Shown piece by piece: positions 1-42,666 of a stretch of DNA of 42,666 bases. The notes below the pieces were generated by a model. It saw only the letters and a program-made list of their open reading frames with translations. It had not been told where the DNA came from and did no database searches. Within the stretch, counting starts at the first letter, position 1; every line of letters begins with the position of its first letter. This DNA comes from Acetofilamentum sp. (GTDB lineage: Bacteria > Bacteroidota > Bacteroidia > Bacteroidales > DYOH01). The stretch is from assembly GCA_020720625.1 (NCBI GenBank), contig DYOH01000026.1, positions 1-42,666 of the forward strand, in the 5' to 3' direction. The translations under genes were made by a program, and so were the position numbers.

Positions 1-18
1 GTCAATTAAGAAAACGCT

Positions 19-63
19 GGCAGGGGTATAATCATTTTTTTAATCTTTTTAGACTGAACTCAT
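19..63 (+). repeat. Left copy of a 45-bp inverted repeat shared with the right end
   Basis: Positions 19-63 match the reverse complement of 42622-42666 at 44 of 45 bases; the only difference is T41 against C on the other copy. The similarity stops sharply after CTCAT at position 63. Reading inwards from position 3, one frame is open to a stop at 75-77, and another ends at a TAA at 29-31 (last residues KKTLAGV). Either could be the tail of a transposase lying outside the window, but I cannot identify a family. Confidence 0.85.
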
Positions 64-383
64 GCTTTTTTTATTAAATATAATATGCTTAATTATAGTA
101 TTTTAATGTAATTTTGCCTTGCTATTAGTAACGCATAAGATTTTCTTTTTGTACTTATTTTTGATGCTTTTTGGATTTTGCACAATGCTTTAATTATGAG
201 TGCAATTTTACAAATTATTTTGGGCAAAAATGGATTTTCAATTTATGAAAATATTAAATTAACCAGAACATAATTCAATAATTCTTAAAAGAAATACGAA
301 TAAAAATATTTTGGGCAGTTTATAAAAATAGTAGAAAAGATATAATTAAAACGATTTAGCAAAATTATTACATAAAATATTTT

Positions 384-391
384 TACCTTTG
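384..391 (+). promoter_or_regulatory. Promoter -7 box of the hpt operon
   Basis: The sequence TACCTTTG fits the Bacteroidota -7 consensus TAnnTTTG and lies 20 bases before the hpt start codon. I see no clear TTG at the -33 position. The rest of 78-411 is AT-rich and shows no gene or structured RNA that I can recognise. Confidence 0.6.
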
Positions 392-411
392 CCCACATAG
401 AAAAAGAAATA

Positions 412-957
412 ATGGCAGCAAACGAAAAAGTAAAATTACTCGATAAGGAATTTGAAATTTTTATCACTTCCGAAAAAATTGATTGTGCAGTTGCAGAAGT
501 TGCTCAAAAAATGAACGAAAATCTAAAGAACGAAGATGTTATTTTTATAGGAGTTTTAAATGGTTCGTTTTTATTTGCTGCCGATTTATACCGTAAATTG
601 GAGTTTGATTCGCAAATTTCGTTTGTAAAAGTAGCCAGTTATATGGGTACATCAAGTACAGGCAACGTAAAAAGATTGATTGGCTTAAACGAAGATGTAA
701 GAAACAAAACAGTAATCATATTAGAAGATATTATAGATTCAGGAAAAACAATAGAGGATTTGGTTAAGCAAATCAAAGGATACGAACCCAAGAGTATCCA
801 AATAGCCAGTTTTCTATTTAAACCAGATGCTTATTTAGGAACACTTCCTATTGATTATGTTGGAATAGAGATTCCGAACGATTTTATAGTAGGTTATGGA
901 TTGGATTATAATGGATTAGGACGAAATTTACCCCATATTTATAAAATTGTAGAATAG
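412..957 (+). CDS. hpt: Hypoxanthine phosphoribosyltransferase
   Basis: Cytoplasmic purine-salvage enzyme that joins hypoxanthine or guanine to PRPP to give IMP or GMP. The 181 residues match the usual family length. The PRPP-binding loop LEDIIDSGKT is at residues 104-113, and the GVLNGSFLFAADL segment near residue 47 is typical of the hypoxanthine branch. The C-terminal part has the family's IPNDFIVGYGLDY block. It is the first gene of a tight plus-strand run; adk follows after 18 bases, so purine salvage and adenylate balancing are probably co-transcribed. The ATG start lies a short distance behind a TAnnTTTG box. Whether it prefers hypoxanthine or guanine cannot be told from sequence alone. 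Confidence 0.95.
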   Translation: MAANEKVKLLDKEFEIFITSEKIDCAVAEVAQKMNENLKNEDVIFIGVLNGSFLFAADLYRKLEFDSQISFVKVASYMGTSSTGNVKRLIGLNEDVRNKTVIILEDIIDSGKTIEDLVKQIKGYEPKSIQIASFLFKPDAYLGTLPIDYVGIEIPNDFIVGYGLDYNGLGRNLPHIYKIVE

Positions 958-975
958 AAATATATAAAAATCAGC

Positions 976-1548
976 ATGTTAAATATAGTATTGTTTGGCC
1001 CTCCGGGAGCAGGAAAAGGAACGCAAACCAAGAAAATTATTAATAAATATAATTTGGTTTCTTTGGCCACTGGCGATTTGCTTCGAACCCAAATAGCAAA
1101 GCAAACGCCCCTTGGTATTGAAGCTAAAATATTGATGGATAAGGGAGAATTGGTTCCCGATGAAATGGTTATCGGGATGATTAAACACCAGATAGAAGAG
1201 CACAAAAACGAAGCTTCTGGTTTTGTTTTCGATGGTTTTCCAAGAACAACAAAGCAAGCTGAGGCTTTAGATGCTTTTTTAGCGGCTTGTGGATACTCTA
1301 TTAATAAAATGGTTGCACTAGAAGTGGGTAAAGAGCTATTAGTTAGTCGACTTATTGGCAGAGGACTAGATAGTGGCAGGCCAGATGATCAGGATATGAA
1401 AATTATAGAACATCGTATTGAAGTGTATAATATTAGTACTGCGCCAGTAAAGGAATTTTATCTGAAACAAAATAAGTTTTATTCGGTGCACGGAGTTGGC
1501 GAAGTTGAAGAAGTTTTTAATAGAATATGTGAAGCAATTGAAAAATAA
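976..1548 (+). CDS. adk: Adenylate kinase
   Basis: Interconverts ATP + AMP and 2 ADP in the cytoplasm. The P-loop GPPGAGKGT is at residues 8-16, the NMP-binding region begins with ATGDLLR near residue 31, and DGFPR is at 86-90. The LID region after GRG (about 128-138) is very short and has no zinc-binding cysteines, so this is the short-LID form, consistent with 190 residues. It lies 18 bases after hpt and only 3 bases before obgE, which argues for translational coupling within the operon. No odd features. Confidence 0.97.
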   Translation: MLNIVLFGPPGAGKGTQTKKIINKYNLVSLATGDLLRTQIAKQTPLGIEAKILMDKGELVPDEMVIGMIKHQIEEHKNEASGFVFDGFPRTTKQAEALDAFLAACGYSINKMVALEVGKELLVSRLIGRGLDSGRPDDQDMKIIEHRIEVYNISTAPVKEFYLKQNKFYSVHGVGEVEEVFNRICEAIEK

Positions 1549-1551
1549 GGC

Positions 1552-2541
1552 ATGGCAGATACAAATTTTGTAGATTATGTGAAAATTTACTGTCGTTCCG
1601 GAAACGGTGGCCCGGGAAGTACTCATTTCTATCGCGATAAGCGAAATGCCAAAGGAGGACCCGATGGTGGAGATGGAGGTAGAGGAGGGCATGTTATTCT
1701 TAGAGGCAACAAACAAATGTGGACTTTGTTGCACTTAAAATATCGTAAACATGTATTGGCAGCTCATGGCGAATCGGGCAGCAGAAGTAGAAGTACCGGT
1801 GCCAGTGGCGATGATGTAATTTTAGATGTTCCACTTGGTACAATTGCCCGCGATTTTGAATCGGGCGAACAAATGATTGAAATTACTGAAGATGGCCAAA
1901 TGGCTGTGCTTATGAATGGCGGTAGAGGGGGATTGGGTAATTGGAATTTTAGAACCCCTACACTGCAAGCTCCCAAATTTGCTCAGCCCGGAGAAGAGGG
2001 GCTGGAAGCCTGGGTTGTTCTTGAGCTTAAAGTATTGGCCGATGTTGGATTAGTTGGGTTTCCGAACGCCGGTAAATCTACTTTATTGTCAAGATTATCA
2101 GCAGCTAAACCTAAAATTGCCGATTATCCGTTTACTACTATGGTACCAAATCTGGGAATCGTGCAATACCGCGATTATAAATCTTTTGTAATGGCTGATA
2201 TTCCCGGTATTATTGAAGGTGCAGCAGAAGGCAAAGGTCTTGGTGTTCGATTTTTAAGGCATATTGAGCGAAATTCGGTTTTACTTTTTCTTATTCCATC
2301 TGATTCTAAAGATGTTGTAAAAGAATTTGAGATTCTGCTCAATGAGCTAAATAAATACAATCCCGAATTGCTCGACAAAAAGCGTTTACTCGCTATCACA
2401 AAATCGGATATGTTGGATCAGCAAATGATGGAGGAAATGAAACGGGACTTACCTAATATCGAATATATTTTTATTTCATCTTACACTGATTATAATCTTT
2501 TAGGATTAAAGGATTTGCTTTGGAAAGAACTAAATGATTAA
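1552..2541 (+). CDS. obgE: Obg-family GTPase
   Basis: Essential GTPase associated with the large ribosomal subunit, assembly and stress signalling. The N-terminal Obg fold (about 1-158) contains the glycine-rich tracts that form its characteristic helices. The G domain follows, with the P-loop GFPNAGKS at 169-176, switch-II DIPG at 216-219 and TKSD as the G4 base-recognition motif. At 329 residues it ends soon after the G domain and lacks the extra C-terminal OCT domain of some Firmicutes proteins. Start ATG is 3 bases after adk, and the PAP2 gene begins 11 bases downstream. Confidence 0.96.
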
Positions 2542-2552
2542 ATTATAGAATA

Positions 2553-3140
2553 ATGCTTGAGCAATTAACATCATTCGATTTTCATTTGTTTTTATTTTTG
2601 AATTCTTTGCATTCACCATTTTTTGATACCATTATGTGGTATATTAGTGCAACTTATACTTGGTTGCCTCTGTATATTGGTGTAATTGCATATATATTTT
2701 ATAAATTCGGATGGAAGACTGGTGTTCTTGCTTTTGTTTCGATGATTATGTTGGTGGTACTAACCGATCAGGTATCTGTGCATTTGTTCAAACAGGTTTT
2801 TGAACGACTTAGGCCTTGTCATCAACCACGTATTTCGCATTTGGTGCATATTGTAAATGGTTACTGTGGCGGAAAATTCGGATTTGTTTCTTCGCATGCT
2901 GCTAACACGTTCGGTTTTGCAATTTTTACTTCCTTTTTTTTCAAAAATAAACTGTATGTTTATTCGATTTTTGTATGGGCCACCCTGGTAAGTTACAGTA
3001 GAATCTATCTGGGGGTTCATTATCCATCTGATATTGCTGGAGGTGCATTATTAGGCATATTGCTAGGTTTTGGTATCTACGTGCTTTATAATTATCTGGA
3101 AAATAAGTATTTAGAAAATAATCGAAAAGCTAAGTTTTAG
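2553..3140 (+). CDS. PAP2-family membrane phosphatase
   Basis: Integral-membrane lipid or polyprenyl-phosphate phosphatase of the acid-phosphatase (PAP2) superfamily. The three catalytic motifs are visible: K80 to R87-P88, the SSHA block at 113-116 (normally PSGH, with the catalytic histidine kept), and SR at 149-150 with H156 and D160. Several hydrophobic stretches suggest five or six membrane helices. Plausible substrates are undecaprenyl pyrophosphate, phosphatidylglycerol phosphate or a lipid A phosphate; sequence cannot choose between them. The stop TAG shares its G with the GTG start of the next gene, implying translational coupling. Confidence 0.88.
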   Translation: MLEQLTSFDFHLFLFLNSLHSPFFDTIMWYISATYTWLPLYIGVIAYIFYKFGWKTGVLAFVSMIMLVVLTDQVSVHLFKQVFERLRPCHQPRISHLVHIVNGYCGGKFGFVSSHAANTFGFAIFTSFFFKNKLYVYSIFVWATLVSYSRIYLGVHYPSDIAGGALLGILLGFGIYVLYNYLENKYLENNRKAKF

Positions 3141-4156
3141 TGGTAATTAGTTCGGTTTTATATTCTATCGTAAATAAGCAATTATGGTCAGGAAGGATAG
3201 ATGATCCAAGCGATTTGGAATCCTACCGCTGGCACCAGCTTGTGCAATGTATTGATTTAAACAAACCTATTAAGCGTGTACAAAAGCAAAGTTTTTGTTT
3301 TCTTGGTTTTAAATCAGATACGGGTGTGCAGCGAAATCTGGGTCGTCAAGGCGCAGTTTTAGGTCCCGACAGTATTCGGCAACAGATGGCGAATCTGCCA
3401 TCCTGGTTTAATTTTGATGTGCAATTGCTCGATGCAGGCGATATTGTAAGTGATAATAATCTGGAGGAAGCCCAGGAAGTTTTGGCAATGGCGGTAAAAA
3501 TAATACTTCAGGCCGGCATGTTTCCGGTACTTTTGGGTGGTGGCCACGAAATAGCTTATGGTCATTATTTGGGTATCCGGCAGTTTTTAATTGACCAAAA
3601 AATGTCTCCACCGGCCATTATCAATATTGATGCACATTTTGATATGCGACCTTATCCCAATGGTGGGAGTTCTGGCACCATGTTTCATCAAATTGCCGAC
3701 CTTAATTTAGCTCATCAAGAGCTATTTAAATATTTAGTGTTGGGAATTCAGCAATCAGGAAATACCAAAAGTTTGTTTAACAGAGCCGAAAGTTTGGGAG
3801 CCAAATATGTGCTTGCCCGCGATATTTTTGAACATGGCTTACAAAATGTTAAGGAATTGATATATAGATACATGGCGACAGAAGAAAACATTTATCTTAC
3901 TTTATGTTCCGATGTATTTTCATCGGCTTTTGCTCCTGGCGTTAGTGCCCCTCAACCATTTGGAATGAATCCCGAAATGGTACTAAAGTTAATTAAATAT
4001 ATTGCCTTGAGCGGAAAACTCATTAGTTTTGATGTTGCAGAAGTGGCTCCTCGTTTCGACAATGACCACCAAACCGCAAAATTAGCATCTATCATTATTT
4101 TTGCACTGCTCAATACTTTATATAAACCCGATGCTAATTTGGTGCTTGAATCCTAA
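3140..4156 (+). CDS. Arginase-family ureohydrolase, formimidoylglutamase-like
   Basis: Member of the Mn-dependent arginase/agmatinase/HutG superfamily. GGGHE gives metal ligand H136, and NIDAHFD gives D164, H166 and D168. The block after the second metal site, FAPGVSAP (264-271), resembles formimidoylglutamases more than arginases. The usual second DxD pair is here C256-x-D258, so one expected ligand is a cysteine. The start is GTG overlapping the preceding stop, which gives a 338-residue protein. No other histidine-degradation gene (hutH, hutU, hutI) is in the window, so hutG is not assigned and the substrate could be another guanidino or formimino compound. Confidence 0.75.
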   Translation: MVISSVLYSIVNKQLWSGRIDDPSDLESYRWHQLVQCIDLNKPIKRVQKQSFCFLGFKSDTGVQRNLGRQGAVLGPDSIRQQMANLPSWFNFDVQLLDAGDIVSDNNLEEAQEVLAMAVKIILQAGMFPVLLGGGHEIAYGHYLGIRQFLIDQKMSPPAIINIDAHFDMRPYPNGGSSGTMFHQIADLNLAHQELFKYLVLGIQQSGNTKSLFNRAESLGAKYVLARDIFEHGLQNVKELIYRYMATEENIYLTLCSDVFSSAFAPGVSAPQPFGMNPEMVLKLIKYIALSGKLISFDVAEVAPRFDNDHQTAKLASIIIFALLNTLYKPDANLVLES

Positions 4157-4165
4157 TGCTTAGTA

Positions 4166-4663
4166 ATGGTAACAACAGGAGAATATATTATAAGACCTAT
4201 AATGCAATCGGATAACGATGCAATTAAGAATATTATCCGTACTACTTTCGAAGAATTTGGTGTGGACGGACCAAATACTGCCTACGATGATTACGATACT
4301 TTTCAAATGTTCGAAGCTTATCAACAAAAAAGTTCTGCATATTTTGTTGTCGAAAATGCGGGTATCGTATTGGGTGGAGCAGGAATTAAAACCTTGGCCA
4401 ATCAAACGCAAAATATTTGCGAACTTCAAAAATTCTACTTTTTACCTGCATTGCGGGGCAAGGGTTTTGGAAAAAAACTATTGACAATGCTACTAGATGT
4501 TGCAAAAAAAAACGGTTTTGAATATTGCTATCTCGAAAGTTTTGGAGTAATGAAAACCGCTATACAGCTTTATTCTGAGCAAGGCTTTTATTTCATAGAA
4601 AAATCTATGGGCAATACAGGTCATTCTGCTTGTAACGTATTTATGATGAAACAATTATTCTAA
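4166..4663 (+). CDS. GNAT-family N-acetyltransferase
   Basis: Predicted acetyl-CoA-dependent acetyltransferase of 165 residues with the complete single GNAT domain. The acetyl-CoA pyrophosphate loop shows as LRGKGFGKKLL at about residues 96-106, preceded by the strand ELQKFYFLP, and the last strand carries the YSEQGFYF signature. It follows the ureohydrolase by 9 bases and is the last gene of the hpt operon. It ends 3 bases before the convergent ppx/gppA stop, leaving no room for a separate terminator. The acceptor substrate is unknown. Confidence 0.85.
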   Translation: MVTTGEYIIRPIMQSDNDAIKNIIRTTFEEFGVDGPNTAYDDYDTFQMFEAYQQKSSAYFVVENAGIVLGGAGIKTLANQTQNICELQKFYFLPALRGKGFGKKLLTMLLDVAKKNGFEYCYLESFGVMKTAIQLYSEQGFYFIEKSMGNTGHSACNVFMMKQLF

Positions 4664-4666
4664 ATG

Positions 4667-5590
4667 CTACTCATTAATAAGCGATAAAACACCTTCAACC
4701 AAAGAATACTGCGATTGTTGAATTCTTTCTATCTGTAAATGATTCAATACATAATTAATTAGTACACTCGCAGCGACAATAATGTCGTTTCTAATTAATT
4801 TAATTCCTTCAATTTTAGCTCTTTCGTGTAATTTAGTCCCCAATATTAATTGGTGCATTTCAAAAAATTGTGTAGGAGTAAATTCAAAATAAAGCTTTTC
4901 CCGATATTTTTCAGAAGTGCTAAAACGTGCTGCGGCCACCCTTGCTAAGGTATTGAAAGATCCCGAAGAGCCCACAAGCGTTTTGATATTGTACTCTTTA
5001 GCTTTGGTTATTACATTCTCTGTTTGATTTGCTATAAATAAGCACATACTCTCGATTTCATGGGGCAGGATTGGATCCGATGGTTTAAATTTTTCTGTTA
5101 ATCTGCCAGCGCCAAGTTTTAAACTTTCTGTAAATTCAATTTTATTTTTGTTTCCGATGATAAATTCGGTGCTGCCACCGCCAATATCCATCATTAAAAC
5201 ATTTTCGTCGCTTAAAGGCACAGCCATCTTTATTCCTTCATAAATCAGTTGCGCTTCTCTATCGCCAGAAATGATTTCAATTTTCATATCTAGCTCTTTT
5301 TCTATATATTCAACGAACTCTTGCCCGTTGGCTGTACTTCTTAAACCGGCGGTAGCAAAAGCGATGGTTCTTTCTACCTGATAATACTCTATGATATTTG
5401 TTTTAAATGCTTTGAGTGCATTTACGCCTCTAATAAAACCTGCTACCGAAATTCTTCCGGTGTTTGCCGAGGCCGAAAAACCGATTGGCATTTTGGTTTT
5501 ATATAAAATTTGTATTTTGTTGTTTTCGTCTTTTTCGATCACTAATATTTTAAAAGTATTGGTTCCAAGATCAATTATGGCTTGTCTCAT
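4667..5590 (-). CDS. Ppx/GppA-family exopolyphosphatase or guanosine pentaphosphate phosphatase
   Basis: Member of the ASKHA-fold Ppx/GppA family, which removes terminal phosphates from polyphosphate or from pppGpp. Phosphate-1 motif DLGTN is at 7-11 and phosphate-2 motif DIGGGSTEF at 135-143. At 307 residues it is the short form with only the two-lobed catalytic core and no C-terminal HD-like domain, as is usual in this phylum. Its upstream region (5591-6025) is unusually long and contains a hairpin. Ppx and GppA activities cannot be separated from sequence. Confidence 0.88.
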   Translation of the reverse strand: MRQAIIDLGTNTFKILVIEKDENNKIQILYKTKMPIGFSASANTGRISVAGFIRGVNALKAFKTNIIEYYQVERTIAFATAGLRSTANGQEFVEYIEKELDMKIEIISGDREAQLIYEGIKMAVPLSDENVLMMDIGGGSTEFIIGNKNKIEFTESLKLGAGRLTEKFKPSDPILPHEIESMCLFIANQTENVITKAKEYNIKTLVGSSGSFNTLARVAAARFSTSEKYREKLYFEFTPTQFFEMHQLILGTKLHERAKIEGIKLIRNDIIVAASVLINYVLNHLQIERIQQSQYSLVEGVLSLINE

Positions 5591-5670
5591 TAATTGTTTT
5601 ATTTATTATCTATTTAAAAAAAAAGAAATTGCCAAAAAAATACACTCATTTTTGTAGCGTTTAAATATAA

Positions 5671-5708
5671 AAACAGAAAATCAGGCAAACAAACCTCATT
5701 TTCTGTTT
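5671..5708. other. Stem-loop upstream of ppx/gppA
   Basis: Arms AAACAGAAAAT (5671-5681) and ATTTTCTGTTT (5698-5708) are perfectly complementary over 11 bp. A mismatched C/C is followed by a further AGG/CCT pair inside. On the plus strand it is followed by a loose T-tract, on the minus strand by an AT-rich run, so the direction is unclear. It could be a terminator or a leader structure. Confidence 0.5.
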
Positions 5709-5967
5709 ATAATCATATTTTTATGACCACCAGTTTTAGATGCTGATGATTTTTTTCTTTCGTTTCGAATATGAAGTTACATTATTGATATACATTTTTG
5801 TTTATCAATGCATCCCGATATAGATTTTTTGGGATTAGTATATCTGGGTAGCTATCGAAAGTAGAGAAAATTCAAATATTGGCGAAGTCCGTGCCGCAGG
5901 GATTTTTTTGGCAAATACTAAACTGATTTTAAAATATTTTTATAATAATCTAGTATATTTATTAATT

Positions 5968-6007
5968 ATTAGCTTGTTACGAAAATATATTTAGGTAACA
6001 AGCTAAT
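5968..6007 (-). terminator. Probable terminator of the ykgJ-porQ-phnD-pgi operon
   Basis: Perfect 13-bp stem ATTAGCTTGTTAC / GTAACAAGCTAAT with a 14-base loop, 18 bases after the pgi stop on the minus strand. The sequence beyond it is AT-rich but not a pure T-run. Confidence 0.65.
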
Positions 6008-6025
6008 TTAGCAAGCAGTATTTTT

Positions 6026-7360
6026 TTATAATTTCTTGCGGATAATTTCAGATTGTTTTTCAAAACCAGGTTTATTAAGCAAAGCAAACATGTTGTTTTT
6101 ATAGGCTTCAACACCAGGCTGATCAAATGGATTCACGTTGAGCAAATAGCCCCCGATTCCACAGGCTTTTTCAAAGAAATAAAAAATTTGTCCGATTGTA
6201 AATTCCGAAATATGGTCAATTTCAATCAGAATATTGGGTACCCCACCTTCTGTATGGGCAATTCTGGTTCCTAATTCGGCCATCTTATTTACATGGTCTA
6301 TGGTTTGTTCGGCCAAAAAATTGAGCTTGTCTAAGTTATCCTTATCTTTGGTAACTTCTAAGTGGTGATGAGGGTTTTTTACAGAAATTACGGTCTCGAA
6401 AATATTTCGTTTTCCCTCTTGAATATATTGCCCCATACTATGTAAATCTGTCGAAAAATCTACAGATGCGGGGAAAATACCCTTGTTTTCTTTACCTTCA
6501 CTTTCGCCAAAAAGCTGTTTCCACCATTCGGCAATAAAATGCAATTTATCGTTATAATTTACGAGAATTTCGGTTTCGAAAGATTTTAAGTACAAAGCAT
6601 TGCGCACAGCAGCATATTGAGCTGCCGGATTTTTGTCGAAAGGCACATTTACATTGCATTCTGCGTGCATCTGCAAAGCTCCATCCACTAGTTTTGCAAT
6701 ATCAAAACCTGCAATGGCAATTGGAATAAGGCCTACCGGAGTTAGTACAGAGTACCTTCCGCCCACATCGTCGGGTATTACATAAGTTGCATAGTTTTCT
6801 TTTTCTGCTAAACTGCGCAGTGCACCTTTCGATTCATCTGTAATGGCAATGATTTTCTTTTGAGCGCTTGCCTTTCCAGCTTGTTCTTCGAGTGTTTGTT
6901 TTAGTAAACGAAAAGCCAATGCCGGTTCGGTGGTTGTTCCCGATTTGCTGATTACGCAAATACCAAAATTTTTATCTTTCAGAAAATGGTTAAGTTCAAA
7001 TAGATAATCCTGGTTAATATTATGTCCGGCAAATAGCACTTTTACAGCGTGTTTTTCAGGAAAATATGGGTTTAGAGCTTCTAATACGGCTTTTGCGCCT
7101 AAATACGAGCCTCCGATTCCAATAACAACCAAATAGTCAATGGTCTTTGAGAAATTGTTGGCAAACTGCTGCATTCTGCTTAATTCATCGCTACCAATAT
7201 TTTTTGGCAAATCTACCCAACCTAAAAATTCGTTTCCCAGTCCGGTTTTATCATGAAGCATCTTGTTTGCCAGGCTTGTGGGAACATCGTATTTTTCAAT
7301 TTCACCGTCAAATAAAAATGATTTAACGGAGTTTAATGATAATTGAAATGTTTCGTTCAT
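6026..7360 (-). CDS. pgi: Glucose-6-phosphate isomerase
   Basis: Interconverts glucose 6-phosphate and fructose 6-phosphate in glycolysis and gluconeogenesis. Sugar-phosphate-binding motifs are intact: GIGGSYLGAKAV in the N-terminal SIS domain, SKSGTTTEP, GGRYSVLTPVGL, and the catalytic HTEGGVPN near the C-terminus. The 444 residues match the compact bacterial form rather than the roughly 550-residue E. coli-type enzyme. It lies 10 bases after the PhnD-like gene and is the last gene of that minus-strand operon. Confidence 0.96.
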   Translation of the reverse strand: MNETFQLSLNSVKSFLFDGEIEKYDVPTSLANKMLHDKTGLGNEFLGWVDLPKNIGSDELSRMQQFANNFSKTIDYLVVIGIGGSYLGAKAVLEALNPYFPEKHAVKVLFAGHNINQDYLFELNHFLKDKNFGICVISKSGTTTEPALAFRLLKQTLEEQAGKASAQKKIIAITDESKGALRSLAEKENYATYVIPDDVGGRYSVLTPVGLIPIAIAGFDIAKLVDGALQMHAECNVNVPFDKNPAAQYAAVRNALYLKSFETEILVNYNDKLHFIAEWWKQLFGESEGKENKGIFPASVDFSTDLHSMGQYIQEGKRNIFETVISVKNPHHHLEVTKDKDNLDKLNFLAEQTIDHVNKMAELGTRIAHTEGGVPNILIEIDHISEFTIGQIFYFFEKACGIGGYLLNVNPFDQPGVEAYKNNMFALLNKPGFEKQSEIIRKKL

Positions 7361-7370
7361 CTTATTTATC

Positions 7371-8279
7371 TTAATAGTTTGTTTTTAAATAAAACTGCAA
7401 TATTACTTTCAAATTTTCAATATGGCTAATTAATTTTCGGGTGGCATCGTAATACTCGTCCTTTCCTTTTATATATCCACCTGATTGTCTGGCACCAGGG
7501 TAGGTGGTCTCAATTTTTTTCCATAAGGTAGGATTGTCGGTGGGCAATTGCAAAAATAGAATCAGAATTTTATTTTGGTCAGCATCAGAAATCGTATTAT
7601 TAATCACGATAGGACCTTCAACAATGGGCCCCGAGGTCCAAAGTACAGCAATATCTTTTGTGCTAACTTGGCCGTTTTTTATTGCGGTAGCCAAATATCC
7701 GGTGGCAATGGCACCCAATTCGGCCTGATGCGTATTAACTTTGGTTATCACCTCTTCGTGTCCGCCGCTAAAAGTTACGCTTTGAAAGCTGTTTTCCATA
7801 GATTCTATACCAATTGTTTGTAAAAACAAACGTGGAATAATATGCCCTGAAGCCGATGTTGGGGTTGCCAATACAAATTTGCTTTTCGATGTCTGGGTTT
7901 TAATATCTGTAACGCTGCCCACGCCACTAGTTCTATGCGTAATAATACTGCTTGTGTAAGAACCGGGTGTGTTGTTTTTACCGAAAACCACCAGAGGTTC
8001 TATCTTGGTACTCAACGCATTTTTTGCCAATATATATCCAAAGGCGCCCATAAAAGCTAAGTCTACTTTATTGGTTTTTAGTGCATTGGTCATGTCTGTT
8101 ATTTTGCTGTATTCTACAATGCTTACCTGTCGGTTAAGTTTAAGTTTTATGTAGTTGCCAATTTCTTGGGTAAGTTCAGGACTGTTGCCATTGTGGGCAA
8201 TTTTTATCACCTGTGCTTTTGATGATAGCGCTAGCATAAGGATTGTAACTAGCACAAAGACGCTATTCTTTTTTTTCAT
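7371..8279 (-). CDS. PhnD/SsuA-like periplasmic substrate-binding protein
   Basis: Predicted exported 302-residue binding protein of the phosphate/phosphite/phosphonate family. A cleavable signal peptide (MKKKNSVFVLVTILMLALSS, then KAQ) is followed by VIKIAHNG and the DLAFMGAFGYILA segment typical of PhnD-like two-lobe binding proteins. The conserved ATPTSASGHIIPRLFL region forms part of the ligand pocket in this family. There is no lipobox cysteine and no ATPase or permease gene nearby, so uptake by a standard ABC importer is not supported. Its start overlaps the end of porQ by 17 bases. A sensing role or an orphan binding function is possible. Confidence 0.8.
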   Translation of the reverse strand: MKKKNSVFVLVTILMLALSSKAQVIKIAHNGNSPELTQEIGNYIKLKLNRQVSIVEYSKITDMTNALKTNKVDLAFMGAFGYILAKNALSTKIEPLVVFGKNNTPGSYTSSIITHRTSGVGSVTDIKTQTSKSKFVLATPTSASGHIIPRLFLQTIGIESMENSFQSVTFSGGHEEVITKVNTHQAELGAIATGYLATAIKNGQVSTKDIAVLWTSGPIVEGPIVINNTISDADQNKILILFLQLPTDNPTLWKKIETTYPGARQSGGYIKGKDEYYDATRKLISHIENLKVILQFYLKTNY

Positions 8280-9330
8280 TAGATTTATGTCTTGGTTTAA
8301 AAAATTTATTAGCTTGTTCGCTTAATTTTGTAATGATACTGATGTAATGCTGTGAGCCTGCAATATGCTGACTAGTAAAGGAGTATTCAACAATAAAGCC
8401 ACTTTTCTGTAAAGAGAAACCCATGGATAAACCACTCATTCCTTTTTTTGTTGGGAGGCTCATTTCTGCTCGTTTTTTATAGTTGTATCCGAGTTGAATA
8501 TTCAAATTTTTATCGGGAAAAATTTCAACACCTGCAATAAAATGGCGCAGTATATTATCGCCAATGGTTTCAATTTTATTGAGTTTAGGTGCCAATGTGT
8601 ATTCCGTAAGATTTGGGTCTTCTATTTGGTATCGCAAAATTGGTGTTTGCAAATTATGAAAACTTACAAATACGGCAAATGGTGCGTGTTCAGGTTTTTT
8701 AGAAATACTTAAATTCATTTCCAATGGCAAAGATTCGTAATTTTTTTCAAAATAGGGTTTTATTTGAACACCTAGATTCTTTATTACGAAAGCTGCCGAA
8801 AAAAGTTGCTCATCTAAATGGTAGTAAACACCCCAATCGCTTGCAATGCCAATAGATGAATAGAGATAAAAATCAGATAAAATAGGTTTTAAGTTAACTC
8901 CAATAGCTATTTTGTTGCCTATTTTTTTTGCATAATTCAGAACAAAAGCGTATTCGGCCGCCGAAAAATTTTCGTAACGGAAAGCTTTTTCATCAGCACG
9001 GGTAAATTGGCCATACTGAACGAATACTAAGCCTAATGTAAAGAATGATTTGTTTTTATAAAAAACAGCGCCTTGATTTATTCCCGAATAATTATTTTGA
9101 TATTGCAAGCAAAGTAAGTTGCTTTCCGACAGTGCAGTATAAGCTGGATTGTCGGTAAGTTTATCGGGTAGGCCTTTAAAATAAGCAGCATGTTTTCCTC
9201 CAAGCGCCTCAATTTTTGCGGAATATCCGTTGTTTAAAAAAGTAAACACATATCTACCACCGTTTTGAGCAGATGCCATGTATTGTAGAAATACAAAAAA
9301 TATCAGAATGAGTTTGATTTTCGCTTTCAT
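8263..9330 (-). CDS. porQ: Type IX secretion system protein PorQ
   Basis: Outer-membrane beta-barrel component of the T9SS, of the PorV/PorQ/FadL-like group. A signal peptide begins at MKAKIKLILIFFVFLQ and ends at ASAQ. The mature N-terminus (GGRYVFTFLNNGYSAKIEAL) matches the PorQ pattern, including the LGG and DNPAYTAL segments. I place the start at 9330; an in-frame ATG nine codons upstream (9357) would put charged residues before the signal peptide. The mature protein is rich in alternating aromatic strands. It sits between ykgJ and the PhnD-like gene. The T9SS-sorted protein at 30978-32738 is a likely client of the same secretion system. Confidence 0.85.
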   Translation of the reverse strand: MKAKIKLILIFFVFLQYMASAQNGGRYVFTFLNNGYSAKIEALGGKHAAYFKGLPDKLTDNPAYTALSESNLLCLQYQNNYSGINQGAVFYKNKSFFTLGLVFVQYGQFTRADEKAFRYENFSAAEYAFVLNYAKKIGNKIAIGVNLKPILSDFYLYSSIGIASDWGVYYHLDEQLFSAAFVIKNLGVQIKPYFEKNYESLPLEMNLSISKKPEHAPFAVFVSFHNLQTPILRYQIEDPNLTEYTLAPKLNKIETIGDNILRHFIAGVEIFPDKNLNIQLGYNYKKRAEMSLPTKKGMSGLSMGFSLQKSGFIVEYSFTSQHIAGSQHYISIITKLSEQANKFFKPRHKSNEKKE

Positions 9331-9337
9331 TATCCAT

Positions 9338-9853
9338 TCAGGTGTATCGTTCAACAATATCTTCCGAAATTTTGTAAATAATCGGGCAAGTTTCTCTGTT
9401 TTTTAAACTTATATCCAACAGATTAATAAATTTTCTGTTGGTAGTATGTGGATATTCTCTGCATGCTTTGGGTCTATTCTCGTAAACCATGCAGTAATTA
9501 TCCTCAGCCAGAAAAGGACAAGGCATTGATTTAAAAACGAAATCACTGTCTTCGTCTACACGCAAGTATTTTTCTATAAAATCTTTTGATTTTATTTTTA
9601 GGGCTTTGCATAATTTATCAATATCCGCCTCAGTAATTCTTGGCCCAAGAGAGCGGCAACAATTGCCACAGTTTAAGCAATCAATATGGGCAAAGTATTC
9701 GCTATCTTTTTGCTGTACAAAACTGTCCAAATCTTTTGGTTTGATTTTTTTTATTTTGATGAAACCGGCTTTAATTGCAGGCTCTGATTTTTTTGCTAAT
9801 TTTGGCAGAGATTTTATATCTTCAAGCAGTTTTGCGAGAGTTTCTTTTTCCAT
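9338..9853 (-). CDS. YkgJ-family cysteine-cluster protein (putative metal-binding)
   Basis: A 171-residue cytoplasmic protein with the CxxCxxCC pattern CLNCGNCC, followed by a second cluster PCPFLAEDNYCMVYENRPKAC. Together these form the zinc- or iron-binding YkgJ/Fli(B)-like domain, whose biochemical role is mostly unknown. I choose the ATG at 9853; the one 13 codons upstream lies within the divergent hldA start. A minus-strand TAAATTTG box at 9862-9869 supports this as the first gene of the ykgJ-porQ-phnD-pgi operon. Its TGA stop is 7 bases before the chosen porQ start. Confidence 0.82.
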   Translation of the reverse strand: MEKETLAKLLEDIKSLPKLAKKSEPAIKAGFIKIKKIKPKDLDSFVQQKDSEYFAHIDCLNCGNCCRSLGPRITEADIDKLCKALKIKSKDFIEKYLRVDEDSDFVFKSMPCPFLAEDNYCMVYENRPKACREYPHTTNRKFINLLDISLKNRETCPIIYKISEDIVERYT

Positions 9854-9861
9854 AACATGGG

Positions 9862-9869
9862 CAAATTTA
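9862..9869 (-). promoter_or_regulatory. Promoter -7 box of the ykgJ-porQ operon
   Basis: On the minus strand the sequence reads TAAATTTG, matching TAnnTTTG, 8 bases upstream of the chosen ykgJ start codon. The divergent hldA gene starts 13 bases away on the other strand. Confidence 0.5.
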
Positions 9870-9882
9870 GTAAAATAATAGA

Positions 9883-10887
9883 ATGACAGCATTCGAAATT
9901 CAAAAAGTTTTTACATCGTTTAACGATACTAAAATTTTAGTTATTGGAGATGTAATGATTGATTCTTACATTATTGGTCAGGTGGAACGTATTTCGCCAG
10001 AGGCACCGGTTCCTGTTTTACTTACAAAAAAGCGAGAGAGTCGCTTGGGGGGAGCTGCAAATGTGGCGCTAAATTTAAAATCACTTGGTGCGGAACCAAT
10101 TTTGTGCACCGTTATTGGCGACGACCCAAATTCGGACTTGTTTTTTAGCTTACTCGACGAAGAAAAACTTTTGCCCGATGGCATTTTGGTAAGTCAAAAG
10201 CGAATTACCACCGAAAAAACCAGATTAATCAGCCAAGGGCAGCAATTACTCAGATACGACACCGAAATAACCGATTGTTTGTCGGAGTCTATGTTTCAGA
10301 GTTTTCTCAAGCGTATTTTGGCACTTATTGTCGAATATAAGCCAGAAGCCATTATTTTTGAAGATTACGACAAGGGTGTAATAAATCCGGCTTTGATAGA
10401 GCGAGTTGTAAAGCAAGCGAAGATTGAGAATATTCCGGTTTTGGTTGATCCCAAAAAACGCAACTTTACGGCATATAAGCACGTTACTTTGTTTAAACCA
10501 AATTTTAAGGAATTTAAAGAGGGCATTCAGCAGCAAATTGCAATTGATAATATGGAGCTAATTTTTGAATCCATGCATCGAATGCGCAAAATATACGGAT
10601 ATACTTATTTACTTACGACCTTGTCCGACAAAGGAATGGTGGCTGTTTCGGAGTATGAACAGCTGCATGTTCCTGCTCAGAAGCGAGATATTGCCGATGT
10701 TTCGGGCGCAGGCGATACCGTTATCAGCACTGCCGCGTTGGCTCTGGCCAAAAATCTTTCCCTATCCGATATCGTTATTCTGGCCAATTTAGCCGGTGGT
10801 TTGGTTTGCGAGAAGCCTGGTGTTGTGCCGGCAGATAAAACAGAATTGTTTAATGAGGCTGTAAATTACTATGAGCAAGAATCCTGA
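9883..10887 (+). CDS. hldA: D-glycero-beta-D-manno-heptose-7-phosphate kinase
   Basis: PfkB/ribokinase-family kinase of LPS heptose synthesis. It phosphorylates heptose 7-phosphate at position 1 on the way to ADP-heptose. Sugar-binding GDVMIDSY and the VERISPEAPVPVL segment (typical of RfaE domain I) are at about 22-47, GGAANVALNLKSLGA follows, and the ATP-site motif DVSGAGDT contains the catalytic aspartate. At 334 residues it is the kinase domain alone, with no fused nucleotidyltransferase, so the ADP-transfer enzyme must be encoded elsewhere. It ends in TGA and overlaps the following methyltransferase by 17 bases. Confidence 0.9.
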   Translation: MTAFEIQKVFTSFNDTKILVIGDVMIDSYIIGQVERISPEAPVPVLLTKKRESRLGGAANVALNLKSLGAEPILCTVIGDDPNSDLFFSLLDEEKLLPDGILVSQKRITTEKTRLISQGQQLLRYDTEITDCLSESMFQSFLKRILALIVEYKPEAIIFEDYDKGVINPALIERVVKQAKIENIPVLVDPKKRNFTAYKHVTLFKPNFKEFKEGIQQQIAIDNMELIFESMHRMRKIYGYTYLLTTLSDKGMVAVSEYEQLHVPAQKRDIADVSGAGDTVISTAALALAKNLSLSDIVILANLAGGLVCEKPGVVPADKTELFNEAVNYYEQES

Positions 10888-11464
10888 GTTATTTCCGGAA
10901 TATTGGAATAAACAATTCGAACTTCCAAAGCAATCCTGGAATTTGGGTTATGCATCGCCTCCTTTGGTTGAATATTTCAATCAGATCAGTTCCAAAGAAA
11001 TGAAAATTCTTGTTCCCGGAGCTGGGCATGGTTGGGAAGCCGAATATCTCTATAAGCAAGGATTTAGAAATACTTTTGTGCTCGATTTTTCTGAAAAAGC
11101 CATAGCCTTTTTTCATTCCAGATTTCCGGATTTCCCTGATAATCAAATTCTCAACGAAAATTTTTTTGAGCATCAGGGCGTTTACGATTTGATAGTTGAG
11201 CATACTTTTTTTACATCATTTCCATATAACTTTCGTTCAAACTATGTAAAAAAAATGCACGAATTGCTCCGTGAAGCAGGCAAATTGGTTGGATTATGGT
11301 TTGCACATCGTTTTCAGTTCGAATATCCGCCTTATGGAGGCACCAAAGAAGAATACACCGAATTATTTTTCCCATTTTTCGATTTTATTAACTTCGAAAT
11401 AGCCTATAATTCAATAAAGCCGCGTAAAAACAGAGAGTATTTTTTGTTGATGCAACGAAAATAA
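10871..11464 (+). CDS. TPMT-like SAM-dependent methyltransferase
   Basis: Class I methyltransferase of 197 residues related to the thiopurine methyltransferase family. The N-terminal WNLGYASPPLVEYF block and the SAM-binding loop LVPGAGHGWEAEYL are characteristic, followed by an acidic strand end VLDFSEKAI that would hold the ribose. Family members methylate small thiols, selenium or tellurium compounds; the substrate here is unknown. The gene overlaps hldA by 17 bases and is probably co-transcribed with it, although I see no shared pathway. Confidence 0.82.
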   Translation: MSKNPELFPEYWNKQFELPKQSWNLGYASPPLVEYFNQISSKEMKILVPGAGHGWEAEYLYKQGFRNTFVLDFSEKAIAFFHSRFPDFPDNQILNENFFEHQGVYDLIVEHTFFTSFPYNFRSNYVKKMHELLREAGKLVGLWFAHRFQFEYPPYGGTKEEYTELFFPFFDFINFEIAYNSIKPRKNREYFLLMQRK

Positions 11465-11490
11465 TTTTGCTTGATTGTTGATAAAGAAAA

Positions 11491-11521
11491 TTGACAGTTG
11501 AGTGAAAAAAAATTATATTTG
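11491..11521 (+). promoter_or_regulatory. Promoter of the pcrA-type helicase gene
   Basis: TTG at 11491-11493 and TATATTTG at 11514-11521 are separated by 20 bases, a good match to the Bacteroidota -33/-7 arrangement. The coding start is 27 bases downstream. Confidence 0.7.
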
Positions 11522-11547
11522 CCAGTCGAAAATAAAATTATCAGATT

Positions 11548-13842
11548 TTGAAAGATTACCTTGATGGCTTAAATCATGCCCAAAAAGATGCCGTTATAAA
11601 TTATCAGGGACCGTCGCTGGTTATCGCCGGAGCGGGTTCGGGAAAAACGCGTGTACTTACTTTTCGGATTGCGCACCTGCTCAAAAACGGAGTGAAACCT
11701 TATGAAATTCTTTCGCTGACTTTTACCAATAAGGCAGCCAAAGAAATGTGCGAAAGAATATCGCTAATTGTTGGAAGCCAAACAACCAAATATCTTTGGA
11801 TGGGTACTTTTCACAGTATTTTTGCCCGAATTCTTCGCAAAGAAGCAGAACATATTGGTTTTGTATCCAATTTTACAATTTACGATACAGCCGACTCAAA
11901 AAATCTGCTCAAATCCGTTATCAAAGAAATGGCCTTAGATCCTAATGTGTATAAGATTTCGGGTGTTCTCTCACGAATTTCATCGGCGAAAAATGATTTA
12001 ATTACGGCAGAGATGTATCAGTCAAATAATCAGCTTATAGCCCACGACAGGCAATCTAAAATGCCCGAATTATCAAGGATTTACAAGCTTTATGTAACGC
12101 GATGCAGAAACAACAATGCCATGGATTTCGACGATTTATTGTTAAATACCAATGTATTGTTTCGAAATAAGCCGGAAGTTCTGGAAAAATATCAGGAACA
12201 GTTCAAATATATATTGGTTGACGAGTATCAGGATACCAATTTTTCGCAATTTCTGATTATAAAAAAACTCTCGGCCAAACACCGCAATATTTGTGTAGTG
12301 GGCGACGATGCGCAAAGTATTTATTCGTTTCGTGGTGCAAAAATTGAAAATATATTAAATTTTAGAAATGATTATCCTGAATATCAGCTTTTTAAACTAG
12401 AGCAAAACTATCGTAGTACGCAAAATATTGTAAATGCGGCTAATAGCGTTATTTCAAAAAATAGGAAGCAAATAAAGAAGGATGTCTTTTCTGAAAACGA
12501 CGAGGGAGAACTAATTCGCGTGTTCGAACTTTACACTGATGCCGAAGAAGGGTATTTAGTGGCCAACAAAATTAACGATTTGCGCATGTCGGAACATTAT
12601 CATTTCCGCGATTTTGCTATATTGTACCGAACCAATGCTCAATCGAGAATTTTTGAAGAATCTCTCAGAAAAAAGAATATTCCGTACCGCATTTACGGTG
12701 GATTGTCTTTTTATCAGCGCAAAGAGATTAAAGATATTCTGGCATATTGTCGTTTGGTGGTGAACAAAAACGACAATGAAGCAATAAAGCGTATCATCAA
12801 TTATCCAAAGCGTGGAATTGGCGATGCCTCAGTAGATAAAATTGAAGAAATTTCTTTGCAAGCGGGAGTATCTATGTGGCATTTTATCAGTAATATAGAT
12901 AAAAATCCGGAGTTGGCTACAAGCGGACGATTAATGAAACCCTTATTAGTATTTAGGGAAATGATTAGCAGCTTAACGCTTCGCCAGGATGAATATAATG
13001 CCGCAGATATGCTTATTCAGATAGCCAGAGAAAGTGGTATGCTCAAGGAAATGCACAGCGACCAAACCCCCGAAGGAATAAGCCGCTACGAAAATATTCA
13101 GGAATTAATGAATGCAGTTCAAGAGTTTGTATCTACATTTGAAAGCACAGAAGAGGTGCCTACTTTGGCAAATTATTTGCAAAATGTAGCATTACTTACC
13201 GACCAGGACACCGAAAAAGGAGAAAATGATGTGGTAACGCTCATGACCATACATGCATCTAAAGGCCTGGAATTCAAAAATGTATTCCTTGTGGGCATGG
13301 AAGAAGATTTATTCCCGGGGGAATTAAGTACGCATTCAGCCAGTGATTTAGAGGAAGAGCGAAGGCTCTTTTATGTGGCCGTTACCCGTGCAGAAAAGAA
13401 TCTGGTGCTTTCTTATGCCAAATCCCGATATAAATGGGGAACACTATCAGCTCGCAAACCCAGCAGATTTATACAGGAAATCGACGCAAAATATTTGGAT
13501 TGGCAGGCAGGCGAATCACAAAATAACCGTACTTTTAATCAGTCTTTTAAAGGCCGCACCACCATTGAGGACGAAAAATTTGCCGAACAGCAAAATGTAA
13601 CAAAACAAATGAACCAAACCGGCGATTTGCAAATTCCTGAATCACAAAATTCATCATTTAAAACATCGGCCAAATTAAATTTAAAAGCAGGCGACATTGT
13701 GGAGCACCAGAAATTTGGTATTGGCCAGGTTCTGCAAATTAATGAATCAGGAAGTAATTCTGTGGCGATTGTCAATTTTCAAAATGGAGGCTCAAAACAG
13801 CTTTTACTCAAGTTTGCCAATTTAAGGGTAATAAAAAAGTAG
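11548..13842 (+). CDS. UvrD/PcrA-family 3'-5' DNA helicase
   Basis: Superfamily 1A helicase of 764 residues, with a role in nucleotide excision repair and removal of proteins from DNA. All main motifs are visible: Walker A AGAGSGKT at 27-34, Walker B DEYQDTN, motif III GDDAQSIYSFRGA, motif IV LEQNYRST, motif V TIHASKGLEF and motif VI FYVAVTRAEKNL. The last 50 residues (AGDIVEHQKFGIGQVL onward) form the Tudor-like tail that binds RNA polymerase in PcrA. No nuclease domain is present. The start is a TTG; the frame and the family N-terminus DYLDGLNHAQ support it, and no in-frame ATG lies nearby. Confidence 0.94.
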   Translation: MKDYLDGLNHAQKDAVINYQGPSLVIAGAGSGKTRVLTFRIAHLLKNGVKPYEILSLTFTNKAAKEMCERISLIVGSQTTKYLWMGTFHSIFARILRKEAEHIGFVSNFTIYDTADSKNLLKSVIKEMALDPNVYKISGVLSRISSAKNDLITAEMYQSNNQLIAHDRQSKMPELSRIYKLYVTRCRNNNAMDFDDLLLNTNVLFRNKPEVLEKYQEQFKYILVDEYQDTNFSQFLIIKKLSAKHRNICVVGDDAQSIYSFRGAKIENILNFRNDYPEYQLFKLEQNYRSTQNIVNAANSVISKNRKQIKKDVFSENDEGELIRVFELYTDAEEGYLVANKINDLRMSEHYHFRDFAILYRTNAQSRIFEESLRKKNIPYRIYGGLSFYQRKEIKDILAYCRLVVNKNDNEAIKRIINYPKRGIGDASVDKIEEISLQAGVSMWHFISNIDKNPELATSGRLMKPLLVFREMISSLTLRQDEYNAADMLIQIARESGMLKEMHSDQTPEGISRYENIQELMNAVQEFVSTFESTEEVPTLANYLQNVALLTDQDTEKGENDVVTLMTIHASKGLEFKNVFLVGMEEDLFPGELSTHSASDLEEERRLFYVAVTRAEKNLVLSYAKSRYKWGTLSARKPSRFIQEIDAKYLDWQAGESQNNRTFNQSFKGRTTIEDEKFAEQQNVTKQMNQTGDLQIPESQNSSFKTSAKLNLKAGDIVEHQKFGIGQVLQINESGSNSVAIVNFQNGGSKQLLLKFANLRVIKK

Positions 13843-13873
13843 TCAAAGATTTGGCTTCCAGATAAAAATAAAT

Positions 13874-13881
13874 TACATTTG
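13874..13881 (+). promoter_or_regulatory. Probable promoter -7 box upstream of DUF4290-murA
   Basis: TACATTTG fits TAnnTTTG. It would give a leader of roughly 200 bases before the DUF4290 start. The leader contains a 14-codon reading frame (13913-13957) behind AAGGAG but no recognisable riboswitch. Confidence 0.5.
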
Positions 13882-14083
13882 CCCCATTACCAAACAAGGA
13901 GCACCATAAATTATGCCTGAATATTTAAATCTATTATCAGTTTTACAATTTGTATAGTGTAAATAATTTAAAAATCAATAATTTAAGTAACTTTCGGTCA
14001 AATAGCTATCGATATTTTTTTGATAGGGAATAATAATATTTTTCTAAATAAAACACCTTAAATAAAGTAGATAAAGAAAAAAA

Positions 14084-14722
14084 ATGGAATATAATACAAG
14101 CAGAAACGGTTTGATTTTGCCCGAATATGGCAGAAACATTCAAAAAATGGTAGAAGAGGCCATAACCTTGCCAACAAGAGAAGAGAGAAACAATGCAGCA
14201 CAAACCATAATCAACATAATGGGAAATGTGCATCCTCATTTGCGCGATGTGAGCGATTTTAATCACAAATTATGGGATCACCTGCATGTAATGGCCAGTT
14301 TTAAGTTGGATATCGACTCACCCTATCCAATACCAGTTATTGATCATTCCGTTCGCCCTAAGCGCATTCAATATCCGAATAAGAATATCAGATACAAGCA
14401 TTTTGGTGTAATCATTGAAGATTTAATCAAATTAGCAGTAAATGAAACAGATGCAGAGAAGAGAGAGCAGTTTACACACTCAATTGTAAACCAGATGCGC
14501 AAATCTTATATGATTTGGGCAAGAGAAGGTGCTAACGACGAGGCCATTTTTAATGCCATTCAAGAATTATCCCAAGGACGATTAATAGTGTCTGATGATG
14601 TGAAAAACAGTGTTCTGAAAAAAGATATAATGCCGAATCAGAATACGAATAATAATACAGGACAGCAAAATCGTTTGAACTATAAATCAAAAAAACGAAT
14701 CATAAACAAAAAACATAAATAG
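14084..14722 (+). CDS. DUF4290 family protein
   Basis: A 212-residue cytoplasmic protein of the Bacteroidota family DUF4290, recognisable from its N-terminus (YNTSRNGLILPEYGRNIQKM) and the HLRDVSDFNHKLWDHLHVM block. No signal peptide or membrane segment is visible. The C-terminal 40 residues are rich in Asn, Gln and Lys, end in KKRIINKKHK, and look disordered and nucleic-acid-like in charge. It lies 8 bases upstream of murA, a pairing I recall from other Bacteroidota genomes. Function is unknown; a link to envelope synthesis is inferred only from context. Confidence 0.85.
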   Translation: MEYNTSRNGLILPEYGRNIQKMVEEAITLPTREERNNAAQTIINIMGNVHPHLRDVSDFNHKLWDHLHVMASFKLDIDSPYPIPVIDHSVRPKRIQYPNKNIRYKHFGVIIEDLIKLAVNETDAEKREQFTHSIVNQMRKSYMIWAREGANDEAIFNAIQELSQGRLIVSDDVKNSVLKKDIMPNQNTNNNTGQQNRLNYKSKKRIINKKHK

Positions 14723-14730
14723 TTTTTGAT

Positions 14731-16041
14731 ATGTCAATTTTTCGGATAGAAGGCGGCTATCAGTTGCATGGCGAGATTCATCCGCAAGGGGCAAAAAACG
14801 AAGCATTGCAAGTAATTTCGGCTGTTTTGCTCACTACCGATGAAGTAATCATCTCCAATATACCCAATATTCACGATGTTAATCGTTTGATAGATTTGCT
14901 CATCATTATGGGAGTAAAGGTTAGGCAAATAGAAGATGGAGCCTATTTGTTCGATGCATCTGAGCTTTCTGTGGATGCACTTTTTACTTCCGAATTTAAG
15001 GAGCTTAGTAGTAAATTACGTGGTTCTATTATGATTGCAGGGCCAATGTTGGCAAGATTCGGACGTGCCATCGTTTATAAACCCGGTGGCGACAAAATTG
15101 GACGAAGGAGATTAGATACGCATTTTTGGGGTTTTCAAAAACTGGGTGCTTTTTTTTCTTACGATGAGCAACAAAGTTTATTCGATATCTCGAGCCCAAA
15201 ACTGAGCGGCAATTTTATGCTGCTTGATGAGGCTTCGGTTACCGGCACAGCCAATATTATTATGGCTGCTGTATTGGCAAGTGGCACCACTACCATTTAT
15301 AATGCAGCATCTGAGCCTTATATTCAACAGTTATGTAAAATGCTGAACAATATGGGGGCAGATATTAACGGAATTGGCTCCAATTTACTCAGCATTCGCG
15401 GGGTAGATAAATTGCATGGCACTAAACATCGCCTGCTCCCCGATATGATTGAAATTGGCAGTTTTGTGGGTTTAGCTGCACTTACTCAATCGGAAATCAC
15501 CATTAAAAATGTTTCTTACGAAAATTTAGGACTTACACTTCTGCCTTTTGAAAGATTGGGTATTAAATTCGAAATAAGAAACGATGATATTTTTATTCCT
15601 GCACAGGAATTGTATCAAATTGAATCATTTATCGATGGTTCAATTATGTCGATTGCCGATGCTCCTTGGCCGGGAATATCGCCCGATTTGCTTAGTGTTG
15701 TGCTGGTTACTGCCACACAAGCCCGCGGGAGCGTGTTAATTCATCAAAAGATGTTCGAAAGTCGCTTGTTTTTTGTCGACAAACTTATAGATATGGGCGC
15801 ACAAATTATTCTTTGCGACCCGCACAGAGCCACTGTTATTGGATTAGAGCGCAAATTTAAGCTCAGAGCCACACGCATGAGCTCGCCCGATATCAGGGCA
15901 GGAGTTGCCTTGTTAATCGCAGCTTTATCAGCCTCAGGAACATCCTATATTTCAAATATCGAACAAATTGACAGAGGATACGAGAATATTGATGAACGAT
16001 TGGCGAAACTTGGTGCCAGGATTCAACGTATAGAAGAATAA
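14731..16041 (+). CDS. murA: UDP-N-acetylglucosamine 1-carboxyvinyltransferase (MurA), Asp at the Cys site
   Basis: First committed step of peptidoglycan synthesis: transfers enolpyruvate from PEP to UDP-GlcNAc. The 436 residues form the two-lobed EPSP-synthase fold. The conserved early lysine motif is present as GAKNEAL at 20-26. The flexible-loop sequence is YKPGGDKIGRRRLDTH; the position of the catalytic cysteine (Cys115 in E. coli, in PGGCxIG) is occupied by D121 (codon 15091-15093). MurA enzymes with Asp here are active and resist fosfomycin. The gene follows DUF4290 closely and precedes the TlpA-like gene by 10 bases. Confidence 0.95.
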   Translation: MSIFRIEGGYQLHGEIHPQGAKNEALQVISAVLLTTDEVIISNIPNIHDVNRLIDLLIIMGVKVRQIEDGAYLFDASELSVDALFTSEFKELSSKLRGSIMIAGPMLARFGRAIVYKPGGDKIGRRRLDTHFWGFQKLGAFFSYDEQQSLFDISSPKLSGNFMLLDEASVTGTANIIMAAVLASGTTTIYNAASEPYIQQLCKMLNNMGADINGIGSNLLSIRGVDKLHGTKHRLLPDMIEIGSFVGLAALTQSEITIKNVSYENLGLTLLPFERLGIKFEIRNDDIFIPAQELYQIESFIDGSIMSIADAPWPGISPDLLSVVLVTATQARGSVLIHQKMFESRLFFVDKLIDMGAQIILCDPHRATVIGLERKFKLRATRMSSPDIRAGVALLIAALSASGTSYISNIEQIDRGYENIDERLAKLGARIQRIEE

Positions 16042-16051
16042 AAAAAAAGCA

Positions 16052-16585
16052 ATGAAAAAAAGGCTTTTATTTATAGTTATATTATTGAATGTTAGTATAT
16101 TATTATCGCGTGCGCAAACCGGACTTTTTCCCGGATATATAGCTCCTGAAATAAAATTAAAAACCATAGATGGACAGAAGGTCGCATTGAAAGATTTATC
16201 AGGGAAAATGGTTATTATATATTTCTGGGCATCTTGGTCGGAGCACAGTAGGGTAGAAAATCCTAAAATGAAAGAATTATATCAGGAATTCAGAAACAGT
16301 CAGTTCGAAGAAGGCAAAGGGCTTGTAGTATATAGCGTGGCACTCGAAAAAGACAAAGGTGCCTGGTTTGCTGCCATACAAAAAGACGGAATAAGCACCT
16401 TTGTTAATGTTAGCGAACTCAAATTCTTAGAGTCGAAAGCAGCCAAAGATTATAATATTAAAGCCATTCCAATGACTTTTTTGCTCAACGGAAACGGTGT
16501 TATCCTGGTTTCAGGCATGAATTCGGAAGCACTCAGAGATAAATTAAACAGCCTTTTGTCTGAAAATACCCGCATAGTAAAATAA
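16052..16585 (+). CDS. TlpA-like thioredoxin-fold protein lacking both redox cysteines
   Basis: Exported 177-residue protein: signal peptide MKKRLLFIVILLNVSILLSR with cleavage near RAQ, then an AhpC/TSA-TlpA thioredoxin fold beginning at APEIKLKTIDGQ. Where redox members read FWATWCxxC, this one has FWASWSEHS, with S63 and S66 in place of both cysteines. The cis-proline segment AIPMTFLLNGNG is kept, so the fold is probably intact while disulfide chemistry is lost. It may be a binding or scaffolding protein in the periplasm. It lies 10 bases after murA and is probably co-transcribed with it. Confidence 0.85.
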   Translation: MKKRLLFIVILLNVSILLSRAQTGLFPGYIAPEIKLKTIDGQKVALKDLSGKMVIIYFWASWSEHSRVENPKMKELYQEFRNSQFEEGKGLVVYSVALEKDKGAWFAAIQKDGISTFVNVSELKFLESKAAKDYNIKAIPMTFLLNGNGVILVSGMNSEALRDKLNSLLSENTRIVK

Positions 16586-16593
16586 TACATTTT

Positions 16594-16610
16594 CTGTCAA
16601 ATTGTCTGAC
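16594..16610 (+). promoter_or_regulatory. Repeat element upstream of grpE, candidate heat-shock operator
   Basis: CTGTCAAATTGTCTGAC contains TGTC twice, four bases apart, and an outer GTCA/TGAC inverted pair. It lies about 130 bases before grpE in an otherwise featureless spacer. The CIRCE element bound by HrcA is absent. Regulatory function is a guess from position. Confidence 0.3.
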
Positions 16611-16737
16611 TATTTTTATAAGATTAAATAATTATAGTACAATTATTTAGAACAAATCAGTGGCCTATTGCCCAGATGGCAGGTTTTTTGGTATGAGGTA
16701 ACAATAGCAAATAGAAGAGAAAAAAAAGATTTCGGAT

Positions 16738-17415
16738 ATGGCAAAGAATAAACAAAACACAAAAGAGAACCAAGAAATAATGCATGAAAATGATACCTTT
16801 GAAGACGCTCAAAATCAGGAGCTTAATAATGAGCAGCAAAATATTGTCTCGGATGAAGCAGCGCAAATGAACCAAAATTTGAATATGGAGTTGCAAGAAG
16901 ATGCTGCGGAAAACAAAAATATGGAAACAAATGCTGACAATGAGGCAGAGAATGTAAGGTCTGATGACGAGTTGGCAAAAATGACTTTACAATTTGATGA
17001 AATGAAAGATAAATATCTAAGACTTTCTGCCGAATTTGATAATTACCGCAAGCGCACTTTAAAGGAGAAAATGGAGTTAACCAAATCTGCCGGAGAAGGA
17101 ATTCTTTTGAATATTTTGCCTGTGGTAGATAATTTTGAGAGAGGCTTAAAATCGCTCGAGGCATCTAAAGATATTGATGCAGTGAAAGAAGGAATACATT
17201 TAATATATGCCACTTTTACCGACTTTTTAAAGCAGCAAGGCATAAAACCTATGGATGCTGTTAATCTGGAATTTAATACAGATGAGCACGAAGCCATTAC
17301 CAAAATACCAGCTCCTGCTGAAGAGTTAAAAGGAAAGGTAATTGATGTGGTTGAGAAAGGCTACAAATTGCACGACAAAGTAATTCGTTTTGCAAAAGTG
17401 GTAGTTGGAGAATAA
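16738..17415 (+). CDS. grpE: Nucleotide exchange factor GrpE
   Basis: Co-chaperone that drives ADP release from DnaK. The first 75 or so residues are acidic and rich in Asn, Gln and Glu and are probably disordered. The GrpE coiled coil begins around [20 protein letters not shown], followed by the family signature [10 protein letters not shown] and the C-terminal beta domain, which includes NTDEHEAI and the ending [19 protein letters not shown]. At 225 residues it is slightly long because of the tail. It lies 26 bases upstream of dnaJ; dnaK is not in the window. Confidence 0.95.
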
Positions 17416-17441
17416 TAAATTTTAAACCCGGAGACAGATAT

Positions 17442-18572
17442 ATGGCAAAGAGAGATTATTACGAGATTTTAGGAGTGAGCAAAAATGCCAGTGCCGAGGA
17501 ATTAAAAAAAGCATACCGAAAACTGGCAATACAATTTCACCCCGATAAAAATCCGGGAAATGCCGAGGCCGAAGATAAGTTTAAAGAAGCCGCCGAAGCT
17601 TACGAAGTGTTGAGCAACGAAGATAAACGCGCTAAATACGACAGATTTGGTCATGCCGGAATGAGCGGAGCAGGTGGCTTTAGCGGTGGCGGAATGAATA
17701 TGGATGATATTTTCTCCCATTTTGGCGATATCTTTGGTTTTGGTGGTTTTGGCGGAGGACGAAGTTCAGGTGGACGCAGGGTTCGTAAGGGTACCAACCT
17801 GAGAGTGAAGGTACGTTTAAATATGCACGATATGGTGCATGGCGTAGAAAAGAAACTTAAAGTGCGAAAACATGTGGCCTGCGATGCTTGTAGCGGAACA
17901 GGTTCCGAAGACGGACAAACATCTACTTGCCCAACCTGTAATGGTCGCGGACAAGTTACTCAGGTGGCACAAACTTTTTTGGGTGCCATGCAATCTACCA
18001 GCACTTGCCCAACATGTAATGGCGAAGGTTCTATTGTAAAGAATAAATGCCGCAAATGTGCCGGAGAAGGCATTGTGCAGGGGGAAGAAGTTATTGAAGT
18101 ACAACTTCCGGCCGGAATTACCGATGGCATGCAATTGTCTGTTAGTCAGAAAGGTAATGCCGCGCCACGTGGTGGTATCAATGGCGATTTGATTGTGCTT
18201 ATTGAAGAAGAAGAGCATCCGGATTTGGAAAGACACGGTAAAGATTTGTTATATCAGTTAAACGTTTCATTCCCAGATGCGGTACTTGGCACGCAGTCCG
18301 AAATACCTACGGTTGACGGAAAAGTAAAGGTAAAGATTGAACCGGGAACACAGGCCGGAAAAATTCTGCGTTTGCGCGGAAAAGGATTGCCCGATGTAAA
18401 CGGATATGGAACCGGCGATATTTTGGTAAGAATCAACGTGTTTGTGCCCAAAACCATTAACAAAGAGGAGCGCAAATTATTGGAAAAGCTACTCGAATCC
18501 GAAAATTTTAATGCTTCAAAAGCCGAAAAGGAAAGAGGGTTTTTTAGCAAAATGAGAGATTTTTTTGAATAA
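17442..18572 (+). CDS. dnaJ: Chaperone DnaJ (type I Hsp40)
   Basis: Delivers unfolded clients to DnaK and stimulates its ATPase. The J domain (about 1-70) has the HPD motif in QFHPDKN. A Gly/Phe-rich linker (about 77-110) follows. Four zinc-binding CxxCxGxG repeats are present ([32 protein letters not shown]), then the two beta-barrel client-binding domains. At 376 residues it is a complete type I protein. It is the last gene of the grpE-dnaJ pair and is closed by the strong terminator at 18591-18630. Confidence 0.97.
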
Positions 18573-18590
18573 TATAGCCTATTGTAGAGC

Positions 18591-18630
18591 AAAAACCTTG
18601 TAAAAGTATTTTTTACAAGGTTTTTTGTTT
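18591..18630 (+). terminator. Rho-independent terminator between dnaJ and the TonB pseudogene
   Basis: Perfect 15-bp stem AAAAACCTTGTAAAA / TTTTACAAGGTTTTT with a 5-base loop, followed by TTTGTTTT on the plus strand. The A-rich left arm lets it act for the convergent minus-strand gene too, whose stop is at its right edge. Confidence 0.9.
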
Positions 18631-19903
18631 TAAAATGAGTATGAATAACTTATTGATGGTAAAATAGGGAAAATAGTTAAACTGTGCAGACTAAGTTCCG
18701 ATTTTGAATTATAATCGTAATAATAGTAATACGGATTTTTTCTATTATATAGGTTTAATACACTAAAATTCCATTCAATATGTGCATTCTTTTTTTGCTT
18801 TTTAAGTGTAAGATTTATATCTAATCTGTGGTAATTTGGTAGTCTGAAATTGTTTTTTTGCGGATAATAATAAATGGTATTTTGATCATAGTCGTAATCA
18901 TGACCAGTATTATGTTCATACGGAATTACATATTTTTGGGTTGCTACCGTCAGCAGATTTCCGGTATAGAAAAGCCAATTGGCCGAAAAACTTACTTTCG
19001 GACTAATTTCAAATATTGCAACAGCCGAGAGTGTATGTCGCCTATCGTATTGGTAATAATACGCTTTGCCATAATTGATATTAGGGAATTGCCGGTAACT
19101 TTTGGCCCAGGTATACGAAATCCAATAATTAAATTTCGTTTGGGTACTTTCAAGTAAAAATTCTACCCCGTAAGCTGTGCCCTTTCCATTTTTTTCTAGT
19201 CTTTGTTCCCAATTGGATGAACCAATGGCAAATGAATTTCCGTCTTTGAAAGTTAATAAGTTATTCATTTTTTTGAAATAACTATCAATGCTCAATTGCG
19301 TGTTCTCAAAGGGTGTGGCTGTTTTAAATCCTATGGAATATTGGTATGCCGTTTCGGGCAGGATATTTTTCGACGAAGGAAACCACAAATCAAAAGGCAT
19401 GTTGATATTTGAAGATGAAATCAGGTGCAAAAACTGCGTCATTTTGGTGAAGGATGAAAAAAGACTGATATTTTTAGCCAAATCTACTTTCACACTTAAT
19501 CGGGGCTCAAAACTGTAATAAAAAGTATCGGCAGAGAAAAATGCTGCATTGTTTATTCCCATTTTAATGGACGTTTTACTATTCAATGTCCATTCATCTT
19601 CTAAGTAAATGCTTGCTTCTGATGTGTTTATGATTGTTGTAGGAATGTATTTATTCGTGGTATCTATATTTATTCCGCTTGAATAATAGCGAAATCCGCC
19701 CGGATTAAACTTGTGATGAATGGCATTGATGCCGTAGTTTATGGTATTGCAAATGGAATAGGCTCTTTACCAATAGAATCCAATACATAGCCGCTAATTT
19801 TTACTTTTTGGCTAAATACCGGTTGATTCAATATCAAAAAAAGGGAAAAGAGTACTATAATTTGTCTGCTGAGAATTAATTTTTGTCTGTCAAAAATTGC
19901 CAT
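18630..19903 (-). pseudogene. TonB-dependent receptor, internal deletion removing the plug and early barrel
   Basis: The N-terminal 54 codons (19903 down to the stop at 19739-19741) encode a signal peptide ending near VFSQ. They continue with KVKISGYVLDSIGKEPIPFA, the start of the carboxypeptidase-like domain that precedes many Bacteroidota receptors. In another frame, directly after this point, comes NTINYGINAIHHKFNPGGF, the middle of a receptor barrel. It continues for about 370 residues to a C-terminus ending in SYSYSF. The plug domain and first barrel strands, which I estimate at several hundred residues, are missing. The start overlaps the preceding outer-membrane protein gene, as in an operon. 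The downstream part stays open, so the loss looks recent. Confidence 0.85.
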
Positions 19904-20553
19904 TTTATACCAAAATTTATTGCAGTAAAGTTTATTGGAGCATTTTTTAGTCCAAAGCTTGTATTATTTGTGTTGCTATACGAATAGCTGCTTTCTATTG
20001 ACACGCGGTTGGGAATAATGCAAGCAGATAACAAAACAGCCCCTTGATAACCGAATGTAAAATCTTTTTCAGTATGACGTTCTTCTAAAAAAATCAGCGT
20101 TTGATTGCCTTCTTCCGAGTATGTTTGAATATAATAAGCATAGTATTTTTCATGGTAGGCGTATTTAGCCAAGGCACTGATTTTTAAACTCAAAAATTTG
20201 TATTTCAACAAACGGTAGTTTAAACCCAAGAAGTACCCAATTTCACCATAAGATGGTACAACCGATGATTTTGGGTTTACAGTTCGAAAAACAGATAGTA
20301 GCGTTGGGTCGCTGATGGTATTTTCGTTCCAATATGAATTTGAATGATGGAAAGTGTTTAATTCAAGCCCGTTTTCAATTTCAAATTTATCTAATTGATA
20401 TCCATAAGTTACCCTTAAAGAGTTTCCTTTATCGAAATAGTATTTCAAATCGTCGTTTAATTTATTGATTGAGAAATTCGCTTTGATGTAACTTTGTGAG
20501 AATAAATTTGTTGATATTGTGGCAATGATGAGTATAGCAATAATTTTCTTCAT
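19876..20553 (-). CDS. Small outer-membrane beta-barrel-like protein of the DUF4249 locus
   Basis: A 225-residue exported protein of unknown function. The start at 20553 gives a clean signal peptide (MKKIIAILIIATISTNLFSQ); the frame is open further upstream to 20631, but that part overlaps the previous gene. The mature protein alternates polar and aromatic residues in short strands and ends in a strand (NFGIKWQFL), as expected of a small porin-like barrel. It begins 4 bases after the DUF4249 stop, and the TonB receptor start overlaps its end. The three genes probably form one transcript. Confidence 0.65.
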   Translation of the reverse strand: MKKIIAILIIATISTNLFSQSYIKANFSINKLNDDLKYYFDKGNSLRVTYGYQLDKFEIENGLELNTFHHSNSYWNENTISDPTLLSVFRTVNPKSSVVPSYGEIGYFLGLNYRLLKYKFLSLKISALAKYAYHEKYYAYYIQTYSEEGNQTLIFLEERHTEKDFTFGYQGAVLLSACIIPNRVSIESSYSYSNTNNTSFGLKNAPINFTAINFGIKWQFLTDKN

Positions 20554-20557
20554 AGTT

Positions 20558-21553
20558 TTATTTGGTTGATGTGTTTTTATATTCAATTTTTTGTTCAATA
20601 GCAGAATAAGCAGCAAATATGCCCAAGCCATTTGAAATATTGGAAAACATAGAAGTAGGTTCTCCCGATAACATGAATTGTATTAAATCTTCATCACTTT
20701 TTATTTCGTAAATATTCTGACTGTAAAGGTGTTTTGTCATATAATAAAGATAATCGTAATAGGCTTTACTAATTTTTTTTACGTAGGCAAAACATATAGT
20801 TTGATCGAAATAATAAACAATAGAGTCGTTGTATTGTATCGCTATAATGGGAAAATTTTCCACTTCAAGCTGAATTTCGTATTTCTGGCCGTTAAAACTC
20901 GAATCTGAGAAAAATACAGAACCCGGATTGTAACTAAATATATCGTTTGAGAGCGTCAAATCAGTGTTTATAAGTTCAAAATCCAGATCGTCTTTTGTTT
21001 CGGTTATTTGATACATAGAATCCGGGGGGTAATAATGAAAAAGCTTAATCTCATAATAATCTTTTGATAGTTTATCGTCTTGCAACGTTATAACTACTTT
21101 TGTGATTTCCTGATTTTCTTCATTTACTTTGTAAGGGTGGTTAAAATAGCATTCACTTAAAACAGGATGCGCAGGTATAGAGTCAAATGCTGCTGTTAAG
21201 GAATTATCCGGCAAGCTAATCTCTATGGAATATTTGTTTTCCGGAAAAACAGCTTCCTTGCTTGCGTAAAGTCCGTTTTCGAGATAATTCAAATCTGATT
21301 TGTAAAGATTATTTTCGAAAAGTTGAATGCTTGCTTCGGATTCAATTACAATTTCGTTTTGCCAAATATTTTGGCTGTACATTAATTGAATTTTTAAGGT
21401 ACTATCGGGATTAAATAAAGAATTAACAACGAGAATGGGCTTCTCGTTGTTAATTCTAAGCGCTATCTCTTCTGTGCAAGCAGAAAATGAAAGTATTTGT
21501 AATAATAATATAAATTGTATAAAATAAATTTTCATTAAAACAGGGTTTTTCAT
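20558..21553 (-). CDS. DUF4249 outer-membrane lipoprotein
   Basis: A 331-residue lipoprotein of the Bacteroidota family DUF4249, normally encoded next to a TonB-dependent receptor. A second methionine (21535) begins a typical lipoprotein signal, MKIYFIQFILLLQILSFSAC, with the cysteine as lipidation site. The family pattern is seen in EKPILVVNSLFNPDSTLKI and later in DYYEIKLFHY. The upstream ATG at 21553 overlaps the previous stop (TAATG), suggesting coupled translation, so either start may be used. The reading frame is intact although its receptor and upstream neighbours are broken. It may take part in surface capture of a nutrient for the receptor. Confidence 0.8.
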   Translation of the reverse strand: MKNPVLMKIYFIQFILLLQILSFSACTEEIALRINNEKPILVVNSLFNPDSTLKIQLMYSQNIWQNEIVIESEASIQLFENNLYKSDLNYLENGLYASKEAVFPENKYSIEISLPDNSLTAAFDSIPAHPVLSECYFNHPYKVNEENQEITKVVITLQDDKLSKDYYEIKLFHYYPPDSMYQITETKDDLDFELINTDLTLSNDIFSYNPGSVFFSDSSFNGQKYEIQLEVENFPIIAIQYNDSIVYYFDQTICFAYVKKISKAYYDYLYYMTKHLYSQNIYEIKSDEDLIQFMLSGEPTSMFSNISNGLGIFAAYSAIEQKIEYKNTSTK

Positions 21554-22648
21554 TAATAAATACCAAAACCTAAGTATCTTCTATAGTCTAAATTGAAGGA
21601 AAGTCCAACTCCTTCGGCTTTTAAGTTCCAGATAGATTCTTTAACATCATAGGGCTTACCATAATAATCATTTCCATCATTGGGTAGAATGTAAGTATAG
21701 GACGTTGATTTAATATGACCGTAATATTTGTTGAAATATACTTTTTGAGAAAGAAGTCCATTATTTTCATTATGCAACCATGTATAATTCCCATCAACAG
21801 TACAATATAAATTATCGAGCCTCCACACCCAACCGTTTGATAAACTCCAATCATGTCTCCAACATGTAAATTCAATCCATCCAAATGTATGTGTCTGTAA
21901 TCCGTTTATTACTCTTACATAAGTTTCTTGTATCTGAACTTTTCTATAATTTTTAGTGATGGAAACTGGTGTATTAGACAGACTTATGCTGATTGGAGTA
22001 GGATTCGGATCTGGGTCTGGTTCTGGATCTAACTCGTCAATTGGAACTGATTTTATCTTTATTACAGATCTGTTAGATGTATTAAGGTCAATTTTATTTT
22101 TTTTCAAATAGTTCCCATCTGTATACAATACTATTTGGTCGGGTTCAAATTGCCAAAGCGTATCATTTATTATGATTAATCCATTCTCATTAACAAGCGT
22201 GGTGAAAATTTTGTTTGTCAATGAAAGAACTGTTGAAGAATCATCTGTTTGGATTTCTTTTAGTATTCCTTTTTTTAAATACTTTTGAGTAAAAGGTGCA
22301 TATTTATGGATGGTTCCGTTCTTTATTCCTTCTATTATTTCATCCTCCGAAAATTTGCTAGAAAGATTATTAGAATATTTACTGTTTTTCAACAAATGAC
22401 TCTTTTAAAATTGTTTGTTGCGATGTAAACTGTAATTCTTTTTCCCAATTAGCAATTTGAATTTCTGTCAGATTGTTCTGCGAAAGTTGTAAATTTATTA
22501 CATCTGCGAAAGAATTGAAAACAAGTATTCCATTCTTTTGCTTTACTGTAATACCATTTTCTTTCGTAAATTCTTTTTCAATTATCTCATTATTAAGACA
22601 AGACGAAAGTCATAATGTTGCTAATGCGAATAAATAAAAATGTTTCAT
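21553..22648 (-). pseudogene. Exported lipoprotein gene with a stop codon and a frameshift
   Basis: Translation from the ATG at 22648 gives MKHFYLFALATL, then TGA (22610-22612), then the lipobox LSSC. So the signal peptide is interrupted just before its lipidation site. The frame continues to a stop at 22379-22381, where the coding sense jumps to another frame: KYSNNLSSKFSEDEI and about 270 further residues, ending LGFGIY. One extra A in the A-run near 22385-22389 would explain the shift. The downstream part has a Pro/Asp linker (DPEPDPDPNPTP) and an aromatic C-terminal domain that I do not recognise. A promoter-like box lies just upstream, and the stop overlaps the DUF4249 start. Confidence 0.8.
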
Positions 22649-22674
22649 GTTTGTTATTATTAGGTTATTTTTTA

Positions 22675-22682
22675 CAAAAATA
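22675..22682 (-). promoter_or_regulatory. Promoter of the broken lipoprotein/DUF4249 operon
   Basis: On the minus strand TATTTTTG matches TAnnTTTG, with a TTG 18 bases further upstream (22701-22703). It lies 26 bases before the lipoprotein ATG. The promoter looks intact although two genes behind it are broken. Confidence 0.6.
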
Positions 22683-22769
22683 ATATAATTTTATATTATG
22701 CAAAAAAAGATGATATTATTTGCATAGTTAAATACAAGGAATTTTATTTTTTGTTTAAAAAATTTTGAA

Positions 22770-24002
22770 TTAATTCACCAAGCTATCCACAACTTGCACC
22801 ATTGGCTCATTTTGTGTGTATACTGTATCAGGTTCAAAGTTTTCTTCGTTTTCAAAAACGGGCATATTGTATTGAAAACTACCGGGGAATAATTCGTTGA
22901 TTAATTCCCGGTAACTGCTTAAAAATAAGCTTGTTCGCTTGTTTGAGATAATAAATAAGCTAAATTGTTCGTGTGGTAGTTTAACATACAAGGAGTTGTT
23001 GCCGTGCCACCATCCCGGGTGGTAAACCATGGTTTGGTTGTTGGGCATTTTTTGCAATCGCCAGCCATAGCCGTAATCTTTGAAAAATTCCTTTTTCGAT
23101 GGTGGCGGCGTAAAAGCTTTTTCCAAGGTACTTTTTCGTACAATTCTTCCGCTGTTTAGCGCTTCGTCCCACAAAAATAAATCGTTCACGGTAGAATAAA
23201 CACCTTTATCTCCAAAAACATCATCAAAAATGTTGTCTTCTGCAATTTGTTTTGGTGAGTTATGGCCAAGGGCCAGTTGCGCATATTCTTTTGCTCGTTT
23301 TGGTTCATAAATAAAAGTATGCTTTAAACTGGCAGCATCGAAAATGTATTTTTGCATAAACTCAGGAAAGCTCATGCCCGAAATTTTTTCTACAATGGCC
23401 GCCAATACTGCATAATTGGTGTTGGTGTAGTCGAACCTGGTATTGGGGTTTGCATATTTTGTCGGTTTGTATTTGCTTATAAATTGCATGAGCTTTTGAT
23501 TATTGAGTGGCACATAAGATGCTATCAATGAATCGTTAAAGTAAAAGTATTCAGGTAAGCCCGAACGATGTTGCAGCAGCATTTCTATGGTAATTCCCAG
23601 GTACGGAAAATCAGGGAAATACAATTGTACGGTATCCTGAAAACTCAGTAAGCCTTTGTCGAAGAGCATCATAATGGCAGCCGATGTAAACTGTTTAGAT
23701 ACAGATGCCAACTGTGTGGCATGATTTGCTGTAAGTGGCTGACTGTTTGGGATATCTGCAAAGCCATTGCTCGCTCTAAAAATTACTTTCCCTTTATATG
23801 CAGCCAGAATACTGCCGTTAAAATCGTAAGAAACCAGATTTTTGTAGTATTTCTCGATAATTAAGCTTAATTCATTTTTTTCTATTTTAAGCGAAGGCTC
23901 TTCGTACAAAGGAGCAATTATACTTCCGTCGGAGGTATAATTATGCGGGTGTACGAGAATTAGTATAAAAGTTAGGAGCAGGTATTTCAGATTGCGTTTC
24001 AT
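22770..24002 (-). CDS. Serine beta-lactamase-fold hydrolase (class C/AmpC-like family)
   Basis: Exported 410-residue serine hydrolase of the penicillin-binding/beta-lactamase superfamily (Pfam Beta-lactamase). A hydrophobic N-terminus acts as a signal peptide or anchor. The nucleophile motif SVSK is at 100-103, the YxN motif appears as YTNTNY, and HPGWWHG supplies the third HxG-type element that replaces KTG in esterase- and peptidase-like members. A C-terminal tail of about 40 residues is acidic and proline-containing. Such proteins are usually D-peptidases or esterases rather than antibiotic-resistance enzymes. It begins 15 bases after parE and is probably read through with it. Confidence 0.85.
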   Translation of the reverse strand: MKRNLKYLLLTFILILVHPHNYTSDGSIIAPLYEEPSLKIEKNELSLIIEKYYKNLVSYDFNGSILAAYKGKVIFRASNGFADIPNSQPLTANHATQLASVSKQFTSAAIMMLFDKGLLSFQDTVQLYFPDFPYLGITIEMLLQHRSGLPEYFYFNDSLIASYVPLNNQKLMQFISKYKPTKYANPNTRFDYTNTNYAVLAAIVEKISGMSFPEFMQKYIFDAASLKHTFIYEPKRAKEYAQLALGHNSPKQIAEDNIFDDVFGDKGVYSTVNDLFLWDEALNSGRIVRKSTLEKAFTPPPSKKEFFKDYGYGWRLQKMPNNQTMVYHPGWWHGNNSLYVKLPHEQFSLFIISNKRTSLFLSSYRELINELFPGSFQYNMPVFENEENFEPDTVYTQNEPMVQVVDSLVN

Positions 24003-24017
24003 TTTGTCTTATCTATT

Positions 24018-25850
24018 TTAAAGCACCTCTTCATCTACTTTCAGGTTATCGATTATAAAGTCTTGCCTTGTGGGTGTATTTTTGCCCATGTAAAAATCAA
24101 GAAGTTGGTCGATATTATCTTCTTTTTTTAGACTAACGCTATCCAATCGAATGTCTTTTCCGATAAAATGTTTGAATTCGTCGGGCGAAATTTCTCCCAA
24201 ACCTTTAAAACGGGTAATTTCAGGATTTGGTCCAAGCTCTTCTATGGCAGCGTTTTGCTCTTCGTCGCTGTAGCAGTATATAGTTTTCTTTTTGTTTCTT
24301 ACCCTAAAAAGAGGGGTTTGCAAAATATATAAATGACCATATTTTACTAAATCTGGAAAAAACTTGAGAAAGAATGTGGTAAGCAATAACCTGATGTGCA
24401 TTCCGTCAACATCGGCATCGGTGGCTACAATAACTTTGTTGTATCGTAGGTTCTCCATTCCTTCTTCAATATTTAATGCAGCCTGCAAGAGATTAAACTC
24501 CTCGTTTTCATAGACTATTTTTTTTGTTAAGCCATACGTATTAAGAGGTTTACCCCTAAGGCTGAAAACCGCTTGGGTATTTACATTTCTCGATTTGGTA
24601 ATGCTACCGCTGGCAGAATCACCTTCTGTGATAAAAATCATGGTTCCGTCGGCTTCTTCGGCATCTGTGTTGTAGTGAAATCGGCAATCGCGTAGTTTTT
24701 TGTTGTGCAAACTAACTTTTTTGGCTCTTTCGCGGGCAATTTTCTGTATCCCGCTAATGGCTTTTCGCTCTTTTTCTGCATCCTGAATTTTTCGGAGTAA
24801 AATTTGAGCAGTTTCGGGGTTTTTGTGCAAATAATCGTTGAGGTGTTTCCCTAAAAAATCCACAATAAAGTTTCGAATGCTCACACCGTCGGGCGTCATG
24901 TTTTTTGAGCCTAATTTTGTTTTAGTTTGCGATTCGAAAACCGGTTCTTCTACCTTTATGCTAATGGCAGTCATGATAGAAGCTCTAATATCGGAAACAT
25001 CAAGGTCTTTTTTGTAGAAATCGCGTATGGTTTTCACAACGGCTTCTTTAAAGGCAAGTAAATGGGTTCCACCTTGCGAAGTGTGCTGTCCGTTTACAAA
25101 GGTATAATACTCTTCACCGTAGTGACTGCTGTGAGTAATGGCTACTTCAATGTCAGTACCTTTGAGATGAATAATAGGGTAGAGGCCTTCGGAGCTCATG
25201 TTTTCGTTGAGCAAATCGAGCAAACCGTTGCGCGAGTAATATGCTTTATCGTTAAAGTTGATGGTAAGTCCCGAGTTTAGATACACATAATTGCGCAGCA
25301 TGGTTTCGAGATATTCCATTTTGTAAATATATTCCTGAAAGAGTGTATTATCTGGTACAAAAACAATTTCTGTTCCGTTTGGCTTATTTGATTTGGTTTC
25401 GGGTAAATCGCGAACCAAATTGCCTTGCGAATATTCTATCTCTTTAACCATTCCTTCGCGATACGAACGAATAATAAAGCTCGACGAAAGGGCATTTACC
25501 GCTTTTATACCCACACCATTTAATCCAACCGATTTTTTAAAAACTTTTGAATCGTATTTGGCACCGGTATTCATTTTCGACGATACGTCCATAACTTTAC
25601 CCAGTGGAATTCCACGCCCAAAATCTCTTATTCTAACCTGACCATCGGCAACGGAGACTTCTATTTTATTACCGTAGCCCATCATGTATTCGTCTATAGA
25701 GTTGTCGAAAACTTCTTTAAAAAGGATATATATTCCGTCGTCGGGCGAAGAGCCATCACCAAGTTTTCCGATATACATTCCCGGCCTGTGGCGGATATGT
25801 TCTTTCCAATCCAGTGTTTTTATGGTATCTTCCGAATATTTTGCTGTCAT
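24018..25850 (-). CDS. parE: DNA topoisomerase IV subunit B
   Basis: ATPase subunit of a type IIA topoisomerase, decatenating chromosomes with ParC. The GHKL ATPase domain shows [15 protein letters not shown] (catalytic region), RDFGRGIP and [14 protein letters not shown]. The transducer and TOPRIM domains follow, with ITEGDSASG and the metal-binding [13 protein letters not shown]. At 610 residues it is the compact form and lacks the insertions of GyrB. The N-terminal sequence and length fit the Bacteroidota ParE type rather than GyrB, though the distinction is not absolute. No subunit A gene follows; a beta-lactamase-fold gene is downstream instead. Confidence 0.88.
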
Positions 25851-25868
25851 TTTAATTCAAAATTTGCG

Positions 25869-25876
25869 CAAATATA
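25869..25876 (-). promoter_or_regulatory. Promoter -7 box of parE
   Basis: TATATTTG on the minus strand, 18 bases before the parE start codon, which implies a very short leader. A TTG-like element sits about 16 bases further upstream. The remainder of 25851-26150 shows only this box and the terminator at 26093-26126. Confidence 0.5.
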
Positions 25877-26092
25877 AAAAAAATGATATGTACAACATGG
25901 GGTATTTTAGAAAAGTTATAAACATTTGCTAATAAAATTATTAACAATCGAACAAAAGTGCCCTGTTCATTGAGCTTGTGCAATGGCTCAAAAAGGTGAA
26001 AAATCAAAAGGATAAAGTGAAAATAATCGGTGATTAGTTTGTTTAAAGTAATAATTTTTGATTTTGTATATTCACATGCTTTTTGCATGCAA

Positions 26093-26126
26093 TAAAAAAA
26101 GACTGTGTTTATTATCGCACAGCCTA
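26093..26126 (-). terminator. Terminator of the sensor/66-residue protein operon
   Basis: On the minus strand the stem AGGCTGTG / CACAGTCT (8 bp with one G-U pair, loop of 10) is followed by seven T. It begins 25 bases after the stop of the 66-residue protein and separates that operon from parE. Confidence 0.8.
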
Positions 26127-26150
26127 TTTTTTGCACTTTGGAGTCAGAAA

Positions 26151-26351
26151 TTAATTGTACTTATAGGTATTAAATTTATTTCTGATGGTTTCCATTAATT
26201 GTTCTTTTAATGCTTTTTCGTGGATTTCCTGAAATTTATCCGTAAGAATATTGATGAATTCAACTTTAGTGAATGGAATTTCTTCCGAATCCCAGTTAAG
26301 TTCAAAAACATCGTCCACAAATTGTTTTATTTCGTCTCTAAAATTAATCAT
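26151..26351 (-). CDS. Small acidic protein downstream of the GAF/PAS sensor
   Basis: A 66-residue protein beginning MINFRDEIKQFVDDVFELNW. It is acidic and predicted mostly helical, with no signal peptide, membrane segment or metal motif. I do not recognise a family. It starts 6 bases after the stop of the GAF/PAS sensor gene and is followed by its own terminator, so the two are very probably one transcription unit. The short hydrophobic heptads (for example FINILTDKFQEIHEKALKEQ) would suit a protein-protein interaction partner. A role as partner or output for the sensor is inferred from position only. Confidence 0.7.
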   Translation of the reverse strand: MINFRDEIKQFVDDVFELNWDSEEIPFTKVEFINILTDKFQEIHEKALKEQLMETIRNKFNTYKYN

Positions 26352-26357
26352 ATATGG

Positions 26358-28634
26358 TTAAAATAGTTCAACTTCAATTGTTTGAATAAATACCGTAAGG
26401 GTATATTTTCGTCTGTATTTTCCTTCGGAAAGCGTAATTAATACATTTATTTTTTTTCCGGCAGAATCGTAAATATTTACTTCTTGTCTTTTGCCCAAGA
26501 AATTAGTATCAGCATAAAAGAAATTTGAAATATGATTCTCGTCTGCCTTATTTTTTGGTATAATTGTAGTCATGGGTTTACCTACAACGTTGGCTGCATT
26601 GGCTTCGAATAATTTTTCGGCGGCTTTGTTAAAGAAGAGAATTGTCTCTTTCATATCGATGGTGATAATTGCATCGAGCATTCCGTCGAGCGCTCTTTCG
26701 TTGAGCACTTTTATATCTTCAATTTCTTCAAATTGATTTTTGATTTCCTGACGAGCCAAATCCAGTGCCGCAGATAATTTTTCTTGAGCAATGCGTAGTT
26801 CTGCTTCCTGTTCTTCTAATCTTGATGCGTTTTCCATGAGTTTGGCTTCGGCTTCAACTTGCTGCGACACGTCGTGGGCAATGAAAACGACTTCCGAAAT
26901 TTCGTTATATAGATTAGTAACCGGCGACAATGTTGTGCGCATGTGCCTAATTTCGCCTGATAATGATTTCATTTTGAAACTGGCTTCGTGGCTTTTACCT
27001 TTAATTACGCTATCCCAAAGTTTTTTAAATTCGGCCACATCGTCTATCTCTATAATATCATAGATGGAATAGGAGACAATTTTATTTTTGGGAATGTCCA
27101 TTGCGTGCAAAAATTTGTTATTGGCCAAAATAAAATTGCCAATTAAATCGAATTCGGCTTTAATGGCGCTATTGTCTATTGCAGTAGAAAGGCCTTGGTG
27201 GTAAAGCGATTCAGTTTTTTGTTGAGTAATGTCAATGGCAAGGAAAAGAATTCGCTCCACACTATCGTCGGATCGTCTAACACATGTATATGTTGCCATT
27301 GTCCAGAGGTCCTTGCCCGATTTTGTCATAAGCTTTATTTCGCCTTCTACGTGCATTCCTCCTTTGGCCAGTACTTCCCAAGTTTCGCTAAAAGATGCAC
27401 GGTCTTTGGGGTTAATAAACTGGTATATTGGTTTTCCTTCTACTTCGGAATTACTAAAATATTCGAGTTTGAAAATGAAATTGGTATTTGCGTAGAGCAG
27501 ATTTCCTTCCGGATTATACTCAGCTCTTATGAGTGTATGATTAACTGAATTTGTAAAACTGATAAATTCTTCGGCCTGGGCTGCTTTTTCTTTCTGAATT
27601 TGATTCAGTCTTTCCATGTTTTTTCGTAAAACATCTTCTTGTTTGGCCAGTACTTCGGCTTGTTGGCGCGATTCTTCGAGCAACTTAGCTTTAATGGCTT
27701 CTGTTTTGGTGTTTGCAAGGGTTATGGCAATACTTTCTCCGAGTTTAATTAAAAAGTCGCGTTTATATTCGGGAATATCGTTTAGCGAAGAAAACTCCAT
27801 AATACCGTGAATTTCGTTGTCGCGCACCAGAGGCACAATAAACACAACTTTGGGATTTGTTTTGCCGAGTCCCGAAGTTATATTCATATATCCCTCTGTA
27901 ACCTCTGGCAGGTATAGTGGCTTAAATTCTATAGCACATGCCCCAATTAAGCCTTCGCCCCATTCGATAATTTGGTCGCAGAATTTTTTTCTATCATAGG
28001 CATAAGAGCCTGTTTGTTCGAAATATTTTCGTTGATTTTCTATTCTTAGAACAAAAAATCCGCCTTGCTCCACACCTATATAGTTTACTAGTTCCGAGAT
28101 AAGTAAATAGGATAATTTAGATAAATCGGTGGTAGAGCGCAGGTGTTCGCCAAATAAGGCCAAGCCTTCTGTTGTCCATCGTCTTTCTTCGTCTTCGATA
28201 TTTCGTTTGGCTTCTTCTTCTTGTGAGCGTTTTATTTCGTCGCGCAGTTTAATTAGAGAATCGGAGATTTCTTTCTCAGCAATTTTTTTCGAAAATTTTG
28301 CTTCAACATTTCCTTTTCTCAGATTTTCTATAAAATTAAATATTTCGTTGCGGCTTTTTTTGGTATCAACAAGTAATTCTTGGTGCTCGGCAACGGTTTT
28401 GTTGAAGAATCTGTAAACAAAGAATGAGAGCAATGGAAAGATAATTATGAGTGAATCCGTAACCCATAAGAATGGGAAATAGGCATGCAAGTGTAATATG
28501 CCTATAAAATTTAGCGAAATATTTTCTATGGAAATGGCAGTCGTTAGTAAGCCTAAGATGCTTATTAACAAGCCTATTGCAAATCCAATTAGGATTATGG
28601 TATATTTATTTTGTCGTCTAAGGTTAATGAACAT
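26358..28634 (-). CDS. Membrane sensor with GAF and PAS domains, no output domain
   Basis: A 758-residue protein with two N-terminal membrane helices (about 12-34 and 52-76). A charged coiled coil follows, then a GAF domain (about 160-305, containing GVEQGGFFVL and WGEGLIGACA). Another coiled coil leads to two PAS domains (about 365-480 and 490-605, each ending in the PAC-like ILFLAIDITQQ or VVFIAHDVSQQ). A long coiled coil (about 605-660) and a final PAS domain (about 665-755, with DAIITIDMKETILFFNKAAE) complete it. The protein stops there: there is no histidine kinase, GGDEF, EAL, SpoIIE or adenylate cyclase domain. The 66-residue gene follows after 6 bases. Ligand and output are unknown. 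Confidence 0.85.
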   Translation of the reverse strand: MFINLRRQNKYTIILIGFAIGLLISILGLLTTAISIENISLNFIGILHLHAYFPFLWVTDSLIIIFPLLSFFVYRFFNKTVAEHQELLVDTKKSRNEIFNFIENLRKGNVEAKFSKKIAEKEISDSLIKLRDEIKRSQEEEAKRNIEDEERRWTTEGLALFGEHLRSTTDLSKLSYLLISELVNYIGVEQGGFFVLRIENQRKYFEQTGSYAYDRKKFCDQIIEWGEGLIGACAIEFKPLYLPEVTEGYMNITSGLGKTNPKVVFIVPLVRDNEIHGIMEFSSLNDIPEYKRDFLIKLGESIAITLANTKTEAIKAKLLEESRQQAEVLAKQEDVLRKNMERLNQIQKEKAAQAEEFISFTNSVNHTLIRAEYNPEGNLLYANTNFIFKLEYFSNSEVEGKPIYQFINPKDRASFSETWEVLAKGGMHVEGEIKLMTKSGKDLWTMATYTCVRRSDDSVERILFLAIDITQQKTESLYHQGLSTAIDNSAIKAEFDLIGNFILANNKFLHAMDIPKNKIVSYSIYDIIEIDDVAEFKKLWDSVIKGKSHEASFKMKSLSGEIRHMRTTLSPVTNLYNEISEVVFIAHDVSQQVEAEAKLMENASRLEEQEAELRIAQEKLSAALDLARQEIKNQFEEIEDIKVLNERALDGMLDAIITIDMKETILFFNKAAEKLFEANAANVVGKPMTTIIPKNKADENHISNFFYADTNFLGKRQEVNIYDSAGKKINVLITLSEGKYRRKYTLTVFIQTIEVELF

Positions 28635-28665
28635 GAAAACAGCTTTTATTTCAGATTCTTCTCAA

Positions 28666-28673
28666 CAAATATA
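28666..28673 (-). promoter_or_regulatory. Promoter -7 box of the GAF/PAS sensor gene
   Basis: TATATTTG on the minus strand, 31 bases upstream of the sensor start codon; no clear TTG is seen at -33. The rest of 28635-28877 is AT-rich and shows nothing else that I can name. Confidence 0.5.
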
Positions 28674-28877
28674 AATAAAAATTAATAGAATATACTATAT
28701 GCTCTATTTTTTTCGATTTATTTCTTGAGAGATTATACAAAACTCGAACCAAATAGCGTTCCAAATAAATAAAGGGTTAAAACTAGTTTATTATTAGTAA
28801 AATTAAGTTAAAATCTTTTTAATCACAGCAGATGTTACTATCTTGTTCTCTTAATTAGTGTAGATTTTATTGATTGT

Positions 28878-29519
28878 ATGAATTATCTTGCTCACTTATA
28901 TTTATCGGGTGCTTCTGAAGAACTCAGATTAGGAAATTTTTTGGGCGATTTTATCAAAGGCCGAAAATATTCCGAGTTTCCTGACGAAGTAAGAAAAGGA
29001 ATTATGTTGCATCGTCAGATTGATTATTTTACAGATCATCATGATACCGTTCGCAAGAGTATGTCGCGTTTGAGAAAGAGGTACCACAAGTATTCGGGGG
29101 TGGTGGTTGATATTTTGTACGATCATTATCTTTCGGTTGAATGGAAGAAATACTCTAACGAGTCTTTGTCTTCTTTTATCAGATCAAATTATGCGATATT
29201 AATTCGCAATTACGATATTTTACCTGGGCATGTAAAATGGCAATTGCCCATTATTATTGGAAGAAACACATTGGGTACTTATGCTCAGCTTAAGGGAATT
29301 AAGGATACTTTGCGCATTGTTTCAAGGCATTCTAGTCTGCCCGAAGAATCAAGGTTTGCCATGCGGGTGATAAAAAATCATTATGAGGATTTTCGTAACG
29401 AGTTTAATTTTTTCTTCCCTGATATTATTGAATATGTAGCTGCTATTTTCGAAGTTGAATTAGATTATTATCGGTTGAGTAATCCTCTTGATAAAAATAA
29501 TGGTACATTAATTTATTAA
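28878..29519 (+). CDS. Acyl carrier protein phosphodiesterase-like protein (DUF479)
   Basis: A 213-residue cytoplasmic protein of the AcpH/DUF479 family, which removes the phosphopantetheine arm from acyl carrier protein. The N-terminus MNYLAHLYLSG and the following LRLGNFLGDFIKGR are characteristic. The HRQIDYFTDHHDTVRKS block supplies metal-binding His and Asp residues related to the HD fold. It is a single gene, convergent with nadC, and the two stop codons overlap by two bases. Family assignment is good; activity on ACP is inferred from the E. coli member. Confidence 0.85.
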   Translation: MNYLAHLYLSGASEELRLGNFLGDFIKGRKYSEFPDEVRKGIMLHRQIDYFTDHHDTVRKSMSRLRKRYHKYSGVVVDILYDHYLSVEWKKYSNESLSSFIRSNYAILIRNYDILPGHVKWQLPIIIGRNTLGTYAQLKGIKDTLRIVSRHSSLPEESRFAMRVIKNHYEDFRNEFNFFFPDIIEYVAAIFEVELDYYRLSNPLDKNNGTLIY

Positions 29520-30364
29520 AACTCTGCTTTTAGATTATAATCGGCACTTTTTATTTGATGTGTGATGGCTCCAATACTTATATAGTCGACTCCGCATAAG
29601 GCGTAATCTCTTAGATTGCCAAGGGTAATTCCTCCGGATGATTCGGTTTTAAATTTTTTTCCTATCATTTCAACGGCCTTTTTGGTATTTTCTACCGAAA
29701 AGTTATCGAGCATAATACGGTTGATTTGTCCAATTTGCAGCACTTCTTCGAGTTCGGAGAAATTGCGTACTTCGATAACAATTTTTAAATCCGCTTTATT
29801 TGTTTTTAGGTATTCATTGGTCTTGATTATGGCATTTTTGATGCCGCCTGCAAAATCCACGTGATTGTCTTTGAGCATAATCATGTCGTAAAGTCCAAAT
29901 CGGTGATTTTCGCCTCCACCAATTTTTACCGCCATTTTTTCGATTAATCTTAGGCCTGGTGTTGTTTTTCGGGTATCAAGCAATTTTGTATTCAAATCAG
30001 AAATTAATCTGCAATAGGTATCGGTTTGGGTGGCAATTCCACTCATACGTTGAATAAAATTGAGTACAATGCGCTCTGCCTGTAATATTTTGTGCACTTT
30101 TCCGTGTACTTCCAGAATAATGTCGCTTTTATCAACCCATTGACCGTCGGAAAAAAAACATGTAATTTTTAATTCCTGATCTATTTTGGCAAATACTTTT
30201 AAGGCAATTTCAAGCCCTGCTAAAATGGCTTTTTCTTTTGCCATAAGTTTAGCTTTTCCTTCGGCATTTTTCGGAATACATGCCATTGCGCTGTGGTCGC
30301 CGTTTCCGATATCTTCTTTAATTGCTAAATCGATTAATTCTTCGATTAATTTATCCCGGTTCAT
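29516..30364 (-). CDS. nadC: Nicotinate-nucleotide pyrophosphorylase (carboxylating)
   Basis: Quinolinate phosphoribosyltransferase of de novo NAD synthesis: quinolinate + PRPP gives nicotinate mononucleotide, CO2 and PPi. Of the 282 residues, the N-terminal part contains EDIGNGDHSA, followed by LNFIQRMSGIAT. The PRPP-site segment DTRKTTPGLRLIEK and the strongly conserved GGGENHRFGLYDMIMLKDNH are both intact. The barrel ends with SSGGITLGNLRDYA and VDYISIGAITH. It follows the DUF4783 gene by 7 bases. nadA and nadB are not in the window. Confidence 0.96.
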   Translation of the reverse strand: MNRDKLIEELIDLAIKEDIGNGDHSAMACIPKNAEGKAKLMAKEKAILAGLEIALKVFAKIDQELKITCFFSDGQWVDKSDIILEVHGKVHKILQAERIVLNFIQRMSGIATQTDTYCRLISDLNTKLLDTRKTTPGLRLIEKMAVKIGGGENHRFGLYDMIMLKDNHVDFAGGIKNAIIKTNEYLKTNKADLKIVIEVRNFSELEEVLQIGQINRIMLDNFSVENTKKAVEMIGKKFKTESSGGITLGNLRDYALCGVDYISIGAITHQIKSADYNLKAEF

Positions 30365-30371
30365 CCCTTAA

Positions 30372-30785
30372 TTAATTGTTTTGTTCTATTCGAAGCTGAT
30401 TAATTATTTCCTTCCCACTTTTCATTCTTAAGAGAAAAGTAACATTGAAGCTTCCCGAAAAAGTTGTGAGTTTGCCGGTTGCGTAGATAAGTTCGCCGCG
30501 ACTTCCTTCGTGCAGTATTTCGAAACCCGTGGGTTTGTGCTTGGCAAAAAAATTATTTAATATCATTTCAGCTTGGGTTTTGCTGCAAATATCTTCGTAT
30601 AAATTATTGTTTTCGCTTATAACCAATTCTAAACTTGAGCTAAAGAATGAAGCAAGAACGGTTCCGTTTCCGCTTTTGATGGCTTGCGACAAATCGTCGG
30701 GAACTCTTTGTGGTAAGGCAAATCCACTAAAAAGAAGCCAAAAAAATAGAAAAACTGATGTGGGGTATCTCAAAAATTGTTTCAT
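30372..30785 (-). CDS. DUF4783 exported protein
   Basis: A 137-residue protein of the Bacteroidota family DUF4783. An N-terminal signal peptide (MKQFLRYPTSVFLFFWLLFS) is followed by an NTF2-like fold of about 110 residues with DDLSQAIKSGNGTVLASFF and a C-terminal NVTFLLRMKSGKEIINQLRI. It probably acts in the periplasm; function is unknown. It lies 7 bases upstream of nadC, and I recall the same pairing elsewhere in the phylum. The 192 bases upstream of it hold no gene that I can see. Confidence 0.82.
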   Translation of the reverse strand: MKQFLRYPTSVFLFFWLLFSGFALPQRVPDDLSQAIKSGNGTVLASFFSSSLELVISENNNLYEDICSKTQAEMILNNFFAKHKPTGFEILHEGSRGELIYATGKLTTFSGSFNVTFLLRMKSGKEIINQLRIEQNN

Positions 30786-30977
30786 TCGACTAAAAATTTT
30801 GTTTTGTCAACATATTAAGCTTCATAAAAGCTCTCTTATTAAACTTATAATTAAAAAAGTTATGCATTATTTAAGTGCAATAATTGTTTATTTTTTACTT
30901 AATCATGGTAACAAAAATCAAACCATTATCATAAAAATAAATTCTTAGTTATAAACGTATCAATGGTTTTGTTTGGA

Positions 30978-32738
30978 TTAATTGCCGTAAAATATATGTA
31001 AAGCTCCTGATATTCTGTGCTTTTTATCGTCTTTTCCTTCGGCAATTACAGTATAATAATATAATCCTGGTTTTACAATTTTGTTACCCCGGTTTCCTAT
31101 GGAGCCGTCCCAGCCTTGGTCTATCTCGGAGAGGTTTGATAATTCTGCTACTTTTTCGCCCCAACGGCTATAGATAAAAACTTTTGCTTCTCTGAGACCT
31201 TCGTGTGTGATTAAAAAGCGGTCGTTGTTTCCATCGTTATTGGGGGTAAATACGTTTGGTGCTTCTACTTTTGAAATTGGGGCAGTAACAATAATTACGA
31301 GTGTGTCGTAATTTACGCAAGCTTGTGTCGAAGTGGCTTTTAGTATAACTTCGAATTCTCCTTTATCTATATACGTATGCGATGGGGCGGCTTGATTGAT
31401 GGCCGATTCTCCATCGCCAAAATCCCAGTCGTAGGTGGCATTCTCCCAATTGGTATTGTTGGAAAAACTTACATCCAGTTCTGCATCTCCGGTTTCCGGA
31501 TTGGCAGAAAAATCTGCTTTTTGCACTTCCACGTATACTGTGGTATCTGCTATACATCCGTAATCGTCGGTAGTTATAAATTTAAAGTTTAGAAAAGTGT
31601 TGGTTTTTAGCGCTTCGGCTGTTACTGATGCCATTAAAGAATCGCCAAGGAAGTGCCCAAAGGCAGATGATTGCCATTGAATTTTACTATTTGAGTTTTT
31701 GAATTGTTTTATTGGTGGGATGGTATCAAAAATAAGTTTCCAGGATTTTATGTATCCGTTGTTTTCTAAATTATTATCTATTACGGCTAGTTGCCAGATA
31801 CCATTTAAATTGCATCCAATTAGCTGTTTAAAACTTGTTTCCGGCAAATAACTGCCCGATGGGTAGTAAGGCTCGTTGATGTATGAAGAATCGGCATTGT
31901 CTGTATAGGAATAAAAATATTGCTGTTCTTCTTGGCTCATGGTGCCAAAGTTTGGTATTTTTTCGGTAAAATAATACCAGTAGGTTTCTCCTTTTTTTGT
32001 AGTTAAATCTTCATTATCAACTGGTTCTCCCATGAAAACCTTTTTTGTGCCGGTTTTTTTCAAGCTAATGGAGTTTCCATCCGGGCACATGATTTGAATT
32101 TCAATATCCTGAGCATTAGAATGTTCCATTAGTATTGCAATAGTATCTATAGTTTGCGCCGAAATTATTTTGTGGTTAATTTCAAAGGCATCAAAGTATA
32201 TAGATGAAGTATAGGCTTTGCCAAGGTTGATTTCTTTTTCCACAGATTCTGTTCTTTCTGAAACAAGAGCTTGCTTCCAAAGCGGATATTCGTATTGGGC
32301 ATCAAGTTGAATAATATCATTGTTTTGGCCATCGAAGCAAATACTGTATGAATCTGTAATGGAACTAGTTCCTGAAAAATTTGGCCGGAAAGCTATTCTG
32401 ATAAATTTTTTTGCATATAATGTGTCGTTTTGAGGGCTGATGGCTTTTAGATACACAAAATAGCCGCCGCTAACTGCATATTGGTTTGAAACCGAATCGA
32501 GGTTTAAGCCCGATTCTTTTATCCCATTTCCGTAATTCCATTCGAAAAACGTATTTTCGTCGAGTTCTGTTGAGTCGGAATTTCTGGCTAAGAAAATGAT
32601 ACTGGAATCTATGCAAAAATTAAGTGTATCGGCATCATTGGCCTTGGGAACAGATAATATTTTCAGGGATTGACTAAGCAAAGTGATTGGAGAAATCAGA
32701 AATAGTATAAATAAGATTTTTTTTATCGTCATATTCAC
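30978..32738 (-). CDS. T9SS type-B-sorted surface protein with PKD and P-like domains
   Basis: A 586-residue exported protein. A signal peptide ends near LLSQS. A first PKD-like domain (about 40-110) is followed by a region resembling the jelly-roll P domain of proprotein convertases (about 170-345, ending GIWQLAVIDN and SWKLIFD). A second PKD domain has the classic WDFGDG core near residue 440. The C-terminal 85 or so residues (APNVFTPNNDGNNDRF to SGALHIFYG) are the gliding-motility-associated type-B sorting domain, which directs secretion by the type IX system. No enzymatic domain is visible, so an adhesin-like or structural surface role is likely. Confidence 0.88.
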   Translation of the reverse strand: MNMTIKKILFILFLISPITLLSQSLKILSVPKANDADTLNFCIDSSIIFLARNSDSTELDENTFFEWNYGNGIKESGLNLDSVSNQYAVSGGYFVYLKAISPQNDTLYAKKFIRIAFRPNFSGTSSITDSYSICFDGQNNDIIQLDAQYEYPLWKQALVSERTESVEKEINLGKAYTSSIYFDAFEINHKIISAQTIDTIAILMEHSNAQDIEIQIMCPDGNSISLKKTGTKKVFMGEPVDNEDLTTKKGETYWYYFTEKIPNFGTMSQEEQQYFYSYTDNADSSYINEPYYPSGSYLPETSFKQLIGCNLNGIWQLAVIDNNLENNGYIKSWKLIFDTIPPIKQFKNSNSKIQWQSSAFGHFLGDSLMASVTAEALKTNTFLNFKFITTDDYGCIADTTVYVEVQKADFSANPETGDAELDVSFSNNTNWENATYDWDFGDGESAINQAAPSHTYIDKGEFEVILKATSTQACVNYDTLVIIVTAPISKVEAPNVFTPNNDGNNDRFLITHEGLREAKVFIYSRWGEKVAELSNLSEIDQGWDGSIGNRGNKIVKPGLYYYTVIAEGKDDKKHRISGALHIFYGN

Positions 32739-32774
32739 CAGTCTTTTGTTATTATTTCAGTATGATATGCCGGC

Positions 32775-32782
32775 CAAAAATA
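32775..32782 (-). promoter_or_regulatory. Promoter -7 box of the T9SS cargo gene
   Basis: TATTTTTG on the minus strand matches TAnnTTTG, 36 bases before the start codon; no clear -33 TTG. Confidence 0.5.
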
Positions 32783-32814
32783 CAATTTTTTTTATCTGTG
32801 AGTGATGATTGTAC

Positions 32815-34065
32815 TTAATTAATTTTGTTTTGAACTAAAGTTTTTGAAAGATTTTTGATTAATATGGTGGAACTAAGCCATGAAAAAAATATTCCTATCA
32901 TACTTACAGAAAGAAAAATATTGATTATATCTTCGGTAAGAATTTTTACCGGATATGAGTCAATTATAAAAGTTCCGGTTTCAGGCAGCCCAATTATTCC
33001 AAATTTTTGCTGAATATAAGAAATTAGAGCGCCAAAGCTTACGCCAAAAAATGCGCCGGCAAAAAATATTAAGCTGCTGTTGAGTGCAAAAATATTCCGA
33101 ATATTTTTTTCGGTAACACCCAGGGCAGAGAGAATAAAAATATCGTGTTTTTTGTCGAGAATTAACATGGTAATTGAGCCAATGCCATTAAAAGAAGCAA
33201 TAAGCAATACAAAAATAAAAATAATGAATATCATTTTTTTCTCAGATTTCATCATTTTGTAAAGGGTGGAATGTTGCTGATATCTATCGAGAACTTTATA
33301 CTCAGGGCCAACAAACAATGCAATTTTTTTTGCAGCGTATTTAGCATCTGTATTATTTTTTAGTTTGATAATTACTGCCGATGCTTTGTTTGGTTTTTTT
33401 AGCAATTCGTGGGCATAATCGAGCGAGACAATAACATATTTGATATCGTACTCCTGCTGAATTGAAAAAACACCTACCGGATAAACGGGTGCTTTACTAA
33501 ATAATCCGCTTGGGTCGAGCGAAAATTTCTGATTGGCCAATGGTACCCAAATGTTTAATAGTTTGAGCGAACTTAGCGAAACGGATAATTTATTAGCGAT
33601 ACCGCTACCGAGAACGGCTCCGTTTTCAACAATATGGTCTTCGAAAGGGTTTTTTAGTTTGAAAACTCCACTTACCATCATGGAGTCTATGCCCGTAATT
33701 TGCGTAAAATTATCTTGTACGCCCAAAATGGTTCCCACAAATTTTCTACTGCTGTATTGGAGAAGTGCATTTTCTTCGATAATATAGGAGAAATGTGCTA
33801 TCTCTTCAATGTTGGTGAGCTTTTGGCTAAAATTTTCCGACATTTCAAAATTTTTCCCTACAGCCAGTTCAATTTTTAAATCTGGATCGAAAGTATTGAG
33901 CAAGCTTTTTACCAACTCATCTATACCGTTAAATACAGATAAAATAATAATAAGTGCGGCAGAGCCAATTGTAACAGCCAAAACAGAAATACCAGAAATA
34001 AGGTTGATAATATTCCTAATTTTTTTGGAGAAAAAGTATCTCTTGGCAAAGAAAAATGCAAACAT
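32815..34065 (-). CDS. LolC/LolE-type ABC transporter permease (FtsX family)
   Basis: A 416-residue inner-membrane protein with one N-terminal helix (about 18-45), a large periplasmic MacB-like domain of about 220 residues, and three C-terminal helices (about 275, 325 and 380). This is the topology of the LolC/E and FtsX permeases. The N-terminus IARRYFFSKK-like pattern (FFFAKRYFFSKK) and the cytoplasmic loop LDKKHDIFILSALGVTEKNI are typical of the lipoprotein-release permeases. The ATPase partner (LolD) is not in the window. It begins directly after the YfiR-family stop and ends the rbfA operon. Confidence 0.85.
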   Translation of the reverse strand: MFAFFFAKRYFFSKKIRNIINLISGISVLAVTIGSAALIIILSVFNGIDELVKSLLNTFDPDLKIELAVGKNFEMSENFSQKLTNIEEIAHFSYIIEENALLQYSSRKFVGTILGVQDNFTQITGIDSMMVSGVFKLKNPFEDHIVENGAVLGSGIANKLSVSLSSLKLLNIWVPLANQKFSLDPSGLFSKAPVYPVGVFSIQQEYDIKYVIVSLDYAHELLKKPNKASAVIIKLKNNTDAKYAAKKIALFVGPEYKVLDRYQQHSTLYKMMKSEKKMIFIIFIFVLLIASFNGIGSITMLILDKKHDIFILSALGVTEKNIRNIFALNSSLIFFAGAFFGVSFGALISYIQQKFGIIGLPETGTFIIDSYPVKILTEDIINIFLSVSMIGIFFSWLSSTILIKNLSKTLVQNKIN

Positions 34066-34593
34066 TTAAGGTTCAATTACATTAATTGCGGCTTTTTGCA
34101 ATTGATAGCTAATTTGTAATTGCCTCTTTAATGCCGTGGTGTTGTTTATTTCTACTTTCATTAGCTCATTGTCTATTACAAAATTGACTATAGAACCGTA
34201 TTTAAGCGCTCCCGGACGTGATGTGGCAATTAGGGTAGGGCTTGATTCGCCAACCCGCTGAATAATAACTGGCAGATACTGCGTTTTGGAATAAGCCACA
34301 AATAAAATTTGGCATTTATTTATTTCTTTTACAGTATTATAGTACTCAACTTTGATGGTATTTGCACCTACTTTTTTGCCTTTGGTATAGTATTCGGTGA
34401 GTTCAAATACTTTTGGGTCGCCATAAATTCCGATAACAAACTCCTGATTCGGATTTTGCGCTTCGAGTTGAGGCCAGCCAACTAATTTGGTAAACTGATA
34501 AAGCATTATAGCTTTAAATCGGGTTTCTTGAGCATTTAAAACTAAAATACTGCTTGCAAATATGAAAGAAACGAGTAAAATAAATCTTTTCAT
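34066..34593 (-). CDS. YfiR-family (DUF4154) periplasmic protein
   Basis: A 175-residue exported protein: signal peptide MKRFILLVSFIFASSILVLN with cleavage after AQ. The YfiR core follows: KAIMLYQFTKLVGWP, FVIGIYGDP, CQILFVAYSK, LIATSRPGAL and the closing strand block NFVIDNELMKVEINNTTAL. In Pseudomonas YfiR restrains a membrane diguanylate cyclase, but many YfiR relatives lie next to TonB receptors or sensor kinases and act differently. No diguanylate cyclase is in this window. It lies 27 bases after rbfA, and the LolC/E gene starts right after it. Confidence 0.82.
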   Translation of the reverse strand: MKRFILLVSFIFASSILVLNAQETRFKAIMLYQFTKLVGWPQLEAQNPNQEFVIGIYGDPKVFELTEYYTKGKKVGANTIKVEYYNTVKEINKCQILFVAYSKTQYLPVIIQRVGESSPTLIATSRPGALKYGSIVNFVIDNELMKVEINNTTALKRQLQISYQLQKAAINVIEP

Positions 34594-34620
34594 CTTTCTT
34601 TATTAAATAGTAAATTACAA

Positions 34621-34959
34621 TTACTTTTTAAGTAATTGATCAATTTTTTCTGCATAATCGAGCGAATCATCAATATAAAATTCTAAATCGGGAACCTTTC
34701 TTAATTGCATACCAATTTTCTGGCCAATCTCATATTTTATTTTAGATTTATGCTCTTTTATTAAACTAAAAACACTTTCTTTCTTTTGATGCGGGAAAAT
34801 GCTTACATAAATTTTGGCAACCGACAGATCGGCAGATACCCGCACTGAGGTTACCGAAATAAGTGATTGTTCGTAGGTTTGAGCACCATTTTGCTGAAAA
34901 TACACTCCAAACTCTTTTTGAAGTAATCTCGATACTTTATTTAATCTTGTATTATCCAT
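34621..34959 (-). CDS. rbfA: Ribosome-binding factor A
   Basis: Small KH-fold protein required for 30S maturation and 16S 5'-end processing. The 112 residues fit the family. The N-terminus shows RLNKVSRLLQKEFGVYF, the middle the conserved LISVTSVRVSADLSVAKIYVS, and the C-terminus the LRKVPDLEFYIDDSLDYAEKID signature region. It is the first gene of the minus-strand rbfA-yfiR-lolE run, divergent from gapA, with a TAnnTTTG box just upstream. Confidence 0.94.
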   Translation of the reverse strand: MDNTRLNKVSRLLQKEFGVYFQQNGAQTYEQSLISVTSVRVSADLSVAKIYVSIFPHQKKESVFSLIKEHKSKIKYEIGQKIGMQLRKVPDLEFYIDDSLDYAEKIDQLLKK

Positions 34960-34963
34960 GCTG

Positions 34964-34971
34964 CAAAATTA
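34964..34971 (-). promoter_or_regulatory. Promoter -7 box of the rbfA operon
   Basis: TAATTTTG on the minus strand, only 4 bases before the rbfA start codon, so the transcript would be nearly leaderless if this box is used. Confidence 0.4.
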
Positions 34972-35053
34972 AAATTAAATCGATTGCGTAAAAAATATTT
35001 TAAAAGAATATTAAATCTTTGGATATTATTAACTTTTTAACTACAAAAATTGC

Positions 35054-35083
35054 TTGTCAGTTTTAATTAAATCAGTAAATTTG
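35054..35083 (+). promoter_or_regulatory. Promoter of gapA
   Basis: TTG at 35054-35056 and TAAATTTG at 35076-35083 are spaced by 19 bases, a close match to the Bacteroidota promoter consensus. The gapA ATG is 35 bases downstream. Confidence 0.75.
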
Positions 35084-35106
35084 TTGTCGAAATAATCAAT
35101 TTTTAA

Positions 35107-36126
<1,020 letters not shown>

Positions 36127-36138
36127 TTTGATATATTG

Positions 36139-36165
36139 GAGAGAGTCGTAAATTTCGGCTCTCTC
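36139..36165 (+). terminator. Stem-loop between gapA and the nuclease gene
   Basis: Arms GAGAGAGTCG and CGGCTCTCTC form a 10-bp stem with one U-G pair and a 7-base loop, 12 bases after the gapA stop and 6 before the convergent stop. The T-tract is weak, so efficiency is uncertain. Confidence 0.65.
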
Positions 36166-36171
36166 TCACTC

Positions 36172-39048
36172 TTATCTCTTGCAAATTTGTTTAAAATCGC
36201 AGTATTCGCAGTTTTTTATTTCATCGGTTTGCGAAAAAGCCGTAGCAGGATGAAATATTCGGGATAATAATTCTTTTAACTCATATTCTATAGTTTCTAA
36301 ATCTTCCAGTATTGATTTAGCATCGTATTGAATCCCCGATTTATAAATATGAGGATCAAAATTTTTACCCATTTTTCGTACATCGTATATTAGCGGAACC
36401 GGCATTACACCTGTGCTTTTGTAATAAATCACCGAATATAGTACGATTTGGAAAATTTCTTTATATTTTGATAAATTCTTTTCTTCTGCTGAAAATAATT
36501 GATTTATAGCGATAAAGCTTTTTTCTGTATTTCCTGTTTTGTAGTCGATTATTCTTGTATACTCCGCTTTATCTACCCTATCGAAAATGCCCGAAAAATT
36601 CACAAAATATGCTTCTTCTTCTATGTTAATTTCAACAGGCCAAGAGTATTTATAGCTAGCTTCCATATCTATTATCTCTATAGGATTAGCGTTTTGTGTG
36701 TCGAATTTAAAAACAATCTCAGCATATTTTTTTACTATATCAGCGCTTAATTTCTGATCGCCGGAGATCTGGTCTATTGTATCTAGTTGGTATTGAGATA
36801 AAAGCTCATTATCTACAATGGAATCTATATGAGAGCGCAATATATTTAGTGAATCGGGCTTTAGTATAATGTGGCTGTTTCCTTTTAATTGCAAATAGCT
36901 TTTGTGTAGCGAGTTATGCAGCATTTGGCCAATATCTTTGCCCGAAAGTGCATCAAACTCTTCGTCTTCTTCGGCTTTTAAACCTGCCACATACTTGAAA
37001 AAGAAGGCTAGTTTGCATTTCAGAAACTGATGTATAAAGGTTGTTGATATTTTTTTTGAACTATTTTGTGGGCTTCTTGATAAATAGGAAGCCAGCTTTT
37101 GTCTAATTTCGGGGTTATTCTCAATAATGATGTTACTCTCCGGAAAACTTTGAATTTTAAAAAGGGTCTGTTGCGGGGAATTTACCCCTAGCTCAAATTC
37201 TATTTGGTTGAGATATCTGCTTTTTTCTGCTTTTCCATTGCTAATTTCCAGGCTATTATAAAGAATGTAGGTTTTTTTTGATTTTTGTAATAATCGATAG
37301 AATAAGTATGCAAAAATAGCATCCTGGTAGGCTGTAACCGGCATTCCGAAAGCTTTTCGAATCATTTGCGGTATAAAAGAATTGGGATTTGATACGTTAG
37401 GTAAAATTCCCTCGTTGGCATCTATCAAAACCACATAGTCAAAATCGATACTTCTGCTTTCCATTAATCCCATAATCTGCACTTGGTCTAGTTTTTCTCC
37501 ATCAAAAGGTATACTAAGCGAATTGATTTCCTGAAAACAGATTTTAATGGCCATTAGCAGTGTTATATCGGGTCTTTGCAGTTGTTCTCCAAGACGGTTT
37601 ACGGTATTGTAAGATTGAATAATAAATTCTGATTCAATATTTTGGCTATTTAATTCGTTGGTCTTTTGTTCCGAAAAAAGCGTGTATAATATTTCTCTCA
37701 GGCTATTAATAAAATTTTCGGTGCTGGTGTGCGTGTTAAACAAATGGCTAAGAAATGATTGATTTTTTGTGTTTAAGGTTGCCGGATTTATTCGTTTGGT
37801 ATTGGTTTTTACTCTATTGTAAAATTCATTATCTACCTTATTGATAATTTTTTTAATTTCCGGATTATCAATTATCTGTTTTAGGTAGTAGCTCTGAAAA
37901 GGAAATTCTTTTTGCGATATTAGTTCAATGCGATACTGATGAAGTTTAAAAAATGAAGTTAAAAACTGAAAAATCTGTGTATTCTTAAACGGATAGCCCA
38001 TTGTGATGTTATAACGCCTTGTTTTTGATGGCATATTATGTAAAATAGGAAAAAGCATTTTTTCGTCGGGCAATATTATACCTATATTATTTTCGTCTGG
38101 AATTTTGTTTAATAAACCTGCCATAAATTGGGCCTGTGCCACCCTTCCCGGAATGCTGTAAGTTTCTATATGCTTAATTTTATGCCTGATGTTATCAGTT
38201 TCGGGCAGCTGAATACTATAGGCCATTAATCGTTTAATGTTTTTCCGGAGGAATAATCCGGCTTCCTGAATTTGATTATTGACATAGTAATCGTCTGTAT
38301 CCCAGTATATTTGAAGATTACCATTCTTTCCCATAATTTCAAAAATGCGCAAATGAGCTTCGTTTAGCGCATTAAATCCAACCAGATAGTATTTTTTTTG
38401 AATGAAATACTCCGTCATTAATTTTTCATAAAAAAGCCTTAATTGCATTCCAGAATAGGCAATGTTCTTAATAAGGAGTTGTTTTTTAAATTGTTGGTAT
38501 ATTTTTGGAATTGCATCCCAAATTTGCAAATATTTTTCTTTATCGTTGCTTAATTTATTTTGATTAAAATAGGCCCAAAATTGTTGCAAAATTTCGATTT
38601 GCTCATCACTCAAAAAATCATAAGAATTACTAAGTTCTGTAATATTTTTGATATTGGTGAAAATCATGTCTACAGAAATCAGATAATTATCTAGTTCGTT
38701 AAAGTCGCCCAATAAGGTATCGGCATAATTGTAAAACTGGTCTAAACTCTGGTTAAACTGCGGAACAGCAGTTTTATAGGCATCAAATAATTCAAAAATG
38801 AGCGTAAGTTTATCGGCAACAACGGTTTTTATGTGTTCCCGAATAAATGTATCTATTGTATAAATGATTGGCGAAATTTCTGATTTCCCGATGGTTTCTG
38901 CTAAATATTTTCGAAAATAGGCAATCATCCTTTTGTTTGGGAAAATTAATATGGCATTTTTTTGCTTCAAAAGTTGTTCATGATAGAAATTTTGGGCAAC
39001 TAGCTTTAAAAAGGGTGTTGATGTACTATCTGACATAGATGTTTTCAA
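36172..39048 (-). CDS. AddB-like PD-(D/E)XK nuclease / inactive helicase
   Basis: A 958-residue protein with the layout of AddB: an SF1-helicase-like N-terminal region without a Walker A (it begins AILIFPNKRMIAYFRKYLAE), then a RecB-type nuclease. Nuclease motifs are complete: GQMLHNSLH, GIFDRVD, IIDYKTG and the QxxxY helix (FQIVLYSVIYY). A cysteine at FLKCKLAFFF together with CEYCDFKQIC at the C-terminus fits the 4Fe-4S staple of AddB. AddB normally pairs with the AddA helicase-nuclease for double-strand break processing, but no AddA gene adjoins it here. Its start overlaps the end of the binding-lipoprotein gene by 23 bases. Confidence 0.82.
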   Translation of the reverse strand: MKTSMSDSTSTPFLKLVAQNFYHEQLLKQKNAILIFPNKRMIAYFRKYLAETIGKSEISPIIYTIDTFIREHIKTVVADKLTLIFELFDAYKTAVPQFNQSLDQFYNYADTLLGDFNELDNYLISVDMIFTNIKNITELSNSYDFLSDEQIEILQQFWAYFNQNKLSNDKEKYLQIWDAIPKIYQQFKKQLLIKNIAYSGMQLRLFYEKLMTEYFIQKKYYLVGFNALNEAHLRIFEIMGKNGNLQIYWDTDDYYVNNQIQEAGLFLRKNIKRLMAYSIQLPETDNIRHKIKHIETYSIPGRVAQAQFMAGLLNKIPDENNIGIILPDEKMLFPILHNMPSKTRRYNITMGYPFKNTQIFQFLTSFFKLHQYRIELISQKEFPFQSYYLKQIIDNPEIKKIINKVDNEFYNRVKTNTKRINPATLNTKNQSFLSHLFNTHTSTENFINSLREILYTLFSEQKTNELNSQNIESEFIIQSYNTVNRLGEQLQRPDITLLMAIKICFQEINSLSIPFDGEKLDQVQIMGLMESRSIDFDYVVLIDANEGILPNVSNPNSFIPQMIRKAFGMPVTAYQDAIFAYLFYRLLQKSKKTYILYNSLEISNGKAEKSRYLNQIEFELGVNSPQQTLFKIQSFPESNIIIENNPEIRQKLASYLSRSPQNSSKKISTTFIHQFLKCKLAFFFKYVAGLKAEEDEEFDALSGKDIGQMLHNSLHKSYLQLKGNSHIILKPDSLNILRSHIDSIVDNELLSQYQLDTIDQISGDQKLSADIVKKYAEIVFKFDTQNANPIEIIDMEASYKYSWPVEINIEEEAYFVNFSGIFDRVDKAEYTRIIDYKTGNTEKSFIAINQLFSAEEKNLSKYKEIFQIVLYSVIYYKSTGVMPVPLIYDVRKMGKNFDPHIYKSGIQYDAKSILEDLETIEYELKELLSRIFHPATAFSQTDEIKNCEYCDFKQICKR

Positions 39049-40339
39049 TTATTTTAAATTCTAATTTATTGTTTTCGTTAAGCACAATCATCGAAATATT
39101 GTAATTGGTAATTACATCTCCGCGAAAGTCTATATCGCAATTTCCGCTGGCTCCGAGGTAATCAATATCGCCGGCTATTGCTTTTTTTCTTATAAAATCC
39201 CAACCTTCTTGTGGCTCTATAATAGTACCTTCCGGATTACTAACCTGTCTGATTTGTTCATTCAGTTTTATTCGGAAATCGGCCATATTTTCGGGCGAAG
39301 CGCCGAGTGCAAAAGCTTTTTCTGCAGCAAGTGCAATAATATAAACTGCATCGTAAAAATTGGCCATAAAGGTTGTAAATTCGCCATCAAATCTATGTTC
39401 GTATGCCGATGCAAAATGCCTGTAAGATTCTGTTGTTTTGTCGGGCGAAGATTCTGCTGCAAATACTTTTGGAAAACCTTGATTGGTGTATCCGGACAGA
39501 AACGTAAAAGGTGTCTTTTGAATAATATTTTCGCTATTAACAGCAAGAATAAATTTTAAATTATTTTTATCCAGCAAAAAGTTCTGGGCGTTAATATCTA
39601 TTTGATTAAAAAAAACTTCGTAATTAACCAGAAAATCAGCGAAAACTGCATCAGGTTTTTTAGCATATATTTGCTGAAGTTTTTCTGTGTATAGGGCATC
39701 ATTGGATTCAAAATACACTGTATCGCTAATGATACCTCCCAGAATTTCAAACTCTTCGACAAATGATTGTGCTAATTCGCGAGTAAAAATATCATTGCTT
39801 TCTATAGCAATGGCTATCTTATCAAGTTGATAATCTATTGATTTTTGAGCAAGCAATTTAGCCGTATACCTGTCGGGCGGTGCTGTTCTGTGAAAAAATG
39901 TACTTATTCCTGAATTTGAGTTTGCAGTAGACCCCCCCGATATTACAGGAACCTTGTTAATTTCGCCCAAATCTAAAGCAATAGCCTTACTTGCGGTGCT
40001 CGATGCAGTAATTACTGCCAGAAGAGCATTTTCTCTCATTTCCATAATATTTCTGGCTGCATACAAGGCCATCTCACCCCTATCTCTATTTCCTATAGGC
40101 TCTGTGCTTCGTAAATCGGCTTTAAGCATATATCCATTTAATATTCCGCCTGCTTGGTTAATTTCATCAATGGCCGTTTGTACCGAATTGGCATGTACAG
40201 TGCCATTATAAAAATCAAGTAACATTACCGAGCCTAAATAGAACACTTTTTCCTTCGATTCTGTTTCGGGCTTGCAACCAATAAAGCTATTGATTATAAG
40301 TAACAAACACAGTAATGAGTATAGTGAAACTTTCAACAT
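39026..40339 (-). CDS. LivJ-type ABC substrate-binding lipoprotein
   Basis: A 437-residue type-I periplasmic binding protein of the branched-chain amino acid (Leu/Ile/Val) family. From the ATG at 40339 it starts with a lipoprotein signal (MLKVSLYSLLCLLLIINSF, then IGC). An ATG at 40396 gives a 19-residue extension that would hide the signal. The fold is visible in VFYLGSVMLLDFYNG, AIDEINQAGGILNGY, VITASSTASKAIA and MANFYDAVYIIALA. No permease or ATPase gene is near, so it may be a binding partner of the adjacent TonB receptor or a sensing protein. It sits 68 bases after that receptor. Confidence 0.8.
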   Translation of the reverse strand: MLKVSLYSLLCLLLIINSFIGCKPETESKEKVFYLGSVMLLDFYNGTVHANSVQTAIDEINQAGGILNGYMLKADLRSTEPIGNRDRGEMALYAARNIMEMRENALLAVITASSTASKAIALDLGEINKVPVISGGSTANSNSGISTFFHRTAPPDRYTAKLLAQKSIDYQLDKIAIAIESNDIFTRELAQSFVEEFEILGGIISDTVYFESNDALYTEKLQQIYAKKPDAVFADFLVNYEVFFNQIDINAQNFLLDKNNLKFILAVNSENIIQKTPFTFLSGYTNQGFPKVFAAESSPDKTTESYRHFASAYEHRFDGEFTTFMANFYDAVYIIALAAEKAFALGASPENMADFRIKLNEQIRQVSNPEGTIIEPQEGWDFIRKKAIAGDIDYLGASGNCDIDFRGDVITNYNISMIVLNENNKLEFKIIENIYVR

Positions 40340-40407
40340 TGCTTTTTTTAGAATTGTTTGTTCTTTATTATCAAAGAAAATATTAAAGTTACTCATCTTT
40401 ATACTTT

Positions 40408-42531
40408 TTAGTATTTAAAAATTACTTTAAACCAAATTTGTCTGCCAGGTGCTTGAATGTCGTAGTAATAATAGCCCGGCCATAAATAGCTTGTATTTAA
40501 TATGTTTTTTATTTTTATTTGAAAATTCAAATTAGGTTTGTTTCGAATTAAACTCTTCTTTTTAGCAATATATATATTTCTGGTATTAATACCTGTATCA
40601 AAAATAAAGTAATCGCCAAGGTAGTAATCCTTAGGAAGTCCATATACCAAATTTCCCTGAATATTGTTTTCCGAAGCTAAATACTTGCCAGTATATTTGC
40701 CTCCTAAATATATGCTTAAGTACTTATTTAATATGTAATTTATACTGAAATTTGCCATGTGCATCGGGAAAATATAACTGTTTTTGAAGTTTAGTTCTTC
40801 ATGGTTAAACCATGTATTCTGAAAACTATAGTTTAAATTGGCATCAAATCTTTTTTTGGAATATTTTATAGTATATTCTATTCCATATCCTCTCATCTCG
40901 TGCTCGTTTACCGGAGAAGGAAGGCTTGCCAGCATTTTTTCCACAACAATATTCTGGGCAATATTATAAAACATGGTTAGCTCAGAAATGATTCCAACTG
41001 ATGAAAACAGAAAAAAGGCCAATTCTGATGTTTTTAAAAATTCTGGAGCCAAATCCGGATTTCCAATGCTTCCACTAATTGGGTTATAGGGGATGCTTGG
41101 AGTAAATAGTTGAACAGGAGTAGGGGCTTTAAAAGATGTTCCATAAGATAATTTTATAGAGTATTTTTTTTGTGGATTAAATACCAGGGCAGCCCTATAG
41201 TTTATGTTTTTTCCATAAATGTTGTGAAAATCGTATCTTGCCGAAATTGTGGCTTTTAACGAAGAAATTATTATATTTTGGTACTGACTGTATATGCCTG
41301 TATTATTCCACTTTTTAATTCCTTCTGCTTTATATGAGGCTAAAGTTTCGCCGCTCCTGCTATCCTTTATCTCATAATTCAATAAATCGTAATAATCTCT
41401 CTGATGATCTATTCCAAATAAAAGATTGCTATTGTCGTTGATTTCTTTTATCAGCACACCGCTAAGCTCAAGGGCGTTGTATGCTAATTTGGGCATCACC
41501 ATCGAATAATCTTCCGGGTTTGGCGAATAATCGAAAACAGTAGAGTCTGAGTAGGCGCCTTTAGAAAATGAGAGAGAGTATTCGGTTTGGATTTTTTTTG
41601 CAGCATAATACTTTTTTAGGCCAAATTTTGAAAATCCATTATAAATTCCTAATTCCGATGTGTTTAAAATCGGGTTGTCTTCGTAAAATCTGGCAGAATA
41701 ATGCATTATCTGTGCAAAAGTTTGATTGTAAAATTCTATTCTTTCATTAGAAAAGTTTGTCGATATAAAGAAAGAAATTGGTAGGGCCTTGTCATCTATT
41801 GTTTGGCGTTCAAATGGATTTATATCCGGAAATTGGTAGCTCATTCGGTCTCTTAGTACATCGGTAGAGTAGGGTAGTGTCAAACCACTTTTGTTCTCAT
41901 TTAGTAATGTAAAGCCTCCGCTTACGGAAAAATGGTTTTTTTTGAACCGAACATCAGCTTGAATACCATTGCTTTTAGTGTTTTTATTCAATATTTGCAA
42001 TGTATTTTGTTTTATTTCTGATGCGTTTTTTGTTATGATGTTTATGATACCCAAAAAGGCATTGGCTCCATAAAGTGTTGATGCAGGTCCTCGTAATACT
42101 TCAATTCTTTTTATCATATTCATCGGTACGATAGAGAAATCTATAAAATTCTCTGATGTAGGTCTAAAGGCAATGCTTTGACCATTAATCATTATTTTAA
42201 TCGTTCTGGAACTGGCTTTTTTGCCGCTATTAATACCTCTCATGCTAATGTTATGCGAAACATAATCGTAAGTTATAAATAAACCAGTTACACGCTCTAG
42301 TGCTTCCTGAAGTGTTGTAAAACCATACTTTTCAATATCTTTATCGGTAATAATTTCCAAAACAGCCGGCACATTTTCAATAGTTTCTTGAGTTTTGGTA
42401 GGCGATATTACTTTTATACTCATCAAATCTTCAATACTTAAATTAAAAATATCAATTGTATCTTTTTGCGGAAAAACTTGAAAAGACCAAAAAAAGATTG
42501 ATAAAATGATTAGTATAAATTTTTGTTTCAT
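40408..42531 (-). CDS. TonB-dependent receptor
   Basis: A complete 707-residue outer-membrane receptor. A signal peptide ends near VFPQ. A plug domain follows, starting with LSIEDLMSIKVISPTK, a pattern I associate with receptors found beside sensor and YfiR-type genes, then VPAVLEIITDKDIEKYGFTT and the plug end GPASTLYGANAFLGIINIIT. The 22-stranded barrel fills the rest and closes in an aromatic C-terminal strand (IWFKVIFKY). No carboxypeptidase-like N-terminal extension is present, unlike the degraded receptor at 18630. The substrate cannot be named. The adjacent binding lipoprotein suggests a small-molecule or peptide ligand. Confidence 0.9.
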   Translation of the reverse strand: MKQKFILIILSIFFWSFQVFPQKDTIDIFNLSIEDLMSIKVISPTKTQETIENVPAVLEIITDKDIEKYGFTTLQEALERVTGLFITYDYVSHNISMRGINSGKKASSRTIKIMINGQSIAFRPTSENFIDFSIVPMNMIKRIEVLRGPASTLYGANAFLGIINIITKNASEIKQNTLQILNKNTKSNGIQADVRFKKNHFSVSGGFTLLNENKSGLTLPYSTDVLRDRMSYQFPDINPFERQTIDDKALPISFFISTNFSNERIEFYNQTFAQIMHYSARFYEDNPILNTSELGIYNGFSKFGLKKYYAAKKIQTEYSLSFSKGAYSDSTVFDYSPNPEDYSMVMPKLAYNALELSGVLIKEINDNSNLLFGIDHQRDYYDLLNYEIKDSRSGETLASYKAEGIKKWNNTGIYSQYQNIIISSLKATISARYDFHNIYGKNINYRAALVFNPQKKYSIKLSYGTSFKAPTPVQLFTPSIPYNPISGSIGNPDLAPEFLKTSELAFFLFSSVGIISELTMFYNIAQNIVVEKMLASLPSPVNEHEMRGYGIEYTIKYSKKRFDANLNYSFQNTWFNHEELNFKNSYIFPMHMANFSINYILNKYLSIYLGGKYTGKYLASENNIQGNLVYGLPKDYYLGDYFIFDTGINTRNIYIAKKKSLIRNKPNLNFQIKIKNILNTSYLWPGYYYYDIQAPGRQIWFKVIFKY

Positions 42532-42584
42532 ATCAAGGTTTAAATAAGCCTAAAAATAAGCAATGAAAAGGACAAAACAAACAA

Positions 42585-42616
42585 AAAAGCTGTTTTCTTT
42601 TGTGAAAACAGCTTTT
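42585..42616 (-). terminator. Terminator just inside the right-hand repeat
   Basis: Perfect 13-bp stem AAAAGCTGTTTTC / GAAAACAGCTTTT with a 6-base loop, followed on the minus strand by TTGTTTGTTTTG. It reads leftwards, away from the repeat at 42622-42666, and probably ends a transcript coming from outside the window. It lies 54 bases upstream of the TonB receptor start. Confidence 0.75.
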
Positions 42617-42621
42617 CATAT

Positions 42622-42666
42622 ATGAGTTCAGTCTAAAAAGATTGAAAAAATGATTATACCCCTGCC
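42622..42666 (-). repeat. Right copy of the 45-bp inverted repeat
   Basis: Reverse complement of 19-63 with one mismatch, running up to the last base of the window, so the repeat probably continues beyond it. Read inwards on the minus strand, one frame is open across the repeat, and the single difference between copies is synonymous in it (TTT/TTC). This is only a weak hint of coding sequence. Confidence 0.85.

Follow-up and report, generated by a model that had tools for sequence, protein, structure and literature searches.

A membrane GAF/PAS sensor with a pentapeptide-like C-terminal tail, a putative accessory of the Bacteroidales chemosensory pathway

The window analysed here, 42,666 nucleotides of contig DYOH01000026.1 from Acetofilamentum sp. 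(Bacteroidales; assembly GCA_020720625.1), carries on its reverse strand a gene for a large membrane sensor, a small gene and a terminator. The features of this pair are as follows:

26358-28634 (-): ORF of the output-less membrane sensor, 758 aa (ORF and domain searches)
28407-28610 (-): two transmembrane segments, about residues 9-41 and 51-76 (hydropathy peaks; helices in the model)
27717-28130 (-): GAF domain (GAF_2), residues 169-306 (PF13185, E 2.8e-9; mixed strands and helices in the model)
27222-27518 (-): PAS domain 1, residues 373-471 (PF13426; model)
26838-27188 (-): PAS domain 2, residues 483-599 (best stretch of TIGR00229 at 483-599; model)
26379-26699 (-): PAS domain 3, residues 646-752 (best stretch of PF00989 at 646-695; model strands to residue 752)
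26361-26378 (-): C-terminal tail IEVELF-COOH, a putative docking tail, residues 753-758 (conservation; disorder in the model)
26151-26351 (-): 66-aa acidic helical protein, a lineage-specific accessory (ORF, pI 4.7; kept behind the sensor in 3/3 family genomes)
26094-26124 (-): intrinsic terminator, hairpin and U7, closing the pair (RNA fold of 26085-26150)

The PAS and GAF domains of the sensor scored above the Pfam cut-offs; PF13426 alone reached E 9.2e-26 for the whole protein, over three stretches. No match to HisKA, HATPase, GGDEF, EAL, SpoIIE or the MCP signalling domain (PF00015) was obtained in the Pfam and NCBIfam searches. In the AlphaFold model (mean pLDDT 83.7, alignment of 80 sequences) long helices connect the domains, and a fold search with the sensor returned generic PAS structures only (DosP, PpsR, FixL), uninformative on output. 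The sequence-only reading of this gene (two membrane helices, a single GAF domain, three PAS domains, output domain missing) was thus borne out by the ORF, the domain searches, hydropathy and the model.

Output-less PAS/GAF sensors are common in Bacteroidota and usually give no clue to their signalling. The window genome itself holds many paralogues with the same GAF-PAS core (20 matches). The sensor also has the input architecture, transmembrane anchor and signalling coiled coils of GAF/PAS sensor histidine kinases, from which it differs by the missing HisKA/HATPase part. We considered that it might be a kinase stripped of its catalytic part and rejected this: among 60 relatives, 25 matched at E 1e-20, and the 19 near-full-length proteins obtained, that of the window included, are 743-763 aa long and kinase-less. 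Since these relatives are equally long, the missing output domain is no recent loss, and a kinase lost only in this genome, which would have told against the initial reading, was not seen. Full-length kinase-less orthologues occur across Bacteroidales. In a plasmid search, 329 records matched, none of them covering 80%.

The small ORF starts 6 bases past the sensor stop codon. It encodes, as first read, a small acidic protein with a predicted structure of two helices (pLDDT 85, from an alignment of only 3 rows). Searches of PDB folds gave no significant match, and Pfam, NCBIfam and PHROGs gave nothing above cut-off or convincing. Its 71% identity in the nearest genome, with dN at 0.16 and dS, close to saturation, at 2.9, indicates that it is a real gene under purifying selection. 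The window's family is represented by three genomes, the window's own (G000), G001 and G002; the small gene lies directly behind the sensor in all three, with identities of 71 and 35%. The pair sits in a che operon, at its end, in G002 and elsewhere in G000 and G001, so that the two genes stay linked in differing surroundings.

Homologues of the small protein were sought in 60 relatives, the 3 family genomes, 393 genomes of the order, 395 of the phylum, the family of G085 (1 genome) and the 80 named sensor loci described below. Matches came from 8/393 order genomes, of which G000, G001, G002 and G085 are credible, and from 2/395 phylum genomes, G000 itself and G600. The weak matches in G004, G230, G287 and G331 (order) and in G600 (phylum) lie in longer frames or have stops inside, and were set aside as chance. 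In G085 the homologue does not adjoin the sensor orthologue; it overlaps a SpoIIAA-like gene (L144:262-480 and 465-860 (-); PF11964 at E 5e-4, under the cut-off), which gives this protein family another genomic setting. Of the 80 named loci only L165 and L166 carry the small gene, and these are family members G001 and G002 again. Its absence from 78/80 loci (77/79 when only those with a sensor ORF are counted) marks it as a lineage-specific accessory, not a general partner. The pair had been proposed as a unit in which the small protein carries the sensor's signal. As a gene pair it is kept within the family, with selection on the small gene and adjacency in 3/3 genomes, and it was not seen in the named loci beyond; co-conservation of the two genes, the check suggested at the time, ends at the family border, and a general signalling route through the small protein is not supported. 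A self-contained two-gene system is therefore highly improbable in our view, even though the pair is kept in 3/3 family genomes with the small gene under purifying selection. We regard the 66-aa protein as a family-specific addition that may modulate the sensor.

The terminator closing the pair (GGCUGUG...CACAGUC, then U7) folds at -16.5 kcal/mol with a z of -2.7. It had been called clear, which is slightly generous, because its loop of about 10 exceeds the limit of 8 in a simple terminator scan, which listed no site on this strand; the hairpin and the U7 themselves stand. Downstream of the pair lies a gyrase B / topoisomerase-type ATPase gene (24018-25850 (-)), a homologue of which is also found on the sensor contig of G001.

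To place the sensor among its relatives, GTDB contigs were scanned with tail-bearing queries and the best 80 of 563 relatives were kept as a named set. It consists mostly of Bacteroidales/Bacteroidota MAGs, along with two records whose titles name Chlorobi or Chlorobiota and one isolate, Perlabentimonas gracilis M08_MB; L213 has no sensor ORF and was left out of the counts, leaving 79 named loci. Clustering of the neighbours showed that many sensor orthologues follow a chemosensory operon. With gene classes assigned as BLAST labels against G002 proteins (score and length cut-offs), at least two che-operon genes lie within 10 kb of the sensor in 54/79 loci, and the gene immediately upstream is CheB in 30/79 and a lone receiver in 20/79. 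The typical order is STAS-CheY-CheA-CheW-(MCP)-CheR-pseudo-kinase-CheD-CheB with the sensor orthologue at the end; in G002 as in most relatives, the sensor comes after CheB. Pfam searches of the G026 operon and of one G002 MCP recovered response regulator, CheA (Hpt, dimerisation, HATPase, CheW), CheW, CheR, CheD, CheB and MCP, together with a HATPase protein in G026 showing a weak HisKA match. An operon of this kind lies on contig C81 of the window genome (STAS, CheY, CheA, CheW, MCP, a second CheW, CheR, pseudo-kinase, CheD, CheB), and the genome gives 19 MCP matches in all. Its sensor gene lies on C11, away from that operon, and at the window locus it is neither in nor near a che operon. 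By its che-operon location and co-occurrence across genomes, the sensor family is, on these comparative grounds, probably a component of the chemosensory pathway. A shorter sensor of 625 aa, still ending VELF, occupies the che operon of G031 (L139:5284-7161 (-)).

The orthologues share a C-terminal end. In 75/79 named loci the sensor ends [DE]-x-F-COOH, mostly as VELF or VDLF, with VDFF and IDLF among the other tails; the conserved form is [VI][ED][LF]F-COOH. The mean modal frequency of the tail is 0.85, against 0.59 for PAS3 (80 sequences). The frequency of tailed sensors in the named set is biased upwards, because this set, the best 80 of 563, was chosen by similarity to tail-bearing queries. 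The VE[LF]F-stop DNA pattern matches 15 times in the 3.8-Mb window genome (reversed control 11), and only two ORFs longer than 70 aa end in it: the sensor and the pseudo-kinase of the che operon on C81. On ten stretches of the same genome, 15 GAF/PAS paralogue ORFs were inspected and all lack the [DE]xF end; two of them do end in F, but position -3 is acidic in neither. The sensor is thus set apart from these paralogues by its tail and, in relatives, by its che-operon home.

In the model the tail comes straight after the final PAS strand, with no long linker, as would be expected if it merely completed the PAS fold and the che neighbourhood were incidental. We hold this to be quite improbable: the last four residues (755-758) are disordered in the model (pLDDT < 50), none of the 15 paralogue ORFs ends likewise, the tail is mostly missing where Che is absent (see below), and unrelated folds of the same operon carry it.

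This last point was quantified in a tally restricted to the named loci, with identical sequences merged (an earlier, larger set held several genomes twice) and with the same class labels, the length cut-off for gene1, the coiled-coil first gene of many che operons, being looser than in that earlier set. The [DE]xF-COOH end was found in 46/48 pseudo-kinases, 16/17 gene1 proteins and 8/12 operon MCPs, as compared with 0/34 CheA, 0/52 CheB, 0/46 CheR, 0/46 CheD and 0/42 CheW (together 0/220), 0/21 longer kinases and 6/486 unrelated genes. Gene1 tails read LELF, VELF or IELF; those of the pseudo-kinases are mostly EEIF, EETF or DEVF, that of the window genome being VELF. Operon MCPs end in YEKF, FEKF, YDTF and similar, a canonical-looking [YF]E[KR]F pattern, and the operon MCP of the window genome ends EFEKF. 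Among complete MCPs of a mixed set, 13/35 end in F, and many MCPs outside the operons are tail-less. The C-terminal tail and the Che link are what nearly all orthologues share, instead of the small gene.

The two other tailed families deserve a description of their own. The pseudo-kinase is a kinase-like ATPase of about 300 aa with no input domain (L137:2283-3158 (-) and orthologues). Its H-box His is replaced by Asn in 48/48 named loci (60/60 in a larger set that contains them, with some genomes twice) and its ATP-binding domain is kept; for these two reasons it too looks like an accessory. Gene1 encodes a coiled-coil protein of 560-600 aa with a VELF-like end (L070:404-2134 (+), L069:2-1684 (+)) and an invariant D-I-x-R-Q segment (DIIRQ), and matches no Pfam family. 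DIIRQ resembles the DxxxQ site of CheZ, a phosphatase that acts on CheY, and gene1 may be a CheZ-like phosphatase; the C-terminal end of CheZ binds CheY. With only chance coiled-coil or helical-bundle matches in a PDB profile search and no CheZ in Pfam, gene1 was nevertheless left unassigned.

These families bear on an alternative in which the sensor is a Che accessory whose tail binds CheY, CheD, CheW or the array, or in which sensor and pseudo-kinase form a split receptor. The tails closest to that of the sensor are indeed those of gene1 (VELF/LELF) and of the window-genome pseudo-kinase, not those of MCPs. A pseudo-kinase devoid of both input domain and phospho-accepting His fits a split receptor, and the CheZ-like segment of gene1 could hint at CheY. 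Gene1, however, matches no CheZ model or structure and was not seen in the che operons of G000 and G001 (contigs examined). We rate this alternative as rather unlikely.

We then compared the presence of the tail with that of Che. Of 85 rows, 81 were scored (L205, L206, L221 and L224 were left unscored): 70 have tail and Che, 2 tail without Che, 2 Che without tail and 7 neither (Fisher 3.6e-7, uncorrected for kinship). Tailed sensors therefore occur with Che in 70/72 scored rows, and the tail-less form in 2/9. On a FastTree tree of the 85 rows, built without the tail, about 4 tail changes are seen; of 4 independent pairs, about 3.6 on average show Che and the tail changing together and almost none show them changing in opposite directions, for a sign-test p of 0.125, four pairs being too few to reach significance in this test. 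The CheW domain was searched in 27 genomes, 9 with tail-less orthologues and 18 chosen for an orthologue away from che genes (17 tail-bearing ones and G085, whose sensor piece also ends VELF). It is missing in 7/9 of the former, being present in G009 and G046, and present in 16/18 of the latter, with none found in L187 and L239. Similarly, 14/14 genomes with the tail bear MCPs, compared with 2/5 without. Genomes without Che thus mostly appear to lack the tail.

One of the tail-less and CheW-less loci, L240, keeps a hybrid-kinase-like gene beside the sensor, and in 12/79 named loci such a gene, by its BLAST label, lies immediately downstream on the same strand. The sensor might then feed a separate soluble hybrid histidine kinase, its che-operon position being partly historical. 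Yet 67/79 loci have no hybrid kinase downstream, the window has none beside the sensor, and a hybrid kinase would account neither for the tail nor for its occurrence in three che-operon families. We consider this reading improbable.

The reading that we favour on balance, with little better than even confidence, is that the sensor is a non-MCP accessory of the Bacteroidales chemosensory (Che) pathway, docking by its pentapeptide-like tail, most likely on CheR/CheB. The Che association, the shared C-terminal motif and their co-loss are read directly from the sequences; from these we infer the docking and the tail's binding partner. The sensor would have no kinase or MCP signalling domain because the Che proteins carry its output. 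Its tail would be a free docking peptide that tethers PAS domain 3 to a Che partner which the tailed proteins share; the pentapeptide-binding site of CheR, of CheB or of both is the likeliest candidate, and a signal sensed by the GAF/PAS domains could thereby change the location or activity of the adaptation enzymes.

In the Salmonella pentapeptide NWETF, according to PMC8609364, W2 sits in a pocket, E3 forms a salt bridge to an arginine, and a hydrophobic pocket of CheR takes up F5; the corresponding picture for CheB comes from modelling. The sensor tail, x-[VI]-[ED]-[LF]-F, keeps the E3 and F5 type positions of the peptide as given there and has an aliphatic position 2. Using the peptide-contact residues listed in PMC2577667, we examined the operon CheR proteins. 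Their beta-subdomain is of the pentapeptide type, without indel relative to Salmonella CheR in 56/57, and K/R occupies positions 187 and 197 in 57/57; of the six contact positions so listed, Q182, G188, G190 and G194 are mostly changed. An ungapped subdomain with K/R at 187 and 197 but changes at 188, 190 and 194 makes a pathway-specific variant of the CheR peptide site plausible. The canonical pentapeptide, defined as xZxxZ (Z = F, W or Y) in PMC7390727, is fitted by 0/79 sensors, position 2 being V, I or L. CheR may for this reason not bind the tail, and the partner may be another protein. Other points that weigh against the favoured reading are the changed CheR contact positions, the short connection between PAS domain and tail, the mismatches of tail and CheW in G009, G046, L187 and L239, the sign test on so few pairs, the choice of the named set, the position of the window's sensor gene away from its che operon and the downstream hybrid kinases of 12/79 loci.

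Compared with MCPs that bear pentapeptide tethers (NWETF of Tar/Tsr; EFEKF, the pentapeptide of class 34H in PMC2577667), the sensor is likewise membrane-anchored, has coiled coils and a che-operon gene, and closes with an acidic peptide that carries E or D at position -3 and F at position -1. Unlike them, it has no MCP signalling domain, no aromatic position 2 and no long flexible linker before the tail. The pentapeptide survey of PMC7390727 was limited to chemoreceptors and would have missed tails of this type in other proteins. No description of this arrangement was found in the open-licence PMC literature, and the novelty would lie in a non-MCP protein that serves Che as an accessory and carries a pentapeptide-like tail. 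A tail common to the pseudo-kinase, the coiled-coil protein and the MCPs of one operon points to a docking code that may bring non-MCP proteins into the chemosensory pathway. We propose more tentatively, as a possibility less likely than not, that the sensor and the His-to-Asn pseudo-kinase plug into Che only via the shared [DE]xF tail and act on CheR/CheB rather than CheA, which would amount to a new chemosensory input.

Elsewhere in the window, positions 30978-32738 (-) encode a large protein with PKD and P-domains and a CHU_C type IX secretion signal, suggesting a T9SS organism.
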